DNA of 64,000 bases from Ptychodera flava (lineage: Eukaryota > Hemichordata > Enteropneusta > Ptychoderidae): the NCBI RefSeq assembly GCF_041260155.1, contig NW_027248288.1, forward strand, positions 62,001 through 126,000, given 5' to 3'. Under the pieces are notes generated by a model. The model saw nothing but the letters and a program-made list of their open reading frames with translations. It ran no database searches and was not told the DNA's origin. Positions 1-64,000 of the stretch are shown here, piece by piece; position 1 is the stretch's first letter, and each line of letters begins with the position of its first letter. The position numbers and the translations under genes were made by a program.

Positions 1-528
1 ACTTTCTACGAAAATTTATAAGCCAATGCCGTTCAGATTGAAATGGAAACTTCAAAGGGTATTGAATAACCTACATTGCCAGATCTTGGTCGGGACTGTA
101 GCTACATGAACATCACAAGCAGCTACATCGACCGCATATTTTCATTGCTAACAAGGAACAACGTACACGTACGCCCGAATCATATTTTCACTGCAACCGG
201 CACTACATACTTCTAGGCGTATGCATGACCTTTGTTGGTATGTTTATATACATAAAACGGATGAGCGAACATGACTTATGACAGTGACACTCTAAAACGT
301 AATTTTTAATTATGATTAAAATTTTGTTGTCTGCATTAAGTTCTCCCTGGGCATTGCAATTAATTACAAGTACAGCTTAATTATCTTAAACAAACGAAGA
401 ACGCATCAAAAATTGTACCTATTGTGACCAACACTTTTCATGTCGTCTACGCTGCTGAAGAGTACGGTCCTGGCCGACAGTGTATCATGAGAGAACAGCT
501 ATACGACTGTAATAACTAGACATGCAAC
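1..528. other. Intergenic sequence, nothing recognised
   Basis: AT-rich sequence without a convincing reading frame, repeat or RNA gene. It ends at the TAA (529-531) that precedes the left end of the inverted-repeat element. Confidence 0.5.
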
Positions 529-569
529 TAAGGCACTGGACGTAAATAAGCAGGGGGAGGGCGGGGGAT

Positions 570-645
570 TTCGTAAGAGATTGACCAAAAATTTTTGACC
601 CTCCCCCAAAGCAAGGCTGAAAAATTTGTGACCCTCCCCCAGTTT
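570..645. repeat. Left subterminal G/C-rich repeats of element A
   Basis: Two copies of a motif of about 28-30 bp that read AAAATTT-TTGACCCTCCCCC follow the left terminal inverted repeat. They run in the same direction as the three copies near the right end instead of mirroring them. Confidence 0.55.
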
Positions 646-685
646 CAAAAAATAGAATATTAAAAATTGATCGATCAAAATTGAG

Positions 686-1159
686 GTGGGATTTACAACA
701 CAGGGCAATATAGATGGATACCAGCAAGGGATGTCTGCAGTTTTTTTATTTGCTTCTGCTTGTGACAGGAACACGTCTAGATATGGATGTCAGCCTTACC
801 TAAGAATACTTTCAATGACATGGTGTCAGTCCCATTTGACCAGCATTGGTAAAACTAATCTTGTAGAAAAAATCTCGATAATTCTGTGCTACAGAGTTTT
901 CAGTACGTTTAATAAAAGGAAAACCCCTGATTTCTCTGCCGACACAATATGCATTTTGATTGTTATGATAATGGTTTAATATAATGTTTAACTCTTACAC
1001 TGTTTAAACTTAGTAAACCAATCACCAGATAAAGGAGTACTGGTATTCTTGTTTCCAGTGTGGTATGGGTGATTGTTCTGGGGAACACCATAGGATAAAC
1101 TCTATGATTACATTAATTCATTGTTTGATTTCTGCACAAGTTTGATGAAATGCTCTATT
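686..1159. other. Unassigned DNA inside element A
   Basis: A short plus-strand frame (686-979) has no recognisable features and a composition like the surrounding intergenic DNA. I do not call it a gene. Confidence 0.4.
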
Positions 1160-1274
1160 TTCCACTTTGTTACAAGGTCTTTATTTCAGTAGTGTTGGGC
1201 CATCGGCGCAAAATACTTTGCAATATTTGTAACTGTACAAAAACTGACAGGAAAAGATATCCAATACTACTCCT

Positions 1275-4200
1275 TTAAAAGCTTTGCATATCATTCAACT
1301 CTTTTCTCAATCTCATAGCATGAAATACATAGACAGCTAAACACTGTAGAGTATTTGCATCATCTGTCGTCAAAAGTCGAATAAAATTTCTTTCTGAAGG
1401 TGGATTTAAGTACATTGCTGGGATATACTTCTGTCTCAGTCTTTCAAAAAGTGTACAAATCAAAAGAAAGTGGTACTCATTTTCAATTGCATTACTGTCA
1501 CATAGTAAACAAACTCGTTGTTCTCTATCAATGCCATGTTTACGGTCTGTCTCAATGCGTAGATAATGTGAAGAACAACGTAGCCTGGCAAGTGATTGAA
1601 TATGAGCGGTAACTGTTACAGAAAATAAATAGTTTGCAGGTTCAAGAGAAAATTTGATTTCTCTATAAAAGGAAAGCTTATCTAGCGAACAAACTTCACT
1701 ATACCACTTAATATGCAGATATTCTTTGAACTTGTTTACAAAGGTATCCATAAACCTATTTATATCTTCAATTTCCTGTCTTTCCCATACATCTTGTAAA
1801 TTACATATATACAATAATTTTTTTATGTGGCTTACCCAAGTTGGTTTTGATCTAATACCAGATTGTTCAATATAGTAAAGCATATTGTAACATTTTCTGG
1901 GGTATCTATTTGTGGCATTTTAATCAGTTTTGTCCAGTATTTAATACACTTTTTTGCTGTATGCAAATATATGGATAACGCCCGCACTCCCCCAGAACAG
2001 CAACATTCGGAGCATTACTAGATACTCCTAGGAACATCCTACAAGCATGATAATGGATTCTCTCAATACTCGTATACATATTGTAAACCCACACTTCTGA
2101 TCCATATGTTAAAATAGGGAGAATAATGGTATCAAAGATACTGAAAAAAGTATCAAAATGAAACATTCCATTTTTTCTCGTGACTCTACAGATACCCATG
2201 AGGGATTTAAGTGCTTGTTGTGCTAATGTTTTTGTAGCTACAGACCATTTTAGTCTACATGAAAATATTACTCCTAAATACTTGTAATACGATATAACTT
2301 TGACACGTTTCTCCGCTAAAATTCCATTTCTCGTATTTAGAAAGAATACCACCACTTTTAAATACAATGATTTTTGTCTTTGTCATGTTCACTGTTAATT
2401 TCAAAGTTTTACAGTACAACTCCAAAGAATTTAACAGGCGTTGTATGCCGATAACAGTATCCGAAAAGAGCACAACATCGTCTGCAAATAACAAACAGAA
2501 AATTCTACAATATCGGGGAAGATTGAATGCCCTGATGTCCCCTGTCATGAATTACACGGATTAATTCATTGATAAAAAATGAAAATAAAAACGGACTAAC
2601 CATACAACCTTGGCGAGACCAAGTGGACAAGCGAAATAGTCAGTGTGTTGATTATTGACACGAACACATGACTTGACATCTTGATACATGGCATGGAGTA
2701 TTTTAAACATTTTCCCTTTGATTCCACCTCTTAAAAGGATGTACCATAGTCTTTGACGTTCCACAGTGTCGAATGCCTTTGGAAAAATCGACAAAAGCAC
2801 AGTAAAATTTACCACGTTTGCGAGAAATATACTTTTCAATGACAGAATTTAGAATGAAAATGTTGTCGATGGTCGAATAGCCTCTACGAAACCCGACCTG
2901 TGCTTCATCAATTTCCAAAGCGCATCAGATCAGAAGGTCAAACGAGTATTTAGAATCGAAGTGAAGATTTTACTGAAAATACTGAGTAAAGATATGCCCC
3001 TATAATTTTCAGGACACTCAACAGAACCACTCTTGTAAAGTGGAATAATAATGGCTCTAGCCCAATCACTAGGGAAGGTTCCGGACTCAAAAAGTCTATT
3101 GAAAAGAACATTTAAATATGGAATCAAAAAATGACTCGTTGATTTGAAAAACTCTCCTAGGATACCGTCCGGTCCAGCTGATTTCCCACTTTTTATCTTA
3201 CATATTGCTCTCTCAATCTCATCATTTGTGATAGGAGAATTTAAAATATCATAGCCAACATCTGTTTCATTGTCAAAAAAATCTACAGAGCTCAAAAAAT
3301 TTTCCAACTCATCAGACATGGAAAAATCATCTTCAGCAGATTCATTGGGTACCAAAAGTCTATTAAAGTAATCATAAAATTTATTAAGCATAACATTAAT
3401 TCGTACACAATTTATAGATGTCAACCTTCTCAATGACGCCCAAAACATTTTTTGATCAGAAAGAGAGAAAATGGTCAATTTCCTTTTCAAATCATCATTG
3501 TAAACCGTTTTTTCTCCCTACAAACTCTAAAATCTTTACAAACTTCTTTATATATTTGAAGATCATTTGTACTAATTGTTTTCCTAAATGTTCTTAGCAA
3601 ACGATACTTTTTGTTTTTTAACTCAGTACATTGTTTGTCAAACCAAACAGGCTGCTTTCTATAGTTTGCTGTATTTGAAATCGTTTTCACCATGTCACAT
3701 TTCTCAGCAGCAAACATAAATGAATCAGTTATCTTCCTAACAAAAGTACATACATCTGAATTACAGTCTGCAACAAGTTCATCGAAAGTCGACTTTACAT
3801 TATTTGATTGCAAAATGCTGTTAAAAGAAGCTGCTTTTTCTGTAAGCCAGAAACACTTTTTCAAAGTTACACTTTCATTATTGCGTGTTAAGTCAAAACT
3901 GTACAGAGAATTTAAGCAAAAAGTTATAGGAAGGTGATCAGATTCTGAACGAATCTCTACTGCAAATGAAGACAAACAATTTGAAGAGATGCGATGACAC
4001 AATTGCGTAATCAACTACACTGGTACCGGCGTTAGCAATGCATGTCAATTCGCCATGATTGGAATCTGCACCAACTCTGCCATTGACGATATGTACGTTA
4101 AATGAACAACATAGTGAAAGAGAGAAAACGCCGTAACCATTTACCTCTTTGTCTTTGGACACCCGTGGCATGTTGAAACAGTCGGTGTTGTACAAATGTG

Positions 4201-4897
4201 AAGGATCTAAAGTGAAATCTGTGTCGTCATCTGTTATGTAATCTAACTCTTCACCTGTGCGGGCATTCAAATTCCCAGCAATAATTACATACACTTCTGG
4301 TAAATTTGCAAGAATGACATTCAATTCATTTTCAAATAGTTCAACACCGTTTCCAGATGAAAGACTTTCATAAACTGTAGAGTAACGTGGAGAGATATAT
4401 ATACACTACAGAAAAGGACATCTTTATCTAAACCAAAACAAAACCCTTAAATAAAAGAAAAATACAATCATGAAGTTTGGATTTAACGAGCTTAACATAT
4501 TGAGTGAGATTATTTCTAACCAGTGTAAAACACCTCCAGGATGTCTACCAAATCTTGAAATTTTTTCACGACTTCTATTAAAAATCTGAAAGCCTGGAAA
4601 ATTATTTTGGAATTGATCGTCACTGTCAGACCACGTTTCTATGAAAGACACTACATCGAATTCCAGAACATAGTTTGCAAAGTCAAAAGATTACAGCTTA
4701 TTTTTCAGTCCTTGAACATTCCATATAAAAAAAATTAACTTGCTTTGGGCCGCGGCCTGTTCCTCAGTCTGTGTACCCGTCGCGTTCTCGCCGATGTTGA
4801 AGTCGAGTGCGCGGGCGATCTTGTGTGTAAGTTGAGCTGGCACTGGCAGTGTTCGAAGCTCGTCTTTCATCTCCATTTGTGTGGCTCTTTGTAACAA
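1275..4897 (-). pseudogene. LINE ORF2: endonuclease and reverse transcriptase, frameshifted
   Basis: Reading down the minus strand, the endonuclease starts near 4740 with FFIWNVQGLKNKL and continues with SFIETWSDSDDQ (about 4640). GNLNARTGEE lies at about 4270, SVVDYAIVSSHLF at about 4020 and SESDHLPITF at about 3940. The reverse transcriptase includes DWARAIIIPLYKSGS (3080), NYRGISLLSIFSKIF (3010), EAQVGFRRGYSTIDN (2900) and the catalytic FADD (2477-2488). KYLGVIFSCRLKWS follows at about 2280. The C-terminal frame (1883-1275) holds a CLLC-type Cys/His cluster (about 1500) with Y-H-F-L-L-x-C, as in CR1/L2-like elements. At least seven frame changes or stops separate the pieces, for example near 4650, 4320, 3490, 2920, 2560, 2300 and 1900. 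Confidence 0.85.
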
Positions 4898-5045
4898 CTA
4901 GTTTTCCATTTTTATAATATGTTTTTTTCCCCTGCCGTCTCAAATCAGCCAAAGTCTTCCTCTGCCGTCTGGTTAGATCGTTTCCGATTCCAATGTCAGC
5001 TTCTTTCAGCTTTTGCCTTGAGGTCAGAACCAGGATTTTGTCGTC

Positions 5046-6048
5046 TCAGTCATGAAATGTCACAACAATTGGACATGGTTTGTCTTTCAAATTGACTGTT
5101 ACACGGTGGGCTGTCACAACTTGTCTGTCGTTCCATGTCTTTTTTCCAACATGTTGGTTTAAGAGCTCAACGACTGTCTCCTTACATTGGTCGAAAGTTT
5201 CGCAAGAAAATTCATGGACGCCATATAAGCTGACGTTGTCTCTTCTGGAAAACGATTCCAACCTCTCTGAATCATCGTCAAGCTGGTCAATGCGATCGAC
5301 AATCACATGAAGTCTCTCAGAAATAGCAGAAAAATCGAAATTTGTAAAATGTCGATTTTCTTTTAGATCATTCACCATCTTCCATTTTATGGACAGATGC
5401 TCGAAGTTCTTTGAAGTCATTGCCCAAGTCAACGTATGAATTTCTCAGCTCAGCCTCCGAATTTTTCAGCTCTTGCAATTCGGCATGTATTTCCTTGCGC
5501 GTATTTTTCATTTCGGTCAAAATATCACATCTCAGAGATTCCATAGCTTCGAGTATTTCTTTTTCTGGGCCTGGATTAAGTTCTACATCGCCAGATAGCT
5601 TAAGCAATCTCACAACAAACGGTTGAGAGACAGCTTTCATCTCAGTACAGGTAAACGTTACGTAATTTTGTCCGTCTTGCAATATGTCCAGCAAACTGTT
5701 GTTCAAAAATGGCGCGAAACTGTAACCGTGGTCCAGAACGATCGGAAGAAAAGTTCTAGTTGAAAAATTAAACATACAGTGGTTTTGGTCTTCTGAGTGG
5801 CATACGACCGAATCTTCGTCAAGTAGCTTACCCAGTAGATCCGTCCCCGAAACCAGCAAATCTGCACCGCAAATAGTGTTGGTACATACCATCAGGCAGA
5901 CCAATGTTCTATACAGCAATTCTTGTGACAAGGGCGTCTTCGTTCGGCTGTATGGTGAGGTGGAGATATTTCGCCAATTTTTGGTTGGGAGAATCTCCCT
6001 ATCCGACTTCTCCAGCTCATGGTATCGACACCCATCTTGAAAAACCAT
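5046..6048 (-). pseudogene. LINE ORF1 with N-terminal 2A-like sequence
   Basis: The first frame (6048-5368, 226 codons) begins with a region of about 145 residues containing a hydrophobic stretch (about residues 45-60). The 2A-like motif LLKLSGDVELNPGP occupies residues 148-161. A charged, coiled-coil-like helix rich in Glu and Lys follows (about 162-226). A second, overlapping frame (5432-5046) carries FSRRDNVSLYGVHE, typical of the RNA-binding part of LINE ORF1 proteins, so one frameshift separates them near 5400. A 2A peptide makes the ribosome skip a bond between Gly and Pro, which would release the N-terminal segment from the RNA-binding part. 2A-like sequences are known from LINEs of sea urchin and other invertebrates. 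Confidence 0.75.
5566..5607 (-). other. 2A-like ribosome-skipping peptide coding site
   Basis: The minus strand encodes LLKLSGDVELNPGP. It matches the canonical D-V/I-E-X-N-P-G-P core with no deviation, and the expected Leu/Ser-Gly context precedes it. The skip would fall between the last Gly and Pro. Confidence 0.85.
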
Positions 6049-6170
6049 TTAACAACTTCTGATGGCAAAAACTTCAAGATTTTCCTCAAAAAAACCAACT
6101 TGTTTCTCAGAGCGATGTCAAAGCACGTCCTGTCTTTTGACCCATGTCACGTGACCCCCTTTTCCACTTT

Positions 6171-7484
6171 GTCAGCACACTTGTAAATGTGGAACAAACC
6201 ACAAAAAACAGTTTTAGACTTCACTGGACACACAAAAAAATGACACCACTGCTCAAGTGTCATCAAGCTAGGCTGACAAACTGAATCAATACAGAGCACA
6301 TCATACTAAATACAGCAGCTAATACTGAAAAATTCTGAAATCTTATGAATTTATATAACTCTGACCTGCAAAGTAAACAATAAAACTAACACCATTGTTT
6401 CAAATTACAGTGACTGACAGTCAAAACTAACAAAACAGCAAACATGGAATTTAGCCATTTTCATTGGCCATTAAAGGGACAAAGTCACTCATTTTTGACA
6501 AAATTTTGGTCATTTTAATTTCCGTTGAATATATATGCTTTTCTGCTGCTCACTGAAATGGGCTTAAATGCAATCTCTGGTTGTCACAGCTCAACTCATA
6601 TGCATGCATGGATACAACATGTGGTCACTTAATAATTTAATTTAAGGTATGTACCAAAAACTGTCACAGTAAATTTCACATGTTACTGTAAAATGTTGAC
6701 AAAAATAGCTTTGTCCAAAGTATCATAATATTAGCCATTTCTGAACAGGGATGTAAGATTACACCACCATGCCATGTGAAGTCACAAATATTTCCAATAT
6801 GAAAGTGCAGTCCTCTGGTGAGTGCCGAATCATGTACCGGTATGTTGTACACCATGGAGGTAGACACCAAGCATAGCATTATGTGAAAAAGTTAAAGTCT
6901 TGGTACTAGATGACCACTAAACAAGATTGGCAGTCCGCTTGTTTCAAAGCTATTTAAAAACTTTCTTCTGAGCCTATTTCACATCATAATTGACCCTCTG
7001 CACTTGACCTGCAAGCTTGGTACGTACATGTGTATTCTGGAAAATGACAGTAATTTCAACGTCATTTTAAGTCAGAGATTCGTCATGTGAGTAATTAATT
7101 TCATTCAATTATTTCTGTCCGTTTTTCCTTACTGTCAAAATTGATTGAGGTCTAAGTATTGAAAGTACTTAATTTAATGACGATTTTCACAAATATGTTT
7201 CTCTTACAACTTGACTAAATTGTCACTACTTCCAAGTGTGACTGTGAACATAATTCTAAAAATATTACAAGACCTTCAACACATACAAGTTTGCTTACAA
7301 GTTTCGCGCTGTACCAAGAAGTTCTCTGGACGTACACTGTACATTTTAGCCTATCATTTTCGGGAATAAAGGTCTGTATGTTTTAATGATTGACTTACTG
7401 GCTTATGAAAAATATATTAAGGATCAGAAGGATGTTGATATCGCAATTCACAAGCCTCGGTATTGTTTTCCCAAGCAGGAGCGT
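6171..7484. other. Unassigned DNA inside element A
   Basis: No frame with recognisable protein features was found. The sequence is AT-rich and resembles ordinary intergenic DNA. Confidence 0.4.
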
Positions 7485-7655
7485 ATCAGTATCATTATGG
7501 AACTACCTAGCTCTGCATGGAAGGGCTGTGTGTTACCAGCGCGCGTTATACGGCCTCCTACCACAGGCCGTATAAACGCTGGTAACACACAGCCCTGCCA
7601 TGCAAAGCTAGGAGCTACCACACTCTTTTGGTAGTACCGTGGTATCATATATTGC
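7485..7655. repeat. Long imperfect hairpin with GC-rich loop
   Basis: The left arm (from about 7508, GCTGTGTGTTACCAGCG near 7525) pairs with the right arm ending at 7610 (CGCTGGTAACACACAGC). The central part, GGCCTCCTACCACAGGCC, is itself inverted. Short frames here are by-products of the palindrome. Confidence 0.75.
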
Positions 7656-9835
7656 TTTATGTAGCTGCAGTTCCGAAACTGAAGGGTTTGCCTTTTTTCG
7701 AGTTTAAGCTTTTAGATTTTAGGGTTTGATCAAGTTGACGTCCTACCTAAACAGCAGTCGAAATATTGAGGTACAACGGCAATATTGCCCTACGCTAGGA
7801 GGATATGTGTACCACCGTCGCTACGCAAAGACTACTTACCCAAAAGACCTGTCTCTCTACCGGATGCATACTGGCCTTCGCGTTGCGACTGTGGTTGCAC
7901 CTGTGTGATGAGTATGCCGTTGTTGGAGGCAATCAAAGCAGCCAATAGTTGAATACTCTTACCATTCTCGTAGGGCTTAGACTGCTACACCAAGTCAATG
8001 GCATATATCATGTCAAGTAGGCAGTAAATATGTACCCTTTCACTTTGGCTTTGAACTGCAGATGTGGAATGTTATGATTCAACAGACTGTCCAATAATTC
8101 CAATAATGAATGCCCAAATTGGCTCATAATGGAATAGAGCACACTTATACTCCATTAAGAGTGATTGTGATAAGTAATGCTCTGCAAATGTTTTTTTATA
8201 TTAATGCACATGCATGTGCCTGCTATTTTTTCTAAGGAATTATAATTTAATATTTATCATAATATCAGTAAAATTCAAAATTTGGAATGTATCACATTGA
8301 CAATTGAGGGAATACTGGAAACACAATGTGACACTGATCGCCATAACAATGATATATGGTCATGTACAATGTATTGAGCAGTTCAATGTCTACATGGGGA
8401 GGAAATATGGGAAAGTACAATGTGTGTTTAAAATGTGTTCCTGGTACAGATATAGAACTACATGTGTGCATGACCCCATTATTCACTGGATTTTATAATA
8501 TTCCTGAAAGACCTGTGTAGTCACATAACTGAAAATACCTGCACATGTGCTCATTGCACTCATATCAAATCCTGTTTTACAAAATGTACTATTGTCTTCC
8601 ATAAGGCAATGAGAAGTTCTGGTCATGTTGCCCTGTTTGCGGGGAAAGGTCAACAGAAAGGCTATGCCTATTCAAGCAATAATTTAAGCACACAATTCAA
8701 AGTATGGTCATGGATTGAATGCTATAGTGTGAAATTATGTGACATTACTTTGTCAATTCTTGTGCCTCGTTCTTTGCATTTTAAACATATCACAGAAAGC
8801 AGCCTAGATAATAGAGGAAAGACTGATCCTGATTTGACACAGAGGTGGCCAACACTATTTCATGACCAATCAAGTCTCCATATTCTGAAATGACATTGGG
8901 ATATCACCATATTTAATCAAGTTCAATCTGAATACGTGATCAACATGGCTGATTCACTGTATAAATTACCCACATTAAATTAAATAATCATATATCCTGC
9001 CTTCACAACACAAATGAACACTATCCATTCCAAAGATAGTACCCACGTGGTAAAGCCAATATAAACTTGAAAAATGCCACAAGTAGCCATACCAATCAGA
9101 TGACTGTACCTAAATATTTAAGTATACTAAAATCACTTTTCTGGAATCAAAATTATTAATTATCACACCAAAGCTTGCTCTTAATTTCAAACAATAGTAT
9201 CTCTAAAAACTAAAATTCATGTACCTAAAAGGTGACTGATGCAGGGTGGAGGTTGCCCTTAAACTTTAAGGGAAATGGCTTATGAAAGAGAGGGTTATGG
9301 ATCAACAAAAAGTGGAATGAGAAATAATATTGTCAAATAGTTATAGGTTCAAGATTGACTACATCAGTGGAACAATGTAAGATATTGTGGTAATATCCAG
9401 CAGTGTTTTTGTTAAGGGCGGTACCTAGGTAAATGTTACCGGGGTTCCCCGGTCATTTTACCAGGGTTAGCCTTGGTATATCAGTGCAGTCATACTAGCG
9501 GACAACAGAAATTTTACCAGGGTTCCCAATGTTCTCCAATCTTAGCATAAACACTGTGCAATGTTTATTAACGAAACAAACTACATGTACAGTGTCTGGG
9601 CAACCAGAGTGCCACGGGTTAGCTGCGGAACAATAGATTGGATTTGTTATAAACTTAATGGCGATAAGAATAGCAACAAGAGAGACAATCCTATTTAAGA
9701 TAATGGTGGGGAAGAGATACACAGAGAGTTGGGAATGAGCACTTAATAGAAAGTAAGAGGCAGTGTGCAAGTAATGTCATGTGAGCATAATTGTCTATAC
9801 AAACAATTTGCTTTCTACCTTTAGTGCACCGACAA
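7656..9835. other. Unassigned DNA inside element A
   Basis: Several short frames exist on both strands but none shows family features. A small region near 9440-9530 has repeated TTACC-GGGTT blocks of unknown origin. I support no gene here. Confidence 0.4.
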
Positions 9836-9837
9836 CA

Positions 9838-9935
9838 AGCCAAAAAATTTGTGACCCTCCCCCTTAGAGGAGCTCAAAAACTGTGACCCTCCCCCAAACA
9901 GAGGCTCAAAAATTTGTGACCCTCCCCCAAATCCC
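9838..9935. repeat. Right subterminal repeats of element A
   Basis: Three tandem, imperfect copies of AAAAATTTGTGACCCTCCCC-type units of about 30 bp lie just inside the right terminal inverted repeat. They have the same orientation as the pair near the left end. Confidence 0.6.
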
Positions 9936-9973
9936 CCGGCCCTCCCCTCTGCTAATTTACGTCCAGTCCCTAA

Positions 9974-10684
9974 ACTACCTATCAGTATGGCCAAATGCAT
10001 AACTTCTACTACGTCATGACCACTGGGTCATCAGTCCATGTAGTCAACGTTTTGTTGTTGTACATTGTTCATTTTCCCCCACACTCATGACCTGAGTTTA
10101 ATTAGTCCAGAACATTCTCAAGGTCACTGCGAAGTAAAGAATCCGTTTGGAATACATTCCAAGGTTTACCTTAGGAAGCCAGAAAAAAGCATGGCATTTT
10201 ATCGATGAATGAGATTTACCTGGAAAAAAACATAAAAACAAAGAAACACTGGAGAGTAAAACTATCTTTTATGATTATTATTTTCATGCTGCTAGGTAAT
10301 TAAACATTGGCCGTTGATCATTTCTATCTTCACTGAGGCTGCGCATCGGTGAATTTTAACTGTATAATGCATTCAGTGTCGAGAAAGTTTTTAGGTTTAT
10401 TCGAAAATGAACCGGAGAGTAGTTAGAAGAAATGATCAACCGTCCAGTTGTCCATCTATCTATCCACTCTATACAAACATGCATACAGTCAAGCAGATAT
10501 CAGGAGTACAAAGAGATTCACGAACATAAATTGTATCTACTTCTGTGTAGTATTTTGGCAGATGTACATTCGAACTCAAATTAGTCTATTTATCTCATGC
10601 TTTAACTAGAAACAACTTTTTTTCCTGCTGCAGGTATAACAACAGCCCATACTAGTGAACACTTGATTGCTATCATCAAAGATC
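9974..10684. other. Upstream region of the death-fold gene
   Basis: No coding sequence was recognised. CTGCTGCAG at about 10626-10634 follows a T-rich tract and could be the 3' splice site of a 5' untranslated exon leading into the coding exon at 10685. Confidence 0.35.
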
Positions 10685-12481
10685 ATGACAGACCGGGCAA
10701 CTATCGCAGACATATTTCTTGAATTAACTGGAGCCCAATTCAACCGCGCTAAGGGCTTCTTGAAAGATAATGATGTTCCTGGCGGGATCGTGGATGAAGT
10801 TAAATATGCAGACGACATGGCTCAACTAATACTGAGTCATTTTAAACGAAATGAACGGAAGCAATTAATTCGTGAAATTCTGACAGCAGTTAGAGCTGAA
10901 GATGTTAAAGAAAAAGACAAAGTCAAACGCTTTTTGAATGATGAAGGTAAGTCATATTGGCTGTTACGAAACTTTACGGCTAGTATAAAATATTGCGCTG
11001 AATTTTAATATGCAAGAGATATGACATTAAACTGTATACCATATATAAACCATAGATATGATTAATGTTTTTTAAATTGCCTGAATTGTAATGTTGATGG
11101 TTCCCGTTGTACGACTTGATATACTTTCTCACATGATTGGGATTTGCTCTATTATATGAAAGATCTATCTTCAAACTGTATCGAGTTTAATTTCTATTTT
11201 CAGATGACTCGGCCCATAGCGGACAGTCAAGGTAAATGTATATGTAATATCCTCACAAAATGACAGGATTTCTTTAGTTAGGTCAAATCAAGTGTCCTAC
11301 AGTCAATTGCACTAATAGAGTTATGATAAAAATGTGCTTGATGTGGAAAATAATTAAACGAATTTCAAGTCTTTCTTTGTATCTTAAAAACGATCTTCCT
11401 AATTAAGTGAGTCAATAAAATCTCCGGTTGTCAACCATATTTTCATATATTTCCACATTTCTTAATGTCAAACACGGAAGCAACAAAAGTAAAGTTGTTT
11501 TTTCGCAAGAATTGATGTTAAAACAGAGAAAAGATGAATGAGTTTAGCTTGTTTCATAAACAAACATGCCTTTGCCATGTCAGCGATTACCATTGTTTTA
11601 AAAGTAGTTATGAGATCACAAAACTTCAAACTCAAGCTGTGTTGAGAAGTCTACTTTTACCCACAAAGCACTTCAATATTATGCAGTTTGGCCCCCCTCC
11701 AAGCACAAGCCAAAATTATTTCAGGTGGCGAGAATTTTAATCTGAATCATTAATTTTTCATTGTTAAACATTAAATCAATGTTTCAAATGCTAGCCACAG
11801 AGTTGTAACCGTACTCTACTAAATTGTTAGTTATTCTAGTACCATAGTACATTTACAACAACGCATCAAATTGTTTTCTACTACTATGACATTAGCAAAA
11901 ATAACTAAAGTACCATTGACCTAAGAATTTACATCATGGAGTCTTCATCTTTTGCTTTTATCACAGAAGTACAGATGCCTCACAAATAGATGTGCGCAAG
12001 AAGCTATATCATGATCTTGAAGGTCAGCTGAGTCTCAGAGAGGAAGACCAAGTGAGGATGTTATTGGGAAGACAACTTACTAAGAGGGAGTTAGAAGAAT
12101 TGAAAAGTTTCGCTCATATTCTAATCAGGCTGGAAGAAAAGGGTTACTTCCAAGAGGATTTCAAGCTGCTGAAGGACGTACTGAAGCAATTGGGAGGCCT
12201 CCACTCGTCGATCTCGTTGAGCAGTGTGAACGAAAACTGGGAAATAAATAAAGTTCATACGTTCAAAAGGTATTACTCAACATTTGTAATAATACATTTT
12301 CTAAATTTACTCCACGAGATACGTCATTATTCAAATAGGATTTTTTAAAAACGAATTTCTTCTTGAATAAAGTGAACTAATATCAGTCTTCTTAAATTTA
12401 CATTACAGGTTTACGGCAAGAATACTCATTCAAAAATTACCGCCTTGGGTTGATTTATATCGACGCATGCTATGCCGATAA
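10685..12481 (+). CDS. Two-domain death-fold adaptor: pyrin-like domain plus death effector domain
   Basis: The proposed exons are 10685-10946, 11204-11231, 11967-12269 and 12409-12481. All have GT-AG borders, their phases agree and the total is 666 nt, giving 221 residues and a stop. Residues 5-87 (FLELTGAQFNRAKGFL, then VPGGIVDEV, LILSHF and LIREILTAVRAEDV) have the helix and hydrophobic pattern of a pyrin-type death fold; a CARD-like fold is the alternative. Residues 107-175 match a death effector domain: RKKLYHDLEGQLSLRE, RELEELKSFAHILIRLEEKG and DFKLLKDVLKQLGGL. The usual RxDL motif at its end is replaced by GGL. The protein has no caspase, NACHT or death domain, so by analogy with FADD and ASC it is likely a cytosolic adaptor bridging pyrin-like and DED partners in apoptosis or innate immunity. 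An AATAAA lies at 12657. ATG 10685 is the first in-frame ATG. Confidence 0.75.
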
Positions 12482-12908
12482 GATTTAACAACATCACTTT
12501 TAAGCTGTAGACCATTTAAGAGAAGTTTTCTTTTTGGAGATAATTCGATCATTTCAATTTACTTCCCGATTTATTTTGCTTTCTATTCTTGGCAGTAAGT
12601 CTATAGTAGGCCCACATTGCTTTGTAGTTTGCTTAAATTTCCTCATAAAAGATTAGAATAAATGTCTCCCTTCTAAAATGACATGACTGATTTGCGATAT
12701 TATTAACTTCGACTCGGAAACGGTCGATAGAGATTTGCAGAAAATTATTTCACATACTCGTCGAACTACGCAGATTACTGTACAACATGTGTGACGCTGT
12801 CAACACAAATCATATCTCCTGTAAGTTTATATAAATTTTGAGACCTTTCAAGTTTGGTGATTAATGTTTTGTGATAAATTATGAAGAAACTATCGCTCGA
12901 TCTATCGT

Positions 12909-12910
<2 letters not shown>

Positions 12911-12996
<86 letters not shown>

Positions 12997-13050
12997 CAGA
13001 CAGAGACAGAGACAGAGAGAGGGAGAGAGAGAGGGAAGGGGAGAGAGACA
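12911..13050. repeat. (GA)n microsatellite
   Basis: About 82 bp of uninterrupted GA dinucleotides runs to 12992. A degenerate tail rich in GACAGA and GGGAGA follows to about 13050. Arg-Glu frames across it are artefacts. Confidence 0.95.
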
Positions 13051-13110
13051 GAAAAGCGGCTGCGGGGCAAAATAAGATAAACGCTACGCTTATATGAAAG
13101 AAGCTTCTTG

Positions 13111-13149
13111 ATCTATAGATCTATGTATCTATGTATCTATGTATCTATG

Positions 13150-13210
<61 letters not shown>

Positions 13211-13222
13211 GTCATTATCTAT
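13111..13222. repeat. (ATCT)n microsatellite
   Basis: Tetranucleotide ATCT/ATGT units occupy the interval. The first few contain G (ATGT) and the rest are pure ATCT. Confidence 0.95.
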
Positions 13223-15040
13223 AACACAAACCACAGGACTTTGCCAAAACAAAACTGGCATTATTATATTTGACCATTGATATGAATGTACTTCATTAGA
13301 ATATTATTATTGCAATTGTGTGGCAAGATATTTGATTTTGGAATTAAACGTAACAGTGTCATTTCACTTTACATGGTTATCTAAGGTGAAAACTATTCAC
13401 ATACAAAACCGGCTATTTCTGAGCATTTACATGTTTGACAATTAAAACGAATGTGCGCTACTTGAATACGATTTTATGATGGCATTTGTGCACGAAAGCT
13501 GTGATTTTTAGGTTTCAAAAATGTGTTATTTTGTAATCTATGGCACACGCTACGAGCAATTTGTTTACCTTCGTGCATTTGTATATTTTTAACAAATGAC
13601 GTTAACTTATTCCAATGGAATAAGATAAAAAGAAGCTCTCAGGTGTGCAATCATTGAAATGTTATCAAAAAAATGTCAATCGTGTACAAACATTAGTCTT
13701 CCCAGGTAACTATGAAAAAATAATTTTAAAAACTGGTTTTATCTGTTAAATTTATTAATTTGACAGAACATCCCTTTTTCTGACCCACATGTCCGTCTGT
13801 TCCGATTGTTTCTTATTCCTACACAGCGTTACAATTTTAACAAGGACAAATTATTTAAAATATGATCCCCAGTCATTGAAACACGGCTGTTTCACTCGAT
13901 AACCTCAGACAATTGGTTTATGACTTTTTTGCCCTATTCAGAGTGATTTATCGTGTGACATGCTTAAGAGAAAAGTAGAAAAGGGCCCCTCACTCAGTTT
14001 TTTTCGTAACTTCCCCATAATCTCCTCTGCCTCCCCCGTCATTAATGTCCCCTTTACCTAAAACGATCCCCTGAAAGAAGGTATCAGCTGTGATCGGACG
14101 TTTGTCATAATAATGAAGGGTGTGATTTTCATTTCTTTTCGAATTCTATTTTGAGCTTATGCTGCATGGTTGTTGGAAATTGTTTGTGACGTGCATGTAT
14201 TATAAAACGAAGTGCTACATAGGCGACCCTATCCTGTCAGTCTTGCGACAAACATGATGTCACTTAATCATGTTTTTCATTCCATTCTTAAACTCTTTCG
14301 TATCTGCTTGAATAGCTTTCAGTATTGATAAAACCAGGTCGGGCCCATTTCTTCGCGTTCCTCGAATTCAGGGTCAACAAACTCACCTCTGCTTGTCAAT
14401 GTCATTTGTCTTGTTAATGGGCCCTGGTTAAGGTCCACAAGCAGGCAAGTTGTAACAGAGTAGGGACATGCGGCATTGCTACAAAGTCCGCATTCGTGAT
14501 ATTGAATATTAGCAATGGCGAGACGCGACGTGCACAGGTTACGTTATTGGTCTGCCATCCGAAAATCCATAAAATTCATTGAAAATCACATTCAATTTTC
14601 TGTTGTTTTCCACAATCCCATCGTTTAAACTATTATCCTAGAGGTAGCGTCTGCCCAGTCATAGTAGTTTTCCACTCCACGAAACAAAAGTTTTGCTCGA
14701 TAGTGACAACTCCAATAACACAAGTGCAACGACCAAGTCTGTACAACAGGTTGTTGAGCGGCGACCACACTGTGATAGGCGTGTACTGGTCGAGTGTCAC
14801 CACTTTCCAACTGTGCGTACCTCTGTGTATATTTGTCCCAGGTCAGAGTAGTCTCTCTCTGTCGGATTTTCGCGCAAAACTTAAAAGGATACAACCGCCA
14901 TCATAACGGACAGGGGAAAAGACGATGATGCTGTAACTTCAGATGCATTATTTTGTTTAAGGTATGGTGAACATGTAAAAAAGCATCGAAATTTGACCTT
15001 GTCTTGCTTTTCATTGCGGCGCTTATATGTTGTGTATGTA

Positions 15041-15112
15041 TAGGATAATGCACGAGTGGAGTGCAATCGTTCAATATCTGAACGATTGCACGACACGAGT
15101 GCATTATCCGAC
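15041..15112. repeat. Left-end palindrome of Crypton unit 1
   Basis: Arms GTGCAATCGTTCA and TGAACGATTGCAC flank a 5 bp loop. Outer, less perfect arms (GGATAATGCAC and GTGCATTATCC) extend it. Compared with unit 2 the central 43 bp or so is absent, between two GTTCA copies. Confidence 0.8.
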
Positions 15113-15332
15113 TTACAACACGTGACCTTGCACCTGCGAGTGGGCACGGACCAATCAGATTACAGCAATTAATTAATGGCCATTTTGAAAGTGCACACCT
15201 GTGTATAGTACTATTTCATTGGCTAAGGATAAACACATGGGAATTTCCACGTGTTCTACACGGAGCGTAGACGTGGCTTTCCAACGTGCACGTTTTTGTC
15301 ATTGGTGACACTGCAGCTGAACTGCAAGCACC

Positions 15333-17622
15333 ATGCTGAGTGACAGCGATGAAGAAGTGTTCATTACACAAAATACTTTCCGAAACCCCACTGAAAGTGA
15401 TAACCCTGAAGAAGACGACTGGCTGTTTCAAGACTTTGGAGAGTTACTGGGTGAACTGGGAGAAGGCTCGGCACAAGTAGAAAGTCTCGCTGTCGACGTT
15501 GCGCCTCCTGGTATGTCAAAGCCTGTTCAACTGCTTGTAAGAGACACGTTGCCTGTTCATTCTGACACACCTTGCCCCTCCCGTTTGGATACAAAAAGTG
15601 ACAAAGAGATAGAAAAAATGGCGATTGAAAGGATTCCTAAAAACACCCTAAACAAAAATAGTTGGACCGTAAACACATTTAATTTCTGGAAAAACGAGAG
15701 AAATAAGTTGGCCTCAGACCCGTCATTTAATATTAGTGTAATACATCCTAAACTCGAGGAAATGACGAAAGATGAATTAAATTTTGCATTGTCACGCTTT
15801 GTTTCTGAAATAAAGAAAAAGATGTGAATGATTATCCTGGACAAAGTTTGTATGAATTGGTGATGAGTACACAAATCCATTTGTCGGTAATGGGTAAAAG
15901 CTGCTTGTTTCTGAATGACCCCACCTTTAAACAGTTAAAAAATACTCTAGATTGTATCATGAAAACAAGGAACGCTAAAGAAATTGGTACGGAAAAGCGA
16001 CAGGCCAAGGTGTTGAGTGTAGACGATGAGAACAAATTTTGGAGCAGGAAATTGATTGGCGATTTTACACCACAAACTCTATTGGACGCTCAGGTCGTCC
16101 TTTTCGGAATAAATTTGGTTTGAGAAGGGGCCAAGAGCACAGGAATTTACGCCCTGGCCAAATTTGCAAAAAATACTGTGAGATTGTTGGGAAATATTAT
16201 CTGGAATACACCGAGGACGTGTCAAAAACAAACAGTGGTGGCTTGGCATCAAGGAAAGTGAAGCGTAAAGTTACAACTGCGTTCGAAAACACAGACTGCA
16301 AGGAGAGATGCATTGTGCGATTGTATGATACATACAACAAACTTTGGTAAGAATCCTGTTTTGCTTCAGTGTTGAAGTGTACTTTACTAGAGCCATGGTA
16401 GATGTTCCAAGTATATCGTGCCTTGATTATTTTGGTTGTGGCGCTTTCCACTGCGCATAATGTGAACAATTAATTCGATTGTCGGTCTACTGGGTCGTCC
16501 ACTACGACGCTCGAAATTATTAATTTTCGGTGGTTTTGTAATATTCTGAGTAAAATTTGTTGAACGAGAAATATTGGCTGATAGAGGGCGCCTTTCTTCA
16601 AAATTAAGCCCAGTGAACTTATATATTTTTATGAATAAAAACCTTGGGCATATTCTGCCAATAGCTGAAATTATCTGACAAGCATGGATAACGAGATGCA
16701 TACAACCTTAATGTTAACGTTGACATGATCAGTATACTATATTACTTCACCAAGTCCAACTTTTAATTGTATCCCTAACCGATTTCGGATAATTAACACG
16801 TTTATGTCAATTTAGTCCTTCAGATCGCCCTCAAGACGTAAACTATTTGCAGCCGGCCAAGAAAATAACCGCAGATTGTTGGTGTTCTACGATGCCAGTT
16901 GGGAGGAATACACTAATGAAAACTGTGGCAAGACTCTGCGAAAACGCGGGAATTGAAGGATACTATACGAACCACAGTCTACGGGCCACAGCTGCCACTC
17001 GCTTATTTGCCGATGGTATGGACGAACAACTAATTGCTGAAAAAACGGGTCATCGAAGTTCTGCTATTAGATCTTACAAGGTAGTAATAAATTACAACAT
17101 AGTAAATTATAACTCGAGACGTTTATTCATATAATTGATCAAAAAGAAAACTTGGTATCATTAACTTTGTATAAACTGATAAACTTTTGGGTACAAACGG
17201 AAAAGTGGTACCGAATGAATGACGGTAGTTGGACTATCATGCGATGGCATTTCTAAAATGTTTATATTTGCTCTGGTTTCAATGCCGTGCATTTGCCGAT
17301 GTATTGTTCACGTGCATAATCAAAATCTTAACTGTCTCATTTAATCAGTTTTGTATTTGTGTTACAGAGAACAAGCATCGAACAGCAGTTCAAGGTGAGC
17401 AAAGTTTTGCAAGGAAGGCCACCTAAAATGGCGAAGTTGGCAGATTTTGGGCCGGGAAAACAGTCGATAAAAGAGGAGTGTGACGAAGAATTGAAGTGCC
17501 AGGTGGAAGAATGTTCGAACGTCGAAATTCATAAAGAAAACAAGAGCAGCGTCCGTTACGTTCATTTTGAGGCCGATCTTCCAGAGGGAGCAAACATATC
17601 TTTGAATTTCGATAAAAAGTAA
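15333..17622 (+). pseudogene. Crypton tyrosine recombinase, copy 1
   Basis: The exons are about 15333-16346, 16816-17080 and 17368-17622, with GT-AG introns. The acidic N-terminus begins MLSDSDEEVFITQ. An N-terminal core-binding-like segment (TLNKNSWTVNTFNFW) follows. The first catalytic Arg region lies near 16120 (LRRGQEHRNLR). The second exon supplies TNHSLRAT (H-x-x-R), TGHRS (His) and RSYK (nucleophile Tyr), the expected tyrosine-recombinase set of the DUF3504 type. Such enzymes cut and rejoin DNA at short sites through a covalent Tyr link. Frame changes near 15822 (against copy 2) and near 16100 break exon 1. The last exon encodes an 84-residue acidic tail, and ATTAAA near 17658 may be the polyadenylation signal. 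Confidence 0.8.
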
Positions 17623-17776
17623 TGTTGTAATGTAGACATTCAATTAAATCATGGTGTATTAAAGTCCCTTCTACTGTCATTTGTTGTTGGGTGTTTTTGT
17701 AGTGTTTCTGTTGTGTCGGTCACTGTGTGGTAACGGCCACCTGTTGTCAAGTTTGCACTCGTTTGATTTCGATATT

Positions 17777-17914
17777 AGATATTGCACCGGTGCAGTGCAA
17801 TATCTAGATATTGCACCGGTGCAGTGCAATATCTAGATATTGCACCGGTGCAGTGCAATATCTAGATATTGCACCGGTGCAGTGCAATATCTAGATATTA
17901 CACTGTACCGGTAC
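17777..17914. repeat. Array of four 29 bp recombinase-site-like inverted repeats
   Basis: Four identical units occupy 17777-17892. Each has arm AGATATTGCAC, a 7 bp spacer CGGTGCA and arm GTGCAATATCT. A degenerate fifth unit follows to about 17914. The 11-7-11 geometry matches tyrosine-recombinase core sites such as those with 13-8-13 or 7 bp overlaps. That they are sites for the adjacent enzyme is inference. Confidence 0.85.
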
Positions 17915-17999
17915 AAAATTGAGAACAGGTCGATGTTTATCTCGCAGAGAACTGCACGACAAAACAAAGACAATGGCCAAGAGCAGTGTTGTAAGTATA

Positions 18000-18112
18000 G
18001 GATAATGCACGAGTGGAGTGCAATCGTTCAGATATTGAACGGCACGAGGGCCGTAGGCCCGAGTGCCGTTCAATATCTGAACGATTGCACGACACGAGTG
18101 CATTATTCGACT
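18000..18112. repeat. Left-end palindrome of Crypton unit 2
   Basis: Perfect 28 bp arms (18018-18045 and 18063-18090) flank the 17 bp loop GAGGGCCGTAGGCCCGA, which is itself inverted. Imperfect outer arms extend to about 18000 and 18112. Confidence 0.9.
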
Positions 18113-18331
18113 TACAACACGTGACCTTGCACCTGCGAGTGGGCACGGACCAATCAGATTACAGCAATTAATTAATGGCCATTTTGAAAGTGCACACCTG
18201 TGTATAGTACTATTTCATTGGCTAAGGATAAACACATGGGAATTTCCACGTGTTCTACACGGAGCGTAGACGTGGCTTTCCAACGTGCACGTTTTTGTCA
18301 TTGGTGACACTGCAACTGAACTGCAAGCATC

Positions 18332-20621
18332 ATGCTGAGTGACAGCGATGAAGAAGTGTTCATTACACAAAATACTTTCCGAAACCCACTGAAAGTGATA
18401 ACCCTGAAGAAGACGACTGGCTGTTTCAAGACTTTGGAGAGTTACTGGGTGAACTGGGAGAAGGCTCGGCACAAGTAGAAAGTCTCGCTGTCGACGTTGC
18501 GCCTCCTGGTATGTCAAAGCCTGTTCCACTGCTTGTAAGAGACACGTTGCCTGTTCATTCTGACACACCTTGCCCTCCTGTTTGGATATAAAAAGTGACA
18601 AAGAGATAGAAAGAATGGCGATTGAAAGGATTCCTAAAAACACCCTAAACAAAAATAGTTGGGCCGTAAACACATTTAATTTCTGGCAAAACGAGAGAAA
18701 TAAGTTGGCCTCAGACCCGTCACTTAATATTAGTGTAATATATCCTAAACTCGAGGAAATGACGAAAGATGAATTAAATTTTGCATTGTCACGCTTTGTT
18801 TCTGAAATAAAGAAAAAAGATGGAAATGATTATCCTGGACAAAGTTTGTATGAATTAGTGATGAGTATACAAAACCATTTGTCAGTAATGGGTAAAAGCT
18901 GCCAGTTTCTGAATGACCCCACCTTTAAACAGCTAAAAGATACTTTAGATTGTATCATGAAAACAAGGAGCGCTAAAGGAATTGTACGGAAAAGCGACAG
19001 GCCATGGTGTTGAGTGTAGACGATGAGAACAAATTTTGGAGCAGGAAATTGATTGGCGATTTTACACCACAAACTCTATTGGACGCTCAGGTCGTCCTTT
19101 TCGGAATAAATTTTGCTTTGAGAGGGGTCAAGAGCACAGGAATTTTTACGCCCAGGCCAAATTTGCAAAAAATACTGTGAGATTGTTGGGAATATTATCT
19201 GGAATACACCGAGGACGTGTCAAAAACAAACGTGGTGGCTTGGCATCAAGGAAAGTGAAGCGTAAAGTTACAACTGCGTTCGAAAACACAGACTGCAAGG
19301 AGAGATGCATTGTGCGATTGTATGATACATACAACAAACTTTGGTAAGAATCCTGTTTTGCTTCAGTGTTGAAGTGTACTTTACTAGAGCCATGGTAGAT
19401 GTTCCAAGTATATCGTGCCTTGATTATTTTGGTTGTGGCGCTTTCCACTGCGCATAATGTGAACAATTAATTCGATTGTCCGGTCTACTGGGTCGTCCAC
19501 TACGACGCTCGAAATTATTACTTTTCGGTGGTTTTGTAATATTCTGAGTAAAATTTGTTGAACTAGAAATATTGGCTGATAGAGGGCGCCTTTCTTCAAA
19601 ATTAAGCCCAGTGACCTTATATATTTTTATGATAAAAACCTTGGGCATATTCTGCCAATAGCTGACATTATCTGACAAACATGGATAACGAGATGCATAC
19701 AACCTTAATGTTAACGTTGACATGATCAGTATACTATATTACTTCACCAAGTCCAACTTTTAATTGTATCCCCAACCGATTTCGGATAATTAACACGTTT
19801 ATGTCAATTTAGTCCTTCAGATCGCCCTCAAGATGTATACTATTTGCAGCCGGCCAAGAAAATAACCGCAGATTGTTGGTATTCTACGATGCCAGTTGGG
19901 AGGAATACACTAATGAAAACTGTGGCAAGACTGCGAAAACGCGGGAATTGAAGGATACTATACGAACCACAGTCTACGGGCCACAGCTGCCACTCGCTTA
20001 TTTGCCGATGGTATGGACGAACAACTAATTGCTGAAAAAACGGGTCATCGAAGTTCTGCTATTAGATCTTACAAGGTAGTAATAAATTACAACATAGTAA
20101 ATTATAACTCGAGACGTTTATTCATATAATTGATCAAAAAGAAAACTTGGTATCATAAACTTTGTATAAACTGATAAACTTTTGGGTACAAACGGAAAAG
20201 TGGTACCGAATGAATGACGGTAGTTGGACTCTATCATGCGATGGCATTACTAAAATGTTTATATTTGCTCTGGTTTCAATGCCGTGCATTTGCCGATTTA
20301 TTGTTCACGTGCGTAATCAAAATCTTAACTGTCTCACTTAATCAGAGTTTTGTATTTGTGTTACAGAGAACAAGCATCGAACAGCAGTTCAAGGTGAGCA
20401 AAGTTTTGCAAGGAAGGCCACCAAAAATGGCGAAGTTGGCAGATTTTGGGCCGGGAAAACAGTCGATAAAAGAGGAGTGTGACGAAGAATTGAAGTGCCA
20501 GGTGGAAGAATGTTCGAACGTCGAAATTCATAAAGAAAACAAGAGCAGCGTCCGTTACGTTCATTTTGAGGCCGATCTTCCAGAGGGAGCAAACATATCT
20601 TTGAATTTCGAGAGAAAGTAA
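18332..20621 (+). pseudogene. Crypton tyrosine recombinase, copy 2
   Basis: The exons correspond to copy 1: about 18332-19343, 19813-20075 and 20367-20621. The segment that is broken near 15822 in copy 1 is readable here (DGNDYPGQSLYELV). Other lesions occur: a lost base near 18388, a lost base near 18573, and a 2 bp loss near 19933 that shifts the frame before the TNHSLRAT and TGHRS motifs. Because the two copies carry different lesions, most damage came after duplication. The acidic C-terminal exon is intact and nearly identical to copy 1. Confidence 0.8.
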
Positions 20622-20775
20622 TGTTGTAATGTAGACATTCAATTAAATCATGGTGTATTAAAGTCCCTTCTGCTGTCATTTGTTGTTGGGTGTTTTTGTA
20701 GTGTTTCTGTTGTGTCGGTCACTGTGTGGTAACGGCCACCTGTTGTCAAGTTTGCACTCGTTTGATTTCGACATT

Positions 20776-20913
20776 AGATATTGCACCGGTACAGTGCAAT
20801 ATCTAGATATTGCACCGGTGCAGTGTAATATCTAGATATTGCACTGGTGCAGTGTAATATCTAGATATTGCACTGGTGCAGTGCAATATCTAGATATTAC
20901 ACTGTACCGGTAC
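20776..20913. repeat. Second array of 29 bp inverted repeats, with varied spacers
   Basis: Four units have the same arms as the array at 17777. The spacers are CGGTACA, CGGTGCA, TGGTGCA and TGGTGCA, and some right arms read GTGTAATATCT. A degenerate fifth unit ends near 20913. It occupies the same relative position, downstream of the recombinase stop. Confidence 0.85.
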
Positions 20914-21253
20914 AAAATTGAGAACAGGTCGATGTTTATCTCGCAGAGAACTGCACGACAAAACAAAGACAATGGCCAAGAGCAGTGTTGTAAACTGCGC
21001 GAAAGAACACATTGTGCTATGCAGTCGTTGTTTTTACTATCATCTAAAGAGCGTGTCAAATCTTGACTCTAGTTACAGTGTATGAATAAAATCATCATTA
21101 AACTGTATCACATCGTTCTTGTTGGTCATTCCTGCAACCACAATTCACCTTGGAAAATTAAATTGCTCGAAACTGGCGAGGATTGAAGGAGTACACCGTA
21201 TGAAGATCGCACGTTTGCATACAACTTGGCCGACGCTAACTAGCCATGTATGC

Positions 21254-21273
21254 AACCCCGAAATTTCGGGGTT
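21254..21273. repeat. Perfect 20 bp palindrome
   Basis: The sequence AACCCCGAAATTTCGGGGTT is fully self-complementary. It could form a hairpin or be a dimer binding site; nothing nearby decides which. Confidence 0.8.
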
Positions 21274-22715
21274 AGTTAATATGCTAAGCCGCATTACGGA
21301 AATGCTCCATTAATTTAGAAGTACCCAACTTACCCGAGTTGGTTATCAGAGGATTAATCTCTATGTCAACATATGCGAACAGATTATATTTTAGTGTAAA
21401 CAAAACATAAGCACTGCCGGAATTACTTTTAGCATGGCCCACGCCGGTTGGTGCCTGACTTGATGACGACTCTGTCCGGCACTCAGGATTTCCGACCAGC
21501 GTTAAAAGTGCCGTCCAGCACTTGCTGTTACTTTGAGGTTATCATTTAGTTCATAAAATTGCATGAAGAGTTTGCAAAATACGATGGTTTTCAATCGGGC
21601 TCGAACTAACCCACAACGCACGGTACCCAATCACCTAGCAGCAGAGGCCGCAAACAGAACCGCCCGGCTAAATCCCCAATCTGTAAAAGATTGGTTCAAT
21701 AACCGAGCTAAGGATGTTGCAATACTGACTGCGCCCTCGCTACTCGATCGCCGTAGAGTTCGTGAAGCACACATGCTAGTACACACACTTTCATACATCT
21801 CACACAAACTTTATCGAAGCGAAGCAATGAATACTTACCAAAAATGGTACTACAGAATCCCTTTCAATAAATGCTGTTTAAACAATACCAGCAGTTAATT
21901 AACGTACGCTGATTTTGCATATGAAAAGCTATTTTAGCTGGTTGAGCGTACGTTCACAAAGATCATTGCCCTTTGAACTAGACAAATTTCCTGTCACACA
22001 ATATTTCTGTACGATCGAAAGGAGACAAACTGAAGATTTTTTGCTTTGTATGAATGTTTATAACCCTATAAAAGAAAGTACGGTAGCGAAAATCAGCACA
22101 ACAAAACAGGACTGTTACTAAAACGTACTCTTTCAATCGGAAAGGTGCATGCAATGCAATGAAAGTCACAAGCAAACTTTGGTGTCAACGGATCGAGTAT
22201 TTGAATTATCAATGAACACTCATCTATTTTTCTGGTAAAAAAGCCAAAGGCTACTTGTCCATCGCAACAAGCCTCTCTGTTTGCAGAGTGTTCATTTTTA
22301 GCCGGATGCCTGCCAAATTGACCCGGCCGGCTACTTCCGTATTTTGGCCGGCTACATTTCAACAATGTTTCGCTCTCTAGCCCCGAAATTCTGGTTTTGA
22401 TAATAATATTTTTGATATTTTTGTTGTCTTGCAAGCCGGAGATAACATTTCAAAAGTGCCGATGTGGCTAATGTAGTCTAGCAATTTGCGTGGTGAACTT
22501 GTTGCTATCTAGTATCACCCTGTAGTACCGCGATCTGCGAACGTGTACTGTACTGGGAATCGCTCTCGAGGTCAACCTTGCTTTCCCGAATTATTCTGAC
22601 GTTCACATCGGGTGTAGCTTACCATTGGACTGATGTTACGCCCACGAATAGCCGACCATTTCCGAATAGAGCCGACGATTGTTTCTCTCAAACGCGAAAG
22701 AGAAGAAAGTTAAAC

Positions 22716-23108
22716 GCGGAAGAGAAAATCGACGCTCGAGAGCTTTGGTTTTCTGCTTAAGAGTAGGGCCTTGTCTGATGGGTTTTGGTAGGTTTTTGAT
22801 CAAATGTAAAGCGACCAAAGGTTACTGAGTCTCATTTTTCATACTTTTGAAATGCCACGTCAATCCATCCATCATAGTGTCAATATTCAAGTCGATCGAC
22901 ATCGCGTTTTGTGGAGGGGCCGTGGTTGTGTGCATAGCGGAAGAGAAAGTCGACGCTTGAAAACTTTGATTTTCTGCGTAAAAGTAGGACTTTGTCTGTT
23001 GGTTGTCTAAATAAACAAACAATTACTTGGAGTCATTTTTCGTACTTTTGAAACGCTACGTCGATCACAGTGTCAATTTCAGGTCGACCGACATTGCATT
23101 GTGTGAAA
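22716..23108. repeat. Imperfect tandem duplication, about 220 bp period
   Basis: GCGGAAGAGAAAATCGACGC at 22716 recurs at 22937 with one change. The downstream sequence, including TCATTTTTCATACTTTTGAA and GTCGATCGACAT-like blocks, also recurs with about 15-20 percent differences and small indels. Confidence 0.75.
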
Positions 23109-23889
23109 GGTTACTGTGCCACAATCGACTGCAGGTGCGCGTTGTACACATAGGTGTCGTACAAGTTGGCGTTCGGTGTCGTCCAGTTTGGAGATGTCAC
23201 AGGATACGCGCAGCTCTTGGAGTAAAAACCTAGGACATGTTACGTTGTTAGCATGTGCATGAAAAAGCTGTACACGTGGAAAGAACGTTCCATGCTGTTC
23301 TGATCACATTTGCATATATGATCAATGCGCGTTACTGAAGTGAAGCGTCCGAAAATAGGAAACTTGAATGAAAATGAACGAAGAACGATATTTTGTTTCA
23401 CCATATTTCTAAAACTTAGTTTAGAGCCTAAATTAAAAAAGAAACTAGATTACTTGACGTTGAAAAGTGGGTAGTTCACTTTTTCCTGTCAACATAGTTC
23501 CATGTGCAAGCATATGTGTGTGCCCGTGGTATTGAGTGAGTCGTTACAGCCCTGACGTTCCTATCATAGCACCAACTGGATAAGATAAACGCAACAATGG
23601 AACATTAACACCTTTGGGGATTAAAAGTCTTCTGTTTGTCACCCGAGTTGAACAGGCAGCGACTCGGGTTTCAGGTACCATCCAAGTTAATGGAGCCTTC
23701 CCGTAATGTGTCGGAAAGTGTGAATCACGTACACATCGATAATACAAAAATCAACGACTCGAACAGCATTTGCATGCAAGGCAGTTTGTGGAAACGGCGA
23801 CTATTTCTACTGTAAAGTTTGATTGAATATTATTTTCGTCACATTCCCTTCACGAACGACTATGGTTTCGTGATATTTTCGAATTCTGA

Positions 23890-26363
23890 GGGACTGGACA
23901 CAAATTACAGGGGGGGTGGGCCGGTGTTTTTTTGGGGTGGGTCGCCATATTTCGCGCAAGCATTTTTGAAGGGTCATAAAATTTTGTGCAAGCCTATGGG
24001 GGAGGGTCACCTTTTTTTATGCATCAAAGCTGAAATTGCACGTGCACGTATTAAAGAATATGGAATACTGAAAAAAGAAAAATACCTCCTGGCACTTTCA
24101 TTTTCTGCCATTTCCATTTTCGGCGCGCCCTTCGGGCGCAAGTTTAAGGGTATAATAAACAATGTATTGATGATCCAAGCAGCCACATTGATTTAAGTTG
24201 TCGTGATTTCTACTTATCCAACTCCTCTATTGTGCATAATTGTCCCCTATTATGACTCTTTCAATAACAATTTGGGAGATCACTTATTTGATATCATTCT
24301 CCCATTGGCAATACATTGGGTATAGGTCGGTGTCAAATGTTCATGTCGCTGTATGGACATTTTTTATTTTTTGAGGACATTGACAGAATACAAACTATTC
24401 AGAATAGTGCAAAATGTCATCAATAACAACTGGAAGCTTCAGGTCGAACAACTTTTGAATAACAATTTAGGATCAGATAACCTATGAGTTATTTGTAGTT
24501 TCCTCATAGCCTACAATGCATAGTGAATCAACATTTCGATGAAATTCCAAAATCAAATTTCTTGCACAACCATGGACTTGAAACCACTCTAGTCTAATCA
24601 TTAACATTAATACTAATAATTAGGTGTACATAAATGCACAGATTTACTTAGTTTTGTATTGGAAAAAAATATTCATAGTTTTGTCATAGACTGCTATGCA
24701 TAGTGAATCGACATTTCAGTGAAATTCCAAAATCAAATTTCTTGCACAACCATGGACTTGAAACCACTCTGGTCTAATCATGAACATTAATACTAATAAT
24801 TAGGTGTACATAAATGCACAGATTTACTTAGTTTTGTATTGAAAAAAAAATTCATAGTTTTGTCATAGACTGCTATGCATAGTAAATTGACATTTCAGTG
24901 AAATTCCAAAATCAAATTTCTTGCACAACCATGGACTTGAAACCACTCTTGTCTCATCATGAACATTAATACTAATAATTAGGTGTACATAAATGCACAG
25001 ATTTACTTAGTTTTGTATTGGAAAAAAATATTCATAGTTTTGTCATAGACTGCTATGCATAGTGAATCGACATTTCAGTGAAATTCCAAAATCAAATTTC
25101 TTGCACAACCATTGCTTGAAACCACTCTGGTCTAATCATGAACATTAATACTAATAATTAGGTGTACATAAATGCACAGATTTACTTAGTTTTGTATTGG
25201 AAAAAAAATATTCATAGTTTTGTCATAGACTGCTATGCATAGTAAATTGACATTTCAGTGAAATTCCAAAATCAAATTTCTTGCACAACCATGGACTTAA
25301 AACCACTCTGGTCTAATCATGAACATTAATACTAATAATTAGGTGTAAATAAATGCACAGATTTACTTAGTTTTGTATTGGGAAAAATTATTCATAGTTT
25401 TGTCATAGACTGCCATGTATAGTGAATCAACATTTCAGTGATATGCCAAAATCAAATTTCTTGCACAACCATAGACTTGAAACTACTCTAGTCTAATCAT
25501 GAACATTTATACCAATAATCAAGTGTACATAAATAGACAGATTTGCCAAGTTTTGTGTTTTTGAAACAATTATTCTTAGTTTAGTCATAGACTACAATGT
25601 ATAATGGATGAACTTTTAATGCAAAATTCAAAAAAAAAAGTTCTTGTACACAGATGCACGTGTTACCACCCTCTTCTAATCAAGTACAATTATGTCAATT
25701 ATTCAGGGTCCATATATGCACAAAAAGTGCATATTATTTTTTGTGAAAGATTTTTTTTACAGTTTTGTCATAGACTCCCATGTATAGTGGATCAACATTT
25801 TGAGTGAAATTCCAAAATCAAATATCTTGTTCACATGTGCACTTGTAAACAACCCATGCTAATCAAGTATATTTATATCAGTTATTAAACATCTATAGAT
25901 GAACAGATATTGCTAGTTTTATATTGGAAAATACACGTTCATAGTTTTCTTATAGTCAACTACCATGTATAGTGAATCAACATTATCGATGAAATCTAAA
26001 AATTACATTGTTTGTACACGCATGCACTTTTTACCTGACACTTCAAGCAAAGTACATTTACATGAATTATCACACACATATGATTTGAAATTTTTTGGAC
26101 AAAGCGTTATATCAGCCACATTTTGCCTTCCTTTTGGGATGGGGATTTCAAAAGTATAGCAAGTCAGAAGGGGGGGGGTCTTGAACACATTGCGGGTTTG
26201 TTGGGGGGTATTGAGTAACAGGGGAGGGTCATTTATTTTCATGCACGGATAAGGGGGAGGGTCACTAATTTTTGTGCATGAACTTTTGAAGGGTCACTAT
26301 TTTTGATGCAGCGGTGTTTCGAAAAACACCGGCCCACCCCCCCTGTAATTTGTGTCCAGTCCC
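23890..26363. mobile_element. Non-autonomous TIR element with internal satellite (element B)
   Basis: The terminal inverted repeats are perfect over 42 bp (23890-23931 and 26322-26363) and begin GGGACTGGACACAAATTAC. TGA lies directly outside both ends (23887-23889 and 26364-26366). Just inside both ends are GGGGGAGGGTCA plus AAATTTTTGTGCA motifs in the same orientation. The outer sequence GGGACTGGAC and the 3 bp TNA duplication match element A, so they are one family. No transposase is encoded. PIF/Harbinger is the best superfamily guess. Confidence 0.85.
24480..26090. repeat. Satellite-like tandem array, 180 bp period, about nine copies
   Basis: GAAATTCCAAAATCAAAT recurs at 24541, 24721, 24900, 25080 and 25260, a spacing of 179-180 bp. 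Diverged copies follow near 25440, 25621, 25806 and 25990. The first five are nearly identical and later ones decay steadily. The array fills most of element B. Confidence 0.9.
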
Positions 26364-29117
26364 TGACCCCTCTTGGCAATTGCGATGTGACATTGGTACA
26401 ATAGAACTAAAAGACGCTCCGTTGTACCAACACTGGGCACAAAAGCTGAAAATGGTCGAACGACGTAAGCACGGTCACTGTACAAAAACAAGTGGAATGA
26501 CCGTGTAGTTCAGACTTCGCTCGACTTCTATAGCTAGTACTATTGACTGCTACTAAAATTCATATTTTACAAGACTTAGTATAACTCCTACTTTCTTTCG
26601 GCCCGTACTTATGATATAGCGGCAGCTGTGTACCTTACCTCACTTCACCTCACAAGAAAAAACATTGTCTATGTATTCTACCCGAGTGCATTGCATCCTG
26701 ATGTAGCCTCGATAGTCACAATCGTATTATAAACGTTTTGAATCAGCCAGGGACTTCCGTCAGAAGATAGTCATAATGAAAATTGATACCATTCTTGAGG
26801 TTTCTAATTCAGCAAACAATACACGCGATAATTGTGCACGCTTGTCTCACAGTCTTCAAACACTCCCAGCAGAACATTTACATCAAGCAGTGGAGAACGA
26901 ATTCAATTTTAAATACCCCAAGTGTAGGTAAAGCTACATCCGAATAAAAAAAAAATATAAAAATACAAAATTGACAGTCCCTTGTCACTGAAGGAAGACA
27001 ATTTTCACGAAAACAAGGATATCTCTCACTGCGAGTTGTCGTTGAAAGGCAACCAACGCCAATATCGTTATCTCCATCCCATGATACTGCAGACATGTCT
27101 TCAAAATGACTCAGCTGAAACAGTTTTGTGATCATTGCTGATTTTTTAAAGGGATATATGTCACTATAATCATATCATTTCATGGCCAAAACAGTGACCA
27201 TGAAGTTTGAATTTCCATTTCCAAGTTAATGTTGGTATTTTAGTCCTTTTGGTGTAGTGTAGCCTCCGTCCATTTTAAATTTCACTGAACGAACGAACGC
27301 GGAGAACAATGATTTCTTCCTTTCGCCATTTGTCTCTTTGTCCCTCTACATGTATCTTCTCCGTCTGTATCTTCATACACAGTCGCTGTCACCATACGTC
27401 CATGCTGTCACACAGAGAATCTATCAATCCACCCACATGATGTATCAATCTAGCTATTTGTCTATCTGTGTTTTTTATTTATTCAAATCTTCTGGGGATG
27501 TTACTTTACTTTGCAAGTCACTGATGCTATGCTCGGACATAGACCCTCGAGGTTCTATGTCTCGGAGAAGTGTTTTGGCATTCACAGCAGAACAAGGTCG
27601 ATCGACACTCTTTAGCATGGAGGTCGACTATAGCAACAGTAAAATTGTGCACAGACACACGTCACTGATATAAAACCTACCTTAACTAATGTTTTACGGC
27701 TGGGAATTGTGCCTTCTCGATAAGTGCAGGTATAATGTGATTTCAAAAAATGGAAAAAGTCTGTAGAAATTTGCCGTGTAAATTTTCTTCTATCGTAATG
27801 TTTGATGCAGACCATCGCTGGTGCAGTCGGTCAAAATAAAGTCGTAGCCTTACACCGTGGAGCTAGAAACGAATCTGGCTGCATGCTTACACCAATACGT
27901 TGTACCGCAGCTGTATAAGCCGCTGATGATCTATACACGTCCAGATACACATGGTTAAGTGCCAATATACTATTGCATTGCACGGCCAAAACCGGTATCG
28001 ATTTATCACTGTGACAGTCTCTCCTCAAAGAAGAGACGTCCTTTTCCAGCTCCATGGGTCAAGCCATGGAAGTAAGGATCAGCTATAGTCCGCATGGTGT
28101 TGAGGCATTTAGGTTGAGCATATCATGGTCCGCATTGCCATAATGCTGGCCAGAAAATTCATCGTCAATAATCCCCTCATTACCTAATACTGTGAGCAAA
28201 CTAACTTTATTTACACTTCGCCGCGAAATGCATACAGGTGGCGCTTTTCTCATCTGATTAACAGGCGTTAATAGGTGTACAAGTTAGCATCGGCGAAATT
28301 GTAATGTCTCAGCGCCTGGGACGCTGTGTGAAATTGAGAGAAAAAGTGTGTATCACCGATCGTCGTAATTATGAATAAAACTAAACAATGCGCAACATTA
28401 AACTATCTGAAGATTTGCCATTTAACATTCATTTGATCTAGCTTTTACTTGTGTTATATGAATACACTTCATTGTGGCTGCGGCTCCAGTTGAGCTGTCG
28501 ACGAAGTGGAACAAGCTATTGAAAACCGTCACGTTGTTTGCCGTATGTATACTACAGTAAAATATTCTCGCTTTAGTACAGCCTACCGCAGAGGTTCAAC
28601 AGCAATACAACACCATGCCGATGCCCATAATTTAACCAGTCACCTGACAAGATGAGTCTCCGAATTTAATACGTCATATTCTTAATATATATTGGATTCT
28701 TGTTCGGTGATAAATTTGTCAATTTTGATCGATGACGCGGCTGTTTACGCCTTGCAACGAGTTGGCACAGTGGTAGTAGTTTAAAAGTAGAGAGCAGACT
28801 ACAGTGACAGCTCTCCTTTTCCCCAGTTGAAGTAAAAAACCCAAAAAAATCCAGACAAACTGTCATAATAATCGCTATCAATATCTTTGACGTTTTGAGT
28901 ATATGTTACCTTTACCGTAGTTTTCAGTAAATCCCTTAGTAACACTTAGTACTCCATTTTCATCTGCACCAAAATGCTAACAAACAGCGTCAGTAGAAAA
29001 AAGCAGACGGTATACCCTACCTCTGACATCAGAAGTAGGGGTATACGGAAATCCTGACAACCGTATTCCTATTGTGTGACGTCATACTATAGGGATAACA
29101 GGGTCTATGTATGCAAT

Positions 29118-29287
29118 ATTTATATATAATCCCATGGTATTTTCTCTGTTTGCCGTCATCGTATACGAGTGTTTTTCACGGAGCCGTACAACTTCAAGCC
29201 GAAGGCGAGAAGTTGTGCGGCTCCGCGAAAAACACGAGTGTACAATGACGTTAAATAGAGAAAAATACCATGGGATTATATATTTAT
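29118..29287. repeat. Long hairpin of about 165 bp with GC-rich loop
   Basis: ATATATAATCCCATGGTATT (from 29122) pairs with AATACCATGGGATTATATAT (to about 29283). Inner arms CGGAGCCGTACAACTT and AAGTTGTGCGGCTCCGCG flank the loop CAAGCCGAAGGCGAG. Small bulges break the pairing. Confidence 0.85.
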
Positions 29288-30610
29288 CACATGAACAGTC
29301 TTCTTATTTTTCTTTTGACGTAGAGGAATCAAAATTATTGTAACAAATTGCATGAATTCATCGCGATATGTCATTTAATTTAGGCGGATCACTTTCATTT
29401 AATGGGTAAAGCGGCCTGTCACCCAGCAGATACTTTCATTCATAAATCCCATTAAGTTCAAATTTTGATACATTGAACGGTATTCCTACCAATCAGACAT
29501 ACGGATTCGGTCACGTAAATGTGTCAATCATTGTCTCGCGCTGTCGATGCCAGGCAAGTCGTCTATCGGCGGACATGGCTTTCACCACGCTAGCGACGGA
29601 TAGCCATAGTATTTAGAATAGTTATGAATAGATTGATAAAGTAAAATGCAACGACACGATCGAAACAGTTTTTCTCATTCTTAGAGATGCTGTGGCTTTT
29701 GAAAAAATCACACAAGTTTTCAACTTTGGCGAGCGCGAAAGATTCAATTTGATGACACAAATAGTAGGCCACATCGCATGTCTGTTTGTGTGTGTCCACA
29801 ATGCTGCCGTCACCGGTCTCCGCCGGTGTCAAATCGGATCCCGATCTCGGTCGTCAATGTTTTCGTCTGACGGACTTTGATGTTTGCAGTGACACATATC
29901 TCGCCCGTAGATACATCCTAATTTTATTACTTGACGGAGTCAACTCTCGAAATACATCAGATTCCACGGCGCTACACTGAAGAGTTATAGGCCTAATACA
30001 GCTAGACAGCTTATGTCTTCGCTACAGCCTTACGCTGAGGGTTTGATTCCGAGCTACATTACGGAATTTTTTGTGTGATGAAGGACATTTATCGTTGTTA
30101 GTCAAATGACTTTATGCTTTTGCCTCCTATGATGCTTTCCCGAAGATTATACTGTACTCATTTATTCAGTTGAACATACGTTGAGGTGTAGATTTCAGGT
30201 TTATCGCCAACCGGGATCGCCAGGTACTACAGGTACGACTTTCACATTGAGCCTTGCCTTTACGAGTCGACTGGAGCCTAGCCGCAACACGACGTTACTT
30301 CGCCATTAAAAAACGATCAACGGTATCCCCATTCGATTCTTGGTAATAGCTATAGTTTTTGTGGTTCGAAAGTTCGTTAGACATGCCGTCTATGTTTCCT
30401 TGTGCGGATTTGTCGGGTCACCTTTTTTGTAAAATTGTCATGAGAGCACGGCATCGATCACGACAAATCGGTCTGTGTTCGTCGCATCTCGACATGAAAG
30501 GTACCATGCAGGAAAAAAGTTCCGGTTGATGACGTACAACAGGGGTAATATGGATTTCTTATCTGTGCTGGTGTACGTCACACAGGTGGAGATACAGGCC
30601 AGTTCATGTG

Positions 30611-30737
<127 letters not shown>

Positions 30738-31176
30738 TGATGTGACAGAGTTGTTCACGGACATTGAATATCGCCCCCATGGCTGTGCTAGAACATTGCC
30801 TTTACAAACTTTAATACCTTTTGTCTGAAATCTGAAGTTGCTTAGCATCATGAAAGGTTCACGCCTTCATGTGATTTGAGCAGACCACGTTGTGTTCCAG
30901 TCAAATAAAGATGTTGTGTTTGACCCTATCTGGCTGTTGTTTTGTCTACCTAATTTAAACTGCATCCTTGGCGCCTAGTACCCTCACAGGTAGGTCAGCT
31001 GGACGCCTTAAGACTGACACATTGACGGCTGGGGCAGATTGGAGGCCTTTCGTGTGACCAAGATCCGTTCGCCTGTAAGTGAGAGTCGGCGGGACCAGAC
31101 GCTACCACTATGCCGCCATTGCTGACAATTTCTTGCGACCGTTGACGGGGATAAAAGCTGAAGCCCAAGCGGTATC

Positions 31177-34100
31177 CTTGGTGGCAGCAGTTGGATCAAT
31201 CATAGTGCCATATAATTGTGATCAAACTGTTAAAAGGGGGTTGAGAATGGAATAGATGGGAAAGGTTATACTGACTGAGAAAATTTCAGAAAATTGAGTG
31301 TCTCTCAATCGCGACCCGCATGCACGTAGCAGCCATACATATAAGGGTTGCTGTGTTGACGTCACCCCCCCAACCCCGACAACACGATTTTGGCATCAAA
31401 TTTCATTCATAGCGAGACTATTTTGGCTGGCGCCTCTGGGCAATGTACACCTCACTGGGCTGTCTTGCATGCGATAGTTGTTTTTGTTTAGCATTTAAAA
31501 AAATTAATTTGTGTGGTAAGCCAGTCTGGCGACAGTCGATGTGTCCACGTTCAAAATTGTGGTACTCTGTGCGGCTCATTGGGAAATTTACCCCACCTAC
31601 AGAGTTCTAGAGGAGGGACTAGCGTGGTATGCTGTTTCACTAACTTGAGAAACTTTTGTTTTGTTTTGTTGTTAAATTGCCCTCTTCCGATTGTAATCAT
31701 GGTGTTCAATTCAGTTGATAGTGGCAATGTAACATTCAAAAACGAAACTGATGTCAGTGGTGAGGCTAGCAAATCACGTGACTGTGATCAAAAGATGTCA
31801 GTAATGAGTAACACTGTGCAGGTCGATTAAGCTACAGGTGGCGAGGCCTTTTCAAATGCTGAGCTATTAAGTGAAATCACTAAATTGAAATCTCTCTAGG
31901 AAAAGGAGAAGGCAAAAACGCTTAGAATACAGGAAAAGTTAGAGCATTCTAAGTCTTTGTTTGAACAGAAGGAAACTGCAAGACGCCCATCTGACTATAA
32001 CAAAGGAGTTAGTAATACTACCATAAAAACTGTAGATAGTGAGATTTACACTTTACAAACCCCTAGTAATGTCAACCTTGGTGGGTTCACCAGCACGCCA
32101 CTGGCGCCATCAAGTGTTGGTGCCATTAGAAGTAGTTATACTGAGGGAATATGTCAAACAGTAAGGTGACATCCTTGGTTGGTAGTAAGGATGTCAAGTC
32201 CAAGCTTGCTGATGGTAATTGGTCACTTCCAAAACCCACAGACATCACTAAACCCCTGCTAATTTGCATAGATTTCATAGGTATACCCCCATGAGTGCAT
32301 GCCCTCTAGTGGTAGCCTGGTGTATATGATCGATAAACCAAGTAAACCACTGGCAAAACCAGACCGCTATGATGGTTCTGATATCTGGGGAGATTATAAA
32401 ATGCATTTTGAAATTTGTGCCCAACTTAACAAATAGAATGACCATGAAAAACTTCAGCACTTATAAATATCTTTAAAGGGAGCAGCACATCGGTCAAACA
32501 TGACAGTTTGACATACAAATCCCTTTGTGCTAAGCTGGAACACAGGTTTGCCACTGAAGGGCAAGATGACATTTACTGTCTTAAGTTGCGCGAATGCACT
32601 CGTAACCCTGGTGAGCCTTTGAAAAGTTTAGCTCAAGATATTAGCGAGCTGGTCACTTTTGGTTACCCATATGCTGAAGGTCCTATGTTTAATCAGCTTT
32701 GTATAAAATCTTTCTTCATTCATTAAGTAACACTAACTTGCGCGAATGCACTCGTAACCCTGGTGAGTCTTTGAAAAGTTTAGCTCAAGATATTAGCGAG
32801 CTGGTCACTTTTGGTTGCCCATATGCTGAAGGTCCTATGTTTAATCAGCTTTGTATCAAATCTTTCTTCAATGCATTCAGTAACACTAACTTGCGTCACA
32901 AATAAATGAAACTGGTCGTTGTAGGGAGGCTTATTTTGATGATGTTTTTAGGGCCAGTGTCTGTGAGGAAAGTTTTCAGCAGTCAGAAATGGCCAGTAAT
33001 CCATGCAGTGAGCAAACAAAAAGAATATCCCAGAAACATGCTCATGAGTTGACAGTCTCTGAAGTTGATGGTAATTACCCAAACACTAATGAAGTAACTC
33101 TAGATTCAATTTCCAGCCTAAACAAAACCATAAAAAATGACTGATTCAGAAATTGGCAGAGTTGCAGTCAACACTGAAAAGTGTGACCACAAGTCAGAAT
33201 GCAAGAGATTATGATGCTGTTGGTAGAAGGTCTGGTGGTATTATATGCTGGCAATGTGGACGAAATGGTCATGTCCGTAAAAATTACCCGTTGGAATATG
33301 GTAATTCGGGAAAGGATCACCGTCTGGTTGAGAGGGCCAGCGACCAGCCGGAACTGACAGGCCTGTAGTACTGATCTCAAGCTGTACACAAACAACAAAT
33401 GCAAATTCTGAATTATTATCAGAGTCTAAGGGAAACACACCAGGTGATAACTTAGCTGAATGTCCTGCTAATGCCCTCTATGTACATGCTGTTGTGGAAC
33501 CAACAAATGAACCAAAAGAACTTGCTGTTGTTGAGCCAGTTAAAAGGACTGCATTGTTGGAGAAAGGAGTGGTTGCCTGTAAGACCCTAGTCAACCCTAG
33601 GGAATCTTGTCTACCAGTTAGAGTTTTCAATGTTCGTGAATCACCAGTAAAAGTGCATTCTGGGAAGTTATTGGATTGCTACGAGTAAGAAAGTGGAAAG
33701 GATAGTGAGATAAAACCTGCTCCATCTGAACCAGCATTTTCTGATATCCTTCTTGTTAAGGACGATTGTAAGGTGATCAATAACAAAAGTCAACATGCTC
33801 CTGGGCACTTTAAGGAACTGTATAAACAAAGCTGCAAAAACCTAATTCATTATCAACAGGTAAAGGTGGCAAAAATGTTGAAAGAGTATCGGGACGTATT
33901 CAGTAGTAATGACCATGATATATGTCATACAAATTTTCAACACAAGATTGTTACGGGTAATGCGCCACCTATTAGACAAGCACCTTACCATACACCCGTT
34001 TGGAAAAGAGATGAAATTAACAAGCAAGTCAAGGGTCCATTGGAGAGGGGTCTTATTGAGGAGTCAGTCAGTCCATTGGCTGCCCCGTATGTGCTTGGGG

Positions 34101-36590
34101 TAAAAAGGGTTGATCCAAACGCCTATGCGTTGACTATCACAAACTAAACTCTGTCTCAATAAAAGATGCCTACCCGATTCCCAGGATTAATGATTCTCTT
34201 GATGCCCTACATGGTGCTGTATGGTTTTCAACCCTAGACTTGCAAAGTGGGCATTGGCAAGTGGAACTTGAGGAAAGCTCAAAGGAGAAAACTGCTTTTG
34301 TTACAAGGAATGGTCTGTATCATTGGAATGTTCTCCCATTTGGTCTTTGTAATGGACCTAGTATGTTTGAGAGACTGATGAAGAAGTATTCGCAGGCATG
34401 CAATGGGAAATCCTACCTTTATATTCGGATGACAGAATTGTATTTGGCAAGTCATTTGAGGAGGAACTGCAAAAAACTACGCCTATATTGCAAAACCATT
34501 ACACAACTTGACCAAGAAGAATTCAGTCTTTCTTTGGTCAGATGCTTGCCATAAAGCATGTTTCGTTGAAGGAAAAGTTAGTCACTGCGTCAGTATTGGC
34601 ATTTCCTTCTGAGCAGGGTGAATTCATCCTTGACACTGATGCTAGTGGGCAAGGCATAGGTGCTGTACTCAGTCAAATACAGGATGGAACAGAAAGACCA
34701 TTTAGTTATGCAGGATGAGTATTGACGGAACCTGAAGAGAGCTATTGTGTGACATGAAAGGAGATGTTAGCTGTCGATTATTACATGAAATATTTTAGGC
34801 AGTATTTGTTGGTTTGATACTTCACATTGAGAACTGACCATGCATCATTGACATAGCTGCTAAATTTTAAGTCACCCGAAGGGCAAATTGCACATTGGTT
34901 AGAAATGTTAGGTCATTTTAGCCACCATGTTGTTCATAGACCTAGTGTAAAGCACTTAAATGCTGATGCATTGTCAAGGTACCCAGCAAATAACTGTAAA
35001 CAGTGTGGAATGAGACATTTTTCGAAGGTTGTTGATAACTCTGTTCCATGCTCTGCTGATACCATGTCAGTCGACACGATTGCTGGTACTTTTCTCAATG
35101 CTGAGGCAAAGGAATTCCGGTCACACACCCAAAGCCAAGCATCGTGTATAAACACCTGTGAGGGGTCCGGGGGAATAAGTGTAGAGCCAAACAAAACTAA
35201 GGCCCAACTATCCCATAATAACATAAAAGGTGACAACCTGAACAGTCTCAGATAAATGAAGCTAATGCAAAAAGTGTAGAAGATCTTTCCTTTGACCTTG
35301 TATGGACTAAAGAGGAGGTCAGAAAAATCACAACTTAGTGACCCTGAAATCGCAGTTATACTGTCAGCCAAGGAAGATTCTGATGTACGTCCTGATTGGA
35401 ATGATATTTCACCTCATTCTCCCGCCAACTAAAACTTATTGGTCAATGTTTGATCAATTAGCAGTCAACTAAGGATTACTTTATCGTATGTAGGAGTAAC
35501 CTGACAGAGGTTTAATCGTTTGCAACTGATACTGCCTAGGGCCTAACACAGTGCAGTTATAAACAGTCTCCATTCTACTCGAACAGGCGGTCACCTCGGA
35601 ATAGATAAGACTATAAGTAAAATACGGTTTACAAAGTGGATCAAGGCTTTTGCTATTTCAAATGAGGAAGCCACTACAGTCGCTAGGGTAAGGGTTGACA
35701 AGTTTTTCTGTAGATTTGGCTCACCATATGAGGTCCATATTGATAGAGGGAGAAATCTTATCTCTGCTGTGTTTGCTGAGGTTTGCAAGTTGATGGAGAT
35801 TGATAGGACGTTTACAACGCCTACACACCGCAATTAGATGGCATGATTGAGAGGTATATTAAAACTATGGTGGCAACCATCAAGACCCTAATGGACCCGA
35901 TGCTACACCAGAAAGACTGGGATGAGCATTTAGCTGTGGCTACTATGGCGTACCATTCATCAGTGCATGCTTCAACTGGAAAGACGCCAAATATCCTTAT
36001 GCTTGGATGAGAGACCACTTTGCCTGTAGACCTAATGTTTGAATTGACATCCCCGATGGAAATTGAAGGGCTGACTACCAACTATGCAATACAACTACGT
36101 CAGAGAATGCAGAATGATCATTCGAGAGCCAGAGAAAAATTGAAACTAAGTAGTAGAAGGCAGAAACGGTACTACGACCAGAATGCCATGCGAAAGAGCT
36201 ATCAACCAGGAGATTTTGTGTGGCTCCGTGAAGAGAGGTGCAAGAAAGGGGTAAGTCCAAAACTACAACAACCTACGAGGGACCATATATGGAAGAGTTT
36301 AGGGTGACTGATCTTGTCTACCATCTCCAAGTCCTAAGTCGAAGTTCAAGGTGGTCCACTTTGAAAAAGTTGAAACGCTACACAGGTCAACCGCTAGATG
36401 GATGGCTACACAGAATCCGGGTGCCTGATGGTGAAAAGAAATTTCTGAACAAGCCAGGTGATGCACTGCACCACTGACAAATGTAGAGGGACTATGACGA
36501 GAGCCAAGTAAACAGGACAAGGCTGCCAATGAGGTAAGTGTTCCTGATAAAGGTGAAGGCAAAACTTCTGTGATGCCCGAATTAATTAAG
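31177..36590 (+). mobile_element. Fossil Ty3/Gypsy-type LTR retrotransposon, internal region
   Basis: In plus-strand order the region carries a Gag-like part with a CCHC zinc knuckle (near 33250), a reverse transcriptase region (about 33.8-34.5 kb), an RNase H-like region (about 34.6-34.9 kb) and an integrase region with a C-terminal tail (about 35.6-36.5 kb). This order is diagnostic of Ty3/Gypsy. TGGTGGCAGCAG at about 31177 resembles a primer-binding site of the kind found just after a 5' LTR in invertebrate Gypsy elements. No matching LTR pair was found by eye. The copy is heavily decayed, with well over ten breaks, and looks old. Confidence 0.85.
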
Positions 36591-36599
36591 CAAGAGCTT

Positions 36600-37602
36600 G
36601 GTGTTTAAACGCGAAGAACAAAATTATAGTATGTATAAAGCCATTTGATTCTTTTTTCTCATACAAAGTGCAATAAGTTGGCGGCCATTTTGATTATGCT
36701 AATTTTCTCGAATTGCTCAATGCTGACAGAGGGCCAGTAGTTATATTTCTTTTTGTGGTGGTCTTAACAATGAAATCCACCAAGAAAAAAAAAACTTAAG
36801 ACCACAAAGCAAGGTTTACACCACTGGCTGCCGGACTACCTATATTCGTTGTATTATTTTGACCCACCGCACTGAACTGAAATTTAAACATCATTTAAAT
36901 AGTCAATGTTATGGTTCTGTTTACATAATAGACATGAACATTTGGACTTATCATGAATATGCACTAAGGTCAGAGGTCATGACCCTGACCTGAGTGTGAT
37001 TGATATGCCACCTAACCCCTGCTTGCGTATATTCATGGGTAGAATCAAGCCTAAATCAAATGTATGTGTTTGAAAGAAAATCAACTCTATTCAACTGCAA
37101 AATTGATTTCCAATGTCTGGTCAACTGAATACCTTGTTTGGCGAATAATTTGTATGGCTTCAAGCCAAATTTGCTAGATTTTGGAACCCGGGGGAAACAC
37201 TGAGAATTCACTTATCTTTCATCACAAAATTGAAAATAAGTGACACTTTAACAAGTACACTCTAGATATTGGTGTCTGTCTGGCCTGATTAGTTGCAGGC
37301 ATCAGTGTCAACTAAGCTATCCAAATTTCAACAGATGTAGACTCAATAAAATCATAGGACATTCAGCATCAGAGTGAATCTATCAGTAATGTTTTTCTGG
37401 AATTGGGTCACCCTTGTTTGTTTGCTATATTTACAGTTGCTAAGAGTTTCAGATTGTGTTTTATTAGGGGTAGGGAGAGCTTTGTCCTTATTCAAGATGT
37501 ATGAATGATGTTGAAGGCACCACGCCTCACTTTGACAATTGATAAAAGACCACTCCCATTATTCAAGCTTTGTGTTGATGATATCGATGAAACACTGAAC
37601 CT
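36600..37602. other. Unassigned DNA between two retroelements
   Basis: No gene, clear repeat or LTR match was recognised. It may include the 3' LTR of the Gypsy-type fossil. Confidence 0.35.
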
Positions 37603-40361
37603 AAGTTTATAAGCATTTTAACCAGGACGATCACTCCACTTTGTCTATGCATGTCCGTATTCTTGAAAAATATACCATTCAACCAACAGTCCCACACTTA
37701 GTTCACCATTCCGTAGACAGAGAGAATACCACTGGATTAGACAGTTAGGTACCGCAATGCCTTATGGTTGTAATGACAACATCAAAGATATAGGCAATCT
37801 CTCAAGTCCTGGTTGTTCAGAAGTGAATGTGATGGGCCTATTTGAATCTTCTGTCCGTAGAAGACGTAGTCATGGACATAGGCGTTACCATCGGCCTAAA
37901 TTGGATACATCAGCTACCTCCAATTGCCATGACAAATTTCATGAACTGCTTCTTTTATTGCAGAAGCCTTTAGGTCTCCATCACATTATTTGCTCTTTCC
38001 ATCAAGGACTTGAGAAGGTTGCATGTCTATGCATTGGGATTGTCTTTGACAGATCCGAACAAACAACCGTACAGACTGGTTAGTATTATTGCTGATATTG
38101 CACTATACAGACTATACAAGCCTGTTCGTGCTGAACCTATGACTGATGATCATCGTCATTTCATACATCTTCCATTTACTAACAAAGGAATTGATGCCAT
38201 TAATATCAGCAATATACTTCACAACAAAAAGGTTACATCAACTATACCTGTATACTTTAAGAACCAGTCTGTACCTATTCTGTCATATCAATACACCAAG
38301 ACAATCTCCAATAAAATATTCAATTACAATAAGGCATTGTGGCACTTAAAAATTGATGAATTCCTTCAAACACCAGCATCCTGTGACTGCTCTACATCTC
38401 CCTTCAAATATACTCCAGTTGGCCATGTCATTACTGGTGATCTGAACTTGGTTGAACATCACCACCTTCGTAAGATATTATCTTGTGGACCCAAGTTCAG
38501 AGAACCTCGCAGGATCAACTGGAACCATAATTTTAAGATCATTATGGACTCTGTTGAAGAATATGCCAGGAAATGGGCTAAAAGGGAGGATGTAGAGCTG
38601 GACACACTGTCAGAATGGGTCAAATCTGTGAGGAAAATAGTGCGTGGCCGTATTGGTCGACTAAGATCACATGTTTGCAGAAGACCGTATTCTGTATTTA
38701 AAGATCCTGATGCTGTTAAGTGTTTGAATGATATCCATGACAAATATGTTGTCGTCCCTGCTGATAAAGCTGCCAATAACATTGTATTTGTCTGTAAGAA
38801 GTATTATTTTGAATGTCTTATAGACGAACTTGGTGTAACTAAGACCTCCACCAACTCCACTTACAGACAATCAATGTTCAACAAACCATAAGTCATTCAT
38901 GGATAATTTTTATATTACAACAAAGGATGACCATAATAAGTTGCCTAGCTTATACTGGATACCAAAGCTCCACAAAACACCTTACAAGCTAGGTTTATCG
39001 CAGGATCTTCAAAATGTTCAACAACAGAGTTATCGAAGATACTGACTTCTGTTCTTTGTACTGTTAAACGGGGACTTCAAGCATACTGTGATGTTGTCTT
39101 TTCTCGGAGTGGTATAAATCAAATGTGGATATTAAAAATTCGAAGGAACTCTTGGAAAATTTGAAATCAAGATCTGTTTCAAAAATAACATCTATTAAAA
39201 CTTTCGATTTTTCCACATTGTATACCACAATACCACATGATAAATTGAAAGAACGCTTGAAAAACATCATCAACCAAGCATTTTTCTACAAAAACGGTTC
39301 ACGCCGTTACAAATATGTGGTATTAGGGTATAATTCTACATATTTTGTTAAAAATATTACTAACGCTAAAGTGTTTTATACCGAGAAAGACATTATCAGT
39401 ATGCTTGATTTCCTCATTGACAACATATTTGTTGAATTTGGAGGACACATTTACCAACAGTGTATAGGAATTCCCATGGGCACTAACTGTGCTCCCTTAC
39501 TTGCCGACTTATTTCTGTTCTCATACGAGGCAGAATTTATCCAAAACCTTATCAAGCAGAAAAAGGTCTCTGTAGCTCGTACTTTCAACCTTACATTTAG
39601 ATACATAGACGATGTTATTTCATAGAATAACTCTGAATTCAGTAAATATCTCGCTATGATTTATCCTCCAGAATTGGAGATTAAAGAAACTACAGAAACG
39701 GCCTCTTCTGCTTCATATCTGGACATTTTACTTGAATTTGACTCTAATGGTCACCTTTCTACTAGACTATATGACAAGAGAGATGATTTCAACTTTAGTA
39801 TAATCAATTTTCCACACCTCATCAGTAATATTCCACTCTCACCTGCTTATGGGTTATACATTTCCCAGCTTATTCGATATACAAGAGCATGCAGTTCATA
39901 TGGTGATTTTGTAGAGAGACATGGCCATCTCTCTTACAAACTGTTAAATCAAGGTTACACCAGAGCAAGACTTGTCTCTACATTCAAACGCTTTTTTGGC
40001 AGGTATCGCAAGCTGGTAGATAAATACAATATCTCTCTTCGACAAATGATCACTGATGGCATCGGTGACATGGGGCCTTAGTTAGTGACTACTACCTATC
40101 TGACTTACAGATTGATATATGGCGGGTGCCACATGTGGGGCAGGATGCGCTTACTATTTTCGAAACACCTGACATCACTTCTTGGTCTTTTGGCCAGAGG
40201 TCCATATATCTTTCTTTCATGACTTTGACTTTGTTTGTGTACTGTCTATTTATTGTCTGTTCTGTGCTGTTTTGTGTCTATGTTTACAACTATTGTCTTA
40301 CAAACTTTGACCTAGTATTATTGGATTATGGATTGGTATGATTGCGATTATTTTTCTTACA
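37603..40361 (+). mobile_element. Penelope-like retroelement, copy 1, 5'-truncated
   Basis: The readable product starts in the linker after the GIY-YIG domain, just beyond where copy 2 carries that domain (TTATAAGCATTTTAACCAGG at about 37605). It continues through MPYGCNDNIKDIGNLSSP and a Penelope-type reverse transcriptase. RT landmarks are VVPADKAANNIVF, FDFSTLYTTIPHDKL, GIPMGTNCAPLLADLF and RYIDDVIS (near 39600). The C-terminal thumb region includes YLDILLEF and RLYDKRDDFNFSI. Arrangement and motifs fit the Naiad-like group with N-terminal GIY-YIG. The last sequence shared with copy 2 is ATGATTGCGATTATTTT near 40359. The copy is broken in a few places and looks young, given its close identity to copy 2. 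Confidence 0.8.
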
Positions 40362-42770
40362 GGTCAAAAGAACACCACCTTATTCAAGATCTTTGATTGT
40401 TGTGGAAAACACCAAACCAAACTACGTGCAGGAATGTTTGTTTGGCTCAGTGACAAATTACCTTGGCTGGTTCATCCGAATGCCAACACACAGATATACC
40501 AGATGAGTACAAAGGAAATCACGCCCTCTGGAGTCCATCTAAGTCTCAGACTCAACAAGTGTGACCATCCCTGGCACTGGCAATTTGTTTACCTTCTGTT
40601 GGTTCAAAAACAACATCATTGACATAACTTGTGTGACCATTAATTACCTTAAAACAAACAGGACAAATTGTTAATCTGTCAGAGTTTGTATAAGTTACCG
40701 TAATGATATAAATTCACAATATCATTTTGTTATTCCTGTGAAAGCTATCAACCGATTCACAGCATCCTCTGATTTCATGTGATGAGACAGTTTTCACCAT
40801 GCCAGTAGAAATACATATAATTGATGGAGATAGGCAATTAGTAAACTTACTTGATAGGATGACAAACCAGTATAAAATAAATTGAACTGCTTGTTCTGCA
40901 ATGTTGACCAGTAATATAGATTTGAGATGAGATTTTTGTTTTAGAATAGACATTTCTCTCTTCAGATGACATATTGTGCTGCATTTGCTGTTTTCCCACA
41001 AAGGAAATATGACACATGTGATACCACATGAACCTGCGTTTGAAGAATAATCATATAAGAAGAAAATATCACAACAGTCAAAACATGTTAAATACATTTT
41101 GGTCAAGAACTATGGGAGAAATAGTGAGCCAACGCAAAATAAGAATATTTTTCTCGAACTCCCTTCTTCCAATTTTTTTTCTAATTTTAAATTCTTAGAA
41201 AATGTGAGAAAATAGACCGCAAAAACTTCTGCACGACTATCAATCTTAAATCTTGACTACGTCTTAGTTGTTCCATTTCTTGATGAATGTGTTCATTGAA
41301 ATCATGAATGTATTTATGTAAGTTACTATCTCATGTTAAATTCTTGTTGTGACTTTGCATTGATTGTTCAAAAAGCTTCTAGCAACTTTGTGCAGCCATT
41401 ATTAAGCCTAGAAAATTCAGGAGGCAAAATTTTGTCAGAGTGATACGATAAGATTTGGTAAGTTGTGCAATTAAGATAGTGTCAGGTATCTATCAAATGT
41501 TCACTGGCGCCTTACACAATGTCACATGGATAACTTCCCTCAAAAAGTAGGTCTTTTGTCTAGATTTGAAAACTTCAGTACTTGATACAGAATGACAGGA
41601 TAGCCAATTACTCAAGGTAGTATAAAATTCATTGATCACCAGAGAACTTGAGCCATGTCCCTGGAATTTTGAGAGAAAACTATGGCTACTAATAACAAAT
41701 CTAGTTCTGGAATAGTTCATTGCGTGGTATAAATGTCAAAAAGGATTATTTTATCTAATTTTAAAAACGTAGGGGCCTTTGTATTGCCGTGAAAACCTTA
41801 AAAAAATAAGACACACTATATTTAAACTGCTGTCACAAAGGAAATGCCAATTCATATGATGTGTGAAAGCATCATAAAAAACCAAGACAAAGAAAATAGT
41901 GTCATATATTCTCATCTGTACATTTGTTTCCCTAATAAAGATTGAATTAATGTATGAGCTGTTGTCTTTATTTATGTTCAACCCAACTCCTTTTCTTTCC
42001 TTACGGTTGCGTCAACTGATGTCATTGTCAGTACACTGTGATCAACTAATGTTGTGATAAGATACATCAGAATACATTGAAATAGATTTGTATTGCAGTA
42101 TGTTGAGAAATACCTGTATTCTAGATAAATAGGTTTCCGCAAGTCTGGTATCAGTCGAGACTCGCTCGATCGGTTTCTGTCATTCATTACTCTGTGATTG
42201 TGTACGTAGTTTTCACCGCTCCACATTCAGTAAAATCTGTTCTGCAAATCACTCTAAGAACTTTCAGCGGTACCATTTCGGGGAGAAGGGTGGGCAATTA
42301 AGTCACTAGCCTTAGATAAATACTTTTTTTCAACAAAAATTCTAAATAGGCATGTAGCAACTATCAACTTTTGATTGATTTTTCTGCGCAAGAGAACAGA
42401 ACTCGAAAGTATACGTACATTAAATCCTTTTATATTACCATGCCCTGTCCATTGCGTTTTAATTGGTCGAGCTGAACCACGTGACTGCCAACAAATACAC
42501 AGTAATGGTATGTTTTCATGCCCGTGAATATGAATAATATCGTAAACATGCTAGTAACTTTACGGCTAAAACGAAAATTGTGATTTGTACAAAGATAACA
42601 ATCAACCAAATAAAATGGGCCATTTGTGGGCCAAGTTTAGACGCTTTTTTCAAAGAGATCTTCGGATTTGCAAAATTTCTGCAGCGCGCACTACTTAATA
42701 ACAGGTTCTTGGGCCCCGTTGTCGTTCGCATGGCATATTTTCGTAAATTGTGACGGTTTTTATTTTATTA
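40362..42770. other. Intergenic region with one possible LINE relic
   Basis: Apart from the minus-strand fragment at 41493-41720, no gene was recognised. Short frames near 40714-41106 and 42516-42731 have no family features. Confidence 0.4.
41493..41720 (-). pseudogene. Possible LINE ORF2 3'-end relic
   Basis: The minus-strand frame includes INEFYTTLSNWLSCHS and STEVFKSRQKTYFLREV. This resembles the W-N-x-L-P ... F-K-S-x-L-K-T-x-L-F tail common at the end of CR1/Jockey-type LINE reverse transcriptase proteins. The match is short and no other LINE part is nearby. Confidence 0.35.
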
Positions 42771-42796
42771 TTTTTTTTTTTGGGGGGGGGGGGGGG
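42771..42796. repeat. Homopolymer junction T11-G15
   Basis: Eleven T are followed directly by fifteen G. A G-run of this length could form a quadruplex and is also a common assembly or sequencing weak point. Confidence 0.9.
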
Positions 42797-42815
42797 TTTC
42801 GTTGATAATATAATT

Positions 42816-42968
42816 GAAATAACAGACTCCGCGCTGACCATTTAGCGTTTATTTATGTGCGCGGGCAAGAGGAAACTTTTAAGCCAAATTAACGGCCTCG
42901 GCAAGCCTCGCCCGTTAATTTTTGCCCATAAATAAACGTTAATGGTCAGCGCATCATCCGTTATTTCT
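42816..42968. repeat. Long imperfect hairpin with GC-rich loop
   Basis: GAAATAAC and GCGCTGACCATT on the left pair with AATGGTCAGCGC and GTTATTTC on the right. CGTTTATTTATG pairs with CATAAATAAACG further in. The loop GGCCTCGGCAAGCCTCGCC is G/C-rich and partly inverted. Confidence 0.85.
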
Positions 42969-43139
42969 ATAGTCACGGTGTTTGTCGATCGCCCGGGTCA
43001 ATCGCTAAGATAATTCAGTTCTAATAAATGCAGTCGCTGCCGAGAAGATTCTAACAACTGTATATTTTAACTTATACCACTCCAGGTCATGTGACCTATT
43101 GTTCTTGCCATCCATTTATCCCTGAAATCACGACTGCCA

Positions 43140-43310
43140 CCTATTGTTCTCATGCAAATTAGTAATCAGTCACACTTTATTCATATGTAAATAAGTAATC
43201 ACCACACTTTAATGAAAGAAAATCATTATCATATCAATAAAAGTGTAGTGATTACTCATTTAAATATGAAAAAAGTATGAACGATTACTTATTTGCATGA
43301 GAACAATAGG
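43140..43310. repeat. Foldback MITE, 171 bp
   Basis: The element is an almost complete inverted repeat with arms of about 80 bp. It starts CCTATTGTTCTCATGCAAAT and ends with the complement ATTTGCATGAGAACAATAGG. Inner blocks such as TAATCACCACACTTTA also pair with TAAAAGTGTAGTGATTA. A partial extra end (CCTATTGTTCTTGCC) lies at 43095. No clear target duplication was seen. Confidence 0.8.
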
Positions 43311-43559
43311 TCCAGTCGAGATGCCTAAAGCATTCACACACATTCAATAACACAATAAAGACAATTTTTCAACTGATATGTTATAACATCACATTTTATA
43401 ATTCAATTTTAACTTTCTTTGAACCATGCTCAATATAAGCAACATGATTTGTTGATGAAGATCTCTGTCTATTTTTTGATTCGGCGTCTTCTTGGGTTGG
43501 ACCGATCCTGTCTGTTTTGTTATGTTGTTTCGTAGCAACTTAAGAAACTGGTTTACTTA

Positions 43560-44215
43560 CAGCTTCCTCTGATTTAACACTAGATGAAAATGGTAGATGT
43601 ATTCGACACATGCTTTTGTAGTGAGATCGACAAACATTTGAGGCGCGTAAACCGTCATCTGATCTGTGACCTGTTTGTTCTTTGATAGGCTACTCATCGA
43701 ATCCATGATGGTACATACAAAGATGTTGCCACATTCACCTGAAATTATCAAACACAAAACATATGTCACAAATAGCATGGAAATAAGTACAGCCTTTTTA
43801 TTTAATACGTTTGTGGAATAGAGGAAAGAAATTCTGTGATATTGCCACACACACAACAAAATATTTTGATCAATGAATTTTATTTTATAACTTTATAGAA
43901 TTCGTTTTATGATTGTATAAATATCTTAGTGAAAGAATAAATTACCTTGCCAGAATGCCCAGTGTGATGGCCTTCTATCCAAGCCATCTCGCACATTTGC
44001 TTCACGTAAAGACGCCTACTTTCTGGTAGGAGAACTAGATTACCCCTTGGCAAGGGTCGTCGATAGTACGGTCCTGTCGGCGGTATCATCGCCAAGTTCT
44101 TTTTATAAGTTGAACTACACATCGTGGATTGGATGAACTCTGTAGTAGCGGCTGCTCTTATAGGGCAGTTTGCCCGTGTAAAATCCACTTTGGTTGTTTT
44201 TACATGGCCGTCCAT
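43560..44215 (-). pseudogene. Decayed Crypton tyrosine recombinase fragment
   Basis: On the minus strand, an exon-like segment (44215 to about 43945) encodes IPPTGPYYRRPLPRGN followed by MCEMAWIEGHHTGHSGK. This matches the linker and the first half of the H-x-x-R/K box seen in the Crypton at 45546. After an intron-like gap (donor GTAA after HSGK) a second segment (about 43740-43640) encodes GFDE, a stop, then PIKEQTGHRSDDG, which contains the catalytic TGHRS His. The nucleophile Tyr position reads Ser (LRAS). The N-terminal half is missing. Confidence 0.65.
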
Positions 44216-44658
44216 GGACCTCTAGGAAGTCTCTAGGGTCATCAGATCAGACAAGTTGACAAGATCCATCTTGACCAGTCAAAAACACCAAAATGGCATT
44301 GAAAGCCTGATGCATCCACGAGGCAATCACATGCATCTACAGATTTGAATGCCTTCTCCCTAGCCAATAGCCAATACGGCAGAGTAAGGCAAGCCATTTT
44401 ATTTAACCAATCAGACTAAAACAGTTTCCTTCTACACAGGTGCATCTCAGGTGCATTGACCAGAGCCCTTGTCCTACTTGTCTGGGAAAGGTCATTCTCC
44501 CAAACTCGCATGCCAGGTGCATAATGACCTCTGTGAACCTTTCGACGTACAATGGGTCGCTCCATTCCATTGTGGGTGTTCAAATGAAAAGTCGACAATT
44601 TATTGGTAGTAATTTTCAAATTTTAGAGAAGATTGGCCTGTTTTTCGTGGTATAAGTC

Positions 44659-44775
44659 GTTAATCGCACCTCGTAGGTGAGCTGTTACAGTTGTAATCAC
44701 CACACTTATGGTCAGGAACTTGTAAACATCACTCGGCCTTCGGCCTCGTGATGTTTACAAGTTCGTGCGATTAAC
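44659..44775. repeat. Hairpin with perfect 17 bp inner arms and CGGCCTTCGGCC loop
   Basis: GAACTTGTAAACATCAC (44716-44732) pairs with GTGATGTTTACAAGTTC (44748-44764) around the loop TCGGCCTTCGGCCTC. Outer arms GTTAATCGCAC (44659) and GTGCGATTAAC (44765-44775) also pair. Confidence 0.9.
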
Positions 44776-45545
44776 TATACAAATTTGCTTGCTATTAAGA
44801 TCTAGCGTAGCTGAAATGTAAACCTTAATAAACAGGCTAATCCAGTTCAAGCTTGATGAAAATATTCCATGATTTGCTTCGATATACTTTCCAAACGATG
44901 ATTTCCGGAAATGATCTACTAGTGGGCTAGGCATCTCTCGGGCTACTAACGCGAATATCCATTACGCACTTGAACACCTCTCAAGTTTTGATGAATGTGT
45001 CAGAAAACGTTCTGGTCGTGACAAATCCTTTAGGTCGATATTTAGCTAAGAAAGAAGATTTATGCCTACTTTCAGAATCATTATGTATAGGATAAACTTA
45101 AAAACTATCGCCCCTAACTGATATATTCTCGTTTTCAATGTGTTTACGTCAACCGTCCCCTTTGTCAATGTAACATGTTTAGGATATGGATTAAAACTTT
45201 TATTTGTGAAATAGCCTTCCAATGTAATGGAACATCCTATAAATGCCCTAGGGCACATTAGTTTATGTTTGTACCACAGCAGATTTTGTGTTGTAGCTGG
45301 TTTCCGCTGTGTTACCAAATTTGAATATTAGAGAAAAACGTACCAGATGTCTACAGAATATGATATGTTCACTTTTGATTGGACAGTACTTTACTACGGC
45401 GCTGTCATTCGTTTCTGGAATTTGGTGACGTGGCGTGCTCCAAAGGTTAATATTTGTCTTTAGAGTATTTTAGTTCCACTCTTGCAAGGAGCTCGAGTTT
45501 GGTGCCGTCACATCGTTGGTGGGTGTCGTTGTTTAAATCTCTTAC
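44776..45545. other. Upstream flank of Crypton copy 3
   Basis: No gene was recognised. It contains the palindrome GCCCTAGGGC at 45245-45254, which recurs just after the Crypton at 47451-47460. Confidence 0.4.
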
Positions 45546-47386
45546 ATGTACATCGGGATAGAAGTTACTTCGAAATCCGTTGATGAAAAGAGCAACACAA
45601 AGAGGTTTGAAATAATTGTAAATCAAAATGATTTTTCGGATATTCGCGAAACAAGAATACCTAAAACTACACAGGCGAATACAAAATGGGCTACCAAGGT
45701 TTGGAATGATTGGGTAGAAAATAGAAATTCTATTGGCGTTTTAGTATCGCAGCATGACCGAGTGCCCATTGATTTCAGTGAGGTGAGTGCCACGGAGCTG
45801 AATTTTTGGCTGCAGTATTTTTATGTGGAAGTCCGTAAACGTGACAGCGAGAAGTACATACCAAACGCACTTTATCAGTTGGCCTGTGGACTCCTACGAC
45901 ATTTAAGACATAATTTTGAGCGTTTTGATCTGAATTTCTTAGTTGACAAGGATTCAAACTTTGTCACAAGTTGGCAAATTCTTGATTGATGGTATGATGA
46001 AAAAGATGCATGCTGAAGGTTTAGGCTGCAAACGCGAGTCGAAAAATGCCATCACAACAGAACATGAAAAATTATTATGGGATACTAATACCATTAATTT
46101 GTATAGTAGCCTTGGGCTGTCATACGGAATCTTCTTCTATACTTGCAAATGTTTTGGACTCAGAGGAAGAGACGAACAGAACACCGCAGCCTTGAAGTGA
46201 CTCAATTTGCATTTGGTACGGACAGTGTTGGAAGCTACATTCAGTATATTGGCAGAGAAAGTAAAAATATTAAGCACGGGGTTCATCAGCGCAATGTCCA
46301 AAATAAAGTGATAAAACAGTACGCGAATCGTGATGATACTGAACGATGTGTTGTTGCTCTTTTCAATAAATACATTTCGTACATTCCATCCAAGGGACCA
46401 TTTTATCGGCGACCCCTTGCCAGAAGCGACGACAAAGTCCAATTTCCCTTCAGGTCATAGGGAAAAATCTGTTAGGAGACTACATGTCTCGCATGTTTAA
46501 AAGTGCTGGAATTGAGGGAGAATATACAAATCACTGTGGGAAGGTAAGATGCTGCAAGAATAATACGTTTTCAATGTACTACAATACCTCAAGAAAATAT
46601 TTGAAAATCATTTCAGTAGTGAAAATAAGGCTGTGTGAAAATTTCTAAATGGAAGTAAAAAAATGCCAACGTTTTCACATTACCTCAACTTAACTCTTGG
46701 GTGATTGATTTGTTAGCTTTCAGAGTAAAATATGGCAAACCCACAATTTCATCGTGACTTGTTAAATTAAGTAGGAGAGATTTCGAGGAAAATTTGGGAA
46801 AATCTAGCCGAAATGTTCACAGGATATTACTGTGTTAAATGTCATATTTCAGGTCACCACTGCCACAGCACTTTATCAAGCAGGTGTGTCAGAGGATCTG
46901 ATTATGAAGCGCACTGGTCACAGAAGTATTGATGCGGTCAGAGTGTACAAGCGCCCGTCTGATGAACAGTTACGTCATGTCTCGGACCTCTTACAGCCAC
47001 CATCATCCAAAAAGTAGGAATTTGTAATTTTTATCTTGAAAATGCATTTAGTGTTTCCAGGATACCGATTGTTATATGCAACATGTGTAGGAATAATTTG
47101 TCTGACCGAACTGTAAGATTTGTGGTAAGTAGTGTAATTTATGCTAAGCCTTTTGTATTCACAGGAGTCGAAACCAGATATCGATACTATTTCAAACACC
47201 GGCGGGCAAAGGTCCATGTCCAACCCTGCCAAGAATGAAATGAATAATTCACTCTCTAAGCTTCCGGTTTCAATCGATTTGTCTGAGGATGCTGACCGCA
47301 GTACTCGCACCGAAAACCACGATAAGCCAGCTGCGTGCTTTGAATTCACCGGAAAAGACGTCTCTTTTGAAATAAGTCTGTTTTGA
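45546..47386 (+). pseudogene. Crypton-type tyrosine recombinase, second subfamily (copy 3)
   Basis: The exons are about 45546-46543, 46853-47015 and 47165-47386. The N-terminal part has TKWATKVWNDWVENRN, aligning in role with the NTFNFW segment of copies 1 and 2. The first catalytic region is CFGLRGRDE plus HRSLEV (about 46150-46200). FYRRPLAR and MFKSAGIEGEYTNHCGK lead to the intron. Exon 2 gives VTTATALYQAGV, RTGHRS and VRVYKRPS (nucleophile Tyr). The second Arg position is Lys (H-C-G-K), and an intron sits right there, unlike copies 1 and 2. The last exon encodes a tail ending FTGKDVSFEISLF, analogous to the acidic tail of copy 1. Frame changes near 45965, 46165 and 46458 break exon 1. The second intron's borders could not be reconciled exactly. 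Confidence 0.75.
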
Positions 47387-47430
47387 TTTGAATACTCTTT
47401 ATTTGGATAATTTATTCTAAAAAAGCAAAT

Positions 47431-47472
47431 CTAGGGCCTTTTATATAAAAGCCCTAGGGCTTTTATGTAAAG
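47431..47472. repeat. Palindromic sequence downstream of Crypton copy 3
   Basis: AGGGCCTTTTATATAAAAGC is inverted around TATA. It overlaps GCCCTAGGGC (47451-47460), followed by TTTTATG. It sits 45 bp after the recombinase stop, the same relative place as the inverted-repeat arrays of copies 1 and 2. Confidence 0.7.
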
Positions 47473-50400
47473 TGTGCCTGGTGCTCATTAAAGTATTGCA
47501 GAAACAATTTCAATGGTGTATGGTTTAATTTTATTTTTTTACCCCGCAATTTTCTGTGCTTCAGTGCCCTCCCCACTATTGCAATCCGCATTATGATCGT
47601 AACCAAGGCTTTACGAGTGAATAAAACACCCTGAATTGAGCACTCTGATTGGTCAATCAACAGTAGATAGTTTTTAACAGTATTTATACCACCCAGTAGT
47701 ATCAATCAGGAACGAAGTGGAAATATAATATAAATAAGAGTTCTGCTTTATGCTATGTGAAATATCTCATGCATAGGGATGCTGATGATGTCATCAATAC
47801 CGAAGATGGCGGGAAAAGGGCAAGAGAGGGAACGGGTTTCACCACTTAAGGTAGGTATCGGGATGGTTTTGTCCGTATTATTGGCAATTCATTGTGCTGA
47901 TATTAAGTAAACATCACAGGGGACTTGAGGTGGCAAAGACAACGTTAAAAATTCTCTCTCGCATTCCAATTGAAGAGACCCAATCACTAGATGATCACCA
48001 CAAAATTTCTTGATTTCAAGCGCCGCTCATTAAACAAAATATCATATTAGTACAAAGGTTGTGCGTTTGCAATTAGAAATAAAGCTGCGTTAGCTCTATC
48101 ATTTGTATACGCTTATCGAAACAGTACTATCCAATCTTCTTGAAGATGATTTGGATTCCCGTTGCCATACTGTCATTGAAAATGTTAGTATTTAAATCTT
48201 ACAATGGCGGTGGTCATATTTGACTAGCAAAGCGAAACTTATTTAGAGGTGAAAATCCAAATTGTGTAATTTTCACGGCTAAATCTGCTAACAAAATTGA
48301 AATAATAGACATCAGTACCCGTCTTGAGCGATACGATAACATCGTCGCCAAATTTTAGCGCGCCCTCTAGAATCAACGAAGAAATTGTTTAGTTTATATA
48401 GCTTGAAAACCTTTAGCTGACCTATTTCCCTCACATGTATGTAATTAGTACATTTGTTACTGAGATTGCTTATTCCTGCAGGATTATCCCAGTATTTCAC
48501 ATTAAGGTTAAAACATCTAGTAGTTGATAACACTGACATTATTAATTGAAACACAAGGGGAAAGTTTGTACAAACACGTTGTAATGATATATTTTCTTTA
48601 AATTGACTTCAGTGGTATGGCTAAGGTTCATATCCTTTGGCTACTAGTAAATTGATTTTTGTCAGATAATTAGTATTTGTCAGATAGACACACGTCAATA
48701 TCTAAATTGTCAAGAAATATCTAAAACATGCGAATGGCATGATCATTGCTCAGTATTGCCCGACGGGTCGAAAAGGGCGAAGAATCACCGTCAACAGTTA
48801 CTGTGAATTCGTTTCAAGTATTCTAGTTTTCGCTTTTGCTTATAAAGCGTAACACATCAGCGATTGTCTTTCTAGGATTGAATCTGGACATTAATAACCG
48901 GTTTTATTTTTTGTTTCGAAATTTTAACAATGAGGCACACCCCCTTACTCTTTTCACTGCCTAAATACATGTATTTTTAGGTTCGAAAAATTATTTTATC
49001 TGTTTGTGGAACAGTTTTCGATCTTAATGCTTTCGTTATATCAATCGTACATGCCTCCCTAACAGTAAAGTTCCTTATTCCGTAGATGTAGGTTTAATCT
49101 CCAGCCACTTTTTAGCCTCTCGCAACTTTGCATTTTATGTCACATGTTCTCTGACCGCTGCATTTTCTGACTAGCTCTATTAATGTAAAAATGTTGCAGT
49201 ACAAAGTAATACTTTCAAATATATGGGAAAATATACTGGTCAAAGGGAGCTAAATGTGGTATATTCTGAACATAATCAGTCTACTGAACGTAATCAGTCT
49301 ATCTAGTAAATTTTAACTGAATGTATTAGAGTAGCAAATCCTGTTCAGCCATAATTTATTCCAACGCTTTCTGAATTTACAAAATGGCAGGAAAAAGAAC
49401 ATAGATGGATTGTTATCAACGTTAGTGGCAGGTTTGATTATCCTTATCTGTTTAGCGCATTCACAATTTTATTTTGTGTCTCTTCTTCGATTTTGAGAAC
49501 CTATGTGATTGAGATTTTTCAGTACTCTCAGTACGGGCATGCATAGTGCTATAACATTGTTCGCTATAAACGTTGGACGCAGTTAAGAAGTAAGTAGTAT
49601 GAGATGAACCTGTACAAGCATTTGGGAATGCATCTGATCAATGAAAACCGAGTAATCAATTGGTCTAAATCTACCCACTTCCAAATAAGTATGATAAAAA
49701 GTAGGAAAGAGAATCCAAGTTGATAAAATAACAATAAAGATGCACAAAATGTATTTATAACATACAATTAAAAAGGGATAAATCTTGAATTTCAATGCTT
49801 ACAATACTGCCAGCAATAAAATTGATCTCCAAGACTGCCTTGTTATATTATGACTAGGTAATCATGCAGTTTTTCCTTTCAAAATTGTAATAAGACATAA
49901 CAATAAAACAAAGGTAAACGACACAGTCTGTTAACTCTGTGATAGCAACTGTGTAGAAAATGAACAACATTACATCAGTTTATGTATATCTTACACAGGT
50001 CAAAGAAATCATCAGTTGATTAACATAATCTACGACATATCTAACAAATTGGAATCCATAAGGAAAAATAAAATCATATCAGTTCCTGTAGCACAGTAAA
50101 TGTCTACATGTCATAAATTGAGCAAGCAATGCGTATCATTAAAGTATATTTTATTCTTTCTCTCTCTTTGATGAGATTGATTATTCCACCGTTTTTGTAG
50201 GATTTTCTTATGATTACTTTGTTTGTCTGTTACTTTCTCATTTGTTTTGCGTAACTTTTTTTTAACTTAAGACTAAAGTTTTGTGTTTATCGATAACGTT
50301 CGAAGTTCAAAGTTCACTATTTTATTACCTAAATCTAACTGTTTCCATCAACATCTTAGAAATAGTTTCTTACTCACAGCGCATATGTAAATTAAACGAA

Positions 50401-51011
50401 CCGATTTGATCCATCTACATTGTTTTCAAAGAAGGTTAACACAATTGTGAAAATAACTTGGAAACATTTTCAATATTTCGGAATCACTCCGAAAATAGGA
50501 CAACCTAATCAGCTTTAAATTTGTAAATCTATTTTCTGGAACATTCATTTATTTCAGCTACAAACTCAATGATAACAAAGACACTGTTATACGATTAGAA
50601 ATGAAGTTAATATTGCGAAATATTTCTGTGTTCCAAAACAGGAACATTAACAATGTTATTTGTAAAACATTGGCTGAAAAAGGATTTACGATATGAAAAA
50701 AAAATTATTAACGCCTCGATATGCGTGCAAATTAGTACATTGATTTGAATAGGAACATCCGGGTAGATAGCGGGCTGTGTGAAATATGTACTGACCGGTT
50801 TCTATAGTTACCCGGCTCGGTAAAGCCCTTCGACATTTTCGACGTCAAGGTAGACGCTTGATGTAAAATATCCTTGAGCACATTATATTTTGAATTTCGT
50901 CAAAATCTTCTAAAGCTGGTCGAGAATGGAAAAAAAGTAATTGAGAATGTCCTGCAGGTAACTAAATATTATGTAGCGTTAACTGTGAAAAGGCATGTAA
51001 TAAAAATACTA
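47473..51011. other. Intergenic region, no gene recognised
   Basis: About 3.5 kb is AT-rich with only short frames that lack family features. I see no repeat structure comparable to the hairpins elsewhere. Confidence 0.45.
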
Positions 51012-51126
51012 TTGCCTCAGTGAATACACGGGTTTATATGCCCTCGCAACAGTAGACAATTTGCCCTCCAGACGTCCGGCGAATTGTCGTCTGCTCTCGG
51101 GCACATAGACTCATGTATTCAGGCAA
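51012..51126. repeat. Long imperfect hairpin with GC-rich loop
   Basis: TTGCCT and GTGAATACACGGGTTTATAT on the left pair with ATAGACTCATGTATTC and AGGCAA on the right. GTAGACAATTTGCC pairs with GGCGAATTGTCGTC around the loop CTCCAGACGTCC. Confidence 0.8.
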
Positions 51127-51598
51127 AGGATGACAGAAGAGTAGGTTGATTGAATGAAGAAACGAACAAATATACATTGCTTACTGTGTATATACCTTTA
51201 CATAGAACGTTCATTCTTTCAGATGAATTCACTTTAAAAAAACCCTGGTATTTGAAAGTTTTCTCGGTCATGCATGCGATTCAAGACATACCATAATAAT
51301 TCATTTCGAGCGAACGGGTACTCACAAGCATAATGTTTTTGGCCATCTTTGTCACACAGAATCAAAATCACCTCAACACATTTGCCTTTCATCCTGTTTC
51401 ATGTTTACCAGATAAGGCTGAGAAATATGCACATTTGACAAATCCGTCGTTTTCTAGCGACTCTTTCAACATACTGATATTTTTCGAGTCTAATGCGTGA
51501 CACAGGCCAATTCTAAGGTCATGTTTTCCAACCTTGTCTATTTCTTGTATACAGTCAATGACTGGCCATGAAATTCACAACCCATGAAATTGATAGCT

Positions 51599-54500
51599 TT
51601 AAGCAAATCTCTCTTCAACAACCCTTTCATTTTTCCCTTCGTCTGATGTGACTCTCCCGTCTAAAATCGCACCATGTGTTAGACATTCCAATGCTGAACA
51701 TAGTGACACAATGTTTTGAGGATAATTGTATTGGTTCGTTTGGCCTAGTCGTTTTATGTTGCTTTTTGATATTACATAGCTCAAGTAATTCAACCGGCAC
51801 GTCTTCTTTCTCCCGGGATAGAGAATGCCATCCATGTGAACGTTATCGCCGTTAGGGGAGTCAATATTCAAAGACTCATCTGTTGCGAATTCAACTTTCA
51901 CTACTTTTGTTGACATAGGTGAATTAATGTACTCCCCTCGTACAGATAAACGACTGCTTTTCAATGTCATTGAGTGTATCACAATTCCATCATTTTGGAA
52001 GGTCTTAATCGTATCTAGTATTCTAGAACTATTATCTGTTCACGAAATGACACAACAAACGTTTTTGCTGACTGGCACCGAAACATAATATCAAGAACAG
52101 ACTTAGCAAATTTAAAGCTGATAGAGAGACAATTATCATAACGTATGATTTCAGTATTCACCGCTACAAAAGTCCTCAACACATCCATGGTATCTCTGCC
52201 TTCAACGGACAGTTTGCTGTAGTTACATCTGTCGGGAAATATTATCTGTTTGAATTTTAATGACTTATGTCCTTCTAATAAGTACTGCAAGTCGAAATCA
52301 ACCTGCTGCCTATTGCCGTCAAAATTGACCTGTGCTTTAGTCACTATATGATTCCTGTCAACTGAACAAACCTGCGAGAACTTCTGATGAAAGTTGACAA
52401 GATTACAGCTAGTTTTACAGATTCTGAATTTAGCCTGACGTTTCTCATTATAGACTAGGATACTAGAGTGTTGCAAAATATTTAATTTGCAGTACTTCAG
52501 GCACGCCAGGCTGTACAACACGTGACAGACTGTACTTGGTGTTATTTTTTGCAAAAAGTTCACCTACAGTCTTTAACACATCTATTCCACCGAAGGGTAT
52601 CCCCACAATGAGAAATGTTTGCATGTTCACCTGCGTAATATTCGTCAGTGCTCGTTCAATATTATGTTCGTTTTCAATGGTGAAGTTTAAAACGTTCAAT
52701 GTTACCGATTGATGTTTACTTTTGTCATATTGACAATCGTGTTTTTTATGTAAATATCGAGGGCCCTATCGTTAGCGTCACAACTTATCGTTACGCATAA
52801 AGTCATGTTCTCTTTATTAAGCGGCTCAAGATGTGATAGTTACTGATACAAACACTGAAGTTCAATGGCAGGTGATATAAATGATAAATGATCTTGAACT
52901 TTCCTAATTCTACACAAATGTTAAGACTCTTGCCCGACTGACAATGATCCGAAAAAGTAATTTCGACCTTCTTTAACGAAATATTGCTATTTAGAGATTG
53001 ATATGGCAGTTCAACAGACTTAATCTGCCATAAAAATGTTAAGAATCCACTGATATACAGTTCCTCTGCAGAAATATTTCCAAGGTCCTTCAAAATATAA
53101 TTGATACTTAAAATATCCGTAGGGTCCGTGAGAGAAAACCCAGAAACAAGCACTGTCAACTTTGAATGTCCACATACTTAATTCTTGCGAGGATATTCCT
53201 ACTGCAATTTTCAAAATCATTCTGTCTGAAATCACATCTTAATGTTATGCCAAGACTGACTGTGCCTTGAATTGCTAACGATGATGACAACGCAAGCAAT
53301 GTTGACAAATCGAATTTCAAGTCATTCATCCTGAATCTTGTTTCAAATACTCCTATTTGTGCAATGATATCAAGTATATCAGGCAACATCGTGAGGGGTT
53401 TCTCATCAAACTGGATCCTTACTGACTCTTAAGACGTATTCTTAGCTATTGCTTTATGTACCTGTGTTATAAAGTCTTCATTCCCGATAGGGGGGCCTTC
53501 AACAAAAAGTTCTTTAGCAGAAATCTGTGATAATACGTCTACCAAACCTATTAAGCGATTGCAGACATCCTTGAGATCTAGCATTGCATAATCTGAAAAT
53601 TTGAACGTCAAGCTATTAACAGGAACTGACTTCATTCTAAGTAATATGGCATGTATGTCATCAATACAAAAGGCATTCCCGGCACAACTCACGCGAACAT
53701 TTAGGATAACTGGAGTGTGATTCATTAAAGCATATTGTGAAATCAGCCGATACAGATTTGACAAATCGAAGTCTGTAAAAGCATTTTCGTAACAGATATT
53801 GAAATTTCCGAATTTTGCATCGATATGCACTTTGTATTTTTCCTTGGACTTTGGAAATATCACTTGGACTAACATTAACGAATTATTACTGTTAAGATAA
53901 GCGTATGCCTTCTCGATCAACTCCATATTTTCGGACGAAATCCTCTTATGATCAGTGTTTTAGCAGATATTGATGACAACAAATTCATGATAGCATCGAT
54001 TTGAAGAGATTTCGTCTCTTCGTCTGACTTTCGAACCCCTAATAGTTCTATTTCCAACTCAACAATACTACATTACGTCAGGTGAACAAAAATGTTATTG
54101 ATGTAAGTTTCTATAGCGTCAGTTCGGAAATCACATCCTATGAATACATTTAGTGTGACCACATCGTCGATACCTGACGTATGACATTCGAGCAATCGCT
54201 TGAAATTTACCAAATCAAAATTAAAGTCATAAATGTTTCAATGGACTTTAATTTTTCCGACTTTGCTCTTATCTGAACTGCATTAATGTACTTCTCCCCA
54301 ACGATTGAGGTTCTTGTATTCGTCGAATACAATGCCGACTGTATGGAATGAATGTGTATATTCAGCTTATAAAGTACAATATTAAACAAGTCAAGAGCGA
54401 AGGTAGGCCAGTGATAACATGACTTCTAGCAGTTATCTTTGAGAACGTATCCATCCAATATTATAATTGAGAATGCATTATCTATGAAGTATATCAATCT

Positions 54501-55049
54501 TACCATAGTTGAGCATATCCAAACTTACAACATCATCGGTGTAATCATCGTTGGCAAACGCTATATTATTTAAGTAGTTTTTGATAACAGGGCACTCACG
54601 AAGGTCACATTCTATTTTTAATCGAACATTTAATTTTTTGTTCTTGTTTAAAAAAGCCCGACAAATACTGAATATTTCGTGTGTCTTTGGATTTGACGCG
54701 CACAGCTTGAAACAAATGGTATCTGATCTAATGTGTGAACACGTAACAACAGTTTGGTAATTTCCAACAGGAGTTCATGCATTCTTGTTATTTGCTAGAT
54801 CTATGGTGTTTATTCCAATTATAATAGGTAAAATCATGACACACTGACTGATTATTTCTTCGGTGACATAATTACTTTCGTTCAGGATAAAAGTAGCATT
54901 GAAGAAAAATGCGCGTGCTATTTCATTTTGGTACCACACTTCAAACATTTTGCAAAGTTTGTCCTTCAGTAGACCAGCAACGAACACGAGTGTAGTAACG
55001 CTGCATTTTCGGTAGAAGCAGTGAGAGACATCTATAATGTCTGCAAACT
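51599..55049 (-). pseudogene. NLR-like receptor remnant with tandem repeats of about 150 residues
   Basis: The upstream exon (55049-54504, acceptor GTACAG, donor GGTAAG) begins EFADIIDVSHCFYRK and has VFVAGLLKDKLCKMFEVW. That resembles the helical segment after a NACHT domain in NLR receptors. It has one in-frame TGA at 54775-54777. Downstream, a block recurs about every 450 bp (near 54600, 54130, 53690, 53240, 52785, 52330 and 51900). Its hallmarks are LxVxIxCDFR, then ISAKELFVEG or ISAEELYISGF, then DFDLxNLxRL. Examples are FIGCDFRTDAIETYINNI, LRCDFRQNDFENCSRNIL and ISAKELFVEGPPI. The repeats are alpha/beta-like and Leu/Ile-rich, so a diverged leucine-rich-repeat ectodomain is possible, but I do not recognise the family. 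Frame changes near 53930 and 53158 and other stops suggest a pseudogene. The NACHT domain was not found in the window. Confidence 0.5.
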
Positions 55050-55614
55050 CTGTACATCATACATATCCTGTTAGGGGTGCGTATGGCGGTGATATTTTCC
55101 ACTTTATTTCACACAGACTGTATTTCCTCTCGTAACATTTCTGTCTTCAAACTTCCCGCCTCTCTGTGTCATTTAAACTCAGCCGGAACCTCTTCGATGG
55201 CCTGGTACCTATAATCTTTTTGTCGGTGTCAGCGAACGCTTCTGCTTTCAGATAGAAACAAAGCAAAGCAAAGACAGAATAATTCAATAAGGATGACTTC
55301 AATAAGGAACCTCTGAATTGCACGACAAAAAACGTAATCTATGGAATTGAGTGTTCATTGTGCGGGCTCATTTATGTTGGTGAAACAGGAAACAGCTTAC
55401 GATCTAGAATGAACGGACATCGCAGTGGAGTGAATCGATCTTTGGATGTGCAACTTATAAGCATTTTAACCAGGACGATCACTCCACTTTGTCTATGCGT
55501 GTCCGTATTCTTTAATAAACAAGTCATCGTTGATGACACAGTCCCCACTTGTTAATGGGTACTTTGATTACATGTCCTCAGAGAGGATAGAGTCCTCTTC
55601 TTTAGGTCTGTGAT

Positions 55615-56240
55615 AAAATACTTTTGAATAAATTCGCTTGATACATGTCTGAGTTGTAGTTCAGGACATGAAAAAATCGTAATAAAATGGCCACATGTCG
55701 GCCATATTGGATCGTATCACAAAACAAATCGATGTGCATATGTATGACATAGGTCAATGTCCTTGTACCAAGTTTGAATAAAATCCGTTGAGATATGCCT
55801 GAGTTATGGCTCTGTACATGAAAAAATCGTAACAAAATGGCCGCACGGCAGCCATATTGGATCGTATCACATGAAAAATTGACGTGCATATCTATGACAT
55901 TGGTCAATGTCCTTGTACCAACTTTGAATAAAATCAGTTGAAACATGCCTGAGTAATGGCTCTGTACATGAAAAAATCGTAATAAAATGGCCGCCTGGCG
56001 GCCATATTGGATCGTATCACAAAACAAATTGATGTGCATATCTATGACATTGGTCAATGTCCTTGTACCAGCTTTGAATAAAATCAGTTGAAACATGTCT
56101 GAGTTATGGCTCTGTACATGAAAAAATCATAATAAAATGGCCGCCTGGCAGCCATATTGGATCGTATCAAAAAACAAATTGACGTGCATCTGTATGACAT
56201 ATGAAGTAATCCTTGTACCAAGTTTGAATGAAATCGCTCC
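55615..56240. repeat. Tandem repeat, 150 bp period, four copies
   Basis: AAAAAATCGTAATAAAATGG-type blocks recur at 55671, 55821, 55971 and 56121, exactly 150 bp apart. Each is followed by GCCATATTGGATCGTATCA. Because 150 is a multiple of three, one long minus-strand frame runs through, but it is a by-product. Confidence 0.92.
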
Positions 56241-56261
56241 AGGCATCTCTGAGATATCTGC

Positions 56262-56312
56262 GTGAACGGACGGACGGACGCACGGACGGACGCACGCACG
56301 CACGCACACACG
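56262..56312. repeat. GACGGACG/CACG simple repeat
   Basis: Short alternating GGAC and GCAC tetramers lie inside the insertion, next to its right hairpin end. Confidence 0.85.
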
Positions 56313-59060
56313 CACGGACATGACCAAACCTATAAGTCCCCCCGGACGGTGTCCGTGGGGACTAAATATACCATCCAACCAACAGCCCCACACTTAGTTC
56401 ACCATTCCGTAGACAGAGAGAATACCACTGGATTAGACAGTTAGGTACCGCAATGCCTTATGTTTGTAATGACAACATCAAAGATATAGGCAATCTCTCA
56501 AGTCCTGGTTGTTCAGAAGTGAATGTGATGGGCCTATTTGAGTCTTCTGTCCGTAGAAGACGTAGTCATGGACATAGGCGTTACCATCGGCCTAAATTGG
56601 ATACATCAGCTACCTCCAATTGCCATGACAAATTTCATGAACTGCTTATTTTATTGCAGAAGCCTTTAGGTCTCCATCACATTCGTACTTCATTATTTGC
56701 TCTTTCCATCAAGGACTTGAGAAGGTTGCATGTCTATGCATTGGGATTGTCTTTGACAGATCCGAACAAACAACCGTACAGACTGGTTAGTATTATTGCT
56801 GACATTGCACTATACAGACTATACAAGCCTGTTCGTGCTGAGCCTATGACTGATGATCATCGTCATTTCATACATCTTCCATTTACTAACAAAGGAATTG
56901 ATGCCATTAATATCAGCAATATACTACACAACAAAAAGGTTACATCAACTATACCTGTATACTTTAAGAACCAGTCTGTACCTATTCTGTCATATCAATA
57001 CACCAAGACAATCTCCAATAAAATATTCAATTACAATAAGGCATTGCAGCACTTAAAAATTGATGAATTCCTTCAAACACCAGCATCCTGTGACTGCTCT
57101 ACATCTCCCTTCAAATATACTCCAGTTGGCCATGTCATTACTGGTGATCTGAACTTGGTTGAACATCACCACCTTCGTAAGATATTATCTTGTGGACCCA
57201 AGTTCAGAGAACCTCGCAGGATCAACTGGAACCATAATTTTAAGATCATTATGGACTCAGTGAAGATTATGCCAGGAAATGGGCTAAAAGGGAGGATGTA
57301 GAGTTGGACACACTGTCAGAATGGGTCAAATCTGTGAGGAAAATAGTGCGTGGCCGTATGGTCGACTAAGATCACATGTTTGCAGAAGACCCTATTCTGT
57401 ATTTAAAGATCCTGATGCTGTTAAGTGTTTGAATGATATCCATGACAAATATGTTGTCGTCCCTGCTGATAAAGCTGCCAATAACATTGTATTTGTCTGT
57501 AAGAAGTATTATTTTGAATGTCTTATAGACGAACTTGGTGTAACTAAGACCTCAACCAACTCCACTTACAGACAATCAATGTTCAACAAATCTGAAATTT
57601 TGGCAAACCATAAGTCATTCATGGATAATTTTAATATTACAACAAAGGATGACCATACTAAGTTGCCTAGCTTATACTGGATACCAAAGCTCCACAAAAC
57701 ACCTTACAAAGCTAGGTTTATCGCAGGATCTTCAAAATGTTCAACAACAGAGTTATCGAAGATACTGACTTCTGTTCTTTGTACTGTTAAACGGGGACTT
57801 CAATCATACTGTGATGTTGTCTTTTCTCGGAGTGGTATAAATCAAATGTGGATATTAAAAATTCGAAGGAACTCTTGGAACATTTGAAATCAAGATCTGT
57901 TTCAAAAATAACATCTATTAAAACTTTCTACCACAATACCACATGATAAATTGAAAGAACGCTTGAAAAACATCATCAACCAAGCATTTTTCTACAAAAA
58001 CGGTTCACGCCGTTACAAATATGTGGTATTAGGGTATAATTCTACATATTTTGTTAAAAATACAACTAATGCTAAAGTGTTTTATACCGAGAAAGACATT
58101 ATCAGTATGCTTGATTTCCTCATTGACAACATATTTGTTGAATTTGGAGGACACATTTTCCAACAGTGTATAGGAATTCCCATGGGCACTAACTGTGCTC
58201 CCTTACTTGCCGACTTATTTCTGTTCTCATACGAGGCAGAATTTATCCAGAACCTTATCAAGCAGAAAAAGGTCTCTGTAGCTCGTACTTTCAACCTAAC
58301 ATTTAGATACATAGACGATGTTATTTCATTGAATAACTCTGTATTCAGTAAATATCTCGCTATGATTTATCCTCCAGAATTGGAGATTAAAGAGACTACA
58401 GAAACGGCCTCTTCTGCTTCATATCTGGACATTTTACTTGAATTTGACTCCAATGGTCACCTTTCTACTAGGCTATATGACAAGAGAGATGATTTCAACT
58501 TTAGTATAATTAATTTTCCACACCTCATCAGTAATATTCCACTCTCACCTGCTTATGGGGTATACATTTCCCAGCTTATACGATATGCAAGAGCATGCAG
58601 TTCATATGGTGATTTTGTAGAGAGACATGGCCATCTCTCTTTCAAACTGTTAAATCAAGGTTACACCAGAGCAAGACTTGTCTCTACATTCAAACGCTTT
58701 TTTGGCAGGTATCGCAAGCTGGTAGATAAATACAATATCTCTCTTCGACAAATGATCACTGATGGCATCGTGTGACATTGGGCCTTAGTTAGTGACCACT
58801 ACCTATCTGACTTACAGATTGATATATGGCGGGTGCCACATGTGGGGCAGGATGCGCTTACTATTTTCGAAACACCTGACATCACTTCTTGGTCTTTTGG
58901 CCAGAGGTCCATATATCTTTTCTTTCATGAATTTGACTTTGTTTGTACCGTCTATTTACTGTCTGTTCTGTGCTGTTTTGTGTCTATGTTTACACCTATT
59001 GTCTTACAAATTTTGACCTAGTGTTATTGGATTATGGATTGGTATGATTGCGATTATTTT

Positions 59061-60303
59061 AGTGATGAAAATGTGTGCCGAGTGAAGATATAAAATGCTC
59101 ATAATTTCAGTTATAATTTATCTTACACTGCAGGTTTTATTCAAGTTGTTGAATTGAGGAAAATAGTGTCGTTTGTAAGGGGAACCCAGCCATAAAATTC
59201 GATTTATCTCAGCAAAATCGTTTTCATCGCGCTAAATTGGTACATTTTATATTGAAAGATGACATCGTATTTATTCAAACTTTTCATGACTTTTGGCGTG
59301 ATGGAAAGCATGAAAATTAAAGTTGTGGATTTGCTACCAAATGAATGTTTGGATAACGTTCTGTGGTTGCACTTCGCCTATGATAAGTCATAAAAATAAT
59401 GCCCACTTGAAACAAAATCAGTATCAAGAAGAAACGTTAAGAAAACCCACGAGGATATGAACATATTGAGTAGAACACAACTTCATATGTTACAGCGGTA
59501 ACCCCCATATAAAATATTTCAAGCAAACAACATTGAATACCCAGGCTAATATAAACGGCATTATGTCAAAAAGTGACGCTAAAAGTCCACAGTTAACTGT
59601 GCCATACTCTTTTAATTACAATTTTCTCTTATTTTAATGTTCAATTCACTATTATTTTCCAAGATAACTGATTAAAGTGCCATAGCAAAGACAACAACAA
59701 TGTTGGCAAGCAGTAAAGAAGATTCATCAGCAACCATGAAAACATGGAAACCTCAATCAATGGACCAAGACGAGGTTTTAATCATAGTCACGTCGCTGAC
59801 CTCAGCATTTGACAAGTCAGTATTGGCGGTTTTACCATGATCTTGGGAATGCTTGGCATTGTTCTTGACAGTACAGGCCCTGCCGTGGTCACCACTGCAG
59901 CAATACCATGTGGCGTCTTCATAAGTACTTAGATTTTCAATCGATGACTGACATGTGTATTTCAGTGAGTGAAATCTTAAATTACCGTTTAACTGACCTA
60001 CGAGACCTGAAACAAATTTTGATTCGAAAAAACAACATGTCGATCGCCCTCACCAGTTTCAACATTGTTTTCTTTGTGCTCTGTATCTTCTCTGTGTGCT
60101 CTGTCTTAGTAATGCAAAATACTTTTTCTCCTCTTTCTTTCAATCTATGGAGCCATGACAATGAATCTATCGATGATGAAATATGGAAAGTTCCAGAACA
60201 TGCAAAAATTAAAATTTATGCAAACAATATATGATATTAATTTCGATCATTCTGCACCTCAAGATAGCCGGCGCATCTTTTCTCCAGCATATTGTGTGCT
60301 CAG
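59061..60303. other. Flank of Penelope-like copy 2, weak coding hints only
   Basis: A plus-strand frame at about 59908-60234 has one hydrophobic stretch (SIALTSFNIVFFVLCIFSVC) that could be a membrane segment. It lacks recognisable homology and convincing splice borders, so I do not call a gene. Confidence 0.3.
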
Positions 60304-60405
60304 AACAGCAGGTGATTCATTACAGCCTGGCGATTCAAAACAGTAGGTGATTCAAAACAGTAGGTGATTCAGAACAGAAGATGATTCAAAACAGTAGGTG
60401 ATTGG
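60304..60405. repeat. Minisatellite, 17 bp unit, six copies
   Basis: Units of the form ACAGTAGGTGATTCAAA repeat six times with one to four changes each. Confidence 0.88.
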
Positions 60406-60794
60406 AAAGAGCAGGCGCGGAAGAGTGCCAAGAAATCTATATAATTTGCAGGTGTCAATTTATTAATGTAAAGTATATATTTACCGACTAGCGTATATTG
60501 ATTATACGACTATTTCAAATTAAACTGATGTTTCTTTCAGATTATGTAAGTGGTGTCGTTGGACTGGTTAGTACAGCGAAAAAGACAGATCATACAGTAA
60601 GCGCACTGATACAATGAATGTGTTTAGAAATAGACTGTAAAGGAACATTGAATAAATGTTAAACGTTATATGTTGTCTACACTTTACATACACTAGTAAC
60701 ATTTGACCTGTGCAAATGCCTTTGCTGAACATAAAAACAGCTTGATAAGATTGCTGGGTTAATAGATTAAACATTAACGTCCGTGATTGTCTCT

Positions 60795-61171
60795 ATGGTA
60801 TTGGCGATTCTGCTCATAATGCTATTAGTTTGGACCAGCGAAGGGCTCATTTCCGACTCTATGGACACACTTGAATTTGATATGGTGAGTGTTAAAACAG
60901 AAAAAAATTAGTCAAAACTAAGGAGGCTTCGTTATTTACACTAACATAAGGGACAAATAAAAGCCGCACCTTAACGTACTGACTACCAGCCAACATCCGA
61001 TGAAATATGTAATATGAGATTCATAAACCGATTTGGAATTCTCTATGTAAAAGATTTTTTTAGGAGAATTTCAAAACACGCAATCTAAACCATATCACGC
61101 CAAAAGACCGATTTCCCGATAAGCGACAAATAAAGCAGTTCGATTGTGGCATGTCATTCTGTCATCAGTGA
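60795..61171 (+). CDS. Putative two-exon secreted peptide precursor (65 residues)
   Basis: Exon 1 (60795-60884) encodes MVLAILLIMLLVWTSEG, a plausible signal peptide, plus 13 residues, and ends exactly on a codon at ATG|GTGAGT. A 179 bp intron ends in TTTTTTTAG. Exon 2 (61064-61171) stays open for 35 codons to TGA. After a dibasic Lys-Arg site the C-terminus reads QIKQFDCGMSFCHQ, with an N-terminal Gln that could cyclise and two Cys spaced to form a six-residue disulphide ring. This is the layout of a neuropeptide or peptide-hormone precursor. I do not recognise the peptide family, there is no amidation Gly, and the model rests on splice signals alone. Confidence 0.35.
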
Positions 61172-64000
61172 TCATGAATATTCATATTTCATAAAAATGA
61201 GATATATACCGTTTTCAATAAGTCAGCTTTATTATACAGATTACGGAAATTGTTCGACTTCACATTATTCGTTGACGATGAGTGGTGGTAACCTTGATGT
61301 TCTCTCTCCTCTAATAGCCTATTCCGACCGCCAGGGGCGCTCTTCATCTTGATTATCAAACGAGGCCAGCAAAGTGACGAGGTGTGGAAAGCAACACTAC
61401 TACCATGAAAGAAGTAGTTCTTAAAGTTGTGTCTATCCACAATTTTTGCAGGATATAACACTCAGAAAAGAGCACATGTAATGTTTCGAAGCAATCGTGT
61501 AAAAACAGGTTCCATTATCACACATAATTTGGAACGACGACGTCACTAATTCGCTGGTATCGACGAAGCTATATTGCATAACCAAGTAATTACCTACTAC
61601 GTGAAACTTTTATATAAGGTACCAAACATTTTGCTATATGACACATGAAATGATGTCTTGAGTTGAAACAGGCCCCTAGTTTTAATATTGTTCGATATTT
61701 TGGTATTCAATCGCTGCACATTGTCCACAATTTCTTTCACGCACCCACCTAAATATGAATCACCCAGGGGTCGTTCATTTCTGAGCACACCATGTATAAT
61801 GTTGTTTTGCTAATTTAGCAACTGACCCTGATATATTCATAGAATAAAATACTCGAATAGGTATTGTTGGTATACATTAGGTTGAAAAAAAGAATATTAA
61901 AGTTGATGTGAAACTGAGAGTTTAGCAGTATTTATGCGATTTCGGGCTCTACGACCTCAAAACAAACAACGTATGGGCTGTAGTTTGCGAAACCTTGACA
62001 GACGACTGAATCCTTCAGTTCAAAAACGTGGCTAGAAATATTAAAATATGACTATTATATGTGACGAAATATGTCTAACATGTCACTATACGTTTATAGG
62101 CTTAACATCATGACAGCCCAGATATTAAACAGACATTCAGGACAAGAGTTACAAGTGAGAATCGTTCGTGTTTTGTCGTGTTGGAAGCGATAGTCTATAA
62201 ATTTACATAATTTATGTATAAGACATTGAGTGCATCAATGCTGCCATATACCGTAAAATTTAACGTCCTTTACATATTGATCGAATCTAAAAGTAGTGTT
62301 ATGCCTTAACCAAGAAATAAAACTGAAGTATGATCACAGGAAAAGATCATGAACGAAAGAGCAAACGTTTTAAAGACCCTTTGTTAGCTCCAATTCGAAA
62401 AAAAATTTCAACATTTATTACTTTCATGTGCCTGAGAGATGTTGTAAACCTTTCTTTACGTTAAATATAATGGTTTGTGTTGTATGACTTTTATGGTGGA
62501 TAATTGTACTTTCTGATTCGTCAGATAGTTGTTGATGTTTACCTACTCATAGTAGCTGTCATGGCAGCAAGTGAAGAAACTTGATCAGCTGTTATTGCTG
62601 CAAAACCTTCAGTTTTGACCAATCTCATACTATAAGTAGATTCAACGCCATTTGTTTTCCATTCCTGCAGCAAACATGTCTCCTGGTCCCTTTATCTTCC
62701 TTGCCTTCCAGGACTTTTCTTTCATTCTGAACGTTTGTATATCTTTGCCCGTGAGATGCAGAACGGAAATGTTATGATTTTATTTTATATCGAAATGATG
62801 CAATTTTTAATGAAGATATAAAAGAAAAGCTTATTTGCCTGAACCATTCTTAGGAAACTGGCGTGTATTTCAAGCAATGCTTTGTTATATAATATGATGA
62901 AAAATGTTACAACCATGGCAGTGATCTTCATGTCATCTATTTTGCAAAATAAAATCCAGGCTGATTACATGTTCTAGTCCTCCGTAGGTCTATGGAAGTC
63001 CTGTATCATCACCGTCATACTTAAAGGCGGTGTAACAGTTGTTATTTTTGAAGGTCCGCCACCAACAGGTGAACATTGCAATAGAAATACAAGGCATCCT
63101 ATAGAGCACTGAAGATCAGTGGAAAGTTCACTCGTAATAAACAATTAGCATATATATTTTTGTTAGACAGCTTAACTGCACAAAGCAATACTTTAACTGC
63201 CAGCAGTGAAACGACCACATTGTTGACATATACATAGTTTTTGCAAAAGAGTTGAAATCAGCAAAAATCTGTTCAGTTTTTCATCAATTTCTTTGAGTGT
63301 CATGTACCATGCATGTAGATTTTTCTCATCATACAAACCATATCGTCAAGAACCTAATGGACATGCGTCTGTGCGAAAAGTGAACGAAACAGACATGAAA
63401 ATGTAAAACGGGAATCATCCCTGACATTGCTAAGGTTAATATGGTAACACAATTCCATGGTAATAACGTTTTTTTTTTTTTTTGTTTTGTCATCCAATTA
63501 TTAAGCTTAAGAGTGGTTACTATTTAAGCAGGCGAAGGCCGGATTTACTACAATTCAGAATGTGTATGTCAACTCTTCCTTTCTAATAGTGAAATGTCCA
63601 TATGCTTGAATGATTATGATGCTGTCTTTGATAATTTATTGTTACTACCAGATAGACGATGTGGTTAGGAAATATAAGTGCTACCAACGTTTCTCTGTAC
63701 ATCATACGCTTAGGCCAGAAAAAAATCTTGTTCATCGGATTTTTTGGACCAAGTTCCAGGAGCTGCGAGCGGAATATGTTTTTATATTTTTTTAGGCCGA
63801 AGGTAAACGCGGTTCTTTTGCCTTTTTGCACAGATGCAGACAAGGCAAGATAATGTTTCCCTTTTACCAGAAAATCTCAGACAAGAAACACGTACCGCCG
63901 ATACTCGTAATTGAATTCAATAATATATTTCCCAACAATAACATAGGCCATTGCATTTACAGTTAGTGTTTGCACAACATATTCTGAGTATTTCAACATT
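61172..64000. other. Intergenic region to the window end
   Basis: Only short frames without features were seen. A T-run lies at 63469-63483. The frames at 63583-63853 overlap on both strands and have no recognisable motif. Confidence 0.45.

Follow-up and report, generated by a model that had tools for sequence, protein, structure and literature searches.

How are the ends of an animal Crypton marked? The question is raised by two such elements that lie head to tail in a single, eukaryotic-looking window of 64 kb (38% G+C), the whole stretch of DNA that we analyzed, each of which carries an array of short repeats beyond its tyrosine recombinase gene. The excerpted text of the Crypton survey (PMC3212892) states that terminal repeats were not found in animal Cryptons, a published trait of the elements then known that the present pair does not share. 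The first-pass annotation of this DNA had remarked that a multi-site array at the end of a Crypton is not a standard description. Among the matches listed in searches of the open-access literature, none described an array at a Crypton end. As far as these sources extend, the survey being represented by excerpts, the terminal motif array looks new for animal Cryptons. With a candidate site repeated at each end, end marking becomes accessible to a binding assay, and such a site would also offer a first guess at the DNA preference of the vertebrate regulators derived from Crypton recombinases.

A head-to-tail Crypton pair and its right-end arrays

Copy 1 lies at 15038..17994 and copy 2 at 17995..20993, both on the forward strand; each is recognized by its Pfam domains, their ends are placed where homology between the copies stops, and the two are 97.5% identical over 2945 aligned columns. 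The tyrosine recombinase gene is broken in both copies by frame shifts between conserved pieces. Coding begins at 15333 in copy 1, where the gene appears by eye to hold two introns, and the stop codons end at 17622 (copy 1) and 20621 (copy 2). Pieces of the gene match the Pfam families QRICH1 (4.4e-17), DUF3504 (3.4e-8), and Phage_integrase (2.6e-10), and across the eight pieces of the units that were scanned these recombinase-related domains alone rise above the cut-off, with DUF4083 and DUF3435 as weaker matches. The same Pfam scan of eight pieces, which covers part of the reading frames, found neither a reverse transcriptase nor a DDE transposase in either element. The encoded protein is of the recombinase type: the catalytic set R, HxxR, H, Y is present, with residues assigned by eye (HSLR, GHRS, and RSYK in 16814-17080) and with the first catalytic R on a separate frameshifted piece of the gene. 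Among solved proteins the recombinase fragment is closest in sequence to IntI4, an integron integrase (E 4.2e-4), followed by XerA (0.05). Because of its QRICH1, DUF3504, and Phage_integrase matches, the element fits an animal Crypton as the excerpted survey describes one (PMC3212892), and it resembles the animal CryptonA of Kojima and Jurka (2011; PMC3212892, in excerpt) in having a tyrosine recombinase of the DUF3504/QRICH1 type as its sole recognized protein. The first coding stretch (15333-16346) differs between the copies by 30 substitutions in 1017 columns, against 6 in 468 for intron 1, and on these counts the excess of change in the coding stretch is the reverse of what selection on a protein would lead one to expect.

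It had been claimed from a first reading of the letters that each tandem Crypton bears, about 155 bp past the recombinase stop, four 29-bp units built as two 11-bp arms around a 7-bp spacer, and both copies bear this out. Array 1, in copy 1 (17777..17892, forward strand), consists of four perfect repeats of AGATATTGCAC-CGGTGCA-GTGCAATATCT, and array 2, in copy 2 (20776..20891, forward strand), of four units with 1, 1, 2, and 1 mismatches. The spacers, as had also been noted, are identical in copy 1 and vary in copy 2, where they read CGGTACA, CGGTGCA, TGGTGCA, and TGGTGCA in order, but that account needs amending, since the copy 2 arms vary as well, the right arm being GTGTAATATCT in two of the four units. 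Adjacent copy 2 units have variants in common, GTGT in units 2 and 3 and TGG in units 3 and 4. Each array is followed by a diverged fifth unit in inverted orientation (17893..17921 in copy 1 and 20892..20920 in copy 2, both on the reverse strand), which keeps the 7-bp spacing with altered arms and has the core TACAC-TGTACCG-GTACA. Tandem Repeats Finder independently calls both arrays, with a period of 29 and 4.6 and 4.5 copies. Conservation of the array between the copies is no better than that of the remainder (5 substitutions in 116 columns versus 52 in 2890), and these substitution counts speak against strong constraint on the array in these dead copies.

The array motif recurs at the left ends

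The exact pattern TGCAC-N7-GTGCA occurs ten times in the 64 kb window; 100 dinucleotide shuffles of the window gave 0.08 on average and 2 at most. The first-pass annotation had proposed a genome search for whether the arms occur only at Crypton ends, and within this window the sites are tied to the element, in that all ten exact sites lie inside the two Cryptons and none lies outside. In the window 106 pairs of inverted 5-mers enclose a 7-bp spacer, and TGCAC accounts for 10 of them, the runner-up for 4. Six of the ten exact sites are in the arrays, the exact pattern having been lost in two of the four copy 2 array units, and the other four are at the left ends (15049, 15087, 18006, and 18086), where they form an inverted pair in each copy that was absent from the earlier account. 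The end opposite the array thus repeats both the motif and its spacing.

The outer left-end site, L1, lies at 15043..15071 in copy 1 and at 18000..18028 in copy 2, on the forward strand in both, and shares 21 of 29 letters with the array unit in each; the inner site, L2, is inverted and lies on the reverse strand at 15087..15103 in copy 1, where it reads TGCAC-GACACGA-GTGCA, and at 18086..18102 in copy 2. One in 1000 shuffles of the left end matched the L1 score. The best 29-mer match to the array unit outside the Cryptons, on the reverse strand, reaches 20 of 29, and the 21 of 29 scored by L1 is therefore modest by itself. The case, as read from the sequence, rests on the exact TGCAC-N7-GTGCA pattern together with the clustering of its half-sites.

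That clustering is plain at both ends. Of the 21 half-sites (TGCAC or GTGCA, the palindromic GTGCAC scoring twice) of copy 2, the two terminal 300-bp stretches hold 20, with 9 at the left and 11 at the right, and the 2398 bp between them hold 1; in copy 1 the counts are 9 at the left, 2 in the interior, and 14 at the right, with 23 of 25 near the ends. DNA outside the elements gives a background of 0.54 half-sites per 300 bp. With the four array units set aside, 2 of the 11 half-sites at the right end of copy 2 remain. At its left end GTGCA/TGCAC is the top 5-mer with strands merged (9, with the runner-up at 7), and a count of 9 was reached in none of 2000 mononucleotide shuffles, a test in which the motif had been taken from the array before the left-end count was made. 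Such a concentration of a single motif at the two ends, with few occurrences between them, is the layout of subterminal transposase-binding repeats as in IS607 and hAT elements, the hAT transposases being DDE enzymes.

Comparison of the 14 listed sites suggests that the spacer is not free. Nine are exactly TGCAC-NN-GTG-NN-GTGCA or its reverse complement, and the other five comprise two with central GTG and an altered arm, one with GTA, and the two fifth units with TAC. The middle of the spacer is accordingly GTG (CAC on the other strand) in 11 of 14 sites, most of which are copies of one another. On this alignment the 7-bp length is constant and the letters vary around a mid-spacer GTG/CAC.

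Both ends are also palindromic on a larger scale. The left-end palindrome of copy 2 (17986..18120, 135 bp) includes L1 and L2 and crosses the junction between the copies. The DNA fold of 17986-18126 has an energy of -60.7 kcal/mol (z -17.57), which none of 200 shuffles equaled, and the hairpin at 17986-18120 is interrupted by three symmetric 2x2 internal loops, each with GA opposite GA, an arrangement in which folded DNA can form stable tandem G-A pairs. The corresponding hairpin of copy 1 (15043-15109) is without the 42-nt tip of copy 2, which lies between CGTTCA direct repeats. At the right end the array region (17760-17930) folds at -56.7 kcal/mol (z -14.90), and an imperfect palindrome centered in array 1 extends over 17703..17966 (73.9% over 268 columns by blastn). 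Its inner flanks without the four units, 17703-17758 versus 17911-17966, pair as well in only 1 of 2000 shuffles (2 of 2000 for copy 2); its outer parts, 17691-17748 versus 17925-17985, are not significant, with 479 of 2000 shuffles as good. One family in two near-identical copies amounts to one observation for most of these tests, and the left-end evidence in particular counts as about one independent observation, because the copies are near-identical and L1 and L2 lie within one palindrome.

Element boundaries and the possible role of the sites

Homology between the copies begins with GTATAGG (15038 and 17995) and ends with TGTTGTAA (17994 and 20993), and the junction (17987..18001) reads TGTTGTAA/GTATAGG. 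The copies are directly seen to meet outside the array, 102 bp past its fourth unit. This position bears on the first-pass claim that two arms around a short overlap represent the core-site geometry of tyrosine recombinases. Core sites, in the excerpted survey, have arms of 11 to 13 bp and a spacer of 6 to 8 bp (PMC3212892), and the 11-7-11 unit falls within that published range, so that the geometry stands, in an element that does carry a recombinase; the crossover role that the geometry implies is not supported by this pair, whose junction lies 102 bp outside. In this one tandem pair none of the boundaries (15038, 17994/17995, and 20993) falls inside a spacer. A search of the three junctions for a core-type inverted repeat (arms of 9 to 13 bp, spacer of 5 to 9 bp) found none above the random-position median. 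We rejected the array units as crossover sites for the present pair, the junction being outside both the array and L1.

All three boundaries have the 6-mer TGTTGT, at the junction and again at 15028-15033 and 20986-20991, and it could be a terminal direct repeat, a possible but weak suggestion given that a 6-mer in common with the right end occurs in 5.3% of real 21-mers and in 13.0% of shuffles. A repeat of this kind would fit fungal and stramenopile Cryptons, which have terminal direct repeats of 4 to 6 bp, according to the survey excerpt (PMC3212892).

To what, then, might the 29-bp units correspond? We give about an even chance to the reading that they are putative subterminal sites to which the Crypton's tyrosine recombinase itself would bind, in an array expanded by slippage. 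One protomer would occupy each 11-bp arm, hence two each unit; the two inverted sites in the hairpin-forming palindrome of the left end and the four to five sites of the right end would concentrate the recombinase at either end and aid the pairing of the ends (or of circle and target), and strand exchange would take place beyond the array, in the terminal few base pairs (TGTTGTAA/GTATAGG). An animal Crypton would be expected to pass through a circular intermediate and to integrate by recombination. Slippage in the palindromic right end probably built the array out of one or two ancestral sites, a history suggested by the palindromic array, by the variants common to copy 2 neighbors, and by the difference at the hairpin tip. 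We infer the recombinase binding, the role in end pairing, and the slippage origin alike, and a host factor could bind the units in place of the recombinase.

The main rival, a real possibility though a doubtful one, is a neutral minisatellite in which replication slippage multiplied one ancestral terminal palindrome, leaving a copy number without function even if the single ancestral site was perhaps a recombinase site. Much of the array is as such a history would have it: DNA as strongly palindromic as 17760-17930 slips readily, the 42-nt gap in the copy 1 left hairpin sits between CGTTCA repeats as slippage would leave it, the GTGT and TGG variants are common to adjacent units, and the array has no special conservation between copies. 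A minisatellite alone leaves unexplained why motif and spacing recur together at the opposite end, where GTGCA/TGCAC is the top 5-mer. It is distinctly unlikely, in our estimation, that the motif instead binds a host transcription or chromatin factor, the ends serving as promoter, terminator, or insulator. Such elements can lie ahead of the coding start at 15333, as the left sites do, or past the stop, as the array does, but the presence of sites at either end, among them the inverted pair of the left terminus, would fit transposition better than transcription.

Two further readings concern the chemistry of the ends more directly. That the units are themselves crossover sites, with a 7-bp overlap in each, was the reading of the first-pass annotation and agrees with the arm and spacer lengths of the excerpted survey (11 to 13 and 6 to 8 bp; PMC3212892), but homology that runs from 15038/17995 to 17994/20993 places the join neither inside the array nor inside L1, and we hold this reading to be very improbable. 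Least probable of all, and barely credible in our view, is that the ends are folded single strands whose palindromes are recognized as hairpins. Integron attC sites are recognized in this way, the left end folds over 135 nt (z -17.57) with its three GA-opposite-GA loops, and among solved proteins IntI4 comes closest to the recombinase fragment; that match, however, is weak and general, with XerA at 0.05, and paired binding sites in duplex DNA look palindromic too.

Beyond this locus, the reading of the units as recombinase binding sites could be extended to a broader proposal, which is tentative and rather unlikely to hold. Animal Crypton recombinases would know their ends by a repeated TGCAC-NN-GTG-NN-GTGCA, laid out unequally, one end having a hairpin with an inverted pair and the other a tandem array, with several dimers forming a filament that pairs the ends, and the domesticated ZMYM2-4, QRICH1, and KCTD1 may keep a similar site preference.

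Known systems, further copies, and other repeats in the window

Extra recombinase sites are familiar from bacterial and phage systems, in which lambda Int and TnpI/Tn4430 have arm-type or accessory sites beside the core site, lambda arm sites differing in sequence from lambda core sites. Extra tyrosine recombinase sites beside the core would be the likeness of these systems to the Crypton pair. In contrast to CryptonA as excerpted from the survey (PMC3212892), the present pair has the 11-7-11 motif at both ends, in a palindrome at the left and a tandem array at the right. A similar layout is described, in excerpts of a study of endogenous phaeoviruses of Ectocarpus that carry a tyrosine recombinase (PMC13236599), as a conserved inverted repeat at the left and imperfect direct repeats at the right; the excerpts term these termini potential recombinase binding motifs and give a very short core of two bases. 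The likeness drawn here to the Crypton pair is one of layout, and the Ectocarpus elements (PMC13236599, in excerpt) are unlike the pair in being virus-derived, from a brown alga, and not Cryptons. Multiple subterminal repeats are occupied by TnpA dimers in IS607 elements, which are without terminal inverted repeats, and by hAT transposases, as an excerpted account has it (PMC6188088); they too resemble the Crypton pair in their multiple subterminal repeats, with the difference that IS607 TnpA is a serine recombinase. Salmon Cryptons and the human Eulor5/6 repeats, also animal Crypton families, have termini strongly conserved across vertebrates, according to the excerpt consulted (PMC5753468), and a related motif in those termini would lower the novelty of the present one.

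Further copies were sought at both the protein and the DNA level. In the viral_contigs collection three DNA patterns (array, left end, and 5' region) returned no stretches, and the recombinase fragment returned five candidate stretches with no confirmed relative; in genome_contigs, 1 of 76 candidate stretches was confirmed for the recombinase fragment, in a bacterial MAG (L001), with 40% identity over query residues 30-70. Phages and plasmids gave no DNA-level match to copy 2. The looser motif TTGCAC-NN-GTG-NN-GTGCAA was found in 35 viral stretches, once in 34 of them and twice in one (L007). Across the partial contig DNA of these 35 stretches and L001 (367,314 bases), L007 alone had more than one TGCAC-N7-GTGCA, its pair sitting within a longer direct repeat of its own, and an array like that of the Crypton pair was present in none of these 367,314 bases.

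The window holds other repeats apart from the Cryptons. An open reading frame at 5368-6048 on the reverse strand carries DVELNPGP, which by eye we take to be a 2A-like self-separating peptide, and near it, at 2930-3490 on the same strand, is a frame that by eye is reverse-transcriptase-like. Pfam placed no family above the cut-off on these two frames, and together they may belong to a LINE that carries a 2A sequence. A closely similar pair of reverse-transcriptase element copies lies at 38010-39625 and 56453-58775 on the forward strand, presumably Penelope-like to judge by eye; RVT_1 appeared, below the cut-off, in one of the three frames scanned from this pair. A satellite of 180 bp in 7.4 copies occupies 24496-25829, over part of which a 359-bp period matches better.
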